This document shows positions 1 through 52,262 of a DNA stretch of 52,262 bases, piece by piece (position 1 is the stretch's first letter; each line of letters opens with the position of its first letter). The stretch is from Thermoplasmatota archaeon (GTDB taxonomy: Archaea > Thermoplasmatota > Thermoplasmata > Thermoplasmatales > GCA-001856825), in the NCBI GenBank assembly GCA_023381415.1, contig JAMCUN010000022.1, forward strand, positions 1-52,262, given 5' to 3'. The notes under the pieces were generated by a model. It had not been told where the DNA came from. It saw only the letters and a program-made list of their open reading frames with translations, and made no database searches. The translations under genes were made by a program, and so were the position numbers.

Positions 1-51
1 CGAGTTGGGTTTAACTGGTGTGGATAAAATGCCACAGCGAGTGACTTTTTC

Positions 52-1059
52 ATGGATAAGATAATGATAATAGACGAAGAATTCAATCAGCACAGTGTTG
101 AAAAATCATTAATCCAGAGCAGTCTCAAAGATGTCGATGTCCTGGAGTTAGATTACTCCAATACTCAGATAGCGAAGCATCGAGGGGAGACTATAGGGAT
201 ACTCTCCCAGATAGATTTCCCTGTTGACAGGAAATTCCTCACCGGATTCAAGAAACTCAGGGCAATTTCAGTCTACGGTGGTGGCTATAACAACGTCGAC
301 ATCGATACTGCAAACTCTATGGGCGTAAAGGTGTCCCGCTCCCCGAACTACTGCAACCATGAAGTTGCAGAGTACGTAATCGCAATGATCTTGAATTTTG
401 CAAAGAAGTTTGATTATCTGAACGAGAGGGCAAGAGGTGGTTATTGGGGGGCAAGGGCAGTGTCTGATTTGCCGATAGATCAGTGGAATCATGAAGGGAT
501 GGAATATTTGCCCCAAAGAGTGGACGGTTCTGTTCTCCTTATAATAGGGTACGGGAAAATAGGGAAGCTGGTGGGACGGAAAGCCATGGGCCTGGGGTTG
601 AACGTGATATTCTATGACCCATACGTTCAGGCTCCTGCCGGAGGCAGGGTAGAAAAGGTCGAGTTGGTAGAGGGGCTTTCAAGGGCGGATTTCATCGTCA
701 TTACTGCCTCTCTGAATAGTTCCTCTGTGTCACTGTTAAACTCGGGGAACATATCTTATGCCAAGAGGACGGCGTACATAATTAATGCTGCAAGGGGGAA
801 GATAATTGAGGAGAAGGCACTTATTACCGCACTGGAGAACAGGATTATAAGGGGAGCGGCCCTGGATGTCTTCTCGGACGAGCCCCTCCCAAGCGATCAC
901 CCATTCTTCAAAATGGAGAATGTCTTCGTCACCCCCCATGCAATTTACATTTCAGATCGGTCGATAAGGAAGTTAAAAGTCCTAGCTACAAACAACCTGT
1001 TGTCTATGCTGCGAGGGGAAATACCTGAAGGATGTGTCAATTGCTCAAGTATGAAGTAA
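52..1059 (+). CDS. D-2-hydroxyacid dehydrogenase (NAD-dependent, PGDH-like)
   Basis: Predicted cytosolic oxidoreductase interconverting a 2-hydroxyacid and a 2-ketoacid with NAD(P). The 335 residues match the usual length of the family. The Rossmann motif GYGKIGKLVG lies near residue 165, and the catalytic triad is visible as Arg in NAARGKII, Glu in DVFSDEPLP and His in VTPHAIY. The regulatory ACT domain of long phosphoglycerate dehydrogenases is absent, so the substrate could be glyoxylate, hydroxypyruvate, 3-phosphoglycerate or another 2-hydroxyacid. An upstream in-frame stop at 25-27 limits the start; ATG 52 was chosen, with ATG 64 as an alternative. It converges on the aconitase X genes. 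Family call is firm; substrate is unknown. Confidence 0.9.
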   Translation: MDKIMIIDEEFNQHSVEKSLIQSSLKDVDVLELDYSNTQIAKHRGETIGILSQIDFPVDRKFLTGFKKLRAISVYGGGYNNVDIDTANSMGVKVSRSPNYCNHEVAEYVIAMILNFAKKFDYLNERARGGYWGARAVSDLPIDQWNHEGMEYLPQRVDGSVLLIIGYGKIGKLVGRKAMGLGLNVIFYDPYVQAPAGGRVEKVELVEGLSRADFIVITASLNSSSVSLLNSGNISYAKRTAYIINAARGKIIEEKALITALENRIIRGAALDVFSDEPLPSDHPFFKMENVFVTPHAIYISDRSIRKLKVLATNNLLSMLRGEIPEGCVNCSSMK

Positions 1060-1077
1060 TAGGTCCATGCAACGCCT

Positions 1078-1494
1078 TCAGTGAACTACGGTTACCTCTT
1101 TGGTTGAGCATTTTAACTTAATTATATCTCCGTCCTTCGCACCATCGAGGAATCCGTCTGGAAGACCGCTGATCAACGGAACTCCACAGATTAATGCTGC
1201 TGAGACTATCACGGGGTCCGGATCCTTTACGACTATCATTGATGGCTGGTTATTGGACGAAAGCAACTGGTAGAGGCCATCCAGCTGGACAACAGAGCTC
1301 CCCTTCCCAGAAGGTATAACTATCGCCCTCCCCGCTATCCTCTTTCCCTTCAGAGGATGGTCATCTTCTATCACCTCAGAAGTAGAAGGGTCCACCAGGT
1401 AAAAATTGATTGCCTTTCCAGAATATATGATTTTGCCCTCTGCGTCGTGGTCACATACAGCCTTGCACTTCACAGCGGATTCATGAGCCTTCAT
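1078..1494 (-). CDS. Aconitase X small subunit (swivel domain, DUF126)
   Basis: Small subunit of a two-gene aconitase X dehydratase. The 138 residues form the swivel domain that closes over the Fe-S active site of the large subunit. Typical signatures are GKRIAGRAIVIPSGKGSS near residue 50 and ALICGVPLISGLP near residue 97. The start ATG overlaps the stop codon of the large subunit gene (ATGA at 1491-1494), so the two are translationally coupled. Known archaeal members dehydrate mevalonate 5-phosphate; bacterial relatives dehydrate cis-3-hydroxy-L-proline. Which reaction applies here cannot be read from the sequence. Confidence 0.85.
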   Translation of the reverse strand: MKAHESAVKCKAVCDHDAEGKIIYSGKAINFYLVDPSTSEVIEDDHPLKGKRIAGRAIVIPSGKGSSVVQLDGLYQLLSSNNQPSMIVVKDPDPVIVSAALICGVPLISGLPDGFLDGAKDGDIIKLKCSTKEVTVVH

Positions 1495-2702
1495 ATTTCT
1501 CCCCTCACAGCAGCTTCCACACAGTTCTCTATGGAAGTTATCACGAAATCCTGGTTCCTTCTCTTCCTGTAGTAAGCCGCCTTCAGTGAATTGGTAACGC
1601 CCAAGTTGCCCTCGGTGAATTTAAAGACCGGCTCGTCCACGCAGCTGTCTCTCAGCAAATGCACCCCCTTTTCCTTCAGTTTTTTAGCGTTGGCTTCACC
1701 GATTAATTTAAGATTTGTTGCTGAAGTAAATATGAGGAACTTGACGTCACGGTGAACTTTCCTGTTGCCAAGCAGACTGTTGACCTTCATTATCTCTGGA
1801 ACTGTGGAATGAGGACAGCCCATGTAAACTGAATTGATCTTTCCACTCGCTTTTGTGAATTTTCTCTTGAGCGAAGCGATATCTTCTTCCCTGACGCTTA
1901 CCCGCTCCGAACCCCTTAACCATCTTCTGAAATCCTTGACCTTCTTCGCTTCAGGGGTAAAATTCTCGATGTGGAACAGCGATACTGCACCCGAAGTATT
2001 TATCATTGCCCCAAAATCCCTCAGAGCTTCCGGAGAAAAATTTCCCTCGACCCCCCTAATCAGGGGAATATCATCTGGCTTGAGTATCTCTCCAAGATAC
2101 CACCCCAGTAGCCCGAAATCGAAGTCGTCCTTTATCTTGAACTCCACTGAAACAACAATGTTGGGAGACCTGTTCTTGTCAAGGTGCAGCCCGTAATTTG
2201 GCGTCTTGCCTATTACGCCAGCAGCGAGGGCGCTGGATGAACTTTCCCTGTTTGTCATTGCACCGTAAATTGAATTTATATATGGGGTCGCGCTCGATTC
2301 GGAGAAGGCAGTATGTTCCCCTGCAGCAGGAACATCCCTATAGAGATATGGTGTGCAGCTGAAACTTTTTATCACACCCAGTTTGTCAGAGGCTGAAATG
2401 GTTCTCCTCAGCAACAAAAGTTCGTAGTCAGATACCTCGACTTTGAATTCGTCACTCAGTGAACCATCCCAAGCGGGATTTGTCGTAGTCGGAACAGATG
2501 TTCTGGCTCCGAAATTGGCGAGCTTCTCTGCATAGAACAGGTCTCCTTCCTGACCGCTGACTGCCCAGTGGGCCCTTGTTATAGGAATCAGCTTATCAGC
2601 ATCGAACATTTCACCGAGGGCAACCAGCAGCTTCATGGCAGAAGCATATCCCTCGCCATTTTCCCCCTCGACTATCCTTTCCTCCTGATTAGAAAGGTAC
2701 AT
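1491..2702 (-). CDS. Aconitase X catalytic (large) subunit (DUF521)
   Basis: Catalytic subunit expected to carry an Fe-S cluster. Family motifs are present: MYL with an N-terminal acidic segment, VPTTTNPAWDG near residue 70, CTPYLYRDVPAAGEH with ESSATPYINS and TNRESSSSALAAG in the middle, then YMGCPHSTVPEI and LRDSCVDEP. Cysteines in CTPY, GCPH and DSCV are candidate cluster ligands. The frame can be opened from TTG 2711, but relatives begin with MYL, which favours ATG 2702. The neighbours (2-hydroxyacid dehydrogenase and L-2-hydroxyglutarate-oxidase-like flavoprotein) suggest hydroxyacid catabolism as an alternative to the isoprenoid role known for archaeal members. Confidence 0.85.
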   Translation of the reverse strand: MYLSNQEERIVEGENGEGYASAMKLLVALGEMFDADKLIPITRAHWAVSGQEGDLFYAEKLANFGARTSVPTTTNPAWDGSLSDEFKVEVSDYELLLLRRTISASDKLGVIKSFSCTPYLYRDVPAAGEHTAFSESSATPYINSIYGAMTNRESSSSALAAGVIGKTPNYGLHLDKNRSPNIVVSVEFKIKDDFDFGLLGWYLGEILKPDDIPLIRGVEGNFSPEALRDFGAMINTSGAVSLFHIENFTPEAKKVKDFRRWLRGSERVSVREEDIASLKRKFTKASGKINSVYMGCPHSTVPEIMKVNSLLGNRKVHRDVKFLIFTSATNLKLIGEANAKKLKEKGVHLLRDSCVDEPVFKFTEGNLGVTNSLKAAYYRKRRNQDFVITSIENCVEAAVRGEI

Positions 2703-3037
2703 ACTCCACAAATCCCGGTCCCCTTAAAAAACTATCTTAATGAACTTCTCATTCTTCATTCAATATGAGTATGCGTCAAAGTTGAAGGGACTCCGGGGAA
2801 GATTTTAGAAGGATTTGAGATCCGTTTTGGTGAATTCACTCTAAGACTTCTAAAAAAATATCGGGTGGAACCAACAGTCCCGTGATTTGTAATAAATCGA
2901 ACCAGAGGAACGATCATTCCCTTTCTCATGAAGTGAGACCAGATAGATTGCCTATTTTCAATTGGTCAAACAGGAACTTTGCATCCTGTAGAACATTCAA
3001 TGTTTACCCTTCGAAGATATCTGAAATTGATACCCTG
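2703..3037. other. Intergenic stretch, no gene seen
   Basis: About 335 bases between the aconitase X large-subunit start and the end of the flavoprotein gene. It should hold the aconitase X promoter on the minus strand; an AT-rich run near 2725-2738 is the only candidate box. No ORF, tRNA or convincing repeat was recognised. Confidence 0.4.
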
Positions 3038-4150
3038 TCATCTTGACAGGTTCGAGTATATCTCAGAAACGTAATCCGCAATGGCTGGAGATGCAGTCAG
3101 GCCAGGGGATTCTATGCCTATTAGGTTTATGAATCCATGATAACCAATATCACTCTCCTCTTTGATCACGAAGTCCCTGAACGGATCACCTGGGCCCTGA
3201 AGTTTTGGCCTGATCCCGGAAGAATCCTCATGTATGTGCCTACTTCCCATCGATGGAACGTATCTCATCACATCTTCCCTGAATTCCTCAGCCTTCGAAC
3301 GAACAACGTAATCTATATCCCCTACATAGTACGCATTCGGCCCTAACTTTATGGAACCTGTAGAGTCGGGAGTCAGGTGTATTCCAAGGCCGGGCCCCTT
3401 GGGAACCGGATAGACCAGACGCCTAACCGGTGGATCCCCAGACACCCTGAAGTAGTCACCCTTGCAGTAGTGTAACCTGTATCCTTGCCTGTCTATGTCA
3501 ATTCCAACCATAGTAGCGATCTTATCTGAATATAAACCGGAAGAATTTATCACCGTATCTGCCTGAAAGCTGAATCTGGTTCCACCCCCCATACCAGAGA
3601 CCTCATATCCTGATCCCACCCTCTTCAACCCGAGGACGTTTGAGCCCAGAGCGACGGAAGCACCGTTAGCAACTGCTTTAGCATTGAAAAAGTTCAGCAG
3701 GTCATCTGCTTCTATTATGCCGGAAGAAGGAGAGTAGAGGGCACTGTCTACTTCCACATTTGGCTCCATCTTCCTCACATCACTCCCTTCCATTATCGAC
3801 AACCCTTCAACTCCGTTCTCTTCCCCCTGTTTCAGCAGCCGTTCTATCTCCTTTATCTCCTCCTCCCCCTTTGCGACAGTGAGCTTCCCTAACCTGCTGC
3901 ATGGAATCCTGTTCTCCTTGCAAATGTTGTATATCATCTCATTGCCAAGAACGCACAGGCGTGCCTTCAATGAGTTCCTTGGGTAGTGAATTCCAGAATG
4001 AATCACCCCGCTGTTGTGCGAACTAACCTCCCGTCCGATCCTCTTGTTCCTTTCAAGCACAACTATCCCGGAGACAGTCTCAGATAGCCTTGCGGCTATA
4101 GCCATTCCTACTATCCCTCCACCGATTATTGCTACGTTGATCCTTTCCAT
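3038..4150 (-). CDS. FAD-dependent oxidoreductase, L-2-hydroxyglutarate oxidase-like (LhgO family)
   Basis: Flavoprotein of the DAO superfamily, about 370 residues. The N-terminal FAD motif IIGGGIVGMAIA is followed by LERNKRIGREVSSHNSGVIH, and the C-terminal INLIGIESPGLTASPA is typical of LhgO-type oxidases acting on L-2-hydroxyglutarate or related L-2-hydroxyacids. The electron acceptor is not apparent. ATG 4150 puts the Rossmann strand right at the N-terminus; TTG 4159 is an alternative start. It lies in the same direction as the aconitase X genes, separated by 335 bases, so it need not share a transcript. Substrate is inferred from family resemblance only. Confidence 0.82.
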   Translation of the reverse strand: MERINVAIIGGGIVGMAIAARLSETVSGIVVLERNKRIGREVSSHNSGVIHSGIHYPRNSLKARLCVLGNEMIYNICKENRIPCSRLGKLTVAKGEEEIKEIERLLKQGEENGVEGLSIMEGSDVRKMEPNVEVDSALYSPSSGIIEADDLLNFFNAKAVANGASVALGSNVLGLKRVGSGYEVSGMGGGTRFSFQADTVINSSGLYSDKIATMVGIDIDRQGYRLHYCKGDYFRVSGDPPVRRLVYPVPKGPGLGIHLTPDSTGSIKLGPNAYYVGDIDYVVRSKAEEFREDVMRYVPSMGSRHIHEDSSGIRPKLQGPGDPFRDFVIKEESDIGYHGFINLIGIESPGLTASPAIADYVSEIYSNLSR

Positions 4151-4258
4151 CTGTGACAATGGTAAATGTGAGGCTGATGAAATTGCTTTCTGTTCCTAAA
4201 TGTTGGAATTTCGTTATTCAGACTGTTCAGACATGTTCCAATCAGTATTTTACCCCAT

Positions 4259-6037
4259 TCACGAACCTGAAACGTAGGTGCTAACGCTCCTCTTATAGAG
4301 TTCCTTGAATACGCCTTCCTGTCTAGACAGTTTGTCGAGAGATCCTTCCTGCACTACTCTTCCCTTGTCCAGCACGATGATCCTGTCTGAGAGCGTTATC
4401 AGTGAGAACCTGTGAGATATGAGAATGAGCGTCCCGTTTTCCGCGAACTTTCTCATAGCCTCAATTATGTTCCTTTCAGACCTGGAGTCGATCTGGGCAG
4501 TTGCTTCGTCCATTATTATTATGTCCGGGTTCCTTGCAAACGCCCTGAGAATGGATACCGCCTGCCTCTGTCCTTCAGAGAGGTTACGCCCCATCTCGCC
4601 GACCCGCGAATCCAGACCGTTCGGCAGATGCCTGAATATGTCACCCATTCCGTAGCGGTCTATAAGCTTCTCCACCTCTTCCCTTGTTATCCCTTTCCTG
4701 GAATACTCAATGTTGTCGAAGAGGGTACCGTTGAAAAGGAAGGGCTCCTGCAGAACAGGCACTATCAGTTTCCTGTACGACTTTGTGTCGATCTCCTTCA
4801 AATCCCTCATATCCAGTAGGACGTCCCCTTCCTCTGGAAACTTGAACTTCAGGATTACGTTGGTCAGTGTAGTCTTTCCTGCCCCGGTCCTGCCAACAAC
4901 AGCTACGCACTCCCCCCTCTTAATCTCAACAGTTACACTGTCCAGAGCAACATTGCCGTCGTAATTGACGTTCACACCCTCCCCCCTTATTGACGACCTG
5001 AAAGAGTCGATGGCGGTGTTTCCAAGTACCTTCTCAGGATTGCTGTCAATTATGCCGTATATTCTGGATGCGCCGACCATGGAGTTTTGATACGTGTTGT
5101 AGAGCTGGGTCAATTGCACGATCGGGTTGAAAAACTGCTGGACGTATGCTATGAAAGCGACGAGTATTCCGAGGCTTATCTTACCTGCGAATAGTGAAAT
5201 CGCTCCCTCGTATATCACAAGAAAAATACCTACAGCCTCAAGGAACCTTATCACTGAGCTGTAAGAGGATGTGAGCCATGTAGCCCTCATGTTCGCCCTC
5301 AGGTTTTCGCCGTTGAGTTCCTTGAATTTTTCTTCTGTCTGCGCTTCGGCGTTGAATGCCTTGACCGTCCTTACAGCAGCTATAGTTTCTGCTAAATTTC
5401 CTGTTATTGCAGCTATTGTTCTCCTTGTCCTGAGATAGTTGTCACGAACCTTGGACTGAATGGCAAGGGTGTATATTCCAAGCACCGGCATAATCACAAG
5501 GCTGAAAAGTGCCAATCTTGTGTTGAGGTCAAACATTATTGCTGCGGCTATTATGATTGTGGTGACACCTGCGATCACTGAAGGAAGCTGGTATGTCAGG
5601 AAATCCGAAATTGATTCAGAGTCGTTTGCTATCCTGCTGATCAGGTATCCCGCCTTCACGTTGCTGTAGAAGTCAAGGGGCACAACCTGGAGTTTCCTGA
5701 ATGCACGATCCCTCATTCCCTTTATCACGCCCTGTGCGACCCTTACAGAACTGAGGCTCATTGATATGTTGCCGAAGAATTGTATCAGATAAAGGAGGAA
5801 GAACAGGACGGAGTAGACGATTAGCAGGTGCAGGTTTCCAGCTCTGACGTAGTTTACGGCAAGGCCCAGGGCAAGCGGATAGAGCACACCTCCAACTGCA
5901 TATACCACTACAGAGATTGTGAACAATGTTGCGTCCTTCCTCAGACTCAGGATATCCCTTATCATCCTGAGCATCGTCTTCCTTCCCTTCACTGGTTTTA
6001 TGTAACGGTCCTCAACTGCGTCATATCCTGTCGACAT
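4259..6037 (-). CDS. ABC exporter half-transporter, subunit with catalytic Walker B Glu and degenerate signature
   Basis: Fused membrane domain (about residues 25-315, six predicted helices) and ATPase domain (about 330-590). Visible motifs are Walker A VVGRTGAGKTT, Q-loop VLQEP, signature LSEGQ (Gly replaced by Glu), Walker B IIIMDEATAQ with catalytic Glu, and H-loop ISHR. ATG 6037 has a strong GAGGAGG ribosome site a few bases upstream, so it is preferred over ATG 6061. The start overlaps the end of the upstream exporter gene by 17 bases. The altered signature complements the altered Walker B and H-loop of the neighbour, indicating a heterodimer with one consensus and one degenerate ATP site. 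Cargo is unknown (lipid, peptide or drug). Confidence 0.88.
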   Translation of the reverse strand: MSTGYDAVEDRYIKPVKGRKTMLRMIRDILSLRKDATLFTISVVVYAVGGVLYPLALGLAVNYVRAGNLHLLIVYSVLFFLLYLIQFFGNISMSLSSVRVAQGVIKGMRDRAFRKLQVVPLDFYSNVKAGYLISRIANDSESISDFLTYQLPSVIAGVTTIIIAAAIMFDLNTRLALFSLVIMPVLGIYTLAIQSKVRDNYLRTRRTIAAITGNLAETIAAVRTVKAFNAEAQTEEKFKELNGENLRANMRATWLTSSYSSVIRFLEAVGIFLVIYEGAISLFAGKISLGILVAFIAYVQQFFNPIVQLTQLYNTYQNSMVGASRIYGIIDSNPEKVLGNTAIDSFRSSIRGEGVNVNYDGNVALDSVTVEIKRGECVAVVGRTGAGKTTLTNVILKFKFPEEGDVLLDMRDLKEIDTKSYRKLIVPVLQEPFLFNGTLFDNIEYSRKGITREEVEKLIDRYGMGDIFRHLPNGLDSRVGEMGRNLSEGQRQAVSILRAFARNPDIIIMDEATAQIDSRSERNIIEAMRKFAENGTLILISHRFSLITLSDRIIVLDKGRVVQEGSLDKLSRQEGVFKELYKRSVSTYVSGS

Positions 6038-7742
6038 AGTTCCCCTCCTCTCCCTCCTCATATTTCAATTCCCCTTCCTCCAGGATTAGCACCTTGTTCG
6101 CGAATGATAGTGCTGACGCTCTCAGGCTGATCAGGATGATTATTGAGTCATGAAGCGCACTTTTCAAGTTCTCAAATATGGTTATTTCCGTATCTGGGTC
6201 AACGCTGGATGTGGCATCGTCAAGTATCAGGATGAGCGGATTCCTCAGTACTGCCCTTGCAATTGCTATTCTCTGGCGCTGACCTCCCGACAGGGTTATA
6301 CCCCTCTCTCCAACCATGGTATCATATCTCAAAGGGAGGGATTCTATGAAATCTGATATAGCAGCGATTCTTGCGGCTGAAATGATCATCTCGTCTGGAG
6401 CATCCAGGCCGAATAGTATGTTCTCCCTTATCGTTCCAGACAGCAGATTTATCTCCTGAGGAACGATAGAAATCCTGCTCCTTAGGAGACTAAGCTGAAT
6501 ATCGTTTATGTTCCTCCCGTTCAGGGTTATCGAACCGGAATCTGCCTCATAGTACCTTGTGATAAGGTTAACAAGTGAAGTTTTCCCGACCCCAGTCTTT
6601 CCTGTTATTCCAATGAATTCGCCAGGATTCACCTTGAAGGTAACATCCCTCAGAATGACCCTATCCCCTCTGCTAAATCGAACGTGGTCAAAGCTCAGCG
6701 TACCTGGGACTAGCCTGTCATCGGATTTTTCAACCTGTTCCTCGTCTCCGCTTTCTGTAATCTCCTGAATCCTTGCAATAGCAGCCCTAGAATTTTCTGA
6801 AAATACGATCATCCTGCCTATGAATGATACAGGGCTGGTCAGGATCGAAAAGATCATGACTGCCGATACAAGGCCACCGACATCCCCCCTGTTCAATAGG
6901 TCTATGTACCCGCCAACCCCTATGATGACGCTTGATATTCCTGCTATCACCAAAGGTAGAAGGCTGTTGAACACAACCCTTGAACGAACGACATTATAAT
7001 TTTCATCAAAGTACTGCTTTGTCAAAGAACTGTACTTTTCTATTTCCTGATTCTCAGTAGAAAGGCCCCTCACAACCCTCTGGCCTACGATGTTCTCCTG
7101 CAATGCCTCCCCAAGCTTCCCGAACGTGTCCCTGATCTGTTTCCAGATCGGCCGTTGCCTCCTAGATGACATCATCCCCAAGTACACGAGCAAAGGTACA
7201 GCAAGAGCAAGGAGAAGGGAAAAGTAAGGGGAAATTAGGAACAAAAGGATGAACGCTGCAATTATCAGGAAAATTGTCGGAAACAGGTTTGTGAAAATAT
7301 TCAGGATGAAGTTTCTAGTCTGTTCAATATCCTGAGTACCTCTAGAAAGGAGGTCTCCTGAAGTTTGAGTTTCAAAGAAAAGGTATTTCTTCCGGACAAG
7401 GTGTGCAACAAACTCCTTCCTAAGATTGAATGCATAGGTCTGGCTGATATACTGGGCGCCATAAGTGACTATGAAATTCACCACTGCTGAAACTGTGTAT
7501 GCAAGTATGATTAGGATGCCTATGTGGATGGTTCTGGAGAATGAGCCATTTTCCAAAGCAGTGACTGCTTCTCCTATGTAGAAAGGAACTAGAAGAAGAG
7601 CGACGTTAGAAACTACACCGGAAGAAATCACTAAGACGAACAATCTGGTCGAGTTACTGAGGAAACGCCTTGCGAACAGAACTGGTTCAATCAGCCTTGA
7701 GATGACTCCCTTCTTCGGTATCCCTTGCCTATCCATCGACAT
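6021..7742 (-). CDS. ABC exporter half-transporter, subunit with degenerate Walker B and H-loop
   Basis: Partner of the overlapping downstream half-transporter. The membrane domain covers roughly residues 25-330 and the ATPase domain 345-573. Walker A ITGKTGVGKTS and signature LSGGQRQR are canonical, but the Walker B reads LILDDATSS, with Asp where the catalytic Glu should be, and the H-loop reads ISLR with Leu instead of His. This is the pattern of the non-hydrolytic site in heterodimeric exporters such as TM287/288 (known for the family; assignment here is inference). ATG 7742 is the first start; ATG 7736 is also possible. First gene of a two-gene operon. Confidence 0.88.
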   Translation of the reverse strand: MSMDRQGIPKKGVISRLIEPVLFARRFLSNSTRLFVLVISSGVVSNVALLLVPFYIGEAVTALENGSFSRTIHIGILIILAYTVSAVVNFIVTYGAQYISQTYAFNLRKEFVAHLVRKKYLFFETQTSGDLLSRGTQDIEQTRNFILNIFTNLFPTIFLIIAAFILLFLISPYFSLLLALAVPLLVYLGMMSSRRQRPIWKQIRDTFGKLGEALQENIVGQRVVRGLSTENQEIEKYSSLTKQYFDENYNVVRSRVVFNSLLPLVIAGISSVIIGVGGYIDLLNRGDVGGLVSAVMIFSILTSPVSFIGRMIVFSENSRAAIARIQEITESGDEEQVEKSDDRLVPGTLSFDHVRFSRGDRVILRDVTFKVNPGEFIGITGKTGVGKTSLVNLITRYYEADSGSITLNGRNINDIQLSLLRSRISIVPQEINLLSGTIRENILFGLDAPDEMIISAARIAAISDFIESLPLRYDTMVGERGITLSGGQRQRIAIARAVLRNPLILILDDATSSVDPDTEITIFENLKSALHDSIIILISLRASALSFANKVLILEEGELKYEEGEEGNYVDRI

Positions 7743-8116
7743 TAATCTTTCTTCTCCAAATTCTAAGTGGTGGCAGATTTAGTTGATTGATATTACCCTT
7801 TGTGTCTTCTTTCACAACGTTTCGCAGTCCTCCTGTGTCAGTTGCACTCATATGTTCATCCTCACAATTCAGGCAGACCGTCAACCTCGGAAGCATGGAG
7901 GGAACGTTTTAACTACCATAATTAAGGGACGCATCCAGTTCCATACTGGAGGTTTTTGGCATGATTTCTAGACCGTGAAGTGAATTTCATATTGCACAGT
8001 CAAGGTTTCCAAAAAAAAGAGATGTTGATTCAGATTAGCTATATTGTAACATATTGAGGATGTTTTGTTCATTTTACGAGAGAACAGTTATATAGAAAAA
8101 ATTCGTAGAGAAACAC
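7743..8116. promoter_or_regulatory. Divergent intergenic region with thermopsin promoter
   Basis: 374 bases between the divergent exporter and thermopsin starts. On the plus strand TTATATA at 8088-8094 is centred 26 bases before ATG 8117, as expected for a leaderless archaeal mRNA. A 6-bp hairpin (TCCAGT 7934-7939 with ACTGGA 7945-7950) precedes a short T run at 7953-7957, but no plus-strand gene ends here. No other gene recognised. Confidence 0.6.
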
Positions 8117-10612
8117 ATGACCCGGAAATTGCTTTTATTGCTAGTTGCGGTGATTTCTCTTGCGATGCTGGTGCCGGGGTTGAGTTTTGGTCAGAGCCCC
8201 CATACCCCTTCTCCGGTGAGCGTTCCATCAATCGCCACCACGAATCCTGCTTTGTCCACAAACGATCATTCACTCGGGAGCCATACCACATACCGGCACT
8301 ATTTCCCTCCTAATTTTCACGCACAGACAAAGGACGTAAACGGGGTTATATCCCCCCTGTACACAAACAGCCCTGCGCCCATGGGAGTCGGTTCATTCGG
8401 AATCACGAACAATTCAGGGACTTTGACTGGCTACGTCTTAAACACTACAAGCTTCGAGGGAACTGCGGTTCTGAATAATTTAACTACGATGTACCTGATG
8501 AATTCTGGACCAGACCAGTATACGATGCAGCTCAATACTATCCTGGAAAATGTCACATTGTTCGGTAATACCGGCTTCACCTTCTGGAACCAGAATGTTC
8601 TGCTTTACACCGCAGGAAACCATACCCTGTCATTTGAAGATAATATTTGGAACTTCACGAGCACCGCTTTCGATTTAACTAACAACTCATTATACAGTTA
8701 TGACGGGCATATCGTAGCTCCAGTTTACTATTATGCTGTAGGTCCGTCGCTGAACGTGACATACCCATTCACTGTCCACCTGTTCCTTAACTCTACGATC
8801 ATTGACAATAGGGACGCAGTCTTCTTCAACTATTCCGTGATAGCCCCAAGCGGAACCTATTCAGGTTCGTACGACAGAGTGATATTCAACAGCACTTACG
8901 GGACGAGTCCATCCTTCAAGACCCCGGGAGCTTATTACCAGATAAACGGGTTGCAACTTTCCAAGGCAAATCTGCCCATCGATGCTGAACTTATGATAGG
9001 AGGACCCGGCGGGGGGAGCCAGACAAACGTAATATCCATAAACGGATCGATGACGCTGAAGTACCTACCCAAAGGATCGTCATCCGGACAATACGTATCA
9101 GTTCCATCAGCGTACGATTTCGGTTCTGACACTGGAGAGACATCATCTGGAATAGCCGAATGGTGGTCTGGGGATACGGTACATCTGGGATCGGGACCCT
9201 CTCTTCTTTACCCGATGTGGAACATTTCTTCAAATTCTGGCTATCAGTCGTTCTCTGGTTCTGTGACACCATCAAATTCGTTCATATTCATTAGCAACGG
9301 GACCTTCAACGACAGCTACGCGGCCTGGGCCCCAGTAAGTAGCGACGGTTCGTTTGATTTCCAATTACCGCCGAACACATATTCTGGGACTGTACTGATG
9401 AGCAACTATGATCAGCTGAATTTCACTTTTGACAGATCAACTAATTTGAACATTAATCTGGTCTATAACTCGGAGAAAGGTATCTACACTCCTCTAGTAG
9501 CTATGGATAACCAGCAGCTCAAATATATCTCTTCGGGAGGGAGTGGGACAGAAGGGAATCCGTATATGCTTGAAAATAACCAATATTATGGCATAAATCC
9601 CCTGTTCGGAGAATGGAACGACTACCTCTTCCCCGTATTCTCTGGAATACTCCTGGTCGACACGACCTCTTACGTCACCATATCTCACGCAGCCCCCTTC
9701 CTGATAGACTACCCGTCTTATACATACGCCATCTTGAACGAGATAGGCCTTCCGACCTTCAACTTCATGCCTACTGAACTATACAACACCTCCCACGTTT
9801 CTATAATTGACAGCACATTCACTGGTTGGTTCTATTCAAATTTTGAGTCCACTTACTATTACCCTGTCATCGGAAACGTTCTTACGTGGAATTCAACGGA
9901 CACGCTCATTGCCGGTAACAACTTTAACGATATGGGCTCTGCCCTGGTCGTTTACGGAGGAACGGGGAACCTGATATGGGGGAACAACTTTGAAACGAGT
10001 GTCAGCGTTGCAACTAAACCGAGTTCAGTGGCTTATGGACAGATACCAGTCGGACTTTCAATATATTCCTCTAACAATACAATTTACAACAACTACTTCA
10101 ACGTGCTCATCACTACAGTTTCTCCAGCATACAATCCTTACAACGGAGCAGAACAGCTCTATAACAACACGTGGAACATAACATCAGAGCCTTCATCTAC
10201 CGTCACGGTATTTAATGGTCATTCCCTATCTGGTAGCGTGGTAAACAACGGATTTGTTTCAGGGAACGTATATTGGGATGCGATACCGGGAGTCCCTTAC
10301 AACAATTCTCTGTTCCAGCCCTACAACCTTTCCATAGCTAGTGGGTATGACTATTCTCCAGTCATTCCGAGCACATTCAACGTCACTGTTACAGTAAACA
10401 ACATTCTCAGGGGAGAGTCAGCAACAGTTTACCTGGTGCAGAACAGCAATTACCAGTACCTCTTTGAGAACCAAGGAAGCTCGTCAGTAACTTTACCAGT
10501 ATACAACGGAACGTATTACATCGTTGTTGTGGCTAACGGAAACTTCTACTTCAACGCCAACCAGATCGTAACTGTGAACGGAGCATCAACAAGTGTGACA
10601 GTAAACGTTTAA
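8117..10612 (+). CDS. Thermopsin family acid protease (peptidase A5) with long C-terminal extension
   Basis: Secreted protease active at low pH, probably scavenging peptides outside the cell. Residues 1-26 are a signal peptide with a Leu-rich core. The thermopsin core begins around SPLYTNSPAPMG (about residue 75) and includes the typical QLNTILENVT segment; it covers roughly residues 70-400. The C-terminal part has short repeats of the type IAGNNFNDMGSALVVYGG, resembling a right-handed beta-helix. Asn, Ser, Thr and Tyr are abundant with many N-x-S/T sites, typical of archaeal surface proteins. At 831 residues it is much longer than the original Sulfolobus thermopsin. No C-terminal membrane anchor is seen. 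Catalytic residues of this family cannot be pointed to with confidence. Confidence 0.85.
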   Translation: MTRKLLLLLVAVISLAMLVPGLSFGQSPHTPSPVSVPSIATTNPALSTNDHSLGSHTTYRHYFPPNFHAQTKDVNGVISPLYTNSPAPMGVGSFGITNNSGTLTGYVLNTTSFEGTAVLNNLTTMYLMNSGPDQYTMQLNTILENVTLFGNTGFTFWNQNVLLYTAGNHTLSFEDNIWNFTSTAFDLTNNSLYSYDGHIVAPVYYYAVGPSLNVTYPFTVHLFLNSTIIDNRDAVFFNYSVIAPSGTYSGSYDRVIFNSTYGTSPSFKTPGAYYQINGLQLSKANLPIDAELMIGGPGGGSQTNVISINGSMTLKYLPKGSSSGQYVSVPSAYDFGSDTGETSSGIAEWWSGDTVHLGSGPSLLYPMWNISSNSGYQSFSGSVTPSNSFIFISNGTFNDSYAAWAPVSSDGSFDFQLPPNTYSGTVLMSNYDQLNFTFDRSTNLNINLVYNSEKGIYTPLVAMDNQQLKYISSGGSGTEGNPYMLENNQYYGINPLFGEWNDYLFPVFSGILLVDTTSYVTISHAAPFLIDYPSYTYAILNEIGLPTFNFMPTELYNTSHVSIIDSTFTGWFYSNFESTYYYPVIGNVLTWNSTDTLIAGNNFNDMGSALVVYGGTGNLIWGNNFETSVSVATKPSSVAYGQIPVGLSIYSSNNTIYNNYFNVLITTVSPAYNPYNGAEQLYNNTWNITSEPSSTVTVFNGHSLSGSVVNNGFVSGNVYWDAIPGVPYNNSLFQPYNLSIASGYDYSPVIPSTFNVTVTVNNILRGESATVYLVQNSNYQYLFENQGSSSVTLPVYNGTYYIVVVANGNFYFNANQIVTVNGASTSVTVNV

Positions 10613-10650
10613 GAGCAACAAAATTTCTTTATTTTTTTTTATTTTTTAAT
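10613..10650 (+). terminator. T-rich terminator after thermopsin gene
   Basis: Immediately after the stop codon the plus strand has two long T runs (about 10630-10647), the usual archaeal intrinsic termination signal. No hairpin is needed in archaea. Confidence 0.6.
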
Positions 10651-10988
10651 TCAAGACATGGAAGATTTATTTGTCCTGATAAGAGAACGACTGGTTTCAA
10701 TGAATGGAATGGTGATTGCCAATAATTGTCAGGCATCTGAGGCAGTTGCGTCACCCATCTCCCAACAGTTTTCAGGAAAGATGAAATGAATTTATTTGTT
10801 AACCAGCTCCAGCCCTTCCAATGGTATGCAACCCCATCTTCGATTATTCGTTTTAAAGGTGAGAAGTGAATACCCTGAAATCACTTAGTGTTTACCTAAA
10901 ATGAAACCATCCAAGTTGGAGATCCTTCCTGGAGAAATATTAGATGTTCTAAGAAAACTTTAATAAACTTAAGTTTCTTGCAGAATTG
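10651..10988. promoter_or_regulatory. Intergenic region with oxidase-operon promoter
   Basis: About 340 bases before the oxidase operon. TTTAATAAA near 10959-10967 is centred about 26 bases before GTG 10989 and is the likely TATA box. A 43-codon ORF at 10658-10789 has no supporting context and was not accepted as a gene. Confidence 0.5.
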
Positions 10989-11240
10989 GTGAATTTGAAC
11001 AAAACAATGAGGGCGGTACTGATTATTTTCGTGGAGGGCATTGTTGTATATTTCTTGATGGTCTACGGCGTCATAGGACCGATATTCAAATCATTTTACG
11101 TTGGTCAACCAGCAGTCAGCGAGCTTCCTTTCGCAATATCCTACGTCTCTTTAGGAATAGCTGTCGGCTACACAGTGATTGCTCTTGTGATATACCCCGT
11201 CCTGAAGTTCAGAGAGCCGGGTGATGCTATTGAAGAATAA
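10989..11240 (+). CDS. Small two-helix membrane protein, first gene of the oxidase operon
   Basis: About 83 residues with two predicted transmembrane helices (roughly residues 9-31 and 48-72) and a short charged tail. No family is recognised. It overlaps the following CoxII gene by 17 bases, so a role as a small accessory subunit of the terminal oxidase is likely but inferred. GTG 10989 fits the TATA spacing; TTG 10986 directly before it is equally possible. Confidence 0.7.
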   Translation: MNLNKTMRAVLIIFVEGIVVYFLMVYGVIGPIFKSFYVGQPAVSELPFAISYVSLGIAVGYTVIALVIYPVLKFREPGDAIEE

Positions 11241-11667
11241 GCTATTAGTTGAAGTGATCTGGATAGTTGCTGTTCTTGCCATACTCACGTGGGCCGCAGT
11301 TTCAAATGCATCCTATGTTACAAATAACCAGAACTCGATTGCGAATCCAGCAAACGGAGATCCTGTTGGCACGGTGATCAACGTTACGGGCTATCAATGG
11401 GCTTGGGCCTTCCAGTACCCGAACGGTACAATATCTACGGACAAGCTCGTTCTTGAGGTTAACCAGACTTATACTCTGGTGATAACAAGCAAGGATGTTA
11501 TTCACGATCTCTACATACCGCAGTTTGGAGTGCAGTCCTATGCAGTACCTGGTCATCCCAATCAGGTTACCATAGAGCCTAAGAAGACTGGAACTTTCAT
11601 TTTTGAATGCGTGGAGTACTGTGGCGAATATCACTATGAGATGAGAGGAACGGTGGTGGTCACTTAA
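11224..11667 (+). CDS. Heme-copper oxidase subunit II with CuA site
   Basis: Receives electrons from the blue copper protein and passes them to subunit I. One N-terminal transmembrane helix (about residues 8-27) anchors an extracytoplasmic cupredoxin domain. The CuA ligands are all present: His in VIHDLYIP (about residue 94) and the CVEYCGEYHYEM motif (Cys, Glu, Cys, His, Met at about 129-140). At 147 residues it is a short form with a single helix, and there is no heme c extension. ATG 11224 was chosen over GTG 11221. The stop overlaps the CoxI start by one base. Confidence 0.92.
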   Translation: MLLKNKLLVEVIWIVAVLAILTWAAVSNASYVTNNQNSIANPANGDPVGTVINVTGYQWAWAFQYPNGTISTDKLVLEVNQTYTLVITSKDVIHDLYIPQFGVQSYAVPGHPNQVTIEPKKTGTFIFECVEYCGEYHYEMRGTVVVT

Positions 11668-13310
11668 TGGGATTCTCATTTGAGCTTATGGTGTTTGGTT
11701 CAACAATTGCAGCCCTCATTACGATGGCCTTCCTGCTCTACTACTTCACTGCAGACTACAAGAGGAATCTCCTCGGAGAAAGCGCATCGAGCCTCACCAA
11801 AGAGCAATCCAATCTTCTCCTCACGAAGATGAGAAGAGAGATCAGTTTCTCCGCCTTCTTCATGGACGACAGCAAGTCAATTGGGGTGAGGTACCTGATC
11901 ACGAGCATCGTTCTCTTCTTCATAGGTGGACTGGCCGGGATCGGGATGAGAATATCCCTCTGGTTCCCGAATCCGTCCTTCCTCACACCAATCCAATACA
12001 ACATCCTTCTCACCGCCCACGGAAACATAATGCTCTATGGATTTGCAATAGGCATGATACTTGCTTTCGGATATTACCTACTGCCGTCCGCTAACAAGAT
12101 AGAAAAGGATACCCTAGGTGTTGTGAAATCAATAATGTTCTGGCTCTTCCTGATAGGGTCGTTGTTCATAATATTCTCAAAGAGTACGGCCACCTGGTAC
12201 TTCTATTACCCTCTTGTAGACCAGCTGACGGAGGCAGGGGGAGGCACTTACTCATTCGCAACACTCATAGGTGTTACTCTTATCTTGCTGGCTGTAACTG
12301 TTTCTTCCGTCATATTCCTGAAGATGGTGTTCCTGGACAGGAGCAAATCCATACCGCTGTCCAAGATCTCAATGTTTTCCTGGTCGATAGTTTCAACCGC
12401 GGTCCTCGTCCTGACATCAGCGCCAGTTTCCATGATCGCAAACGGTTACCTGATTTATGACCTGATAAACCCGATTTTCTTCCAGGCAGCAAACGGGCAG
12501 GTCCTGGGATACGCAATCATGTTCTGGTTCTGGGGTCACCCACTTGTCTACATAGCAATATTGCCAGCCTTCGGCCTCATCTACGAGATGCTCCCAAAAT
12601 ACGCAGGCGTTCCAATATACAGCTACAGGGCAGGAGTATTCTCTCTCCTCCTACTGATGATATTCAGTGCGGTCGTGTGGGGGCACCATCTGTTCAACAG
12701 TGGCCTTGGTACCATCTGGGACCTGCTCTTCTCAACAACGTCATTCCTAGTTGTAATCCCGTCGGCAATGTCCGTGTTTAACTGGATCGCCACGTTATGG
12801 AGCGCCAAGTCCATTAAGCTTACAGTTCCCATGCTTTTCGTCCTTAACGGAATAGTGGACTTCGTGATAGGAGGCATCCTTGGTGTCTATCTGGCGGATG
12901 TGGGCCTGAATGCATTCATCCACGGCACCTATGCTGTTACATCGCATTTCCACTGGATATTCATAGGACTGACAGCTGGCATTGGCTTCGGAGCGATTTA
13001 CATCCTTTTCCCCACACTGACAGGAGGAAGGACGTACAACGTTCCCATGGCAAAGGTGCACTTTTATCTTAATTCAGTCGGTACCATCATGATGTCCGGG
13101 TTCTGGCTTGTTGGAGGGTTCGCTGGCATGCCTAGGAGGGTGGCAGGATACTTCGGTATTTTCCAGACCTACCAGGACGCAGCAGCGGTCGGAGGGGTCA
13201 TCCTTGGAATAGGCTTCCTGATATTCCTGATAAACTTCGCATATTCTGCATACCTGCCTGCTAAGGTGGACGTTAGAAACCCGATTGAGGACGAGGTGCA
13301 GGTAACATGA
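11667..13310 (+). CDS. Heme-copper oxidase subunit I
   Basis: Catalytic membrane subunit reducing O2 to water. About 12 or more helices. Heme and copper ligands are visible: His118 in TAHGN (low-spin heme), His291 and cross-linked Tyr295 in GHPLVY, His340-His341 (CuB), His427 and His429 in TSHFHW. The Glu of the D-channel motif GHPEVY is Leu293 here, and the K-channel Lys of the PTGVKVFSW-type motif is Ser369 (PSAMSVFNW). The canonical helix II-III loop with Asp is also absent. An extra N-terminal helix of about 25 residues precedes the core. It overlaps its neighbours by 1 and 4 bases. Class (A-like or B-like) is uncertain because motifs are mixed. Confidence 0.93.
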   Translation: MGFSFELMVFGSTIAALITMAFLLYYFTADYKRNLLGESASSLTKEQSNLLLTKMRREISFSAFFMDDSKSIGVRYLITSIVLFFIGGLAGIGMRISLWFPNPSFLTPIQYNILLTAHGNIMLYGFAIGMILAFGYYLLPSANKIEKDTLGVVKSIMFWLFLIGSLFIIFSKSTATWYFYYPLVDQLTEAGGGTYSFATLIGVTLILLAVTVSSVIFLKMVFLDRSKSIPLSKISMFSWSIVSTAVLVLTSAPVSMIANGYLIYDLINPIFFQAANGQVLGYAIMFWFWGHPLVYIAILPAFGLIYEMLPKYAGVPIYSYRAGVFSLLLLMIFSAVVWGHHLFNSGLGTIWDLLFSTTSFLVVIPSAMSVFNWIATLWSAKSIKLTVPMLFVLNGIVDFVIGGILGVYLADVGLNAFIHGTYAVTSHFHWIFIGLTAGIGFGAIYILFPTLTGGRTYNVPMAKVHFYLNSVGTIMMSGFWLVGGFAGMPRRVAGYFGIFQTYQDAAAVGGVILGIGFLIFLINFAYSAYLPAKVDVRNPIEDEVQVT

Positions 13311-13873
13311 ACAAGGCGACTCCTATCGTACTTCTTGTACTGGTGCTTATTGCGGCTGGAGCCTCTTTCGGATGGTTCCTTATCTCACCTGGAGGGGCGG
13401 TTAGCTACCAGCAAGGTACGTACAACTCTTCTCAGGTTATAGTGCTGTATGCAAACGCACAAGGGTGGAACTACAACTCCTCTAACCCAAACCCAACTCT
13501 GAACGAAAAACTGCACACCCTGCTGGAATTCAAGGTCATAGAACAGGATGGCCTGCCACACACCCTCACGATAGCAGCAGGCCCGAATGAGACGACAGAT
13601 ACTAGCAACTGGATAGTGAACGTCCCTATACCCACGACCGTGGGGAGCGTAACCTGGGTGAACTGGTCTTTTGCCAACCCTGGCCTGTACACTTACTGGT
13701 GTACGGTCCATCCTTACACGATGGTAGGCAAGCTCTACGTTAACGGAACAGCAAATTCCACATCTAATGAATCTGCAGTGCAGTTCTCAGTTCATGATTC
13801 ATCAAATTTTGACGTTCATTACCAAAATTCAGTGACTTATGAAACAGCTGATTATAATGAGCAAGTTCGGTAA
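13307..13873 (+). CDS. Sulfocyanin-like blue copper protein
   Basis: Membrane-anchored cupredoxin, probably the mobile or tethered electron carrier between the Rieske/cytochrome b complex and the oxidase. The N-terminal helix (residues 5-25) is followed by an extracytoplasmic domain. The type 1 copper ligands are His85 (GLPHTL) and Cys132, His135 and Met139 in YWCTVHPYTM. The start overlaps the CoxI stop (ATGA). The last about 30 residues are polar and probably disordered. Sulfocyanin is the typical cupredoxin of acidophilic archaea; distinction from other cupredoxins would need alignment. Confidence 0.87.
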   Translation: MNKATPIVLLVLVLIAAGASFGWFLISPGGAVSYQQGTYNSSQVIVLYANAQGWNYNSSNPNPTLNEKLHTLLEFKVIEQDGLPHTLTIAAGPNETTDTSNWIVNVPIPTTVGSVTWVNWSFANPGLYTYWCTVHPYTMVGKLYVNGTANSTSNESAVQFSVHDSSNFDVHYQNSVTYETADYNEQVR

Positions 13874-14726
13874 CGCATTCAAGCTGACGAAACCTGGAAT
13901 AGCAGTCCTGCTGGACCTGGTGGCAGTGACCACATTCTTCCTTGCGTTGAAGAATATCTCATTATTGTGGAAGGTCGTTCCCCTCATAGTTGCAGGAACT
14001 CTAGCCTCCTTCTCCTCTTCGCTTGCCAACAACTTCATAGACAGGGATGTGGACTCCAGGATGAAGAGGACAAGGTGGAGGATAACATCCGGTGCAAGCA
14101 CGGGATACTTAATATCAATCCCCGCCCTGCTGGCAGTTTCCCTCACCGTCTCCATGATCTACCTGAATCTTGCAACTACCATCTGGATAGCCCTCGGGTT
14201 CCTTAGCTATTCCGTGCTTTACACCGTGGTCTTGAAGAGGAGAACATCATGGAACATCGTCATTGGAGGAATAGCCGGCAGCTTCCCCGCACTGGCTGGA
14301 TGGTCAGCAATAGGCTCCTTCATTTCACCTGCATCTCTTTTCGTGGCGTCCGTAGTTTTTCTATGGACCCCCCCGCATTTCTGGTCCCTTGCAGTAAAGT
14401 ACAAGGATGACTACAAGGCGGCTGGCGTTCCCATGCTTCCCGCTGTCTCGAGCGAGAAGAGAACAACCAACGCCATAGTCTTGAGCACCGTTCTTCTGAT
14501 AGCTTTCTCATTCATTCCTCTATTCCTAAACATCGGCCTTCCAGTAATATACAGGTATCTTCTCATCCCTCTTTCCGCTTACCTGACCGCAAGGATTGTT
14601 ATACTGAAGTTCGGGAAGAATGGGAAGATAGAGACGAGGGCTATCAAGGCCTTCCTGTCCACTAACTACTATTTAACTGCTATTCTGGCAGTACTTGTGG
14701 TTGGTTCAATTTTAAGAATCATATGA
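13857..14726 (+). CDS. ctaB: Protoheme IX farnesyltransferase (heme O synthase)
   Basis: Integral membrane UbiA-family prenyltransferase that adds a farnesyl group to protoheme for the oxidase. LTKPGI near the N-terminus and the Asp-rich motif NNFIDRDVDSRM followed by KRTRWR are diagnostic. Several hydrophobic helices follow. ATG 13857 (MSKFGN) gives a 17-base overlap with the cupredoxin gene; ATG 13839 would give a longer overlap. No heme A synthase gene is recognised in the window, so the enzyme may use heme O or a prenylated derivative. Confidence 0.9.
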   Translation: MSKFGNAFKLTKPGIAVLLDLVAVTTFFLALKNISLLWKVVPLIVAGTLASFSSSLANNFIDRDVDSRMKRTRWRITSGASTGYLISIPALLAVSLTVSMIYLNLATTIWIALGFLSYSVLYTVVLKRRTSWNIVIGGIAGSFPALAGWSAIGSFISPASLFVASVVFLWTPPHFWSLAVKYKDDYKAAGVPMLPAVSSEKRTTNAIVLSTVLLIAFSFIPLFLNIGLPVIYRYLLIPLSAYLTARIVILKFGKNGKIETRAIKAFLSTNYYLTAILAVLVVGSILRII

Positions 14727-16078
14727 GCTCGAACAAAGAAAGTATCCTTGGAGCAGTCCCGTTTGCCATAACGGTTCTCCTCTGGAACGTACCTTTCTTC
14801 CTGGGGGGAATAGTCGTTGAAGGGAATGTACTATTGGAGGTGATCATAGGTGAAGCGGTAATATTTTCAGGGATTCTTCTGGTATCCCACCTCAGGGGAA
14901 GGTTGGGGAGGCTCTACCTAATAAGCTCCTACATATCGATGGCAATTCTCGTAACGTTGGTCGAGACGGGACTATGGAGGTTCGCTCTCTTCTCTGCTGT
15001 TGCTTTCCTCATTTCAATCAGGTTCTTCCTGACCAGCAGGAAGAGGCTTGATTTTTCGACTGGCACTCTCGCATTCCTCATTTTCATGCTGATACTCTTC
15101 CTCTCAACTAGCCTCCGGATAGTTCACTCCTCCCTTACAGGCACAGGCGCAACTGGATACCTGTTTTCCATCTACAACAACTCCTCCCCAGCTGGTGTTC
15201 CGTTTACCTATGCTTATGGGATAGTTGCAGGATTGAGGGGGGTCACTCTTACGCTCTCTCCTCTCACTGCAGTCTTCTTTCCCCTGATAGCGTACCTAAC
15301 TGCGGACAACACGATGCTCATCGTTAAGGGATCTGCGACCGGTAGAACCGTCTCTGCAACAGGAGCAGTAGTAGCTGCCCTGGCGTGCCAGTGTGAAAAC
15401 ACGATAGGCATTCTTTCAGGAACAGTTTCTTCCCTTGCATTATCAATACTTCCATTCTTCATATTCCTCTCCGCAGGCCTCCTCATTGCAACGAACGTCT
15501 ACCTTCACAACCCCATCAAGATGAAACTGCCGAGGATAAAGACATGGGTAGTGGTGACGGCATTCCTGATCATACTTGCCATAGAATTCCTGATAGTTTC
15601 CACCGGGCTTGTTTACGACCTCGCGCTATTCGGTCTTGTCTCCTTCCTTTCTATAATCTCTGGATTCCTCCTGGGAATGGTTATACCTCTGAAGAGGTCT
15701 ATACCCGTCTATTCTGTGATCTTCGCATTCGCAATCCAGGCTGTGATGTTCTGGCCACATCTGATATCTGCCGCTCTTGTCACCCCCTCAGTGTTTGAGG
15801 CATACAATATCTCAGGATTAGTTGCGGGGATTATTCTGTCCCTCTCCTTCAGGAACAGGAGCGCCATGACAAAGGTTGGACTGGTCGAGCTCATATTTTC
15901 AATGGAGACAATGATAACGGCAATCTTCCTTTACATCACTCTGTTTTCCCTTTCGCTATTTAACGGTTTCACGGAGATTGCGGTCATAGACTTCTCCGTA
16001 TTCATACTTCTCCTGAGCCTCCCCTTGATGTGGTTCTCCAACATCTACCTACTGAGCGTCAGGGCGTTTGGCAGCTGA
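14723..16078 (+). CDS. Polytopic membrane protein of unknown function in the oxidase operon
   Basis: 451 residues with about 12 hydrophobic helices and no recognised family. A CQC pair sits in ALACQCENTIG (about residue 220) inside a helical region, a possible metal or redox site. The start overlaps the ctaB stop (ATGA), so it is co-translated with oxidase genes. Its 3' end overlaps the convergent Fe-S membrane protein by 30 bases. An assembly or copper/heme handling role is plausible only from position. Confidence 0.75.
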   Translation: MSSNKESILGAVPFAITVLLWNVPFFLGGIVVEGNVLLEVIIGEAVIFSGILLVSHLRGRLGRLYLISSYISMAILVTLVETGLWRFALFSAVAFLISIRFFLTSRKRLDFSTGTLAFLIFMLILFLSTSLRIVHSSLTGTGATGYLFSIYNNSSPAGVPFTYAYGIVAGLRGVTLTLSPLTAVFFPLIAYLTADNTMLIVKGSATGRTVSATGAVVAALACQCENTIGILSGTVSSLALSILPFFIFLSAGLLIATNVYLHNPIKMKLPRIKTWVVVTAFLIILAIEFLIVSTGLVYDLALFGLVSFLSIISGFLLGMVIPLKRSIPVYSVIFAFAIQAVMFWPHLISAALVTPSVFEAYNISGLVAGIILSLSFRNRSAMTKVGLVELIFSMETMITAIFLYITLFSLSLFNGFTEIAVIDFSVFILLLSLPLMWFSNIYLLSVRAFGS

Positions 16079-18007
16079 CCTGTCCCTGATAACGTTCCTG
16101 ATGTCGTAGAAATGTATGTTGTCGTACGGGCAGGCCTCAATGCACGACCCTGATCCAACACACTTCTGGCTCTTGAAGTAGCCGTTCTTCATGAACTGAG
16201 CAGGAAGGTCGCCCAGCCCTACCTCGCAAGCCGTCACGCAGTCCTTAGTGGGGCACCTTGCGCATACCGCAGGGTCAATTGCCTTTATCTTGAAGAACCC
16301 CAGCCTGCTGAAGAAGCCAACAAATGTCCCTGTGGTGCACCAGCCGTACCTCCTGCACGGGCTCATCCCTACAAACGGAATGGATATGAAGAACGCATAC
16401 CACAGCAAGTTCCAAATGAGGTAGGAGTAGAGGATCGCCGGATCAAAAGGGAGGTTGATCAGCCTGATTGATATCGCAAAGCTTGCCACTGCTGAGGCAA
16501 GCATGAATATCCAGCTTCCCCCAATGACCTTACGCACGAATGAGGAATACCTGCTGCCGATGTTTTTCCTGCTTGTCTTCGAGCTATAGTTCAACGATAT
16601 CATCTCCTGGCCAAGGGTGCCGCCGTACATTACTGCCGAAGGGCACAATGTCCCGCAGTAAGATCTCCTTCCGAACAGGATGGCAAGAACCGCATATATG
16701 GCATACGAGAGGATCAGTGGAAGTATCAGGTCCGCTCTTACTGGACCAAGTGCACCGACATTCGCCCATAGAGGCAGCTTGGACCAGCCCATTATGTAGT
16801 TGGGCCCGTATAGGGTATAGGTGAAATATGCAACCAGTGCAAAAGACAGGTTGACCCTCTTTTCAAGCCACTTGATATTTTTCATCCTCAGTACTACAAG
16901 TGCACCCATCTCAATCCCCATCAGCAAGAGAAACATTGGAGCATTGGCGACTATGGCTATGAATGGTATTATCGAGAGAAGGACGCTGCCAAAATGAAAT
17001 GCTCCCCCCGTCCCACCTGCATTGGATACCAGGTATGCGATTGAGCCGATACCATAGCCTCTCGTCTGGAAGAATCCTGCTGCCAGATCCAGAGGTATGC
17101 TCATAAGGAATTCTGAAGCAAACGTGCCAAGGAGCAGAAAGAACAGCCACCGCCTCTTCTTCTCCCAGCTATCAACTGTAGAAGGCTTCCGTCCGCTGAA
17201 TATGAAGAAGAAATAGAGGAACATGCCAACAAGAATCGAGATTGAGTAAGGAAACCAGGACGATTCAGCAACGCCGCCTGTGGAATACTCTAAGAAGAAG
17301 CCAAAGGAGTTGAGGAGATAGATCAATATGGAAATATCTATTATCTTCTTCTTGTCTGAAAGGATTTTCCTCTTCGAAGATGAAACTTCCTCGAGGAGCA
17401 ATATCATTCCTCCCACCATTATCAGGGAGTTCGTTACAAGGAGGAATGTGGTGTGATGAACGAACAGTGCAGGAGAAAGGAGGTCCATCAGGGCTAGAAC
17501 AACCAGCAGGTACCCGATCGTTCCCCTTATCCTGAATAGCGCGATGGAGAAGATCATCTCGACCTCCATTGGAACTACGAACACAAGAGAATTCACCATC
17601 GTAGGTAGGTCTGTGAATACTGAACCTGATAGCTTGATACCAAGAATTATGAATACGAAGTATGTCATGAAGAGTTCATTTAGCAGGTAAAATGATGGGA
17701 AAATGAACCTGTCATAGGTCACGCGCAACGGGGTTTCCAAAGAGTAGAAGAAGAATAGGAGGACGAGGAATGCGATCATCGGGATCATGACAATGTTGAT
17801 CGCTATTATGGCGGTCAGAAAACTGTGAGGTACAGAAAGGTACCATCCAATCCCGATGAACATGGTGGCCATCATGAACAGGATGAAATAGAGGGCATAC
17901 TTTCTGAGCCTGCTTGCCTTCCCGGAGGAAACCACCGACTCCGAGTAAACGATGATTGCGATCATGGACACTATGACCGCAAAGGCAACTACAGAACTCA
18001 GATCCAT
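16049..18007 (-). CDS. Polytopic membrane protein with NapH-like C-terminal Fe-S domain
   Basis: 652 residues. About 12 hydrophobic helices span the first 500 residues. The C-terminal third resembles the NapH/CcoG type: a YCGTLCPS motif, then CRRYGWC, then two ferredoxin-like cysteine sets, CARCPTKDCVTAC and CVGSGSCIEACP, enough for two 4Fe-4S clusters. It probably moves electrons between a membrane pool and a soluble partner, but donor and acceptor are unknown. ATG 18007 fits a TATA element at 18028-18037 (25 bases upstream). It lies convergent to the oxidase operon and may belong functionally to respiration. Confidence 0.78.
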   Translation of the reverse strand: MDLSSVVAFAVIVSMIAIIVYSESVVSSGKASRLRKYALYFILFMMATMFIGIGWYLSVPHSFLTAIIAINIVMIPMIAFLVLLFFFYSLETPLRVTYDRFIFPSFYLLNELFMTYFVFIILGIKLSGSVFTDLPTMVNSLVFVVPMEVEMIFSIALFRIRGTIGYLLVVLALMDLLSPALFVHHTTFLLVTNSLIMVGGMILLLEEVSSSKRKILSDKKKIIDISILIYLLNSFGFFLEYSTGGVAESSWFPYSISILVGMFLYFFFIFSGRKPSTVDSWEKKRRWLFFLLLGTFASEFLMSIPLDLAAGFFQTRGYGIGSIAYLVSNAGGTGGAFHFGSVLLSIIPFIAIVANAPMFLLLMGIEMGALVVLRMKNIKWLEKRVNLSFALVAYFTYTLYGPNYIMGWSKLPLWANVGALGPVRADLILPLILSYAIYAVLAILFGRRSYCGTLCPSAVMYGGTLGQEMISLNYSSKTSRKNIGSRYSSFVRKVIGGSWIFMLASAVASFAISIRLINLPFDPAILYSYLIWNLLWYAFFISIPFVGMSPCRRYGWCTTGTFVGFFSRLGFFKIKAIDPAVCARCPTKDCVTACEVGLGDLPAQFMKNGYFKSQKCVGSGSCIEACPYDNIHFYDIRNVIRDRSAAKRPDAQ

Positions 18008-18027
18008 TGGGGAAGAATGTTAGATTA

Positions 18028-18037
18028 TATTATAAAA
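18028..18037 (-). promoter_or_regulatory. TATA box of the Fe-S membrane protein gene
   Basis: On the minus strand TTTATAATAT is centred about 25 bases upstream of ATG 18007, giving a leaderless transcript. Confidence 0.6.
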
Positions 18038-18057
18038 TTCTGTTACTCCAAGCATCC

Positions 18058-18669
18058 CTACGCGGGGAGGATTGTGGACGCAATGGCTGCAGGAATCCAG
18101 GGGAAGAGGGACCAGAGGGCAAGATGGATGGTTGCAGGAAGGAAGAAGTTCTTCGATAATTTCGAGAGCACCCCGTAGAAAAGCCCCATCCCGAACATGG
18201 ATGAGACGAGTATTATGTTGTAGGGAAAAGGGTATGCAATACCTCCGTTTGCTATCGCATACCTTGCATAGTAGAGGGAGTAGAGGACAGCCTGGAGAAA
18301 GACTGCCGCGTAAGGGGAGAATCTTCCAAGCAAGACCCTCTGGATCAGGTACCTGAAATTGAACTCCTCTACAATTACAGGGGTGACTAATATCATAGGA
18401 ATTGTGGATCCCCATCTGTAGTCAACGAGGGATATAAGGGTCGCAAGAACTACTGCTGAAGCAACAAGGATGATGAAAAAAACCACTGAAGCAGAAGAGT
18501 CCCGGATGAAATCCCTGCGGTTGAGAGCAACTGTTACAGGGATCGTGAGCAGGCCAACCGCCACGCTGGCCCAATAGAATGCATCCATCCCCGTCATGGT
18601 GAAGGCATAACTCAGGGCGAAAAAAATCGCGAACATAGATGAAAGCACTCCAACTCCCAGGCGGGTCAC
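18058..18669 (-). CDS. CPBP-family intramembrane metalloprotease-like protein (CAAX protease-related)
   Basis: 203 residues with about six helices. Motif 1 of the Abi/CPBP family is present as EEFNFR (Glu101, Glu102, Arg106), and motif 3 as HLALW (His182, Trp186). The His expected in motif 2 (FxxxH) is not seen; the helix reads FLQAVLYSLYY. Proteolytic activity is therefore uncertain. GTG 18669 is the start, with TTATAAATTT at 18688-18697 (minus strand) about 24 bases upstream. Divergent from the Rieske gene; the substrate is unknown. Confidence 0.72.
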   Translation of the reverse strand: MTRLGVGVLSSMFAIFFALSYAFTMTGMDAFYWASVAVGLLTIPVTVALNRRDFIRDSSASVVFFIILVASAVVLATLISLVDYRWGSTIPMILVTPVIVEEFNFRYLIQRVLLGRFSPYAAVFLQAVLYSLYYARYAIANGGIAYPFPYNIILVSSMFGMGLFYGVLSKLSKNFFLPATIHLALWSLFPWIPAAIASTILPA

Positions 18670-18742
18670 CTGACCTTAGTTTTACCTAAAATTTATAACT
18701 TTACTAAAAAGGTTAAAATAGTATTCTTAATTTGGAAAATAA
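18670..18742. promoter_or_regulatory. Divergent promoter region, CPBP protein / Rieske
   Basis: A compact 73-base divergent region. TTAAAATA at 18713-18720 serves the Rieske gene (27 bases before ATG 18743), and TTATAAATTT on the minus strand at 18688-18697 serves the CPBP gene. The two boxes are about 23 bases apart, so one regulator could affect both. Confidence 0.6.
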
Positions 18743-19468
18743 ATGAATGAGGGGATCGATGAAAGTAAAAGGAATTTCCTGAAGCTTATGGTCACTGCAT
18801 CAATCGTTGCCGGGGCCGGACTTTCTCTGGGGGTTGTCGTGAAGGCTCTCTCTCCGCCTGCTCTCGGCGTTTCAAGCTTTCCTAACCTGCAGCTTGTTGA
18901 TTCAGCCGGAAATCCTATTCTTGCATCAAGCCTTGCAGTGAACAATCCGGAGGCGATGCAGTTCAACTATCCCCTCCAGAGCACCCCTAACAATCTGGTG
19001 AACCTGGGAGACTCAAGCGGAAACCCTATCAACATACCATCCACTCAGGTCACGATACCTGCGACGGGGGAAACATATCAATCATATCCTGGCGTCGGAA
19101 AGTACGGATCTGTGGTCGCCTTCAGCGGGATATGCCAGCATCTTGGATGCATATTCCCTGAACTGAGGTTCTACCCGAACGGAGTTGAGTCCATAACACT
19201 ACAGGGGAAGACGTATACCGGAGTCTTCCACTGCCTGTGTCATGGCAGTACCTATGATCCTACTGCTGGAGCGGCTGTCCTTACGGGCCCAACCACACAC
19301 CCACTGCCGATGGTCAAGCTTGTGTGGGATTCAACCACGGACGAGCTTTACGTATCCAACATGGTCGGGCCGACAATTTACGGAAGGGCATCCGACCTTA
19401 CAGGAGAATCACCAATATCTGGTACATCAACTGAGGTCACCAACCTGGGGAATCCGTTTTCGTTGTGA
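18743..19468 (+). CDS. Rieske [2Fe-2S] protein
   Basis: Electron transfer subunit of a bc-type complex. The N-terminus SKRNFLKLM followed by a hydrophobic helix resembles a twin-arginine signal with Lys in the first position, consistent with export of a folded Fe-S protein. The cluster motifs are CQHLGC (Cys131, His133, Cys136) and CLCHGS (Cys164, Cys166, His167). Cytochrome b follows after 8 bases. It probably passes electrons to the cupredoxin of the oxidase operon. Leaderless start from the divergent promoter. Confidence 0.93.
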   Translation: MNEGIDESKRNFLKLMVTASIVAGAGLSLGVVVKALSPPALGVSSFPNLQLVDSAGNPILASSLAVNNPEAMQFNYPLQSTPNNLVNLGDSSGNPINIPSTQVTIPATGETYQSYPGVGKYGSVVAFSGICQHLGCIFPELRFYPNGVESITLQGKTYTGVFHCLCHGSTYDPTAGAAVLTGPTTHPLPMVKLVWDSTTDELYVSNMVGPTIYGRASDLTGESPISGTSTEVTNLGNPFSL

Positions 19469-19476
19469 GGTTTTAA

Positions 19477-21123
19477 ATGTCATCTATTAAAGAGCGAATT
19501 GAAACTGCGAAGCAGAAGGGAAAGGGTGCAAGCGAATGGGTCATCGACAGAACTCAGATTGAGAAGCTCCCCCTGAGGAAGACGCCGGATTACATGAGGA
19601 AGTGGGGAGGTAAATGGTACTGGACTGGAGCCCTTATTACTATAGCGTTCACGTATGAAGTGATCACGGGCCTTGTCCTGCTGCTGTACTACAATTCTGC
19701 GAGCCCCTACACTTCGACGACATACATTCTTGATTCAGTACCCTTCGGAAGGCTCATACTTTCTACCCATCTTTACGGCGCCTACGCAATGATAATTCTG
19801 GTCTACGTTCACATGTTCAGAAATTATTTCGTTGGAGCCTACAAGAAACCGAGGGAACTCCAGTGGATCATTGGGGTCATCCTTCTTGCACTTACAATAG
19901 GCGCCGGATATTTCGGATATTCACTGACGGGGGACGTGCTTTCTTACGATGCTCAGGATGTCGGAAGGGGTATCGCAAGTCTCATCCCGGGTATTGGGCA
20001 GTGGCTGGCTGCTGTCGGGTTCGGGAACGGAACTGCAGCAAGCCTGTTCGCAAAGTTCCTAGGATACCATATCATAATGGCGGCCCTGATAGCGCTGCTC
20101 TTCGGGTACCACTTCTATCTTGCTGAGGCAAATACGATGCTCCCCTCATCCAAGGTCAGCAAATACAAGGCACCAGCAAGCACGCCTGAGACAGGTGATA
20201 TGAAGCCCTGGTACCCATCAAACCTGCTTTACCTTATAGAGCTTGGACTGCTCACGTTAGGCTTCATCATACTTATTCCAAGTTTCGTGGGCCTTTTCCC
20301 GAATACCCCAATACTGATATCACCATTCCCGGGTCCATCTCCCACAAGTGCGGCTGCAGCGCTCATACCTGCATATCCGCCCTGGTTCCTCCTGTTCCTT
20401 TACAAGGCAGTTGACTTCGGAATGTTCACTAATGCTATGGGACCACTGAACGCATCGATCGTTTTCGGCCTCCTACCGTTGATCTACTTCCTTCTGATAC
20501 CTTTCCTCGACAGGGGTAACTCCCTCCACCCTCTCGACAGACCTATCACCACTTCACTCGGCGTTATAAGCATAGTTTACCTGATAGTACTGAGCGTGTG
20601 GGGAGCGTTTGAACCTGGTGTGATCATACCGACACCTACAGTTGCATTAGTCCTCCTTCCACCGGCAATAGTGACGTTCGTAGCGATCTTTGGAATATCG
20701 AAGATGTGGAAGAAAGGTAAGCTGAAGGTAGGTGGTAAGACTACGACAACGTCATTCTTCATATTCATAATAGGTCTGGTCATAACTGTAATACTTACAG
20801 GATATTCATTCTCGTACGTGGTAACGCACTTCTCCATACTCGCCATAGGCAAGCTAGGAATATCTGGGATGGCGCTTGGATTCCTTGCGATAGGAACAGC
20901 GAAGTCTGCTGACCAGCTGCCTGACAGGAAGATCAACAAGATACCTCTTGGTGCTTACATAGCAATAGGATTCCTTACACTCCTTTCGTGGGTCCTGCTA
21001 GGACTTTCCCTGAAGCTCAACCCTATCACGGACGCGATGGTCGTGGGTATGGCCCTTGGGACCGTCCTCATTTTCTCAGGAATTTCCCTTGCAATATACA
21101 GAAGGGTTGTTTTCGGGGAATAG
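19477..21123 (+). CDS. Cytochrome b of a bc-like (SoxC/SoxG/SoxN-type) complex
   Basis: Quinol-oxidising membrane subunit. Two pairs of heme-ligand histidines are spaced by 14 residues in two helices: His98/His112 and His198/His212. The N-terminal part holds the four-helix heme bundle; hydrophobic helices continue to the C-terminus, so the 548 residues comprise the b6-like core plus an extended subunit IV-like part. A GAGG element lies 6 bases before ATG 19477. Two-gene operon with Rieske; no cytochrome c1 is seen, as usual in archaea. Confidence 0.92.
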   Translation: MSSIKERIETAKQKGKGASEWVIDRTQIEKLPLRKTPDYMRKWGGKWYWTGALITIAFTYEVITGLVLLLYYNSASPYTSTTYILDSVPFGRLILSTHLYGAYAMIILVYVHMFRNYFVGAYKKPRELQWIIGVILLALTIGAGYFGYSLTGDVLSYDAQDVGRGIASLIPGIGQWLAAVGFGNGTAASLFAKFLGYHIIMAALIALLFGYHFYLAEANTMLPSSKVSKYKAPASTPETGDMKPWYPSNLLYLIELGLLTLGFIILIPSFVGLFPNTPILISPFPGPSPTSAAAALIPAYPPWFLLFLYKAVDFGMFTNAMGPLNASIVFGLLPLIYFLLIPFLDRGNSLHPLDRPITTSLGVISIVYLIVLSVWGAFEPGVIIPTPTVALVLLPPAIVTFVAIFGISKMWKKGKLKVGGKTTTTSFFIFIIGLVITVILTGYSFSYVVTHFSILAIGKLGISGMALGFLAIGTAKSADQLPDRKINKIPLGAYIAIGFLTLLSWVLLGLSLKLNPITDAMVVGMALGTVLIFSGISLAIYRRVVFGE

Positions 21124-21186
21124 ACGCAAGGCTGAAGATGTTTCCATTCCTTCAAAAGACTTAAGGCATGGTCGCAATGGTAGACC

Positions 21187-21900
21187 ATGGATTATTTCAG
21201 AGAGTACTTTAAAGGAAAGGTAGGAGTTATCTCTGGTGCTGGAAACGGCCAGGGGAAGGCGGTCGCCAGGCTCCTCCTTGAGAACGGGGCAAGTGTAGTA
21301 GCATTCTCAAGAAGCGGGAACAAACCGGATATCAGCCACGAAAACCTTAGAGTGATGAAGGGGGACTCATCCGACATCTCAACCCTTCGGAAGATTTCAG
21401 AGTACGTTGAAACGGAATTCGGGACCATCAACTTCATCTACAACAACCACGGCCTTTACGGTCCTCACAGCTCCGAATTCAGCGGTACCACTGCACTTGA
21501 GTTCTTCAACAGGAATGTCGTATCCTCCTTGAATACGGTATCAATTTTCCATCCTCTCATGAAGAATGGTGGAAGCATAGTGAACGTTGGCGCCTCCCCG
21601 GCAATCTACCACCTCAGCTCTCTCGAGTACGCTGTTTCAAAGAGGGCAGTGGAGGAGATGACTAGGAAAATGGCATCTATTCTCAGGTCCAGGAACATAA
21701 GGGTGAACTCCCTCATGCCAGGGAGTGTAGATTCTTCCAGAGAAGTTGAAGATATATTTCCATTCAAATTCAAACCTCTCGTAGGGAAGAAGGATGTTTC
21801 AACGCTGGAGGTTGCATTCACCGCCCTGTTCCTTCTGAGTGACCTCTCTTTCGGAATAAACGGGCAGTCGATAAACGTGGATTCGGGAATAAGACTGTGA
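21187..21900 (+). CDS. Short-chain dehydrogenase/reductase
   Basis: Classical SDR of 237 residues. The cofactor motif SGAGNGQG is near residue 15, NNHG (the NNAG motif) near residue 85, catalytic Ser in VGASPA and Tyr-Lys in YAVSK. The C-terminal SINVDSGIRL is the usual SDR ending. The substrate is unknown. The gene stands alone, 63 bases after cytochrome b, and is followed by a separate promoter for the next gene. Confidence 0.9.
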   Translation: MDYFREYFKGKVGVISGAGNGQGKAVARLLLENGASVVAFSRSGNKPDISHENLRVMKGDSSDISTLRKISEYVETEFGTINFIYNNHGLYGPHSSEFSGTTALEFFNRNVVSSLNTVSIFHPLMKNGGSIVNVGASPAIYHLSSLEYAVSKRAVEEMTRKMASILRSRNIRVNSLMPGSVDSSREVEDIFPFKFKPLVGKKDVSTLEVAFTALFLLSDLSFGINGQSINVDSGIRL

Positions 21901-21939
21901 GCTTTTTGCATCTGATGAACTGCAAGATATAGGGACCAG

Positions 21940-21960
21940 TAAGATTTAAATTTAATCTTA
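21940..21960 (+). promoter_or_regulatory. TATA box embedded in a perfect inverted repeat
   Basis: TAAGATT (21940-21946) and AATCTTA (21954-21960) are perfect 7-base inverted arms around TAAATTT, and the centre lies 25 bases before ATG 21974. The repeat covers the expected TATA box, a position suited to a repressor. Confidence 0.5.
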
Positions 21961-21973
21961 ACATAGCATCTTT

Positions 21974-22669
21974 ATGGCACTTAAAAATGCTGAAAACTCC
22001 TTCTACCAGGAAATCTACTCGATGGTCAAGAAGCATCCCGCCACCAACAACGACTTCATAGATAGATTTTCAAGGGGGGAGATAAGCTACGAGGAGTTCG
22101 AGAACTTCTCTGTGGAATTCTACCACTTCACCAGGGAGTGGGTGTCGATTCTTTCAGTGCTGCTTGTCAATACACCGAATGAGAATGATGCAGAGTCCCT
22201 CACCAGGATCCTCGTATCGGAGCTTGGTGACAACGATCCGAAGAAAAGGCATGAGCTTCTTTACAGGAAATATCTCAGGAGCATCGGAATATCACCTGAA
22301 GACCTGATATTCAGGAAACAGCTCTCCTCAACGAAGCAGTGGTTGGACAAGATGAGGGAGTACTTCTCCAGCGACCACTTTACGGCACTCGGTGCGGAAT
22401 ACGGGCTTGAGAACATGGCTATACCAATGTGGGATAAACTCCTTCCAGGACTCGAGAAGGCAAGAACAAAATTCCCCAAGCTTAAATCAATGGACATTGA
22501 ATATTTCACTTTCCACAGGGAACTTGAGGAACACCACGAAGAAGAAATGGCGAACGTACTTGGGGAGCACATAAATGACAGCAATGCACGTGAGAAATTC
22601 ATCAAAGGGGCTACAGGAATGCTTGACTACGAGAAGAAGTTCTGGGACGGACTTGCGGTGAAGAATTAG
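21974..22669 (+). CDS. Heme-oxygenase-like diiron protein (CADD/PqqC/TenA-like)
   Basis: 231 residues, mostly helical. The putative metal ligands match the order seen in CADD-type heme-oxygenase-like diiron oxidases: Asp86 (or Glu83) and His93 in ELGDNDPKKRH, Glu146 in YGLENMAIP, then His181, Glu185 and His188 in FHRELEEHH. The acidic residue in the third helix is Glu where CADD has Asp. CADD contributes to p-aminobenzoate formation and relatives act in cofactor or amino acid oxidation; the reaction here is unknown. Leaderless start with an inverted repeat over the TATA box. Confidence 0.78.
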   Translation: MALKNAENSFYQEIYSMVKKHPATNNDFIDRFSRGEISYEEFENFSVEFYHFTREWVSILSVLLVNTPNENDAESLTRILVSELGDNDPKKRHELLYRKYLRSIGISPEDLIFRKQLSSTKQWLDKMREYFSSDHFTALGAEYGLENMAIPMWDKLLPGLEKARTKFPKLKSMDIEYFTFHRELEEHHEEEMANVLGEHINDSNAREKFIKGATGMLDYEKKFWDGLAVKN

Positions 22670-22758
22670 GCTGGAACTTATTTACACTGGAGTTCCATCT
22701 ATTTTTTCGCAACTCAGTATCGTTAGCGCTTAAATATGAGCCTGGGCTTAGGGGGCAG

Positions 22759-23676
22759 ATGCCAGAGAAAGTAATAAGCGTAAATGAGCTTGTAAAGAGC
22801 TATTCCGATATCACAGCAGTCAATGGCATATCATTCTCGATCAACAAAGGGGAGGTGTTCAGCCTTCTAGGCCCCAACGGGGCGGGAAAGACAACAACTG
22901 TAGAAATACTTGAAGGGGTGAGAAACAGGACCTCAGGAGACGTTGCAGTACTTGGTGAGGATCCGGAGATGAGCAAAACCCTGATTTTCAAGCTCGGAAT
23001 ACTGCCACAGGATTTCTCCTTCATTTACAACAGTACACCCCGTGAGGCCCTGAACTTCTACAAGGGGACACTAAAGGCCTCGGGGGATGTTGGGGAGATA
23101 CTGGAAATGGTAGAACTGACCGACAAGGCGACTACGCCTTTTCAGAAGCTCTCCGGAGGGCAGAAGCAGAAGCTGGGCCTGGCGCTATCTTTGGTGAACG
23201 ACCCGGAAATACTCTTCCTTGACGAACCGACCTCCGGACTGGACCCGAGGGCAAGGAGGAATATCTGGAGCGTCATAAAGACACTCAAGGGAAGGGGAAA
23301 GAGCATCCTGCTTACAACTCACTACCTCGAAGAGGCCGAGCTGCTGGCAGACAGGGTTGCGATAATGAACAAGGGGAAAATCGTAGATTCGGGCACTCCC
23401 ATGGAAATAGTTGAAAGGCACCACGAAGAGGATAACCTGATAATAAGGGGAGACGGACAGGTGGAGAGCCTGATGGCCGCAGGTGGCTACAAGTTCCAGA
23501 GGGAGGGTGCTTACATCAAGGTTGGTCTGAAGAGCATAAGGGAAGCGACGGAGATAATCAATTACCTTTATGAAAGGAAGGCAAATTTCGAGGATTTCAC
23601 GCTCAAGAGGGAAAGCCTGGAGGATGTGTTCGTGAGGATGGTAGGGGAGATAGGTGAAGAAGATGAAGCTGAGTAG
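22759..23676 (+). CDS. ABC transporter ATP-binding protein
   Basis: 305 residues. Walker A LGPNGAGKTTT, signature LSGGQKQKLG, Walker B ILFLDEPTSGLD and the H-loop TTHYLEEAE are canonical for DrrA/ABC-2-type export ATPases. A C-terminal extension of about 80 residues is usual for this group. A TATA element (TTAAATA about 22730-22736) lies 26 bases before ATG 22759. The gene overlaps the permease gene by 14 bases, forming a two-gene exporter. Cargo is unknown. Confidence 0.92.
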   Translation: MPEKVISVNELVKSYSDITAVNGISFSINKGEVFSLLGPNGAGKTTTVEILEGVRNRTSGDVAVLGEDPEMSKTLIFKLGILPQDFSFIYNSTPREALNFYKGTLKASGDVGEILEMVELTDKATTPFQKLSGGQKQKLGLALSLVNDPEILFLDEPTSGLDPRARRNIWSVIKTLKGRGKSILLTTHYLEEAELLADRVAIMNKGKIVDSGTPMEIVERHHEEDNLIIRGDGQVESLMAAGGYKFQREGAYIKVGLKSIREATEIINYLYERKANFEDFTLKRESLEDVFVRMVGEIGEEDEAE

Positions 23677-24763
23677 AGTAAGCGCATATTTCGTCCTCCA
23701 TGCAAAATCATACATGCGTTCAAGGTCGGCACTGTTCTTCCAGATTGCGTTCCCCATCATACTCATTCTACTTTTCGGAGCCATTTTCTCAGGATCGTCT
23801 TACTCCCCCACGTCACTTGTCATCCAGAACGAGAGCCCTTCCGCCGCATCGTGGGGGGTGATAGGCGCAATAAACGATTCCGGGCTCTTCAAAGTCCAGA
23901 TTCTGCCAGAAAGTCAGAATCTATCCCAGTACATAGATGCGCACTCCGTCCAGGCAGCCCTCCTTGTTCCGGCGAATTTCACAGAAAACTTGTACGGAGG
24001 GGGAACAGGGGTGCTTGTGCTGAAGGGGCACACAAACCCAACAGTTGCAAGCGCAGATTACGAGACGCTGAACGGTATACTGACCCAGATCAACTTCAAG
24101 GTAAGCAATACTTCCCAGAGACTGGTCCTATCTTCCCAGGTTGCACTAGGGAATACAGGGAAGACGATCGATTACTACGTCCCGGGTCTGATAGGATTCA
24201 CCGTTCTCAGCACCATGTTCAACATGGTCTACACCGTCCCGAATTACAGGCGGGAGAGGCTCTTCAGGCAGCTATCATTCAGCGGCCTGACGAAATCGGA
24301 ATGGATAACAGCGAACATGATGTTCTCCTTCCTTATGCTGGTTGTCTCAGACATCATACTGGTGGTAATCGGGATATATGCATTCGGTGCCTCCCTGACC
24401 CTTAACGTTGAAACTATTCTCGTTTCTGCCGTCATAATATTCGGAGGCCTCTTCTTCTTCACTAGCGTCGGCATCCTCGCTGGACTGGTATCTGATAACG
24501 AGGAGACTGTCTCTGTGGTTGGCAATCTGGTGATGTTCCCTATGATGTTCCTCTCTGGAGTTTTCTTCCCGTTATCGTTCGCACCTGCATATCTCGTGAC
24601 AATCTCGAAATTCCTCCCGTTGACCTATTTCATAAATTCACTGATATCAGTCCTTGACTACGGAAACATTTCATCCGTTTCCATCCAGATAGTTTATCTT
24701 CTAATCGGATCAGCGATCATCTTTGCAATAGCGGTGAGGTTGTTCAGCTGGAAGCAGAAGTGA
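23663..24763 (+). CDS. ABC-2 type permease
   Basis: Membrane partner of the preceding ATPase. One N-terminal helix is followed by an extracytoplasmic domain of about 150 residues and then five helices at the C-terminus, the DrrB/YhgE-like ABC-2 layout. ATG 23663 follows a GGTGA ribosome site; GTG 23654 is an alternative start. Family call rests on topology and gene pairing. Confidence 0.88.
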   Translation: MKLSRVSAYFVLHAKSYMRSRSALFFQIAFPIILILLFGAIFSGSSYSPTSLVIQNESPSAASWGVIGAINDSGLFKVQILPESQNLSQYIDAHSVQAALLVPANFTENLYGGGTGVLVLKGHTNPTVASADYETLNGILTQINFKVSNTSQRLVLSSQVALGNTGKTIDYYVPGLIGFTVLSTMFNMVYTVPNYRRERLFRQLSFSGLTKSEWITANMMFSFLMLVVSDIILVVIGIYAFGASLTLNVETILVSAVIIFGGLFFFTSVGILAGLVSDNEETVSVVGNLVMFPMMFLSGVFFPLSFAPAYLVTISKFLPLTYFINSLISVLDYGNISSVSIQIVYLLIGSAIIFAIAVRLFSWKQK

Positions 24764-24804
24764 AAATTGGGTCTATGTATGAGTTCAGGTGAATGAAAGA
24801 AGTC

Positions 24805-26052
24805 CTATGAATTCTCCGCATCCTGAGCGGACTGTTCAACAGGAGGGGTTTCCGTTATAACGGAGCTGGTGCTATATCTCCTCGACACTGCCGAGTATGC
24901 AAGAGAACCCACAAGGATAGTCAGTATTACCACGTAGAAAATAGTGTCTCCGTATTTGTCAAACAGCAGGGGATCTGATGATAACAGTATTCCCAGGAGG
25001 ACTATCACAGTTGGTCCGCGATGGACGAACGATGAGACGAGCAGGCTGTCTTTCCCGAACCATTTTGTAATACCGTTCACTGAATATGTCTCGAACAGCC
25101 TTATTGCAACGAGAACGGCAGTTATCACTATACCCAGAAGAAGTGCCCTGAAATCAAAAATGTTGATAAGTATGCCCATGTAGACGTAGAATATCGTAAG
25201 TATGATGAACGTAATCTCCTGGTTGAAATAATTCAGCTGTGACACATCCACCGTCCCTGACATCTTAAGAATCTTTGATATGGGGAGGGAGTTAGATATG
25301 ATTATGGAAAAGATGAATATGGAGAGTATAGCGGACGCACCTATGTAGTTAGATACTGCCCACAGCGTGAACAGGACGGCAATGGTGGCTATGTAGTAGT
25401 GAGGAGCAGATGCCTGCTTTAGCACTATCAGCCATATTATACCGATCACGCCTCCAAGTACGATAGCCTCCGATATGGAGCCGAAGAGGTAACCCACAAC
25501 GTTTGCTAAGCCTGTCTGCTGGTTTATAATACTCAGTACCAGCAGAGCACCAATGACGTTGAGTATTGAGTTCATTATTGTTTCCACCTCTATCGAATGG
25601 GACAAATCATCGTCCAGTTTCAGGCGTGAGAGGAGTGGAATTATGAAAGGTGCAGCTGCCTCGCTTAGAATTGTTGCAATCAGGAGCGAATCAAGCAATG
25701 AAATTCTGAAGATGAAGAACAAGATGGGTGTAAGAAGTCCGACAACGAAAGCTATGTCTGCCACTGCGATCCATATCCCCTTGTATACTGAATGGCCGTA
25801 TTTCTGTAGATCTAGGTGAAGGAGGCCGCCGAAAACGATCAGGGTTAGCGCGACAACACCAACTAGCGGAAGGAGCGTTCTCAGGAGGGATATGTAGTTG
25901 CTGGGAATGAGCCTCGAATAGTGGATCAGAATGCCGATCAGCAATAGGAGCAGCATATCTGGTATCCTCTTCTTCCTGAAGGCTATCTCTCCTATGAAAC
26001 CTAGGAGCATTATACCAGCAAGTAGGAGCAGGAGTTCGTCAGAGACGTCCAA
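24805..26052 (-). CDS. Cation:proton antiporter-like protein (CPA family)
   Basis: 415 residues with about 12-13 helices of the Na_H_Exchanger fold. The ion-binding helix reads ETIMNSILNV, where NhaP-type antiporters have ND, so the acidic ion-binding residue is replaced by Ser. The other crossing helix has SEAAAPF in place of the TDP-type motif. A conserved VHRGPTVIVLL occurs near residue 335. Transport activity or specificity may differ from known members. TTG 26052 is the only plausible start before an in-frame stop, and TTATAAT near 26073-26080 (minus) lies about 25 bases upstream. Confidence 0.82.
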   Translation of the reverse strand: MDVSDELLLLLAGIMLLGFIGEIAFRKKRIPDMLLLLLIGILIHYSRLIPSNYISLLRTLLPLVGVVALTLIVFGGLLHLDLQKYGHSVYKGIWIAVADIAFVVGLLTPILFFIFRISLLDSLLIATILSEAAAPFIIPLLSRLKLDDDLSHSIEVETIMNSILNVIGALLVLSIINQQTGLANVVGYLFGSISEAIVLGGVIGIIWLIVLKQASAPHYYIATIAVLFTLWAVSNYIGASAILSIFIFSIIISNSLPISKILKMSGTVDVSQLNYFNQEITFIILTIFYVYMGILINIFDFRALLLGIVITAVLVAIRLFETYSVNGITKWFGKDSLLVSSFVHRGPTVIVLLGILLSSDPLLFDKYGDTIFYVVILTILVGSLAYSAVSRRYSTSSVITETPPVEQSAQDAENS

Positions 26053-26151
26053 TGATTCAACAATCGTTCAACAATTATAACACTTTGTCTCCCTCAGCAA
26101 TTAAATTGGCTTAATTTTAATAATATGTTATTATATTTCAAATCAGTGAGG

Positions 26152-26625
26152 CTAATTCTCACTTTCCACCGGGAAGACTTTCACTATGAATATGAGGTTC
26201 ATGAACACTACTACAAACCCTGTTACGTTGAGAAAGCTTATGGAAGGTATAAGATGCGTCAACGCGCCTATCGAAGGTGTGTAGACCCCTATCATGACGA
26301 AAGTCAGCAGAAGGAAGAGGAAAGCAGATAGAACACTGTTATCTGATCCCCCTGATACAACCTTTCTTCCCCTCCTGGAAAGGAAGTAGGAAGAATAGAA
26401 TATACCTAATGGCAGGTAGAGGAGGAATGAAAGGACTGTTACCAAAAATGGCAAACCGAAGCTGTCGATCAACTTTATGTTGAACGCCAGAAATAAGACG
26501 ATCGAAGGGATTATCACGATGAGGTCAAGGACGGCAATGACTGTGATTTGAGCGTACGTTTCCTTCGATAGGATGTGTCTCATCAACGACCCTTTCTCAT
26601 ATATGTCAGACACGGTTTCCCACAT
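26152..26625 (-). CDS. Small four-helix membrane protein, paralogue of the one at 32.8 kb
   Basis: About 157 residues with four predicted helices and a charged loop in the middle. No known family. It clearly resembles the protein encoded at 32793-33260: VLDLIVIIPS matches LIDLAVILPS, and FVMIGVYTPSIGALTHLIPS matches FSMFGVYIPAISKLVPMVPS. TATATATA at 26651-26658 is 30 bases upstream of ATG 26625 but only about 15 from ATG 26640, so the later start is preferred. Function unknown. Confidence 0.7.
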   Translation of the reverse strand: MWETVSDIYEKGSLMRHILSKETYAQITVIAVLDLIVIIPSIVLFLAFNIKLIDSFGLPFLVTVLSFLLYLPLGIFYSSYFLSRRGRKVVSGGSDNSVLSAFLFLLLTFVMIGVYTPSIGALTHLIPSISFLNVTGFVVVFMNLIFIVKVFPVESEN

Positions 26626-26650
26626 AATAATTATTAACATGCAATGGATG

Positions 26651-26658
26651 TATATATA
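26651..26658 (-). promoter_or_regulatory. TATA box of the small membrane protein gene
   Basis: TATATATA on both strands, about 26-30 bases upstream of ATG 26625; it decides the start codon choice for that gene. Confidence 0.6.
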
Positions 26659-26793
26659 ATTGTCTGCCTGATGTCATATAATTGGCACAGTTTTCAGGAA
26701 TAACGTTGGTCGTTCAAGACAGTAAATTTCAGTGTGCCGAGATTTTTCCCAGTAAGCCCATAACTTTTATTTCTGACCATCAGATACTCAAAA

Positions 26794-28224
26794 ATGGAGT
26801 TTTTGAAATATAGTTCAAACCAATCTAAAGATGTGACTGCAATCATTGCCCCAGCATTCGAAGATTCTGTGCCCCAGCAGACAAAGTCCTTGGATAAGGA
26901 AACTTCCGTGATATCCACTGGCAATAAACAGGGATTCTCCGGAAAGAAGGGGGAAACGTTTGACATCTTCAACCCAAATACGGGCAAGAGGATAATGCTC
27001 ATCGGTCTAGGGAAGAAAGGAGAGCTTAGTGATGAGACTCTGAGAAGAGCCTACTCATCCGCCTTTTCCTCCCTCAAGTCCCTGCCGAACGGAGTGGTGC
27101 AGGTCCTGCTTCCCGACGTTCTCCCAGGTGAGACAAAGGAGGTTACCTTTGCGATAGCTTTGGCCGCTTACGAATTTGACAGATACAGGAATGAGAAGAA
27201 CAGGATCAGAATAAAGAAGGTGCTCATAGCGACAAAATCACCAGAAGGTACTATAAGAGAGGCAAAGGTCGTCGCCGACGCAGTCAACTTCACAAGAGAC
27301 ATCGCAAACCTGCCGCCATCAGTCGGTACTCCCACCCTATTTGAAAAGACGGCGAGGAAGATAGAAGGTGTTTCCGTCAAGGCATTTGGAAGGAACGACT
27401 TCATCCGACTTGGGATGGGAGGCCTCGAAGGGGTGTCGAGGGCTGCAAGGGAGGCGGCGAAGCTCCTGATACTTGAATACGGACCCAGGGACAAGAAGCC
27501 CCTGCTGATAGTTGGGAAGGGGATAACATTCGACAGCGGAGGAATATCCATAAAGCCGGCAGAAGGGATGGATGAGATGAAGTTTGACAAGTGCGGTGCT
27601 TCAGCTATAGTGGGAACAATGAAACTTCTATCTGACCTGAAGGTTGACAAGCATGTAATAGGTATCGCACCACTCACCGAGAATCTGCCTGGGGGAAATG
27701 CATACAAGCCCGGCGACATACTGACTCACTACAATGGAGTAACATCAGAGGTCCTTTCGACTGATGCCGAGGGTAGGCTTGTCCTGGCCGATGCCATAAG
27801 CTACGGCGTCAAGAACTTCAAGCCCTCTGCTGTCATAGACCTTGCAACACTCACAGGGGCCTGTGTTGTAGCACTGGGAAGCAACTATGCTGGCATGATG
27901 GGAAATGACGATTCACTGAAGAACAGGATCAAAAAGGCATCAAAGAACTCCTGGGAGAGGGTGTGGGAACTCCCGATCGACTCAGACTTCCAGGACCAGA
28001 TAAAGAGCAAAGTGGCGGACATCAAGAACACAGGTGGCAGGGAAGGAGGAGCTGAGACTGCCGGTGCCTTCTTAAGCAGGTTTGTCGGAGATACTCCATG
28101 GGTACACCTTGATATAGCTGGAACTGCGTGGACACATAAGAATGGCCCAGGTCGAGCCTACCTCCCTGCAGGTGCGACTGGCTACGGCGTAAGGCTGCTG
28201 TATGAATTCATAAGGACGGAATGA
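26794..28224 (+). CDS. pepA: Leucyl aminopeptidase (M17 family)
   Basis: Cytosolic metallo-aminopeptidase releasing N-terminal residues from peptides. Two metal-binding and catalytic blocks are clear: VGKGITFDSGG with following EGMDEMKFDKCGA, and STDAEGRLVLAD (NTDAEGRL in most relatives). 476 residues with the usual N-terminal macro-like domain. It fits a peptide-scavenging lifestyle with the secreted thermopsin. ACTTTTATT near 26762-26770 lies about 28 bases before ATG 26794. Confidence 0.95.
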   Translation: MEFLKYSSNQSKDVTAIIAPAFEDSVPQQTKSLDKETSVISTGNKQGFSGKKGETFDIFNPNTGKRIMLIGLGKKGELSDETLRRAYSSAFSSLKSLPNGVVQVLLPDVLPGETKEVTFAIALAAYEFDRYRNEKNRIRIKKVLIATKSPEGTIREAKVVADAVNFTRDIANLPPSVGTPTLFEKTARKIEGVSVKAFGRNDFIRLGMGGLEGVSRAAREAAKLLILEYGPRDKKPLLIVGKGITFDSGGISIKPAEGMDEMKFDKCGASAIVGTMKLLSDLKVDKHVIGIAPLTENLPGGNAYKPGDILTHYNGVTSEVLSTDAEGRLVLADAISYGVKNFKPSAVIDLATLTGACVVALGSNYAGMMGNDDSLKNRIKKASKNSWERVWELPIDSDFQDQIKSKVADIKNTGGREGGAETAGAFLSRFVGDTPWVHLDIAGTAWTHKNGPGRAYLPAGATGYGVRLLYEFIRTE

Positions 28225-28320
28225 AGGGAGATTTGTCCTACAGCAGAATTTGGTGATACGCAGGACATCCATCTTGCCCCAATGTGTAAGGACGGATTAC
28301 GCCCCCTCAAGATGATAGTG

Positions 28321-28328
28321 TATTATAT
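28321..28328 (+). promoter_or_regulatory. TATA box of the class V aminotransferase gene
   Basis: TATTATAT centred 24 bases before ATG 28348; leaderless transcript expected. Confidence 0.6.
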
Positions 28329-28347
28329 CTCCATATCATAGCTTATC

Positions 28348-29643
28348 ATGACTGGGCCATTTGACGATTCTTACATGAAGGAGATAAGGAAAAAATTCCC
28401 CAGAATCGAAAGGGACTTCAAGGGAAGGAGGAGGATCTTCGTGGACAATGGCGCTGGAAGCCTTGTTCTGGAAGAAGCAGCAAGGTCCGAAATGAGGAGC
28501 AGGATAGACCAGAGCTCAAACACAGACGCGTTATACTCAGAATCAAAGGCCAACGAGATGGTGATCTCAGAGGGGAGGAAGGCAGTTGCAGATTTACTGA
28601 ACGCACCTGATGAGAAGAACATATATCAGGGAGAGTCCGCTTCTGACCTCTTCTTCAAAGTGTCGTATTCCCTGAGAGGGATCATGGACAGGGACAGCAA
28701 CGTCGTCTCAACCTATTCAGAGCATTTTGCAAACGTCTCCCCTTATCTGGAGATGAAGAGGAACAACTCGATCTCCGAACTTCGACTTGCAAATATAGAC
28801 AGGAGGGACGGATCCATAGACATCAATCACCTCGGTTCCCTTGTTAATGGCAGGACAAAGATGATTGCGGTCACCGCTGAGAGCAACCTCCTTGGCAACA
28901 AGACGAAATTGGAAGAAATATCCAGGATAGCCAGGGAGAACGACTCGCTGCTCATGGTGGATGGAGTACACTTTGCCCCTCAGGGCTATTCAGACGTGAG
29001 GAAAATTGGGTGTGACTTCTTCGTATTCTCTTCCTACAAGATTTTCGGGCCAAGGGGGAGTTTCATGTACATGGCTGATAGCGTTCTTGATGTTGTTAAG
29101 CCGTACCACGTCGATAGGGAAGCCAATCCTGGCACATCTTCATACCTAGAAATCGGAACCCGGGACCAGGGGATTTTTGCCGCGATCACGTCAGTTGTAA
29201 ACTATATTTCGAGGCTTTCAGGTAGCTTGAAAGAATTCAGGAGCGGACATCAAGTGAAGAACAGGAGGATCGCAGTAAGAAAGGGGATGGAGAGGGTTGA
29301 GCGCTATCACGATGAGTTATGCAGGGCAGTGTTAGATGGAACCCCTAAGACAGAGGGGTTGAATTCTATAAAAAATGTGGTACTCTATGGAATTCCGGAA
29401 TCATCAAGGTCTGGTGAGAGGGGAACAACATTCTCCTTCAATTTCAAAAACGTCAGCGACAGGAAGGCAGAGGAGGTCTACTGGAAAAAGTTCGGAATCA
29501 CTGTCGTTGGGGGTAGCCACTGGAACTTAGCTCACGACTACTATGAGAATCCATCCATGCTGAGGGCAACATTCCTTCATTACAACACGATCTCCGAAGT
29601 TGAGAAATTCCTATCTGCAACCAGGTGGATATCCTCTCTTTAG
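28348..29643 (+). CDS. Class V aminotransferase / cysteine desulfurase-like PLP enzyme
   Basis: 431 residues. Asp205 in MVDGVHFAPQ should hold the PLP ring nitrogen and Lys231 in FSSYKIFGPRG should form the Schiff base, as in the SufS/CsdA branch. A desulfurase active-site cysteine in the usual C-terminal loop is not recognised, so the enzyme may act as an aminotransferase or lyase rather than a sulfur donor. No suf genes are adjacent. Substrate unknown. Confidence 0.85.
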   Translation: MTGPFDDSYMKEIRKKFPRIERDFKGRRRIFVDNGAGSLVLEEAARSEMRSRIDQSSNTDALYSESKANEMVISEGRKAVADLLNAPDEKNIYQGESASDLFFKVSYSLRGIMDRDSNVVSTYSEHFANVSPYLEMKRNNSISELRLANIDRRDGSIDINHLGSLVNGRTKMIAVTAESNLLGNKTKLEEISRIARENDSLLMVDGVHFAPQGYSDVRKIGCDFFVFSSYKIFGPRGSFMYMADSVLDVVKPYHVDREANPGTSSYLEIGTRDQGIFAAITSVVNYISRLSGSLKEFRSGHQVKNRRIAVRKGMERVERYHDELCRAVLDGTPKTEGLNSIKNVVLYGIPESSRSGERGTTFSFNFKNVSDRKAEEVYWKKFGITVVGGSHWNLAHDYYENPSMLRATFLHYNTISEVEKFLSATRWISSL

Positions 29644-29710
29644 TTGCAGTCTCATCGACAAACAGGGTCGCAGAATAGAAGGAATGGACTTCATCGTGTA
29701 GTGGAAAACG

Positions 29711-29720
29711 GTTATATAAA
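29711..29720 (+). promoter_or_regulatory. TATA box of the acylase-like gene
   Basis: GTTATATAAA lies about 25 bases before GTG 29740, within the longer open frame that starts at 29644. It argues that the coding region begins at 29740 rather than upstream. Confidence 0.65.
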
Positions 29721-29739
29721 CGATAATCCATTGATTCCT

Positions 29740-32238
29740 GTGAAGAAGAGGGAGATTGCGGCACCCGCCTTAGGCGTCTTGATTATTGCGATTATAATTA
29801 TAATGGGGTCGTTCACTCCGCTGGTCTCTATATTGAATCCGACGACGGGTGTGTTACAGAACTCCAGGAATATCTCAATAGGAAACGAATCCATTTACCT
29901 CCCAGGATTGACGGGGAAGGTCGTTGTTGTTCAGGACAAGTACGGAGTCTACCATATATATGCGTCAAACACCAATGACCTCTACTACGCTCTGGGATTC
30001 ATTCAGGCTGAAAATAGGCTTGAGGAAATAGAGGTCTTCGGCCTCGAAGGGATGGGGCAGATGCAGAAACTCTTTGGAAGCTCTTACTACAACTATGACA
30101 GATTCCAAACAATGACCGGCGCCCCCATAACAGCACAGAAGGACTGGGAGAGCGTGGTGAACAACGCTTCCATAAATTCAACAGACCTTATGACTGAAAA
30201 TGCAATGCAATCCTATTCAAATGGCGTGAACGAATACATCAACTATTCTGAATCTCACAATAGCGTGCCGATACTCTTCAAACTGCTGGGTCTTAAGCCA
30301 TTCTACTGGAGTCCGGTGTACTCATACGCCGTGCAAGAACTCATGACGCAGCAGCTTGAATTTGGACCAGATTCGCTTCAGTTCGCTATTCTCTACAGCA
30401 TGATGGGAAACATGACATACAGCTGGTTGCCCACCTTTTCTCCGCTGCAGACATACTACTATGGTGGGTACTCCGGTAAGGCCAACCAGACTGTCCTGAA
30501 CATGTCACACAACACATTCCCCCTTAACACGACTGACATTTCCCTGGCGGTTGAAGTTCTCCACCAGTTCAGGTATGATCCTCCAACTTACTTCAACTTT
30601 TCCACCAGCGACCACAGCAACGAGATCGTCGTTGCTGGAAACAGGACTTCGACAGGCTACCCGATTCTGATGGGCGGACCAGTCCTAGGATTCTCTCTCC
30701 CTGCAATTTGGTTTCAGGTTCAGATGGTTGCACCGGGCCTGGACGTCTATGGAGTTGTCCTTCCAGGTGCTCCCGCAGTAATAATCGGCTTCAATAGGAA
30801 TATATCATGGACTCTTACGGATACGCAGGCAATTTCTTCAGGCACCTTCTTCTTTGCGCAGCCTGTAAATGGTAATTCCTACATATGGAACGGTTCCTCT
30901 TATCCACTGGTTCACTATTCCATAAACGGTTTTCAGGAGAACTGGACAAACCTGGGACCGATAATGGCACAGGAAAGCAACACTGCCTTCGTAATGTACT
31001 GGGTCGGGAACAAGGTGAGCAACGAAATAGGAACGCTTCTAAAAATAAACTCAGCAGGCAACTGGTCGGAGTTCAGAAGCGACCTTTCTACCTGGTATGC
31101 GCCATACCAGAATTTCGCATTTGCGAATCGCACTACGATTGCAGACATTTCACCCTCATACTATCCCATTTTCAGTGGGGATGCATACAATCCAGACTCG
31201 ATCATGCCCGGAAATGGTGAGGAATACATTTCTGGGGCGATCCCATACGACATGGTTCCGCAGGTGGTCAATCCATCCCAAGGGTTCATCGTCAGTTCAA
31301 ACCAGCGCCAGGTTGGTCCTAGCTATCCCTACTGGTTCGGTATAACGGCAAGCTTTTCTGACGAATTCAGGGCCCAGATGGAGGTGGATTACCTCCTCAA
31401 TCATTCACGTGTATCGGAGAACGACATCGTCAGCTTCCAGGGAACAAACTACACCGATTATTCTGCTCAGATTTCTGTTCCTCACATCCTCGACTACATT
31501 CAGGGTAGCGATAATGTGAGCCTGGAAAGGGCCTACTCCCTGCTTTCCACATGGGATTACAACATGACTGCCAACTCCCTTGCCGCGTCCGTCTGGTTCT
31601 TCACTTATATGTACCTTTTCAACGATACTTTCCTATCCTTCCTTAACCAGCATGACCTCCTTCAGGAATACAATTCGACAATCGGGATACCTTCTGGAAT
31701 GGGCGGAAGCTATCCGAACACTACCGGGGAAGCATCCCTGGATATAGATCTTGTCAACGCAATTGTAACTGGGAACGCTTCTCCTTTTTCCAACCTGAGC
31801 ATGAAGAGTCTTGTAAGGGAGGCCACAGGACAGGCAATCAGCTTCCTGGAGAGCAAGTACCCGAATGGAAACTATACCTGGGGAAAGTTTTACGGATTCA
31901 CCTTCCCCAACCTGTTCGGGTTGAGCGAATTTACGGTCGGACCAATTGCCAAGGGAGGAGATTTCAACACTCCGAACGATGCTTCTGGGGTGGGCCCCCT
32001 AAATTATCCGACTGGAGGCCAAAGCTGGGAGATGGTAGTGAATATGTCCAACGTCTCAAGGTCGTACGGAATATATCCTGGCGGGCAGAGTGAAGATCCA
32101 GCTAGTCCGCTCTATTCCAATTATGTAAACGACTGGATCAATGGCACATATCTCCCGCTCCTCTTCTACCTATCCCCTTCCTCCATTCCTGCGAACCAGG
32201 TGATGGATGTCACCTCCCTGGAGCCGGGTGATCTGTGA
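29740..32238 (+). CDS. Penicillin acylase family Ntn-hydrolase, secreted or membrane-anchored
   Basis: About 832 residues. A hydrophobic segment at residues 10-25 acts as signal or anchor. DKYGVYHIYA and ALGFIQAENRLEE are typical of the alpha chain. The likely nucleophile is Ser293 in SNEIVVAGNRTSTG, at the beta chain start, followed by ILMGGPVLGFSLPAIWF. The residue before Ser is His rather than the common Gly, so self-processing should be tested. Substrate could be an N-acyl compound or cyclic amide. The frame is open from TTG 29644, but the TATA box at 29711-29720 and the good signal sequence favour GTG 29740. Confidence 0.85.
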   Translation: MKKREIAAPALGVLIIAIIIIMGSFTPLVSILNPTTGVLQNSRNISIGNESIYLPGLTGKVVVVQDKYGVYHIYASNTNDLYYALGFIQAENRLEEIEVFGLEGMGQMQKLFGSSYYNYDRFQTMTGAPITAQKDWESVVNNASINSTDLMTENAMQSYSNGVNEYINYSESHNSVPILFKLLGLKPFYWSPVYSYAVQELMTQQLEFGPDSLQFAILYSMMGNMTYSWLPTFSPLQTYYYGGYSGKANQTVLNMSHNTFPLNTTDISLAVEVLHQFRYDPPTYFNFSTSDHSNEIVVAGNRTSTGYPILMGGPVLGFSLPAIWFQVQMVAPGLDVYGVVLPGAPAVIIGFNRNISWTLTDTQAISSGTFFFAQPVNGNSYIWNGSSYPLVHYSINGFQENWTNLGPIMAQESNTAFVMYWVGNKVSNEIGTLLKINSAGNWSEFRSDLSTWYAPYQNFAFANRTTIADISPSYYPIFSGDAYNPDSIMPGNGEEYISGAIPYDMVPQVVNPSQGFIVSSNQRQVGPSYPYWFGITASFSDEFRAQMEVDYLLNHSRVSENDIVSFQGTNYTDYSAQISVPHILDYIQGSDNVSLERAYSLLSTWDYNMTANSLAASVWFFTYMYLFNDTFLSFLNQHDLLQEYNSTIGIPSGMGGSYPNTTGEASLDIDLVNAIVTGNASPFSNLSMKSLVREATGQAISFLESKYPNGNYTWGKFYGFTFPNLFGLSEFTVGPIAKGGDFNTPNDASGVGPLNYPTGGQSWEMVVNMSNVSRSYGIYPGGQSEDPASPLYSNYVNDWINGTYLPLLFYLSPSSIPANQVMDVTSLEPGDL

Positions 32239-32636
32239 TGAAAGGTGGAAGTTTAGCCTGGTTTATGATTTCGTTCCTGATTGTTGTCATAAGCGGAGTG
32301 GCATTACTGTTCACGAATATCTGGTACCCCGTCATCGTCGCCGGTATTGTAGCAGCCCTTGTCGTTAGAAAGGGATACGTTATTTCCACGGTCTCAAGTT
32401 TTGTTGGAGGTGTTGTTGCAGTCCTTCCATTATTTTTGATGCTGCCTGTGGGGAGTATAGGAGCAATCATGAAGGAAGTTGGCGCGATAGCAGGTATCCC
32501 ACCTACCCTGCTGCTTTCCTTGATATTCCTCATCAACGGAGGGCTATGCCTATCCGGCGCTCTGATAGGTACTTTCGCAGTTAAAGCTTTTGGACGGAGA
32601 GAGCAAAGTGATCGAAACTCAGGCATTAAAGGTTAG
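32238..32636 (+). CDS. Small multi-helix membrane protein coupled to the acylase gene
   Basis: About 132 residues, three or four hydrophobic helices, short polar tail. Not recognised. The ATG uses the last base of the acylase stop codon (TGATG), so it is translationally coupled to that gene and may support its export or membrane location. GTG 32235 is an alternative start. Confidence 0.65.
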   Translation: MKGGSLAWFMISFLIVVISGVALLFTNIWYPVIVAGIVAALVVRKGYVISTVSSFVGGVVAVLPLFLMLPVGSIGAIMKEVGAIAGIPPTLLLSLIFLINGGLCLSGALIGTFAVKAFGRREQSDRNSGIKG

Positions 32637-32709
32637 GGGGAATTTACCTCCAAATCTCGCCTTACGGAGTCGTTAGATTGGATTAACTCGTTGAGTAAAT
32701 TGATTACGG

Positions 32710-32730
32710 AGTAAAGTGAACCACTTTACT
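32710..32730. repeat. Perfect 9-bp inverted repeat upstream of a membrane protein gene
   Basis: AGTAAAGTG (32710-32718) and CACTTTACT (32722-32730) separated by AAC. It lies about 30 bases upstream of the TATA element CTATTTATA near 32759-32767, a position compatible with an activator site. Confidence 0.55.
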
Positions 32731-32792
32731 GAGACAATGATAAGACATTTGTCAGACAACTATTTATACTACAATAATATCTAATCATTGAA

Positions 32793-33260
32793 ATGTCGTT
32801 TATGGTATCCTTTGGATCTGGTCAGAAGATTCTGAAAAATCAGAATTTAACCAGCAAAACCAGGAATGTGATATACACACTAATACTTATAGACCTTGCC
32901 GTCATACTTCCGTCATCAGCTATATTCTTGATACTTGATTTCACTAGAGTAGCTTCCCTTCCTATCCTTCTGAGGATAGCTGTCCCTTCCCTTTTGCTCT
33001 CCGTCCCGGTGGCAATCCTCGTCTTTGGATTCTTCCTTGAAAGGAAATTGACTTCTGCTAGTGTGGAAAGCGAGAAGGAGAATGTAGTTCCTGTGCTTAT
33101 GTTCCTGCTCTTCGTATTCTCCATGTTTGGAGTCTATATACCTGCGATATCGAAGCTTGTCCCAATGGTTCCTTCGCTGTACGGGTTTGAGGTAGTTGGA
33201 TTCGCAACTATATTCTTCTACCTGGTGTATGTGATAAAGAGCGTAGTGAGTATATTGTAG
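32793..33260 (+). CDS. Small four-helix membrane protein, paralogue of the one at 26.2 kb
   Basis: 155 residues with four predicted helices and a charged middle loop. It shares helix sequences with the protein at 26152-26625 (see that entry), so the two form a local paralogue pair of unknown function. A TATA-like TATTTATA is centred about 29 bases before ATG 32793, preceded by a perfect inverted repeat at 32710-32730. Neither copy is inside an operon, and their neighbours differ. Confidence 0.7.
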   Translation: MSFMVSFGSGQKILKNQNLTSKTRNVIYTLILIDLAVILPSSAIFLILDFTRVASLPILLRIAVPSLLLSVPVAILVFGFFLERKLTSASVESEKENVVPVLMFLLFVFSMFGVYIPAISKLVPMVPSLYGFEVVGFATIFFYLVYVIKSVVSIL

Positions 33261-33519
33261 AGTCACGGTACTTTCACTTCAACTCTCACAGCAGGCACAA
33301 ACAGTGACTTATTTATCCTCCAGAAGGGAGATGGTATTAAACCCGGACCACAATCGAATGTAGAATACCTGTGTTCCTTAAGTATTGATTGGAGGTCTAC
33401 CGACCAGTACCTGGAGTTTTAGAATTATAAACGAAGGCTGTAGGGTGACTTGTATACTATGACCCACTGCTTTCTTAGTTCTTCCCCTCCCCTGTCCGCC
33501 ATCAAAGAAGAGGGAGGAT

Positions 33520-34674
33520 TCATTCCATCTTATATACTGCAATTCCTGCAGGTATCTTTGGAAAGAAGTAGGTCGATTTAGGCCTCATTAGCCGACCGGA
33601 TCTGGCGACCTTCACGAATTGCCTCTTGCTCCATGGAGGTATTAGGATTGCCAGTGTTCCCTTATTACTGTTGACCATCTCCAGAGCTTCCTCCTGATTT
33701 ACTACGTACCTCAGCTCTTGTTCTGAAAAATTTTTGCTGCCGTTGAAGATGTCAGGCAAAATAAGCATGTCGGAATAATCAGTAAACTGAGCCTCTTCTA
33801 CCCCCATGTATCTCAGAGATGTTGAGGAAGTCTCCGTCGGGACTATTTCCCTCATCTCTCCATCGTAGATGGCCATCCTCTCCTCAGGCGGTTTCCTAAT
33901 TGGACCAGAAACCTTGAAATTTGAACTGACCCTAGTGAGTGCGCTCTGTCTGCTCTTCAATTTTGCTACCCTGTTTATCCCGTTTATAAGAAGAGACTCG
34001 CTGTATAGGGAGGTAAGGTAGCAAAGGACACTCAGGGTTTTCTTTCCTTCAGAAGCTCTCCTCTCGTTGATCTCCGTAAGCGCCCTGAACCTGTGGTGCC
34101 CATCGGCTATGTAACCGACAGAATGTAGCAAATATTTCTGTATGGATGATACGGAGTCAGACTCTCCAACCATATACACATAATTTCTTACCGAATCTGC
34201 ACTGGTAAATGAAAGGTCTGGTTTTCGGTTTGAGATCAATGAGTTCAACCTTTCATCGAGCTTCCTCAGAGGTACAACAACAAAGATGGGTTCAACCTGT
34301 GACATTAGTTCCTTAAATGTCCTCTTCCTGTATTCAACGAATTCCTCAAACGTATTTTCATGCGGGAAAAGTTTCGTCCTTTCATTGGATGGGTCTACAG
34401 CCCCGATGATACCTATTCTTGTCATATTCTTTCCGCTGAAGCTGAACTTCTGAACCAGAATAATGAACCCCTCTCCATGCTGTTTCAGTAGACCGTCGTC
34501 TATCATCCTTTCAAGTGTTGCCCTGCCGTTGTTTTTTGCGATCAGGTGCGTGACATTGTATTTCATTGAAAGGAGCCTCTTCATCTCCTTGGGGCTTATA
34601 GTGTCATAGCTCGGGGAGATGAAATCTCCCACTTTACCCGTGAAGACGTATGGAATGAAAGGGTTGATTTTCAC
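33520..34674 (-). CDS. DUF1015 family protein
   Basis: 384 residues, close to the usual length. Family signatures are the N-terminal SPSYDTISPKE, LFPHENTF near residue 100, YIADGHHRFRAL in the middle and KSTYFFPKIPAGIAVYKM at the C-terminus. The DGHHR motif recalls ParB-like nucleotide-binding proteins, which suggests a nucleotide or phosphotransfer role; this is inference. Upstream lies TrpB2 in the same direction, separated by 66 bases, so the two could be co-transcribed. Confidence 0.85.
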   Translation of the reverse strand: MKINPFIPYVFTGKVGDFISPSYDTISPKEMKRLLSMKYNVTHLIAKNNGRATLERMIDDGLLKQHGEGFIILVQKFSFSGKNMTRIGIIGAVDPSNERTKLFPHENTFEEFVEYRKRTFKELMSQVEPIFVVVPLRKLDERLNSLISNRKPDLSFTSADSVRNYVYMVGESDSVSSIQKYLLHSVGYIADGHHRFRALTEINERRASEGKKTLSVLCYLTSLYSESLLINGINRVAKLKSRQSALTRVSSNFKVSGPIRKPPEERMAIYDGEMREIVPTETSSTSLRYMGVEEAQFTDYSDMLILPDIFNGSKNFSEQELRYVVNQEEALEMVNSNKGTLAILIPPWSKRQFVKVARSGRLMRPKSTYFFPKIPAGIAVYKME

Positions 34675-34740
34675 AGTTCACCACTATATGACAAATTTGG
34701 AAATGCTTCCCAGCCTCAGATAATGGCGCATATATCCGAT

Positions 34741-36096
34741 TTAATCCCCCTGGACTATGGAAGGATAGCTGAAGTTGGTTGCCTCGAAGTCTTCCAGCTT
34801 CCCTGAATTGTAGAGCTCATACGCAGAAAGGTCAAGCAGGCCGTGACCTGAGTTGTTGAAAACAATCACTTCAGGGGTGTTATTCTTTCTGCATTCCAGT
34901 GCTTCATCTATTACGAACCTTATTTCATGCGCTGATTCTGGCGCAGGAATTATTCCTTCGGTACGTGCAAATATTGTTGCCGCCTCAAAGATAGCCGTCT
35001 GGGTGTATGAGTGGGATTCCATGTAGCCCTTGTGGATAAGATAAGAAATTATTGGGGCCATGCCATGGTACCTCAATCCACCTGCGTGTATAGGCGGATT
35101 TCTGTAATCGCTTCCCAGGGTAAGCATCTTTAATAGAGGGGTCAGATGCCCTGTGTCCCCATAATCGTAGGTGTACTTTCCCTTTGTTGTGTGTGGGACT
35201 GCAGAGGATTCGCATGCCACGAACCTAGCGTCGAGCTTCCCTTTCAGTTTCTTTCCCATGAAGGGAAGTGAGAACCCGCCGAAGTTTGATCCTCCACCGA
35301 TGTTCCCGACCAAAACGTCAGGTACCTCATCCACTATTTCCAGCTGTTTCTCCACTTCCTGTCCTATCACCGTTTGATGCATCAGTACATGATTCAGAAC
35401 TGATCCCAAGGAATACCTGGTGTTCTCGTGGGTAACTGCATCTTCGACTGCTTCCGAGATCGCAATCCCAAGCGATCCTGGATTGGATGGATCCTTCTTC
35501 CTGAGTTCCCTCCCATAGTTTGTCTGGTCGCTTGGAGACGAGAAGCACTTGGCACCCCAGGTCTCCATCATTACCCTCCTTCCTGGTTTCTGGTTGTAAC
35601 TCGCTGAGACCATGTAGACCCTTGCATGAATTCCGAAATAGGCAGCAGCCATTGCCAAAGCAGAACCCCACTGGCCAGCCCCTGTCTCAGTAGTCAGGTT
35701 TTCTATCCCCTGCTTAGCGTTATAGTATGCCTGGGCAAGGGCAGTGTTGGGTTTATGGCTTCCAGCAGGATTAACACCCTCCCATTTGTAATAGATTCTT
35801 GCCGGAGTCTTTAGATATTCCTCTAGCTTCTTAGCCCTGAACAATGGAGTGGGCCTTGGGAGCCACCTGTATGCTTCATAGACCTCCTCGGGTATGCTGA
35901 TATACCTCTCATTAGATACTTCCTGGAGAACCAGTTCCTTAGCAAACACCCTCAGAAGTTTCTCGGGATTCACAGGTTTCAGTGTTTCAGGGTCCAATGG
36001 AGGAGGAAGCGGTTCCGGTAGATCCGCCTGAATGTTGTACCACTTCGTTGGAATTTCATCCTGACTGAGAAATATTGCTCTGCCGCTAGATTTCAT
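34741..36096 (-). CDS. trpB2: Tryptophan synthase beta chain, TrpB2 type
   Basis: PLP enzyme making L-tryptophan from indole and serine. The long N-terminal part with EIPTKWYNI and [10 protein letters not shown], the PLP lysine Lys115 in GSHKPNTA, the TETGAGQWG segment and the phosphate loop GGGSNFGG identify the TrpB2 subgroup, which does not need TrpA. No trpA or other trp gene is adjacent, so it may salvage indole or act with a distant TrpA. The upstream region holds two inverted repeats that overlap the likely TATA box, suggesting regulation. Confidence 0.93.
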
Positions 36097-36397
36097 AGTG
36101 CTGTAGTATAAACTATTACATTAATGTTATTATTATAACATTATAGTTTATAATCAAACTATACTGACTGTAATGCTACTTAGGCATAATCCCCCTATGG
36201 TAATGGTGGAGGGAGGGGCTTTCTTCCTCGGCTCTGCTAACATTGCATGTCTCTTAGTTGTATGTATAATGCATAAAGCTACTTCTGTCCTTTAAAATTG
36301 GGGAAAATGTTACCTTGGGTGTGAACTTATATTTTAGAGAAGAGTCAATGGTCATCAACCCAGTGAGTTAAGAAAAGTTCCTTGCTTTTCGGGGAGA
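36097..36397 (-). promoter_or_regulatory. trpB2 upstream region with two inverted repeats
   Basis: Two dyads sit 26-67 bases upstream of the trpB2 start: TAATGTTAT (36122-36130) with ATAACATTA (36135-36143), and TATAGTTT (36142-36149) with AAACTATA (36156-36163). The first covers a TTATAATAA box about 38 bases before ATG 36096. This is a good operator candidate. From 36170 to 36397 no gene or repeat is seen. Confidence 0.5.
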
Positions 36398-36472
36398 CGG
36401 GCCCGCGGGGATTTGAACCCCGGATCATTGGCTTAGAAGGCCAATGCCTTATCCAGACTAGGCCACGGGCCC
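36398..36472 (-). tRNA. tRNA-Arg (anticodon TCT)
   Basis: The minus strand folds as a standard tRNA: acceptor GGGCCCG/CGGGCCC, anticodon stem TTGGC/GCCAA with loop CTTCTAA (anticodon TCT, reads AGA), and T arm CGGGG/CCCCG with loop TTCAAAT. Discriminator G; CCA is not encoded. No intron. Confidence 0.93.
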
Positions 36473-36595
36473 ACGCTTGGTTCCAAGGGCAATATCTAAG
36501 GCATTATTATTCTTTGCTTGCAGCGTAGCTGATGGAGATACTTACCGGGATAATTTAATAGTTGCCTTTTTAAATTCATTGACGATACCGGACCG

Positions 36596-37189
36596 ATGGC
36601 CAAAAGGCTAGTGATAGCTGTAGCTCGTCACGGACAGACGGACTCCAATGTGAAGGGTCTCTGGGTTGGAGCTAGCGGAGACGACCCTCTCAATGAGACA
36701 GGAATGCAGCAGGCAAGAGCTCTAGCTCAGTCCCTCTCCAAATTCGATTTTGACTATGTACTTTCTAGCGACAAGAAAAGGGCTACCCAGACCGCTGAGA
36801 TTGTATCGAAGGCGATGAACGTTCCAATAATTGGTCAAAGGGAGATCCTCAGGGATAGGAATTATGGATATCTCGAAGGACTGACCACAGAGCAGATAAG
36901 GGAAAAATACGGAGTAGAGATGAAATCACTCTCCAAGGAGATAGATGACTTTGGAGTCACGGAGAATGTTGATTCCGTAGTCAGGAGGGTTAAGGAGTTC
37001 GTAGAAAGCTCAAAGACGATATTTGACGGTAAGAAGATCATTGTGATCACACACGGAGCCTTTATCAGGTCTTTCTATGAGATGTTCGTAGGAAATTCTG
37101 ATGGTATAAGGTTCACGAATTGTGCACATTTTGTCGTAGCATTTGAAGGGGACGACCCAAAGCTTCTCATGGATCTAAAAACAGTTTGA
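36596..37189 (+). CDS. Histidine phosphatase family protein (phosphoglycerate mutase-like)
   Basis: 197 residues. The catalytic RHG motif is ARHGQTDSN at residues 11-19 and the second histidine is in ITHGAF. The enzyme could be a small-molecule phosphatase or a cofactor-dependent phosphoglycerate mutase; the moderate length favours a phosphatase. A TTTTTAAAT element is centred about 25 bases before ATG 36596, giving a leaderless mRNA. Single gene between a tRNA and the RNase P RNA. Confidence 0.88.
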   Translation: MAKRLVIAVARHGQTDSNVKGLWVGASGDDPLNETGMQQARALAQSLSKFDFDYVLSSDKKRATQTAEIVSKAMNVPIIGQREILRDRNYGYLEGLTTEQIREKYGVEMKSLSKEIDDFGVTENVDSVVRRVKEFVESSKTIFDGKKIIVITHGAFIRSFYEMFVGNSDGIRFTNCAHFVVAFEGDDPKLLMDLKTV

Positions 37190-37221
37190 TCTTGAAATAT
37201 ATTAGGCACATCGGGGAATAA

Positions 37222-37227
37222 TATATA
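37222..37227 (+). promoter_or_regulatory. TATA box of RNase P RNA gene
   Basis: TATATA centred about 24 bases before the paired 5' end of the RNA. Confidence 0.6.
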
Positions 37228-37245
37228 CCGAGAGGGGATTTGGAT

Positions 37246-37545
37246 GTGGTAGTCCCAGGATGGCCGTCGCCAGAAATGGTGAGGAAAGTCCTCCCTCCAG
37301 GTAGCAATCCGGATAAAACCCTGGTCGAGAGACCTGCCTCTCCTCAAAAGAAATGACACAGTTTCGGTTAAGGATGAACCTTCTGAAGGGGACGTTCCCG
37401 AAAATTTGTTGAGACAGAGGAGAGGGGAATGGAGCAAACTCAAGCGGTTCCTATGACAGCTATCAAAGGAACGGGTAGAGCGCATTAGTCAAATGCCATC
37501 AACCCGAAAGGGCTAACAGAAGGAGGCTTACTCGGGACAACCTTT
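37246..37545 (+). ncRNA. rnpB: RNase P RNA
   Basis: Catalytic RNA processing tRNA 5' ends. Universal blocks are visible: GAGGAAAGTCC (about 37281) near the 5' end and ACAGAAGGAGGCTTA (about 37516-37530) near the 3' end. Helix P1 can form between GGTAGTCCC (37248-37256) and GGGACAACC (37534-37542) with one mismatch. TATATA at 37222-37227 is about 25 bases upstream of the 5' end. Ends are approximate. Confidence 0.9.
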
Positions 37546-37620
37546 ACTCTTGCCTGCTCTTGAGCGCTGATTCTGAATGATCTAAGCAAATTTTATAACT
37601 CCTCATACCATTTATGCACA

Positions 37621-38136
37621 ATGGAAGATGAAGTCTCAAACAGGATGGAAGCACTCCTTATAGCAACAGTCTCCCCTATGTCCAAGGGAGATATTTCAGC
37701 GGCTCTTTCTGTCGACCTAAAGGCAGTAAACAAATCCCTGAGGAGCCTTAAGAAAAGGTACGAAGAGACATCCCTGGAGCTGAAGACGATTGGACGAAAG
37801 TACAAGATAGGCGTGAAGGACAAATACAGTGAAGTTGCGTTCAAGTATTCAGAGAGCGAAATGAACAAGGGGGAACTCGAGATAATAGGACTTCTCTTCA
37901 GGAAAGGAAGGACTTATATCTCTCACGTGGAGAGACTCAGAGGGAAGAAGGCAGAGGAGGAGCTTGACCACCTTGGCAAGCTTGGTCTGGTTGAGATAAT
38001 TCACCAGGGAAGAAGGAGAATAGTAAAGCTCACCAGAACATTCTTCTCCAAGTACGGAAAAGAACTGAAAGAGAGAGTCAAACTGGAAAATACCCCCGAA
38101 CCTCAGGACAACAAGGAAGGCCAGGTGCAGAATTGA
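37621..38136 (+). CDS. scpB: Segregation and condensation protein B
   Basis: 171 residues with two winged-helix domains: residues about 1-75 (MEALLIATVSPMSKGDISAAL onset) and 80-155 (ELEIIGLLFRKG, HVERLRGKKAEEELDHL). It should bind the kleisin ScpA in an SMC-type complex. No scpA or smc gene is in the window. TTTTATAA near 37589-37596 lies about 28 bases before ATG 37621. The stop overlaps the purD start by four bases (TTGA), so the two genes are coupled. Confidence 0.83.
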   Translation: MEDEVSNRMEALLIATVSPMSKGDISAALSVDLKAVNKSLRSLKKRYEETSLELKTIGRKYKIGVKDKYSEVAFKYSESEMNKGELEIIGLLFRKGRTYISHVERLRGKKAEEELDHLGKLGLVEIIHQGRRRIVKLTRTFFSKYGKELKERVKLENTPEPQDNKEGQVQN

Positions 38137-39446
38137 GGGTTCTGCTTATAGGTGGGGGAGGAAGGGAACATGCAATAGGCCTGTCAGTCGTCAAGGCTGG
38201 CGGAGAAATATTCACCATATCGCCCAACAGAAACCCGGGACTGGATAGGATTGCTAAAAGGACCATCTTAGGCGATGAGAATGACAGGGATTTCGTGCTC
38301 AGGGGTGCGATGAAAGTCAAGCCGGACCTCGTCCTAATTGGACCTGAATCGCCTCTTGCCAGTGGCGTATCTGATATTCTCATCAAGAACAAATTTGATG
38401 TTTTCGCCCCATCTTCTGAGGCTGCAAGACTGGAAACATCAAAGTCGTTCTGCAGGAATTTCATGACTGAAAACAGGCTGGATGGAAATATAGAAGCAGG
38501 GTCATTCACAGACTCTAGGGAAGCAGAACGTTTCATCAGGCAGATCGACCACGACTTCGTTATCAAACCGGACGGGTTGACAGGGGGGAAGGGTGTAATG
38601 GTGCAGGGTGTGCACTTTAACTCCAGGGATGACGGAGTGAAGATAGTGAGGAACTACCTCAAGTCCAAGAGGGATAGGGTACTTGTAGAGAGGAAGGTAG
38701 TTGGTGAGGAGTTCAGCCTCCAGGCATTCGTGAAGGGGAAGAAAATATACTTCCTTCCTATTGTCCAGGATTACAAAAGAGCATATGAAGGAGATATAGG
38801 ACCAAATACCGGTGGAATGGGATCGATATGCTTCTCCGAGAAGGGGTTGCCATTTATAGAGGAAGGGACCCTACTGAAAGCCAAGAGCATACTCAGGCAG
38901 CTCGTATCAAAATTCTCTGAAATATATGCTGAATATGTTGGCCCTATCTATGGAGGGTTCATCTCCACACATGACGGTCCAAAACTACTTGAAATAAATG
39001 CAAGGTTGGGGGACCCCGAGGCGATAAACGTACTCTCTCTTATGGAAAACTCTGAAATGGAAGTTGCAGTTTCAATGCTTCACAGCAGCAACCCAAACCT
39101 TGAGTTCAGGAACAGGGTGAACGTCCTCCGGTATGTCGTTCCAAGGGGATATGGGAGCGATCCTTCGCCATCCGAGATTAGAATAGACGAGGAGGGTATT
39201 ATGCTCAGAGGACTCAAGTTATACTTCGCGTCCGTGAGCAGATCCGGCAACGTCCTGAAACAGACAAGGTCAAGGTCGCTGGCCCTGCTTTCAGAGGGGA
39301 CAGACCTGGAGAAGGCAACAAAAAGATTTGACAATATAGACTCCCTCATCATCGGCGACTACTCAATGCGCAACGACATCGGGTCCCAGGGGACGATGAG
39401 GAAAAAGAAGAACTTTATGAGGATGATCAGGGCTGGAAAAGTCTGA
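38133..39446 (+). CDS. purD: Phosphoribosylamine-glycine ligase
   Basis: ATP-grasp enzyme of purine synthesis making GAR. The N-terminal GGGGREHAIG, PDLVLIGPESPLASGV, the ATP-grasp DGLTGGKGVMV and the C-terminal NARLGDPEAINVL are diagnostic. 437 residues is full length. It starts with TTG 38133, overlapping the scpB stop, with a GGTG ribosome site about 6 bases upstream. The 3' end overlaps the convergent nep1 gene by 20 bases. Confidence 0.94.
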   Translation: MRVLLIGGGGREHAIGLSVVKAGGEIFTISPNRNPGLDRIAKRTILGDENDRDFVLRGAMKVKPDLVLIGPESPLASGVSDILIKNKFDVFAPSSEAARLETSKSFCRNFMTENRLDGNIEAGSFTDSREAERFIRQIDHDFVIKPDGLTGGKGVMVQGVHFNSRDDGVKIVRNYLKSKRDRVLVERKVVGEEFSLQAFVKGKKIYFLPIVQDYKRAYEGDIGPNTGGMGSICFSEKGLPFIEEGTLLKAKSILRQLVSKFSEIYAEYVGPIYGGFISTHDGPKLLEINARLGDPEAINVLSLMENSEMEVAVSMLHSSNPNLEFRNRVNVLRYVVPRGYGSDPSPSEIRIDEEGIMLRGLKLYFASVSRSGNVLKQTRSRSLALLSEGTDLEKATKRFDNIDSLIIGDYSMRNDIGSQGTMRKKKNFMRMIRAGKV

Positions 39447-40029
39447 AATGAAGGAGTTCCAGGACTGCTGGAACCGTGATCTCTCTTTCATATATCGAAA
39501 ATTTTCTTAAGCCGGATAAGTCTGAAATGAAATCCCCTTCCGGAAACCCCCCGATAACGTAGCTCAGCTGGTCGTTCATAACAAGGTCCCTCCTGCCTTT
39601 TGGATGCAGGACTACTGTGTTTCCTGCAATATCGAGGCTTTCCAGGTAATCCACCAGCTTCATTGTCCTGTGACTCCCTGTCAGGATATCCTCGACCCTC
39701 TCAACGAACTCCGAATAACTTGCGCCGATCCCCTCGAGGTCTCTCCTTTCCAGGATTATACCTTGCTTCGTGTGGATTGCGTATTCAAGTTTCAGGGTGT
39801 CTTTCAGCACTGACTCTTCGTTCATCCTGAAGAACGCATATGCTATGCTCGGAAATCCCACTCTATCAACCCTTCCGGGGAGGTGCCTCCTTATCGATGT
39901 CCTCATGAGATAGTTGTCGAGCAAAATATCTTCCTTCCCCCTCCTCTTTTGCATGTCCCTGATCTCATTGTCAGCTTTGAGAGCGTCAGGGATGAGCTCA
40001 AGTTCCGAATCGGCCAAAATTATGTGCAT
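39427..40029 (-). CDS. nep1: 16S rRNA pseudouridine N1-methyltransferase Nep1
   Basis: SPOUT-class methyltransferase acting on a pseudouridine in small-subunit rRNA during ribosome assembly. Nep1/Emg1 features include the N-terminal HIILADSELELIP, LLDNYLMR, LPGRVDRVGFPS, YAIHTKQG, SYSEFVERVEDIL and the knot region IGGFPEGDF. 200 residues, normal for archaea. Its ATG directly abuts the stop of the preceding small gene, so they form an operon. Confidence 0.85.
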   Translation of the reverse strand: MHIILADSELELIPDALKADNEIRDMQKRRGKEDILLDNYLMRTSIRRHLPGRVDRVGFPSIAYAFFRMNEESVLKDTLKLEYAIHTKQGIILERRDLEGIGASYSEFVERVEDILTGSHRTMKLVDYLESLDIAGNTVVLHPKGRRDLVMNDQLSYVIGGFPEGDFISDLSGLRKFSIYEREITVPAVLELLHFRLFQP

Positions 40030-40317
40030 CTAGCCGAAAATTGAGCCAAAGCTTTCGTTAGCTGCTTCCCTTTCCTTCTCCACTATATCTTGCACCTTCT
40101 TTACTTCTGAACTGTCAATATTCTCAGAAATTACCGAGAGCTCCTTTCTCGCCTTTGAAAGTCGTTCCTCTATACCCTCCAGTATGAGGTACTGGTATCC
40201 ATCCTTGCCCAGTATAGATGAGTCCTTTATTGTGACGGAGAGCCTGAATATTTCGTCCATCGATAATATTCGCTCCATCTCCTGCTTCTTTGTCACAGGT
40301 ATCTTGTATACGTCCAT
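40030..40317 (-). CDS. Small conserved-looking protein coupled to nep1
   Basis: 95 residues, largely charged and helical in its C-terminal half (residues about 45-90 could form a coiled coil). No recognised family. The stop codon is immediately followed by the nep1 start, so expression is coupled and a ribosome-assembly role is possible. This is inferred only from position. Confidence 0.65.
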   Translation of the reverse strand: MDVYKIPVTKKQEMERILSMDEIFRLSVTIKDSSILGKDGYQYLILEGIEERLSKARKELSVISENIDSSEVKKVQDIVEKEREAANESFGSIFG

Positions 40318-40340
40318 ACAACCTCAGGGAAGGAACCTAA

Positions 40341-41807
40341 TTATTCTTTTTCAATCTTTCTCTCCCATCTTCTCCTCGAATAAACTATCATACTCCCGGT
40401 CACCGCCACAAGGACCGTGACGGAAATCAGGAGGACTAGGAATGGAAGTTCATTCGGACTGCTTGAGACGCTAACGTAGGGCGTTACAGAGAGCGTCAAA
40501 TTACGCTGGCCCGTGCCATTGGTGGAGAACGTTACCATTGTCTCGTTCCCCGATCTCTGGACGGAATAATGCGAAAGGCTTGATCCGTTTCCGTTCACCG
40601 AGAAGCCAGTCACCGTGAAATTTCCCTGAATAACGATAACGAACTGCTGCGAGGCGTTCTGAACGAATTGAAAGAGCAGCTTACCCTGGCTGAAGGAGAG
40701 ATTCTGGGCAGTTATATTTGGCGAAAATGGTACAAAATATGCCTGGTTGTACACGTAAATTTCGGTTGTTGCATTTCCGATTCCACCATTTCCATGACCG
40801 ATCGTTGCACTCGATTGCAGAGAAGGCAGGAACCTTACGACTACGAAGCTCATGGGGGAGTTAACAGTCAAGACTGTGCTGTTAAAGGATGCCTGCCCGT
40901 AAACGTCAACTGATGCAACCAATCTTGAATTGCTGGTAATCTCGAACACCCTTTCATTCAGGTAAGGCATTCCAGGGAGCGAATATGGGTCCTGATCACC
41001 CCCACTATCAGCACCTCTTTCCCCCTCTGAAAAGGTGAAATTAAACCCGTCCGATAGCCTGATCGTCACTGAACTGTTGAACGATTCTGAGTAGATCAGA
41101 GGGAAGAGGCCGTCGGATGCCAAAATTCCTGACTGGATAGAACCGGCCAGGCTGCTCGTGTTCAACGAGATTACAGAGTTCCCGGGACTGGAAAAGGAGG
41201 ATATAACGGATACCGATGATTGGTTATTCACCAGGGAATAGTTCTGTATTATTCCCGGGTAATAATGGAAACTGGAATAGGATCCATAATAGAAGTTTCC
41301 ATTGTTCCTTAAGCTGCCAGAGGTGAAATTCAACTGCGATAGGGGAGAGTTTATGAATGACACAGAAAATCCTGCCATGGTACCACTATCGCTTATGAGA
41401 ACCTCGTCACCTGACTCAGAGACCATGCCGGTCGTAAGCAGTATCCCAAGATAGTTGGACTTATAAAAATAGAGGAAGTCAAATTCGTTGTTATATAAGG
41501 AAAAATTTCCCACAGCAGAGAACGGAATTGCCGGAACTATAGTTACGTTCCCCGTCCCCATCCAGGTGAGCGGTACCATTCGGTTCTCGTTGACATTAGG
41601 CAAATTATGGGAAAAGAATGGGGATGATATGTTGAAGTATCTGAATACTAGCACGTTTTGATTGCTTACGTGAACTGTAAAATTCACAATTCCGTTTGAA
41701 CTGAAGCCGTTGGTCCCACCCTGGTCGTCTGCCACTACCGTGCCATATGTCAAGGTTGATAATAGCACGATTGCGCAGATCAGCAATACCATACGGGCCA
41801 GCTTCAT
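40341..41807 (-). CDS. Secreted, C-terminally anchored surface protein of unknown function
   Basis: 488 residues from ATG 41807. Residues 1-25 form a signal peptide, and a single C-terminal helix (about 455-478) is followed by a basic tail RRRWERKIEKE, so the body faces outside. The ectodomain is rich in Asn, Ser, Thr and aromatic residues with many N-x-S/T sites. The frame remains open upstream to 42062, but that part is antisense to the Mrp gene and is not accepted; a TTTAATATT element about 27 bases before 41807 supports the start. No domain recognised. Confidence 0.75.
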   Translation of the reverse strand: MKLARMVLLICAIVLLSTLTYGTVVADDQGGTNGFSSNGIVNFTVHVSNQNVLVFRYFNISSPFFSHNLPNVNENRMVPLTWMGTGNVTIVPAIPFSAVGNFSLYNNEFDFLYFYKSNYLGILLTTGMVSESGDEVLISDSGTMAGFSVSFINSPLSQLNFTSGSLRNNGNFYYGSYSSFHYYPGIIQNYSLVNNQSSVSVISSFSSPGNSVISLNTSSLAGSIQSGILASDGLFPLIYSESFNSSVTIRLSDGFNFTFSEGERGADSGGDQDPYSLPGMPYLNERVFEITSNSRLVASVDVYGQASFNSTVLTVNSPMSFVVVRFLPSLQSSATIGHGNGGIGNATTEIYVYNQAYFVPFSPNITAQNLSFSQGKLLFQFVQNASQQFVIVIQGNFTVTGFSVNGNGSSLSHYSVQRSGNETMVTFSTNGTGQRNLTLSVTPYVSVSSSPNELPFLVLLISVTVLVAVTGSMIVYSRRRWERKIEKE

Positions 41808-41910
41808 TTGATTTACATCGTTTATCAATATTAAAGGAATGTGATACAAATTTCGAAACGGACTAAGAAGGGTTATTATTCGTTGTGTAGATAAAGGAGG
41901 AGGTGAGATT

Positions 41911-42777
41911 TTGCCTGGAACTATTAAAATTAATGAACCCGCTCCTAAGAATCCAGTGGATTTCAAGATCAGCGCTGAGAATGAGAACATAAAGAACATA
42001 GACAACGTGCTGGTTGTCATGAGCGGAAAGGGTGGGGTCGGAAAATCTACCGTCTCCACCAATCTGGCAGTTGAACTTTCATCAAGGGGCTACCAGGTCG
42101 GACTAATAGATGCAGACATGCATGGGCCCGATATTCCGCAAATGCTCGGCCTGGTTGATGACAGGCCTGTTATGGACGAAAACAAGAAGATTGTGCCGGT
42201 AAGATACAGCAACAATCTCAGGGTCATCTCCATTGAATACTTCCTGCCGTCCAGGGATACCCCTGTGATCTGGAGGGGAGCACTGAAACACAAGATGATA
42301 GAACAGTTCATCACGGACATAGCATGGGGAAAACTGGACTTCTTGATATTCGACCTTCCACCAGGAACCGGGGACGAGGCTCTCTCCATCGTGCAGCTGA
42401 TACCCAAGGTCACGGGATTTGTGATAGTGGGCACACCACAGGAAGTTGCGATGATCGACGTTAAGAAGGCGATTAATTTCGCAAAGCAGCTGAACGCACC
42501 TGTGGTCGGTCTAATAGAGAATATGAGCGGATTTGTCTGCCCACACTGCGGTGAGACCACGTTCATTTTCAAGAAGGGATCAGGGGAGAAGATTTCGAAA
42601 GAGTTTGGAATAGACTTCCTAGGTTCAATACCCATGGAGGCCTCTGTGGTAGAGGACGGTGACGATGGTACTCCTATGGTGCTTTCGCATCCTGAGAGCA
42701 ACAGCTCTAAGAGTTTCAAGAGTATAGTCGACAGAATCCTTGTCTACCCAGGGTTAAAAAAGTCAAAGGATGCTTGA
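41911..42777 (+). CDS. Mrp/NBP35-type ATPase, Fe-S cluster carrier
   Basis: P-loop ATPase of the Mrp/ApbC family that binds and transfers Fe-S clusters. The deviant Walker A SGKGGVGKST is at residues 39-48, DADMHGPDIP follows, and the CPHC cysteine pair near residue 210 is the cluster site. 288 residues. The start is TTG 41911 with a very strong ribosome site (GGAGGAGGTGA, ending about 5 bases upstream). It would serve the many Fe-S proteins here (Rieske, NapH-like, aconitase X). Confidence 0.92.
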   Translation: MPGTIKINEPAPKNPVDFKISAENENIKNIDNVLVVMSGKGGVGKSTVSTNLAVELSSRGYQVGLIDADMHGPDIPQMLGLVDDRPVMDENKKIVPVRYSNNLRVISIEYFLPSRDTPVIWRGALKHKMIEQFITDIAWGKLDFLIFDLPPGTGDEALSIVQLIPKVTGFVIVGTPQEVAMIDVKKAINFAKQLNAPVVGLIENMSGFVCPHCGETTFIFKKGSGEKISKEFGIDFLGSIPMEASVVEDGDDGTPMVLSHPESNSSKSFKSIVDRILVYPGLKKSKDA

Positions 42778-42803
42778 ATGACAGGGAAAATCAGGAAAGG
42801 CAT

Positions 42804-43724
42804 ATGAGACTCAGGACCCAAGAACTTTCAAAGACATATGATAAGAAGTTTCCAGCACTAGACAACCTGAATCTAGACCTGAACATGAACGGGATCTTTT
42901 CCATAATAGGCAGGAACGGCGCTGGCAAGACGACTTTGGTGAGGATACTTTCAACCGAGCTTCTCCCGACATCGGGGAAGGGGTTCTTAAACGATATGGA
43001 TGTCGTAGATGATGCTGAAGAGGTCAGGCAATACATTGCCGTCGTCCCGCAGGAAGCACGTCCCCTTCCCTGGTTGACACCGCTCCAGACAGTAAGCTCG
43101 TATCTCATGTGGAGAGGCTACTCCTATCGGGAATCAAAGGAAAAGGCAAAGGAGGCCCTTAGAGAGCTCGGACTTGAAGGGAAGGAGGGGCAGAAGAGCA
43201 GGAAGCTGTCTGGTGGTCAGAAGAGGAAACTAATGGTAGCAACGGTGATATCGAGCGAGGCACCAGTGGTTTTTTTGGACGAACCGACAACAGGACTGGA
43301 CTATATTTCGAGGAAGGAGCTCTGGCAGTTGCTGTCAAGGATGAAAAAGGACAGGCTGATAATCCTGACGACACACTACCTCGAGGAAGCTGAGACGCTA
43401 GGCGACCAGATAATGATACTGGACAAGGGGAAGCTAGTTGATATAGGGGGGATAGATGACCTGAGGTCTAAAGTCAGACTCCCCTACGTTCTAAAGGTTT
43501 ACTCTCAGAATTTCAAGATAGAGGAGGAGGGAGTGCAGGTGCAGAAGATATCTGATAGAGAAACGTTCGTCTACGGGTCAGCTTCAAAGATATACGGCAT
43601 CATTCCTTACCTCGTGACAAACAAGATGAAGTTTACTGTAGAGGAGGCTTCGCTGAGCAACATATTCGAGCAGTACCTGGGAACGGGGGAGGATGAGAAA
43701 AGTGATGAAGAGGAAAGTTGGTAG
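42804..43724 (+). CDS. ABC transporter ATP-binding protein
   Basis: Walker A IGRNGAGKTTL, signature LSGGQKRKL, Walker B VVFLDEPTTGLD and H-loop TTHYLEEAE, as in the DrrA group, with a C-terminal extension. ATG 42804 follows an AGGAAAGG ribosome site; TTG 42774, overlapping the Mrp stop, would add ten residues. The 3' end overlaps the permease gene by 32 bases. A PadR regulator follows, which suggests a regulated export function. Cargo unknown. Confidence 0.9.
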   Translation: MRLRTQELSKTYDKKFPALDNLNLDLNMNGIFSIIGRNGAGKTTLVRILSTELLPTSGKGFLNDMDVVDDAEEVRQYIAVVPQEARPLPWLTPLQTVSSYLMWRGYSYRESKEKAKEALRELGLEGKEGQKSRKLSGGQKRKLMVATVISSEAPVVFLDEPTTGLDYISRKELWQLLSRMKKDRLIILTTHYLEEAETLGDQIMILDKGKLVDIGGIDDLRSKVRLPYVLKVYSQNFKIEEEGVQVQKISDRETFVYGSASKIYGIIPYLVTNKMKFTVEEASLSNIFEQYLGTGEDEKSDEEESW

Positions 43725-44448
43725 CCAGATCGTTGCCTCAATCCTGGTCAATTCAATATATGCGATGATCAACTATCCAGTTGTGCTCATAAATACCCTT
43801 CTCGCTCCTCTTGCCATCCTGGCCGTGGTCACTTTTGCTAGCAAGGGAACCTTGCTACCGGTTGCAGCTGTCGGTGCCCTCATAATGAATATGGTTTCTA
43901 GCGGTACATCCCTGCAGCAGGACCTGTCACACCTAAAGAACGACATGCGACTCCAGGACATGATAGTTAGTTCGCCTACATCCTCACTGGTATATGTGAT
44001 AGGGATGGCAATTTCGGAAATAGTGTATTCAATTCCGACTATAGCATTCCTGATAATACTGAATGTAATATTTGTCAAGGTCACCCTAATCGGCGGGGTT
44101 GTCCTCTTCCTTGATATGGCCACGATATTCACTTTCTCAATTTCCCTTGGATTCTTTTTGTCAACATTCACCTCTGACATCATACAGTCATGGGGCTTTT
44201 CTGGAATCCTTTCTCCCCTACTGACGACAATACCCCCTGTCTACTATCCCATAACCTACATCCCGTTTCCATACAGGTATCTGGCATATCTGTCTCCAAC
44301 CACATACGCTTCTGAGATCGCCCAGAGCCAGACAGGATTCTACAACTTGAGCGCCTCTGGATTTGCTATCGCATGGATAGTTTTGCTGGGAATCACTGCT
44401 GCTCTCACATTTCTCGCACTGAGACGCTCAAGGTGGAGGGAGATATGA
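43693..44448 (+). CDS. ABC-2 type permease
   Basis: 251 residues with six predicted helices in the DrrB-like arrangement, without a large external domain. Pairs with the overlapping ATPase gene. ATG 43693 is used; an in-frame ATG at 43705 is possible. It ends 61 bases before the PadR gene. Confidence 0.88.
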   Translation: MRKVMKRKVGSQIVASILVNSIYAMINYPVVLINTLLAPLAILAVVTFASKGTLLPVAAVGALIMNMVSSGTSLQQDLSHLKNDMRLQDMIVSSPTSSLVYVIGMAISEIVYSIPTIAFLIILNVIFVKVTLIGGVVLFLDMATIFTFSISLGFFLSTFTSDIIQSWGFSGILSPLLTTIPPVYYPITYIPFPYRYLAYLSPTTYASEIAQSQTGFYNLSASGFAIAWIVLLGITAALTFLALRRSRWREI

Positions 44449-44475
44449 CCTGTTACCCGAGAAATGTATTCATCC

Positions 44476-44501
44476 TTAAATACGACAGATAATTGAGTCG
44501 T
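44476..44501 (+). promoter_or_regulatory. TATA box plus inverted repeat before the PadR gene
   Basis: TTAAATAC at 44476-44483 is about 30 bases before ATG 44510. ACGAC (44482-44486) and GTCGT (44497-44501) form an inverted repeat with centres one DNA turn and a half apart, between TATA box and start codon. This suits autorepression by PadR. Confidence 0.45.
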
Positions 44502-44509
44502 AAGGTTAG

Positions 44510-44866
44510 ATGAAAGAGGACGGAAGGGAAAGAACGTTCAAGGGCATCATATCTCTTGTAATTCTGAAGTGCCTATGGAATGAGTCTGGCTATGGGTACC
44601 AGCTGGAGAAAGAGATTGACAGGTGTATCGGCCAGAAACTTTCGAATGGGGAGGTCTATTCAATCCTGAAGAACATGGAAATCAGGGGCCTTATAAGGAA
44701 CGTTCCAAAGCCTGAAACGACCGGAAAGCGGAAATATTATGAAATATCGCTTGAGGGAAAGGAATACCTCAAGAACCAGGTGAAGAACATGGAGTTCGCT
44801 ATCAATTCATTCCAGGAAATCATCAAATTCGTTAATTCAGTACAGGACAAGACGACGGAGGGATAG
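44510..44866 (+). CDS. PadR-family transcriptional regulator
   Basis: 118 residues with a winged helix: FKGIISLVILKCLWN, ESGYGYQLEKEI, LSNGEVYSILKNMEIRGLI and RKYYEISLEGKEYL are typical of PadR proteins, and a C-terminal helix supports dimerisation. It probably controls the adjacent ABC-2 transporter and its own gene through the inverted repeat upstream. The ligand is unknown. Confidence 0.85.
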   Translation: MKEDGRERTFKGIISLVILKCLWNESGYGYQLEKEIDRCIGQKLSNGEVYSILKNMEIRGLIRNVPKPETTGKRKYYEISLEGKEYLKNQVKNMEFAINSFQEIIKFVNSVQDKTTEG

Positions 44867-44933
44867 ATCGTGTTCTTCCGTAGAAGGTTTAGCCTTTCCT
44901 AACATTATTATAAAAGCATTGAATTCTAAATTC

Positions 44934-45848
44934 GTGAACCAGAGCGTATTGTTTTATGGAGACGAGGAGATCCTTAAGGCTCTTTCGAAGAAGGGATCTG
45001 AGACAGATATAAGATACTACAACTCAAAGATAGGCGGAAACGAAATTACGTTCCTCTATCCGTTCAAATTCCCGGAGAGGGTACAAACCCTCCTCAATGC
45101 AGCCTCCGTTGCCAACAAGGCAATTCTTGCAGTTGGTGAACTCGACAAGAGCGTTGGTGAATTCTTGCTCGCACTAGACTATAACGAGATAAGGAACCTT
45201 GGGGTCATAGCAGAAGAGCCTCTTTCTCAGCAGATAACAAAAATTGCGAGCGGGATGGGGATATCGTGCCACTCGATGAAGCCCAGTTATGAGGATTTTG
45301 AGAAATTCTCCCTCATACCCGTGGATTCAAGGAGGCAGGAGAACATGGCAGTCCTTGACCAGAGCTTCCAGGTGAAGGGAGTAGGAACTGTGAGCCTTGG
45401 ATTTGTAATGGGAGGCCAGATCAAGAAGCACATGGTAATGAAGGCTTATCCTTCTGGGAAATCGGTTGATATTAAAAATATTCAGATTATGGATGTAGAC
45501 ATGGAAGCAGCTGACCCGTTCTCTAGGGTAGGGCTTGCGTACAGGAACGTGGAAGTCGATGACGTGCCGAAGGGTACCATCCTCTATTCAAAGGAGGGCG
45601 TTGAGTTCAGCGAAAGCATACAGCTCCAGGTCAGGACAAATCCTACCGTCAAAATCGTCCCCTCTGTTGGGGAGAAGATCCAACTCAATTTCCTTTTCAA
45701 TAACGTGAATGCGGAAATTTCCGACATATCAGATGGAAAATTCCTGATTGATGTCGACAGGAAGGTCCCATTGATGGACATAATATTCTCAATAACATCC
45801 CTTAACTCTTCCCCAAGGATAATAGGAGCTGGGAAACCTGCAAATTGA
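44934..45848 (+). CDS. SelB-like translation factor homologue with degenerate GTPase domain
   Basis: About 304 residues. Residues from about 150 resemble EF-Tu/SelB domain 2: SFQVKGVGTVSLGFVMGG, then KNIQIMDVDMEAADPFSRVG and DDVPKGTILYS, followed by a domain 3-like part. The first 130 residues take the place of the GTPase domain but have no P-loop (GxxxxGK[ST]) and no NKxD motif. SelB-like proteins are known in archaea without selenocysteine; their role is unsettled. TTATTATAAAA at 44905-44915 is about 24 bases before GTG 44934 and too near TTG 44919, so GTG is preferred. The stop overlaps the Pcc1-like frame. Confidence 0.75.
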   Translation: MNQSVLFYGDEEILKALSKKGSETDIRYYNSKIGGNEITFLYPFKFPERVQTLLNAASVANKAILAVGELDKSVGEFLLALDYNEIRNLGVIAEEPLSQQITKIASGMGISCHSMKPSYEDFEKFSLIPVDSRRQENMAVLDQSFQVKGVGTVSLGFVMGGQIKKHMVMKAYPSGKSVDIKNIQIMDVDMEAADPFSRVGLAYRNVEVDDVPKGTILYSKEGVEFSESIQLQVRTNPTVKIVPSVGEKIQLNFLFNNVNAEISDISDGKFLIDVDRKVPLMDIIFSITSLNSSPRIIGAGKPAN

Positions 45849-46065
45849 GGCAAAACTCCATATAAGAGGCAATGACGCTGACAACATAATTAAAGGGATC
45901 ATCGCGGATCACCAGGAGTACATAAAGTGCAGGAGAACCAAGGGAGGGTACATCTGCGCCGTTACTGGAGAAACGAACGACGTAAGAAAGACCCTCAACG
46001 AGTTCCTTGAATCGATACTGTACTTGGAGAGAGTATCTGAAAGACTGGATGCCCGAGTGGGGTAG
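45844..46065 (+). CDS. Pcc1-like protein (possible KEOPS subunit) with non-canonical start
   Basis: A 73-codon frame open without ATG, GTG or TTG at its beginning. Translation gives EAKLHIRGNDADNI, then DVRKTLNEFLESILYLERV near the C-terminus, matching the length and pattern of Pcc1, the dimerisation subunit of the KEOPS tRNA t6A complex. The likely start is ATT 45844, whose last base is the first base of the upstream TGA stop (ATTGA), or CTG 45838. The last 15 bases, including the TAG stop, lie inside the next tRNA gene. The family call is by eye and moderate in strength. Confidence 0.55.
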   Translation: MEAKLHIRGNDADNIIKGIIADHQEYIKCRRTKGGYICAVTGETNDVRKTLNEFLESILYLERVSERLDARVG

Positions 46066-46125
46066 TTTGGATTATCCTAGAGGCCCGCGGAGCCTCAGAC
46101 CTGGGTTCGAATCCCAGCTCGGGCA
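46051..46125 (+). tRNA. tRNA, anticodon reads GCG (Arg); identity uncertain
   Basis: Clear cloverleaf: acceptor GCCCGAG/CTCGGGC with discriminator A, D arm GGGT/ATCC, anticodon stem GAGGC/GCCTC with loop CCGCGGA, T arm CTGGG/CCCAG with loop TTCGAAT. Counting the 7-base loop gives anticodon GCG, but position 33 is C instead of the near-universal T, and the D arm looks more like tRNA-Pro. TTTTT follows directly as terminator. The 5' end overlaps the Pcc1-like frame. Confidence 0.8.
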
Positions 46126-46295
46126 TTTTTAAGAAAATATAATGCCGTTTTCATTCAAAGATGTCACAGCATTATTTTTCATTTATTTATAGTATTAAAT
46201 AATAAATAAAGAGTCACCGTTTTTAAATGAGGGTAGGCGCAACATTAAAAGCCTTTGTTTGGAATTCGTCAAGGACCCAAACAAGCTGAAGGAAC
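46126..46295. other. AT-rich stretch after the tRNA
   Basis: Starts with the tRNA terminator (TTTTT) and is strongly AT-rich around 46165-46225. No gene recognised. It marks the change to the gene-poor right-hand region. Confidence 0.4.
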
Positions 46296-46445
46296 TTAGA
46301 AAGAGCTTAACTTAGAAATAAGCGACAAGATTTCAATATCTTCTTCTAAGAACTCATTAAAAGCTAATACCCCTTTAGGATCATGTGATCTGTGCTCTCT
46401 CAGTATTGAGTTAAACCGTGAAATAGTTCTCTTAAGCTTGTTCAC
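46296..46445 (-). CDS. Small protein coupled to the upstream gene (49 residues)
   Basis: GTG 46445 overlaps the stop of the preceding gene (GTGA). The 49-residue product is charged and helical, beginning MNKLKRTISRFNSILREH and ending SLISKLSSF. No family recognised. The four-base overlap is the main evidence that it is real; pairing of a small and a medium gene next to mobile-element debris is compatible with, but does not show, a toxin-antitoxin pair. Confidence 0.45.
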   Translation of the reverse strand: MNKLKRTISRFNSILREHRSHDPKGVLAFNEFLEEDIEILSLISKLSSF

Positions 46446-47017
46446 ATATGGCCTGTTTGATCGGGGTCAAAGGTCATTATTCCTATATAATAGAAGTGAG
46501 CAAATGCATCAAAAATAGCGAAATCACCCTTCGAAGAATTTTCCCCCTGTAGAATTATTTTCATTGATTTGGGGATCTTCCTTGAGGAATAAGTGGAATC
46601 AATTAAATTGTATAATCTGGACCATTTGTCTGCATCCTCACTTAACCATTTCTTCAGATTCAAAATTGATTCGGAACCTATTGCAGAGAAGTCCTTGTTT
46701 AAAAAGCGACCAGTATTGCTGTTTGATAAATCATACAGGCCTCCCAGATACATGAAGCCTTTAAAACCACACTGAAAGTATAAGTCTGATGAAACGAAAT
46801 AAACAAACATCTTCACTAGTTCGCCGTTTGAAAGTATGGCCGGATTATTATACAGCTCTGAAAAATACAATTGGGCTTTCTCTATTATATCATCATCAAT
46901 GAGCAAGGGGGCTCGACTGCCAGGTGGTCCTTCAATAGCAGTCGACAAAGAGAAACAAGCCCCTGAGAGAATACTATGACTCTGTAAAGAATGAAAAGGA
47001 ATCAGGAAAATTCGCAC
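46442..47017 (-). CDS. Hypothetical protein, probably truncated at its 5' end by an IS remnant
   Basis: Open frame of 191 codons. The part from LLIDDDIIEKAQLYF onward has ordinary protein composition (acidic, aromatic, helical), while the first about 26 residues are simply the antisense of the IS110-type remnant at 46939-47112. No Met occurs between that junction and KMFVYF, so the native start may have been lost. No family recognised. It is coupled to the 49-codon gene downstream. It could be a decaying gene or one using a new start supplied by the IS. Confidence 0.45.
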   Translation of the reverse strand: MRIFLIPFHSLQSHSILSGACFSLSTAIEGPPGSRAPLLIDDDIIEKAQLYFSELYNNPAILSNGELVKMFVYFVSSDLYFQCGFKGFMYLGGLYDLSNSNTGRFLNKDFSAIGSESILNLKKWLSEDADKWSRLYNLIDSTYSSRKIPKSMKIILQGENSSKGDFAIFDAFAHFYYIGIMTFDPDQTGHM

Positions 47018-47112
47018 ACGTATCGACCATGAGGAAACTGCAAAGGATGATATACTATATGCTCAAAAAGGATCAGCCATATGATTCCTATGAGAGGCGT
47101 GACAGGAGCTGA
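46939..47112 (+). mobile_element. IS110-family transposase remnant (C-terminal fragment)
   Basis: A 57-codon fragment: RNKPLREYYDSVKN, then GKFAHVSTMRKLQRMIYYML, then KKDQPYD and a TGA stop at 47110-47112. This matches the end of Transposase_20 proteins (LRxYY...GK..A.VA.MRKLL..IY.MLK). An in-frame TAG lies just upstream at 46936-46938, and the rest of the transposase is missing. Non-functional. Confidence 0.7.
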
Positions 47113-47290
47113 GAATTAACATGCTGCTATGCATCTCGGTATAGACTGGCATCCTGCCATCTCCATAAATGGAAATCAGAATACCGCAGTGCGGTGAATA
47201 GTAGGACATACGAAATCACGAAAAGAAGGATAGAAAAGAGTTGATAGGCGAATAAATCAACATAGTAGGTTAATTCCTTATAGTGCTCAC
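47113..47290. other. Intergenic stretch with possible coding debris
   Basis: A plus-strand frame ending LHKWKSEYRSAVNSRTYE and a basic tail before TGA near 47244 has protein-like composition but no start and no recognised family. It is probably another decayed fragment. Confidence 0.3.
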
Positions 47291-49114
47291 CTATCTATAC
47301 AGTCGGACTTTTCTGCGTAGCCCTTGCATCTTTACAGCAATTATTACCACCATGATAAATGAGAGTAGGACGAGGGGAATAAAGATCATCAGGAACAAGA
47401 CGTTATTTGTAATTTTATAAGAGCTATGAGAAACAACCAGTTCAAGAGAAATTGATTGTTGGTACGCTTTGAAACCTTCATAGGGGGGAATGGAAGAGTA
47501 GCCTGAAGGAAGGTTCACCGTATAGTTTACTTCTGAGCCGTACTTTAAATTAAATGACAGGGTTCCGTTGCTGGAATACTTTGTTATTCCGTCCAGGGTT
47601 ACCGACCACGCAGTTCCTGGCGGAAGCCCTTCTTCATTGAAGACCACTACAGAGTCTATGGGGGTGAAATCTATAGTGATGTTTATGCCCTCTTTGAAGG
47701 CTTCCACTACCCCTCGTGATGGCGAGGCGTTGTAGCCAGTAATGTTGACCACTCTGAACTGGTAGACCCCGCTGAGAAGTGTTATGCGGATCGTTGATAA
47801 CGTGGAGTTGTATTCATGATTGCCAACTATAATGGACCATTCGGTTCCATTAGGCAGACCTTCTTCGTTGAATGCAACCGTTTCTCTCAAACTTGCATGT
47901 TTTACGTGTGAGGAGCGGATGGTGAAGGTGGGCATTGAGGAGACATACGCACGAATTATCATCCCATTCCAGTACTGTGTAGTAGTGCCACCTCCATTGT
48001 CTCCTACTAGCCCTAAATAATTACCGTTATTAGAAACTGTATATGTGTTCGAAGGATTACTACCAATCTCGGAACCATAAGTATTCACTCCTATGGATAG
48101 ATATCCTGTAGCAGTACCATCTTCTACTACAACACCTACAGTTACCCATTCATTACTCCAATAACCCGTATCCGGAGGTGCAGCCCATGAAGTCCAAGAA
48201 GATGTTGAGGCAATACCATACCAACCGCCTCCGTTACCTTCTCTCATCATCTGTCCGTTACCGTTAGAATTAGCTAAGAAATATAAATCTTGTAAATTTG
48301 CCGCATAACCATAAAATTCTATAATCATGTTTGTTGATTGACCACTTGCTGTTGTATATAGATAATTTCCATTCGCACCATTGGCGTAAAAGGCATATGT
48401 TCCAAATGAGGGATTGCCAGATGGTGCTGATGTAGTCTCTCCAGCGGTTCCTGCAACAGTCCAACCTGTTATAGAGTTACCAGAAAAGTAGCCTAAGAAA
48501 ACTTTTGCTCCGTTATCGTATTCCCCATAAGTTGAAGATAATCCAGGTGCTTCCCCAATATATCCTGTTGCACTTAGGAGATTCTCTGATTCTGCGTAGA
48601 TCTCAAGATTTAAGTTAGATGTTTCGAATGGAATCTTTGACCATACAACGAGATTGTTCGAACTTATTGATTCTATCCACGAATAGACTGGAGTTCCATT
48701 CGTGTATGTGATGTAGAAATTGGAACCCTGAGAATTAATACCGTATGTGCTGGGATTCGAAAATGTAAACATTTGTTGATACATTCCTGAACCAGACGGA
48801 GGATTTGATATTGTTATAGGATAAGTAGAAACAACAGGATTAAAAGGGTAAGAAGAGATATATCCAGTTGCATTCACAGCTTGATAATAATGTGTGTCTT
48901 CTGATAATCCTGTAATGTTGTCATGTTTCCCTGTTACATTTTTCAAAATCACTCCAGTAGAACTGTTCGATCTTATTCCCCGTTCGGTTACCGATGAAAT
49001 AGGAGTTTGGTAACCTGATGTACCAGATCCATGAACGATTAGTGCGAATCCAGATATCAAAGTAAGAATCGCTATTGATAAAGAAACTGTTTTTATAATG
49101 TATTTTTTGTTCAT
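47291..49114 (-). CDS. Large surface protein: DUF2341-like/LamG-like region, two beta repeats, C-terminal anchor
   Basis: About 607 residues. Residues 1-30 are a signal peptide. The next about 370 residues resemble DUF2341 followed by a concanavalin-like domain (QMFTFSNPSTYGINS, IYAESENLLSATG, QYWNGMIIRAYVSS). Two copies of a short beta repeat follow, VAFNEEGLPNGTEWSI and VVFNEEGLPPGTAWSV, a pattern common in Thermoplasmata surface proteins. A C-terminal helix (about 570-595) with a basic tail anchors it. It may bind glycans or act as an S-layer-associated adhesin; that is inference. ATG 49114 has a GGAG 8 bases upstream; TTG 49132 is an alternative. Confidence 0.78.
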   Translation of the reverse strand: MNKKYIIKTVSLSIAILTLISGFALIVHGSGTSGYQTPISSVTERGIRSNSSTGVILKNVTGKHDNITGLSEDTHYYQAVNATGYISSYPFNPVVSTYPITISNPPSGSGMYQQMFTFSNPSTYGINSQGSNFYITYTNGTPVYSWIESISSNNLVVWSKIPFETSNLNLEIYAESENLLSATGYIGEAPGLSSTYGEYDNGAKVFLGYFSGNSITGWTVAGTAGETTSAPSGNPSFGTYAFYANGANGNYLYTTASGQSTNMIIEFYGYAANLQDLYFLANSNGNGQMMREGNGGGWYGIASTSSWTSWAAPPDTGYWSNEWVTVGVVVEDGTATGYLSIGVNTYGSEIGSNPSNTYTVSNNGNYLGLVGDNGGGTTTQYWNGMIIRAYVSSMPTFTIRSSHVKHASLRETVAFNEEGLPNGTEWSIIVGNHEYNSTLSTIRITLLSGVYQFRVVNITGYNASPSRGVVEAFKEGINITIDFTPIDSVVVFNEEGLPPGTAWSVTLDGITKYSSNGTLSFNLKYGSEVNYTVNLPSGYSSIPPYEGFKAYQQSISLELVVSHSSYKITNNVLFLMIFIPLVLLSFIMVVIIAVKMQGLRRKVRLYR

Positions 49115-50581
49115 TATAAAACTCCGTTTCAATATCGAAATCTCTTAAGCTATTTAATTTTTATTATGTCTATTTAAGATTTTAAGTGTACTTATCCCGA
49201 CAACAGACACAATGTCACGGATCCTGTATAATCATAATATTTACTTTCCCCGATACATGAGGAGCAGTTTCAATGTAACTAGGAAGATATACCTCCATGA
49301 ATTCTTCCTTACTTATAATATCAACATTACACTGTTCCAGTCCTATGAGGGAGTATACTAATTATAAGACAATATAAGTATTCGGCTGTGGGCTTCGTAA
49401 ACGTGTAAAAAATCACTGTGGATGTTGTAAGGTAACCATTCGGTTATAGCACTGAATGGCTATCAAGATCGAATCGAATGTGCCTTAGTATAGTGCATAA
49501 TGCCAGAGCAAATCAAGACACTCAAAAGATAGCCGGTCTTCTTAAACTAGAAGACTAAGAGCGTTTCCCATTGACCGACTCTGGGGAGGACTTTAATAGA
49601 TATCTCTTAACTGTGTCTTATTTAAAACCTCCATAGGATTCTAGTATATTGACAGAACGCGCACGTGCGTATTGATTTTAATATTGATTACATGCGTGTG
49701 CGCAGGTTGGAAAGAATTTTTCATTTTTTACATGGCTCAGCGCAACAGATATACATTTCTAATGTTATTATCAGGGTATCGTTATAATTTCACGAACGCT
49801 TATAATCCTCATTCTGGCATGTTTCCATTCAGGTACTGCTCAAAAATGAAGGTTACCCCCCAGAATAACCTTTTTAATAAGTAGTTAAAATGATGTGCTA
49901 TCAGTGTTCTCTAGCACGCCTATTTTTATTAAAGGGTGCTCTTAAAAATCAACAGTACATCAGATATAACTTTGTGCCTGGAGATTTAGAATAGGACATA
50001 GGATTACCCATGTTCACCTTTCGACAATACTACTGTTGGTAGGTTCAAAAATACTCTGTCCTATCATACATCTTGTCCATTAAGACGATAGACTCATGAA
50101 AAGGCCTTAGAGAGGTCCTAGAACTCATTGCAGGCCTGATACAATGCTTCCTTTTGCCTTTCAGGCTAGTAGCTAGATAGGATTCTATACATTTCTGGAG
50201 CGATCGACCCTAAAAATGAGTGTTTGATGGTAGTTTTCATAAGAAACTTAGAGGTTATCAGGTAGCTTGACTATTTCCTCTCCGCTTAATAAAGCCCTTA
50301 ATGAGTTTCGATCTAAGACTTTCAATAGCGCCTAACTCAATTGAAGGGTACAACTTTAAATGTCTTATTTAACATAATAAATAAATAGAAAATTATACAT
50401 TTGATGCACTGTCCTCTACTATTTAAAGGAATCAATATTATCTAAAATTTCTTCATAAAAATTATGTAAATACAATAGCATAAGGCCAATACTTTTATAA
50501 TGAGTTCCAGCTCTGGCGCTATCCAACAAATAGGCAAGCTGCAACCTTCTCATTTCAGTCTTGATGCCTTATGGCATTTAC
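49115..50581. other. Gene-poor, AT-rich intergenic region with decayed coding fragments
   Basis: About 1.47 kb without a convincing gene. On the minus strand around 49226-49369 a frame without a start reads KEEFMEVYLPSYIETAPHVS and ends at a stop. Another around 50020-50115 includes RPFHESIVLMDKMYDRTEYF. Both look like remnants. A long inverted repeat lies at 49657-49704. An ORF at 49672-49884 is not supported. The stretch 50330-50500 is very AT-rich. Confidence 0.4.
49657..49704. repeat. Inverted repeat made of alternating purine-pyrimidine tracts
   Basis: GCGCACGTGCGT (49659-49670) can pair with ATGCGTGTGCGC (49692-49703) over 12 positions, nine Watson-Crick and three G-U. Both flanks are 16-base runs of strictly alternating purine and pyrimidine (49657-49672 and 49689-49704), GC-rich in an AT-rich setting. 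The 21-base loop contains ATTGATT twice. Confidence 0.7.
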
Positions 50582-51553
50582 TTATCTGGAATTTTGAAAT
50601 GGAGTAACCACAATTGTATCTCCCCTAGAAACGTCGTCAAATTCCGCTTCTACGATACTTCTCCCGGGCTGTGTACCGCTTCTTCTTACAATTTCAGGCA
50701 CTATCTCTTTCACGCCATCCACAAGAATCTTCTTGAATTCTATTGTCAGATCTTTTGGTGCATCGCAGCTAACCTTCAAGATATCAACGTCAAATAGAAT
50801 GTTTATCTTTATTCGCTCTTCTGATTCTTTGAGGCCGAAATTCAGGAAAATGTCTTCCTCCTCGGATTTGCGCAGAGACCTATTGAGACCCAGGGATATT
50901 CCAGTTCTGCCTGGATAAGAATAAGCAATATTTTCTTTGGTCAGGACAATTTCTTTTGTATGGTCGTATGCCCTCATGTTAACAGCAGACAATTCGTTTA
51001 TCTCCCCTACGGGAATTGAAACTGGTACCCCCGTAATAAGTCTCAATCCTGTATTCCTTATATGAATGAACATAGTCACGTGTGTTATTTCTCGGGAGAA
51101 ATCAAAACCTATTGACATTGAACTAATTCGCATTTCCTCTCCCTGACCGTCTGTTGTCTTTCTGGTGTAATAGACTACCCCCTCGTTCGTCCTTTTGCTA
51201 ATTAATTCAAGTTTGAGCAACTTATTAATATTCCTGTAAAGTGTTGCAGTACTGACAGGTTTTCCTATAGTTGTCTCTACCAAATTTTTAATCTCTCCAA
51301 AGCGCATTTCATTTCCTCGCATTTTGGTTCTAACGATTTCCTCGATAACATCGAAGACAGAATTTGATCGAGTCAAAATATAAGATTCATCCTTACCTAA
51401 TGCTGGTTGGACCCTGAAATAATGCGAAACTCCGTTACGGTGGACAAACCTAAAATACTGATAGGTTCTGCCTTTTGACTTTGAATAGTAAATTAATTTT
51501 TTTCCTTTTTCGCCGCACACCTTGCAATTTTCGAGTCTTGCTGTCCTTCCCAT
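50582..51553 (-). CDS. Putative DNA-binding protein: zinc-binding N-terminus, winged helix, C-terminal beta domain
   Basis: 323 residues. Cys10 and Cys13 (CKVC) with His38 and His44 (RFVHRNGVSHYFR) could bind one zinc ion. A winged helix follows at about 65-130 (FGEIKNLVETTIG, STATLYRNINKLLKLELISK, EGVVYYTRK). The remaining about 185 residues look like a beta-sandwich and are not recognised. The downstream part resembles that of the neighbouring gene at the window edge (FIHIRNTGLRLITGVPVSIPVG versus YSYRVKNDHSWPLYFIPFRAVG). It may be a transcription regulator sensing a ligand. It stands after a 1.47 kb gene-poor region. Confidence 0.65.
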   Translation of the reverse strand: MGRTARLENCKVCGEKGKKLIYYSKSKGRTYQYFRFVHRNGVSHYFRVQPALGKDESYILTRSNSVFDVIEEIVRTKMRGNEMRFGEIKNLVETTIGKPVSTATLYRNINKLLKLELISKRTNEGVVYYTRKTTDGQGEEMRISSMSIGFDFSREITHVTMFIHIRNTGLRLITGVPVSIPVGEINELSAVNMRAYDHTKEIVLTKENIAYSYPGRTGISLGLNRSLRKSEEEDIFLNFGLKESEERIKINILFDVDILKVSCDAPKDLTIEFKKILVDGVKEIVPEIVRRSGTQPGRSIVEAEFDDVSRGDTIVVTPFQNSR

Positions 51554-51617
51554 TTGTTAGACAATAGTGTCATTTGATATCCAAGTTTCGCATTTCCAGC
51601 TATTGACGAGAATACTT

Positions 51618-52262
51618 CTATTTCCACCTTAATTGAATTACGGCAAAAGGTTCCACGTTTATGATCTGAATTCGCTTTACTGAAACAAGGTCGGAAGACT
51701 GATATTCCTCCACTTCACTTGATAGGTCTCTGGTTTCATTGGAGTTACCTGACGTGAGAGAAATTGAAAGCTTTGTTAGGTCTCTTCCAGATACTGAAAA
51801 GGTAAAACTATCTATTTTTGTAGCAGCTGAAAAAACATAAGTGAGCCTAGGCTCTTGCCAGTCATATTGGAAATTAATTTCTCTGATGTCGTTAGGTAAC
51901 ATTGGGTTCGAGAGCTTAAGCAAAAGTCTTTTGTCTTTTGGAGCGTCCTCTACAAGAATGACTCTTATCGGTTTCTTGTCATTGGAATCAAAAGCTACAA
52001 AATTAATATTTTCAAAGGACATGTCAACGTCTCCTACCGCCCTGAAAGGAATGAAATAAAGCGGCCAGGAGTGGTCATTTTTTACTCGATACGAATACAT
52101 ATGTCTCCTGTAAGAGGAATCCCTATCGATGTCCTCCAACCAAATTGCGATCGAATTAATTACAAAACTTAATCTTTCTTTAGAGACTGTATTTACATAC
52201 AACAATCCTCTACCCTTTTTTTGCTTCTCCACTATTCCCATTTCTGCAAAAAGTTTGAAAAC
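51618..52262 (-). CDS. Putative winged-helix/beta-domain protein, 5' end beyond window
   Basis: Partial gene. The frame stays open through the right edge and the residues before MGIVEKQKKGRGLLYV (FKLFAE) look like the recognition part of a winged helix, so ATG 52241 is internal and the start lies outside. About 190 residues of beta-rich sequence follow, similar in layout to the protein at 50582-51553 (see that entry). The two genes are in tandem, 64 bases apart, and probably arose by duplication. Function unknown. Confidence 0.6.
   Translation of the reverse strand, partial: VFKLFAEMGIVEKQKKGRGLLYVNTVSKERLSFVINSIAIWLEDIDRDSSYRRHMYSYRVKNDHSWPLYFIPFRAVGDVDMSFENINFVAFDSNDKKPIRVILVEDAPKDKRLLLKLSNPMLPNDIREINFQYDWQEPRLTYVFSAATKIDSFTFSVSGRDLTKLSISLTSGNSNETRDLSSEVEEYQSSDLVSVKRIQIINVEPFAVIQLRWK

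Follow-up and report, generated by a model that had tools for sequence, protein, structure and literature searches.

Features of the locus

The window, by which we mean the whole stretch of DNA analysed (52,262 nucleotides), holds a short frame lying between a SelB-like gene and a tRNA gene and sharing bases with both. The features are listed below.

44919–45848, plus strand: SelB/EF-Tu-domain-2-like gene, in which no GTPase domain was recognised; at its 3' end it overlaps the start of the Pcc2 frame by 11 nt
45824–45828, plus strand: Shine-Dalgarno-like AGGAG, 9 nt before CTG 45838
45838–45840, plus strand: most likely start codon, CTG (14 relatives: 12 CTG, 2 TTG)
45838–46065, plus strand: predicted KEOPS subunit of Pcc2 type, 75 amino acids (family profile against the PDB, AF2 model, Pcc2 clade with support 100/99, purifying selection)
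45844–45846, plus strand: second possible start, the ATT of ATTGA (14 relatives: 12 ATT, 2 ATA)
46051–46125, plus strand: tRNA-Arg(GCG), of which the genome gave no second full-length copy (ARAGORN, Rfam RF00005, own-genome search)
46063–46065, plus strand: stop codon TAG, which is bases 13–15 of the tRNA; the four codons before it (ARVG) are within the tRNA too

From stop to stop the frame covers 45826–46065 (79 codons), of which 75 are counted from CTG 45838–45840 and 73 from ATT 45844–45846. The SelB-like gene ends with TGA at 45846–45848 and overlaps the ATT as ATTGA. The only in-frame ATG, GTG or TTG codons are codons 62 and 73, so a gene caller limited to these three starts finds nothing to call. 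An earlier note on this DNA had given the position of the frame, its length of 73 codons, the AGGAG 9 nt before CTG 45838 and the ATTGA overlap, and all these coordinates are correct. It was also right that no ATG, GTG or TTG stands near the start, that the stop lies inside the tRNA and, for callers of the kind just described, that the gene would be missed. ARAGORN placed the tRNA-Arg(GCG) at 46050–46126 and the Rfam RF00005 match spans 46051–46125 (53 bits), while the second match in its own genome is a tRNA-Arg(TCG).

The SelB-like protein contains EF-Tu domain 2 and has full-length homologues in the window's own family (f1; 15 genomes, with genera g1 to g4) and in two of the other families compared, f3 and f6. 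Family f4, also compared, gave only short matches of EF-1-alpha type to the SelB-like gene. Upstream of this gene, at 42774–44866, lie an ABC transporter ATPase-like gene, an ABC2 permease and a PadR-type regulator.

A conserved gene under purifying selection

The relatives taken from named records are Thermoplasmata/Thermoplasmatales metagenome-assembled genomes (MAGs). Homologues of the frame were found by tblastn in 14 of the 15 f1 genomes, the one without being 52% complete, and every f1 homologue lies directly 3' of the same SelB-like gene and 5' of tRNA-Arg(GCG), so that the synteny the earlier note had proposed to look for is present in 14 of the 15. Identity to the window protein is 63–72% within the genus, and in three other genera the matched part is 42–50% identical; families f3 and f4 of the order have more distant homologues (24–35%). 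That the gene might stand 3' of the SelB-like gene throughout the order was considered and rejected, as f3 and f6 have the SelB-like gene alone.

In 12 relatives compared, the Pcc2 frame has no stop and the other two forward frames have 2–11 stops each. Third codon positions vary about twice as often as the others (65 variable columns, against 32 at first and 29 at second positions), and pS exceeds pN in all 45 same-genus pairs (medians 0.87 and 0.20). The frame is thus not a chance one, and the comparison indicates a real gene under strong purifying selection. Poor conservation among relatives, which would have spoken against the frame, is the opposite of what is seen. A conserved gene that lacks a standard start is the most solid result of this analysis.

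Membership in the Pcc1/Pcc2 superfamily

Taken singly, the protein of the window matches no Pcc1 profile in Pfam and NCBIfam scans (PF09341), nor did a PF09341 search of its own genome give one. The profile search recommended in the earlier note thus fails with the single protein and succeeds with the family, since among its 27 members 14 reach PF09341 with E ≤ 1, the best with 7e-9. A profile built from the 27 homologues gave eight matches in the PDB, of which seven are KEOPS Pcc1 or Pcc2 sequences (best E 1.5e-10) and the eighth is a designed protein (E 4). The AF2 model of the window protein (pLDDT 93) has the order beta-alpha-beta-beta-alpha (E-H-E-E-H), which is the Pcc topology. Foldseek against the PDB gave TM-scores of 0.63–0.66 to the Pcc1 of 5jmv and 0.56/0.50 to the Pcc2 of 7a66, with a Gon7-Pcc1 entry also among the best. 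The E-values of these matches are 0.09–0.15 and none is ≤ 0.001, because the small fold resembles KH domains, which rank beside Pcc1 and Pcc2; the fold search therefore supports the assignment to Pcc1/Pcc2 without proving it. Taken over the whole family of homologues, which the link needs, the comparisons indicate that the gene encodes a protein of the Pcc1/Pcc2 family.

KEOPS genes and the probable absence of Pcc1

In KEOPS, Pcc2 binds Pcc1 and Kae1 and prevents the formation of superdimers. Also called Pcc1-like, it is the fifth subunit of the archaeal complex (Daugeron et al. 2023, PMC9889334; Wu et al. 2023, PMC10989989), and most archaea carry both Pcc1 and Pcc2 (PMC9889334). In f3 and f4 there is a second Pcc copy beside a canonical Pcc1. 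In f1 the search with a joint profile found one Pcc gene per genome and no credible second, and neither PF09341 nor a 30-row Pcc1 profile nor the joint profile detected a canonical Pcc1 in the 15 genomes. A canonical Pcc1 elsewhere in the genome, which the earlier note had named as an argument against its reading, was accordingly not found by these profiles. Weak Pcc1-profile matches in G013, G011 and G009 turned out on reading not to be Pcc1-like.

Gene order gives a second view of the same point. Canonical Pcc1 lies directly 5' of prefoldin-beta at the f3 and f4 loci listed and at all six f6 loci. The window gene is located 3' of the SelB-like gene and not directly upstream of prefoldin-beta. 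There are 14 prefoldin-beta loci in f1, of which 13 were counted (at L122 the needed side is not readable), and none of the 13 has a Pcc1 upstream of prefoldin-beta. The slot holds a ThiF/MoeB-like gene, identified by reading the sequence, in most of the genus, and in the rest no convincing frame on that strand.

The partner genes are present. TsaD/Kae1 was found in 14 of the 15 f1 genomes and Cgi121 in all 15; in the window's own genome the TsaD match (E 1e-66) lies in an open frame of 531 aa and Cgi121 is matched at E 5e-10. Uncut TsaD/Kae1 copies are open frames of 523–541 aa, a length that fits a Kae1-Bud32 fusion. In G009 there are two Cgi121 matches of identical score 4 kb apart on one contig (L075, G009:C42), possibly a duplication or an assembly repeat.

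KEOPS is thus present in f1 by gene content, and canonical Pcc1 has probably been lost, with divergence beyond detection as the other possibility; the absence is that seen by profiles in 15 incomplete MAGs (completeness 81% for the window's own genome, 92–93% for three others). The alternative that survives best is just such a canonical Pcc1, too diverged for the profiles, in an ordinary five-subunit KEOPS in which the present gene would be an ordinary Pcc2. It gains from the incompleteness of the genomes, from the co-occurrence of both proteins in most archaea, and from the f6 Pcc1, which in several genomes scores only marginally against PF09341. We nevertheless consider it unlikely, though a serious contender, since it would require that three profiles missed the gene in 15 genomes and that it had also left the conserved slot before prefoldin-beta in all 13 readable ones. 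Loss of canonical Pcc1 is the reading we prefer.

The start codon

All 14 relatives have NTG at the position of 45838, namely CTG in 12 and TTG in two, both of genus g3. Nine nt before this position all 14 have GGAG or GGGG (GGRG), and the 16S 3' end TGGATCACCTCCT was found in the window's own genome. Conservation of AGGAG is by itself weak evidence because the same bases encode a conserved Gly-Ala of the SelB-like gene. More telling is the T of the NTG, which is the wobble base of a codon of the upstream gene and is invariant in 14 of 14 although the residue encoded varies between Pro, Ala and Ile; wobble bases further upstream (codons 5–24) agree in only 5–10 of 14. In one relative, G012, an in-frame TAA directly precedes the TTG, so that no upstream start can serve there. 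By comparison of the relatives, CTG 45838 is the likeliest single start.

It is doubtful, and less probable than an overlooked Pcc1, that translation begins elsewhere, either at ATT 45844 through the ATTGA stop-start overlap or at CTG 45829, or that ribosomes translating the SelB-like gene shift by +1 and produce a fusion protein. The first of these was offered by the earlier note beside CTG 45838. ATTGA occurs in 12 of 14 relatives, and ATT is a possible weak start that has been proposed for overlaps of −5 nt (Huber et al. 2023, PMC10666635), but both g3 relatives have ATA at this position while keeping TTG at 45838, and of the two starts CTG 45838 is therefore the better. The NTG at 45829 is as well conserved as that at 45838 (14/14, its T likewise an invariant wobble base). 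However, GGAG abuts it directly, and in G012 the TAA follows two codons after the position of the 45829 CTG. The frameshift is unlikely, and a fusion is not needed, since in f3 and f6 the C-terminus of the SelB-like protein has the same position with no Pcc2 following it. A start at CTG 45838 thus remains our choice.

Probable descent from Pcc2

The earlier note had called the gene Pcc1-like, which holds at the level of the Pcc1 family; within it the profiles and the tree point to the Pcc2 branch and not to canonical Pcc1. The f1 proteins score a median of 30 bits with a profile of the f4 second copies (Pcc2) and 4 with either Pcc1 profile, and hhalign of the f1 family gave E 7e-10 against Pcc2, compared with 1.6e-3 and 1.8e-4 against Pcc1. 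In the tree they group with the second copies of f3, f4 and f5 with branch support of 100/99. In the alignment, five residues found before beta2 in the Pcc1 rows are missing from both the f1 proteins and the second copies, and a Y-[IVLM]-x-C...C pattern is common to f1 and the Pcc2-type second copies.

Two neighbouring positions give a mixed picture. Pcc1 has Asn72-Ser/Thr73 and Pcc2 two acidic residues, and an acidic residue at 73 has never been seen in Pcc1 (Daugeron et al. 2023, PMC9889334). All f1 rows of the tree alignment have Asn-Glu, i.e. the Pcc1 state at 72, where the f4 copies have Asp, and the diagnostic Pcc2 state at 73. We have therefore filed the protein as a variant on the Pcc2 branch and not as a typical member. 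It is like Pcc2 as described (PMC9889334; PMC10989989) in predicted fold, length, acidic residue 73, its grouping with the second Pcc copies in related Thermoplasmata and the KEOPS partners in its genome; it differs in having Asn72 instead of Asp or Glu, no detected Pcc1 partner, a CTG start and a stop within a tRNA gene. With canonical Pcc1 (PF09341; PDB 3enc/3eno, 5jmv) it shares the predicted fold and Asn72, but it has Glu and not Ser/Thr at 73, an alpha1-beta2 loop five residues shorter, about 4 bits with Pcc1 profiles and a location away from prefoldin-beta. Gon7/C14, the fifth KEOPS subunit of eukaryotes, also has an acidic residue at the equivalent of position 73, while its sheet topology is different (PMC9889334); here it was compared by Foldseek only.

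The gene could instead be the lineage's own canonical Pcc1, strongly diverged, moved away from prefoldin-beta and come to resemble Pcc2, in which case no Pcc1 would have been lost. Asn72, the Pcc1 state, speaks for this, as does the gene being the sole one of the Pcc1 family found in these genomes. Constraint tests, which with 75 residues are weak, give p-AU 0.033 for grouping f1 with the f3/f4 Pcc1 and 0.075 for grouping it with the f6 Pcc1, so that at the 0.05 level the former is rejected and the latter retained. This origin is nevertheless improbable, as it would leave the difference in profile scores, the 100/99 branch, the shared five-residue deletion, the shared pattern and Glu73 to convergence. 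The protein is most likely a Pcc2 descendant.

The canonical Pcc1 of the f6 genomes has Gly or Ser at 72, and most of these genomes have a single PF09341 match (L132–L137). Their Pcc2 is either lost or diverged beyond sight.

The tRNA-Arg(GCG) overlap and a proposed explanation

The stop of the Pcc2 gene is a TAG inside the tRNA in 9 of 14 relatives, a TAA just before the tRNA in three (g1), and separated from it by a spacer of 43–54 nt in two (g3). As five of 14 do without the overlap, the last residues appear dispensable and the overlap tolerated, not required. The two spacer genomes (L013, L014) have a TATA-like GATATATTTTTAAC about 20–33 nt before the tRNA. Genera g1, g2 and g4 lack such a spacer and share no conserved TATA-like box; inspection by eye for a tRNA promoter inside the Pcc2 frame gave TATA-like letters in several g1 genomes, which are not conserved and reflect the encoded protein. 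With no conserved box where the stretch is coding, the tRNA may be co-transcribed with the Pcc2 gene. RNase P cleavage of such a transcript would leave an mRNA without its stop, and competition of mRNA and tRNA for the shared bases is possible.

The modification t6A37 occurs in tRNAs that read ANN codons. The tRNA-Arg(GCG) has G37 and decodes CGN and so cannot carry t6A; it is not a KEOPS substrate. The functional link between a tRNA-modification subunit and a tRNA gene suggested in the earlier note is not upheld, given this G37 and the five relatives without overlap. For the same reasons it is very improbable that the overlap is a regulatory device in which tRNA processing removes the stop of the mRNA and couples output of the KEOPS subunit to tRNA-Arg maturation, even though nine of 14 relatives take their stop from the tRNA and g1, g2 and g4, unlike the two g3 relatives, have neither spacer nor conserved box.

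We favour, with a probability of about two in three, the reading that the frame is expressed, encodes a KEOPS subunit of Pcc2 type which is probably the lineage's sole member of the Pcc1 family, starts at CTG 45838 and takes its stop from the tRNA. Ribosomes would most likely be placed by GGAG 45825–45828 and start inside the SelB-like gene, in its final 11 nt, so that translation is probably coupled in part to that of the latter, and would end at the TAG supplied by the D-arm region of the tRNA. Each RNA copy would either be translated first or be cut into tRNA first, and the overlap would be tolerated as something that compaction has brought about. The Pcc2-type protein would have the Kae1(-Bud32) of its own genome as a binding partner and, with no canonical Pcc1 found, would probably pair with itself, doing the work that Pcc1 and Pcc2 otherwise share in t6A synthesis. 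Against this reading, KEOPS in which Pcc2 replaces Pcc1 was inactive in vitro (Daugeron et al. 2023, PMC9889334). More tentatively, and at somewhat less than even odds, f1 would be a family of Thermoplasmata without canonical Pcc1, its KEOPS working on a Pcc2-descended subunit alone, with a hybrid Asn72-Glu73, a CUG start that three genera have kept and a stop borrowed from a tRNA.

Pcc2 as a subunit is already known; its setting here is unusual, and a possible Pcc2-only KEOPS is the most interesting point. If the lineage keeps a Pcc2-descended protein alone, it would be a natural test of which residues allow Pcc2 to stand in for Pcc1, with position 72 as the first candidate. A CTG start with its TTG counterpart in relatives would be a useful case for the choice of start codons in archaea. 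A KEOPS gene of this kind can go unseen in many genomes when callers use three starts only and avoid overlap with tRNAs, and there is a precedent in Pcc2 genes overlooked by annotation and recovered by tblastn (PMC9889334; PMC10989989).

A minor observation concerns the tRNA of the window, which has C33 (46086) and, at the discriminator, A73 (46125). In the seven further same-genus copies listed these bases are U33 and G73. Nearly all tRNAs have U33, and the difference is either a real change or an assembly error.
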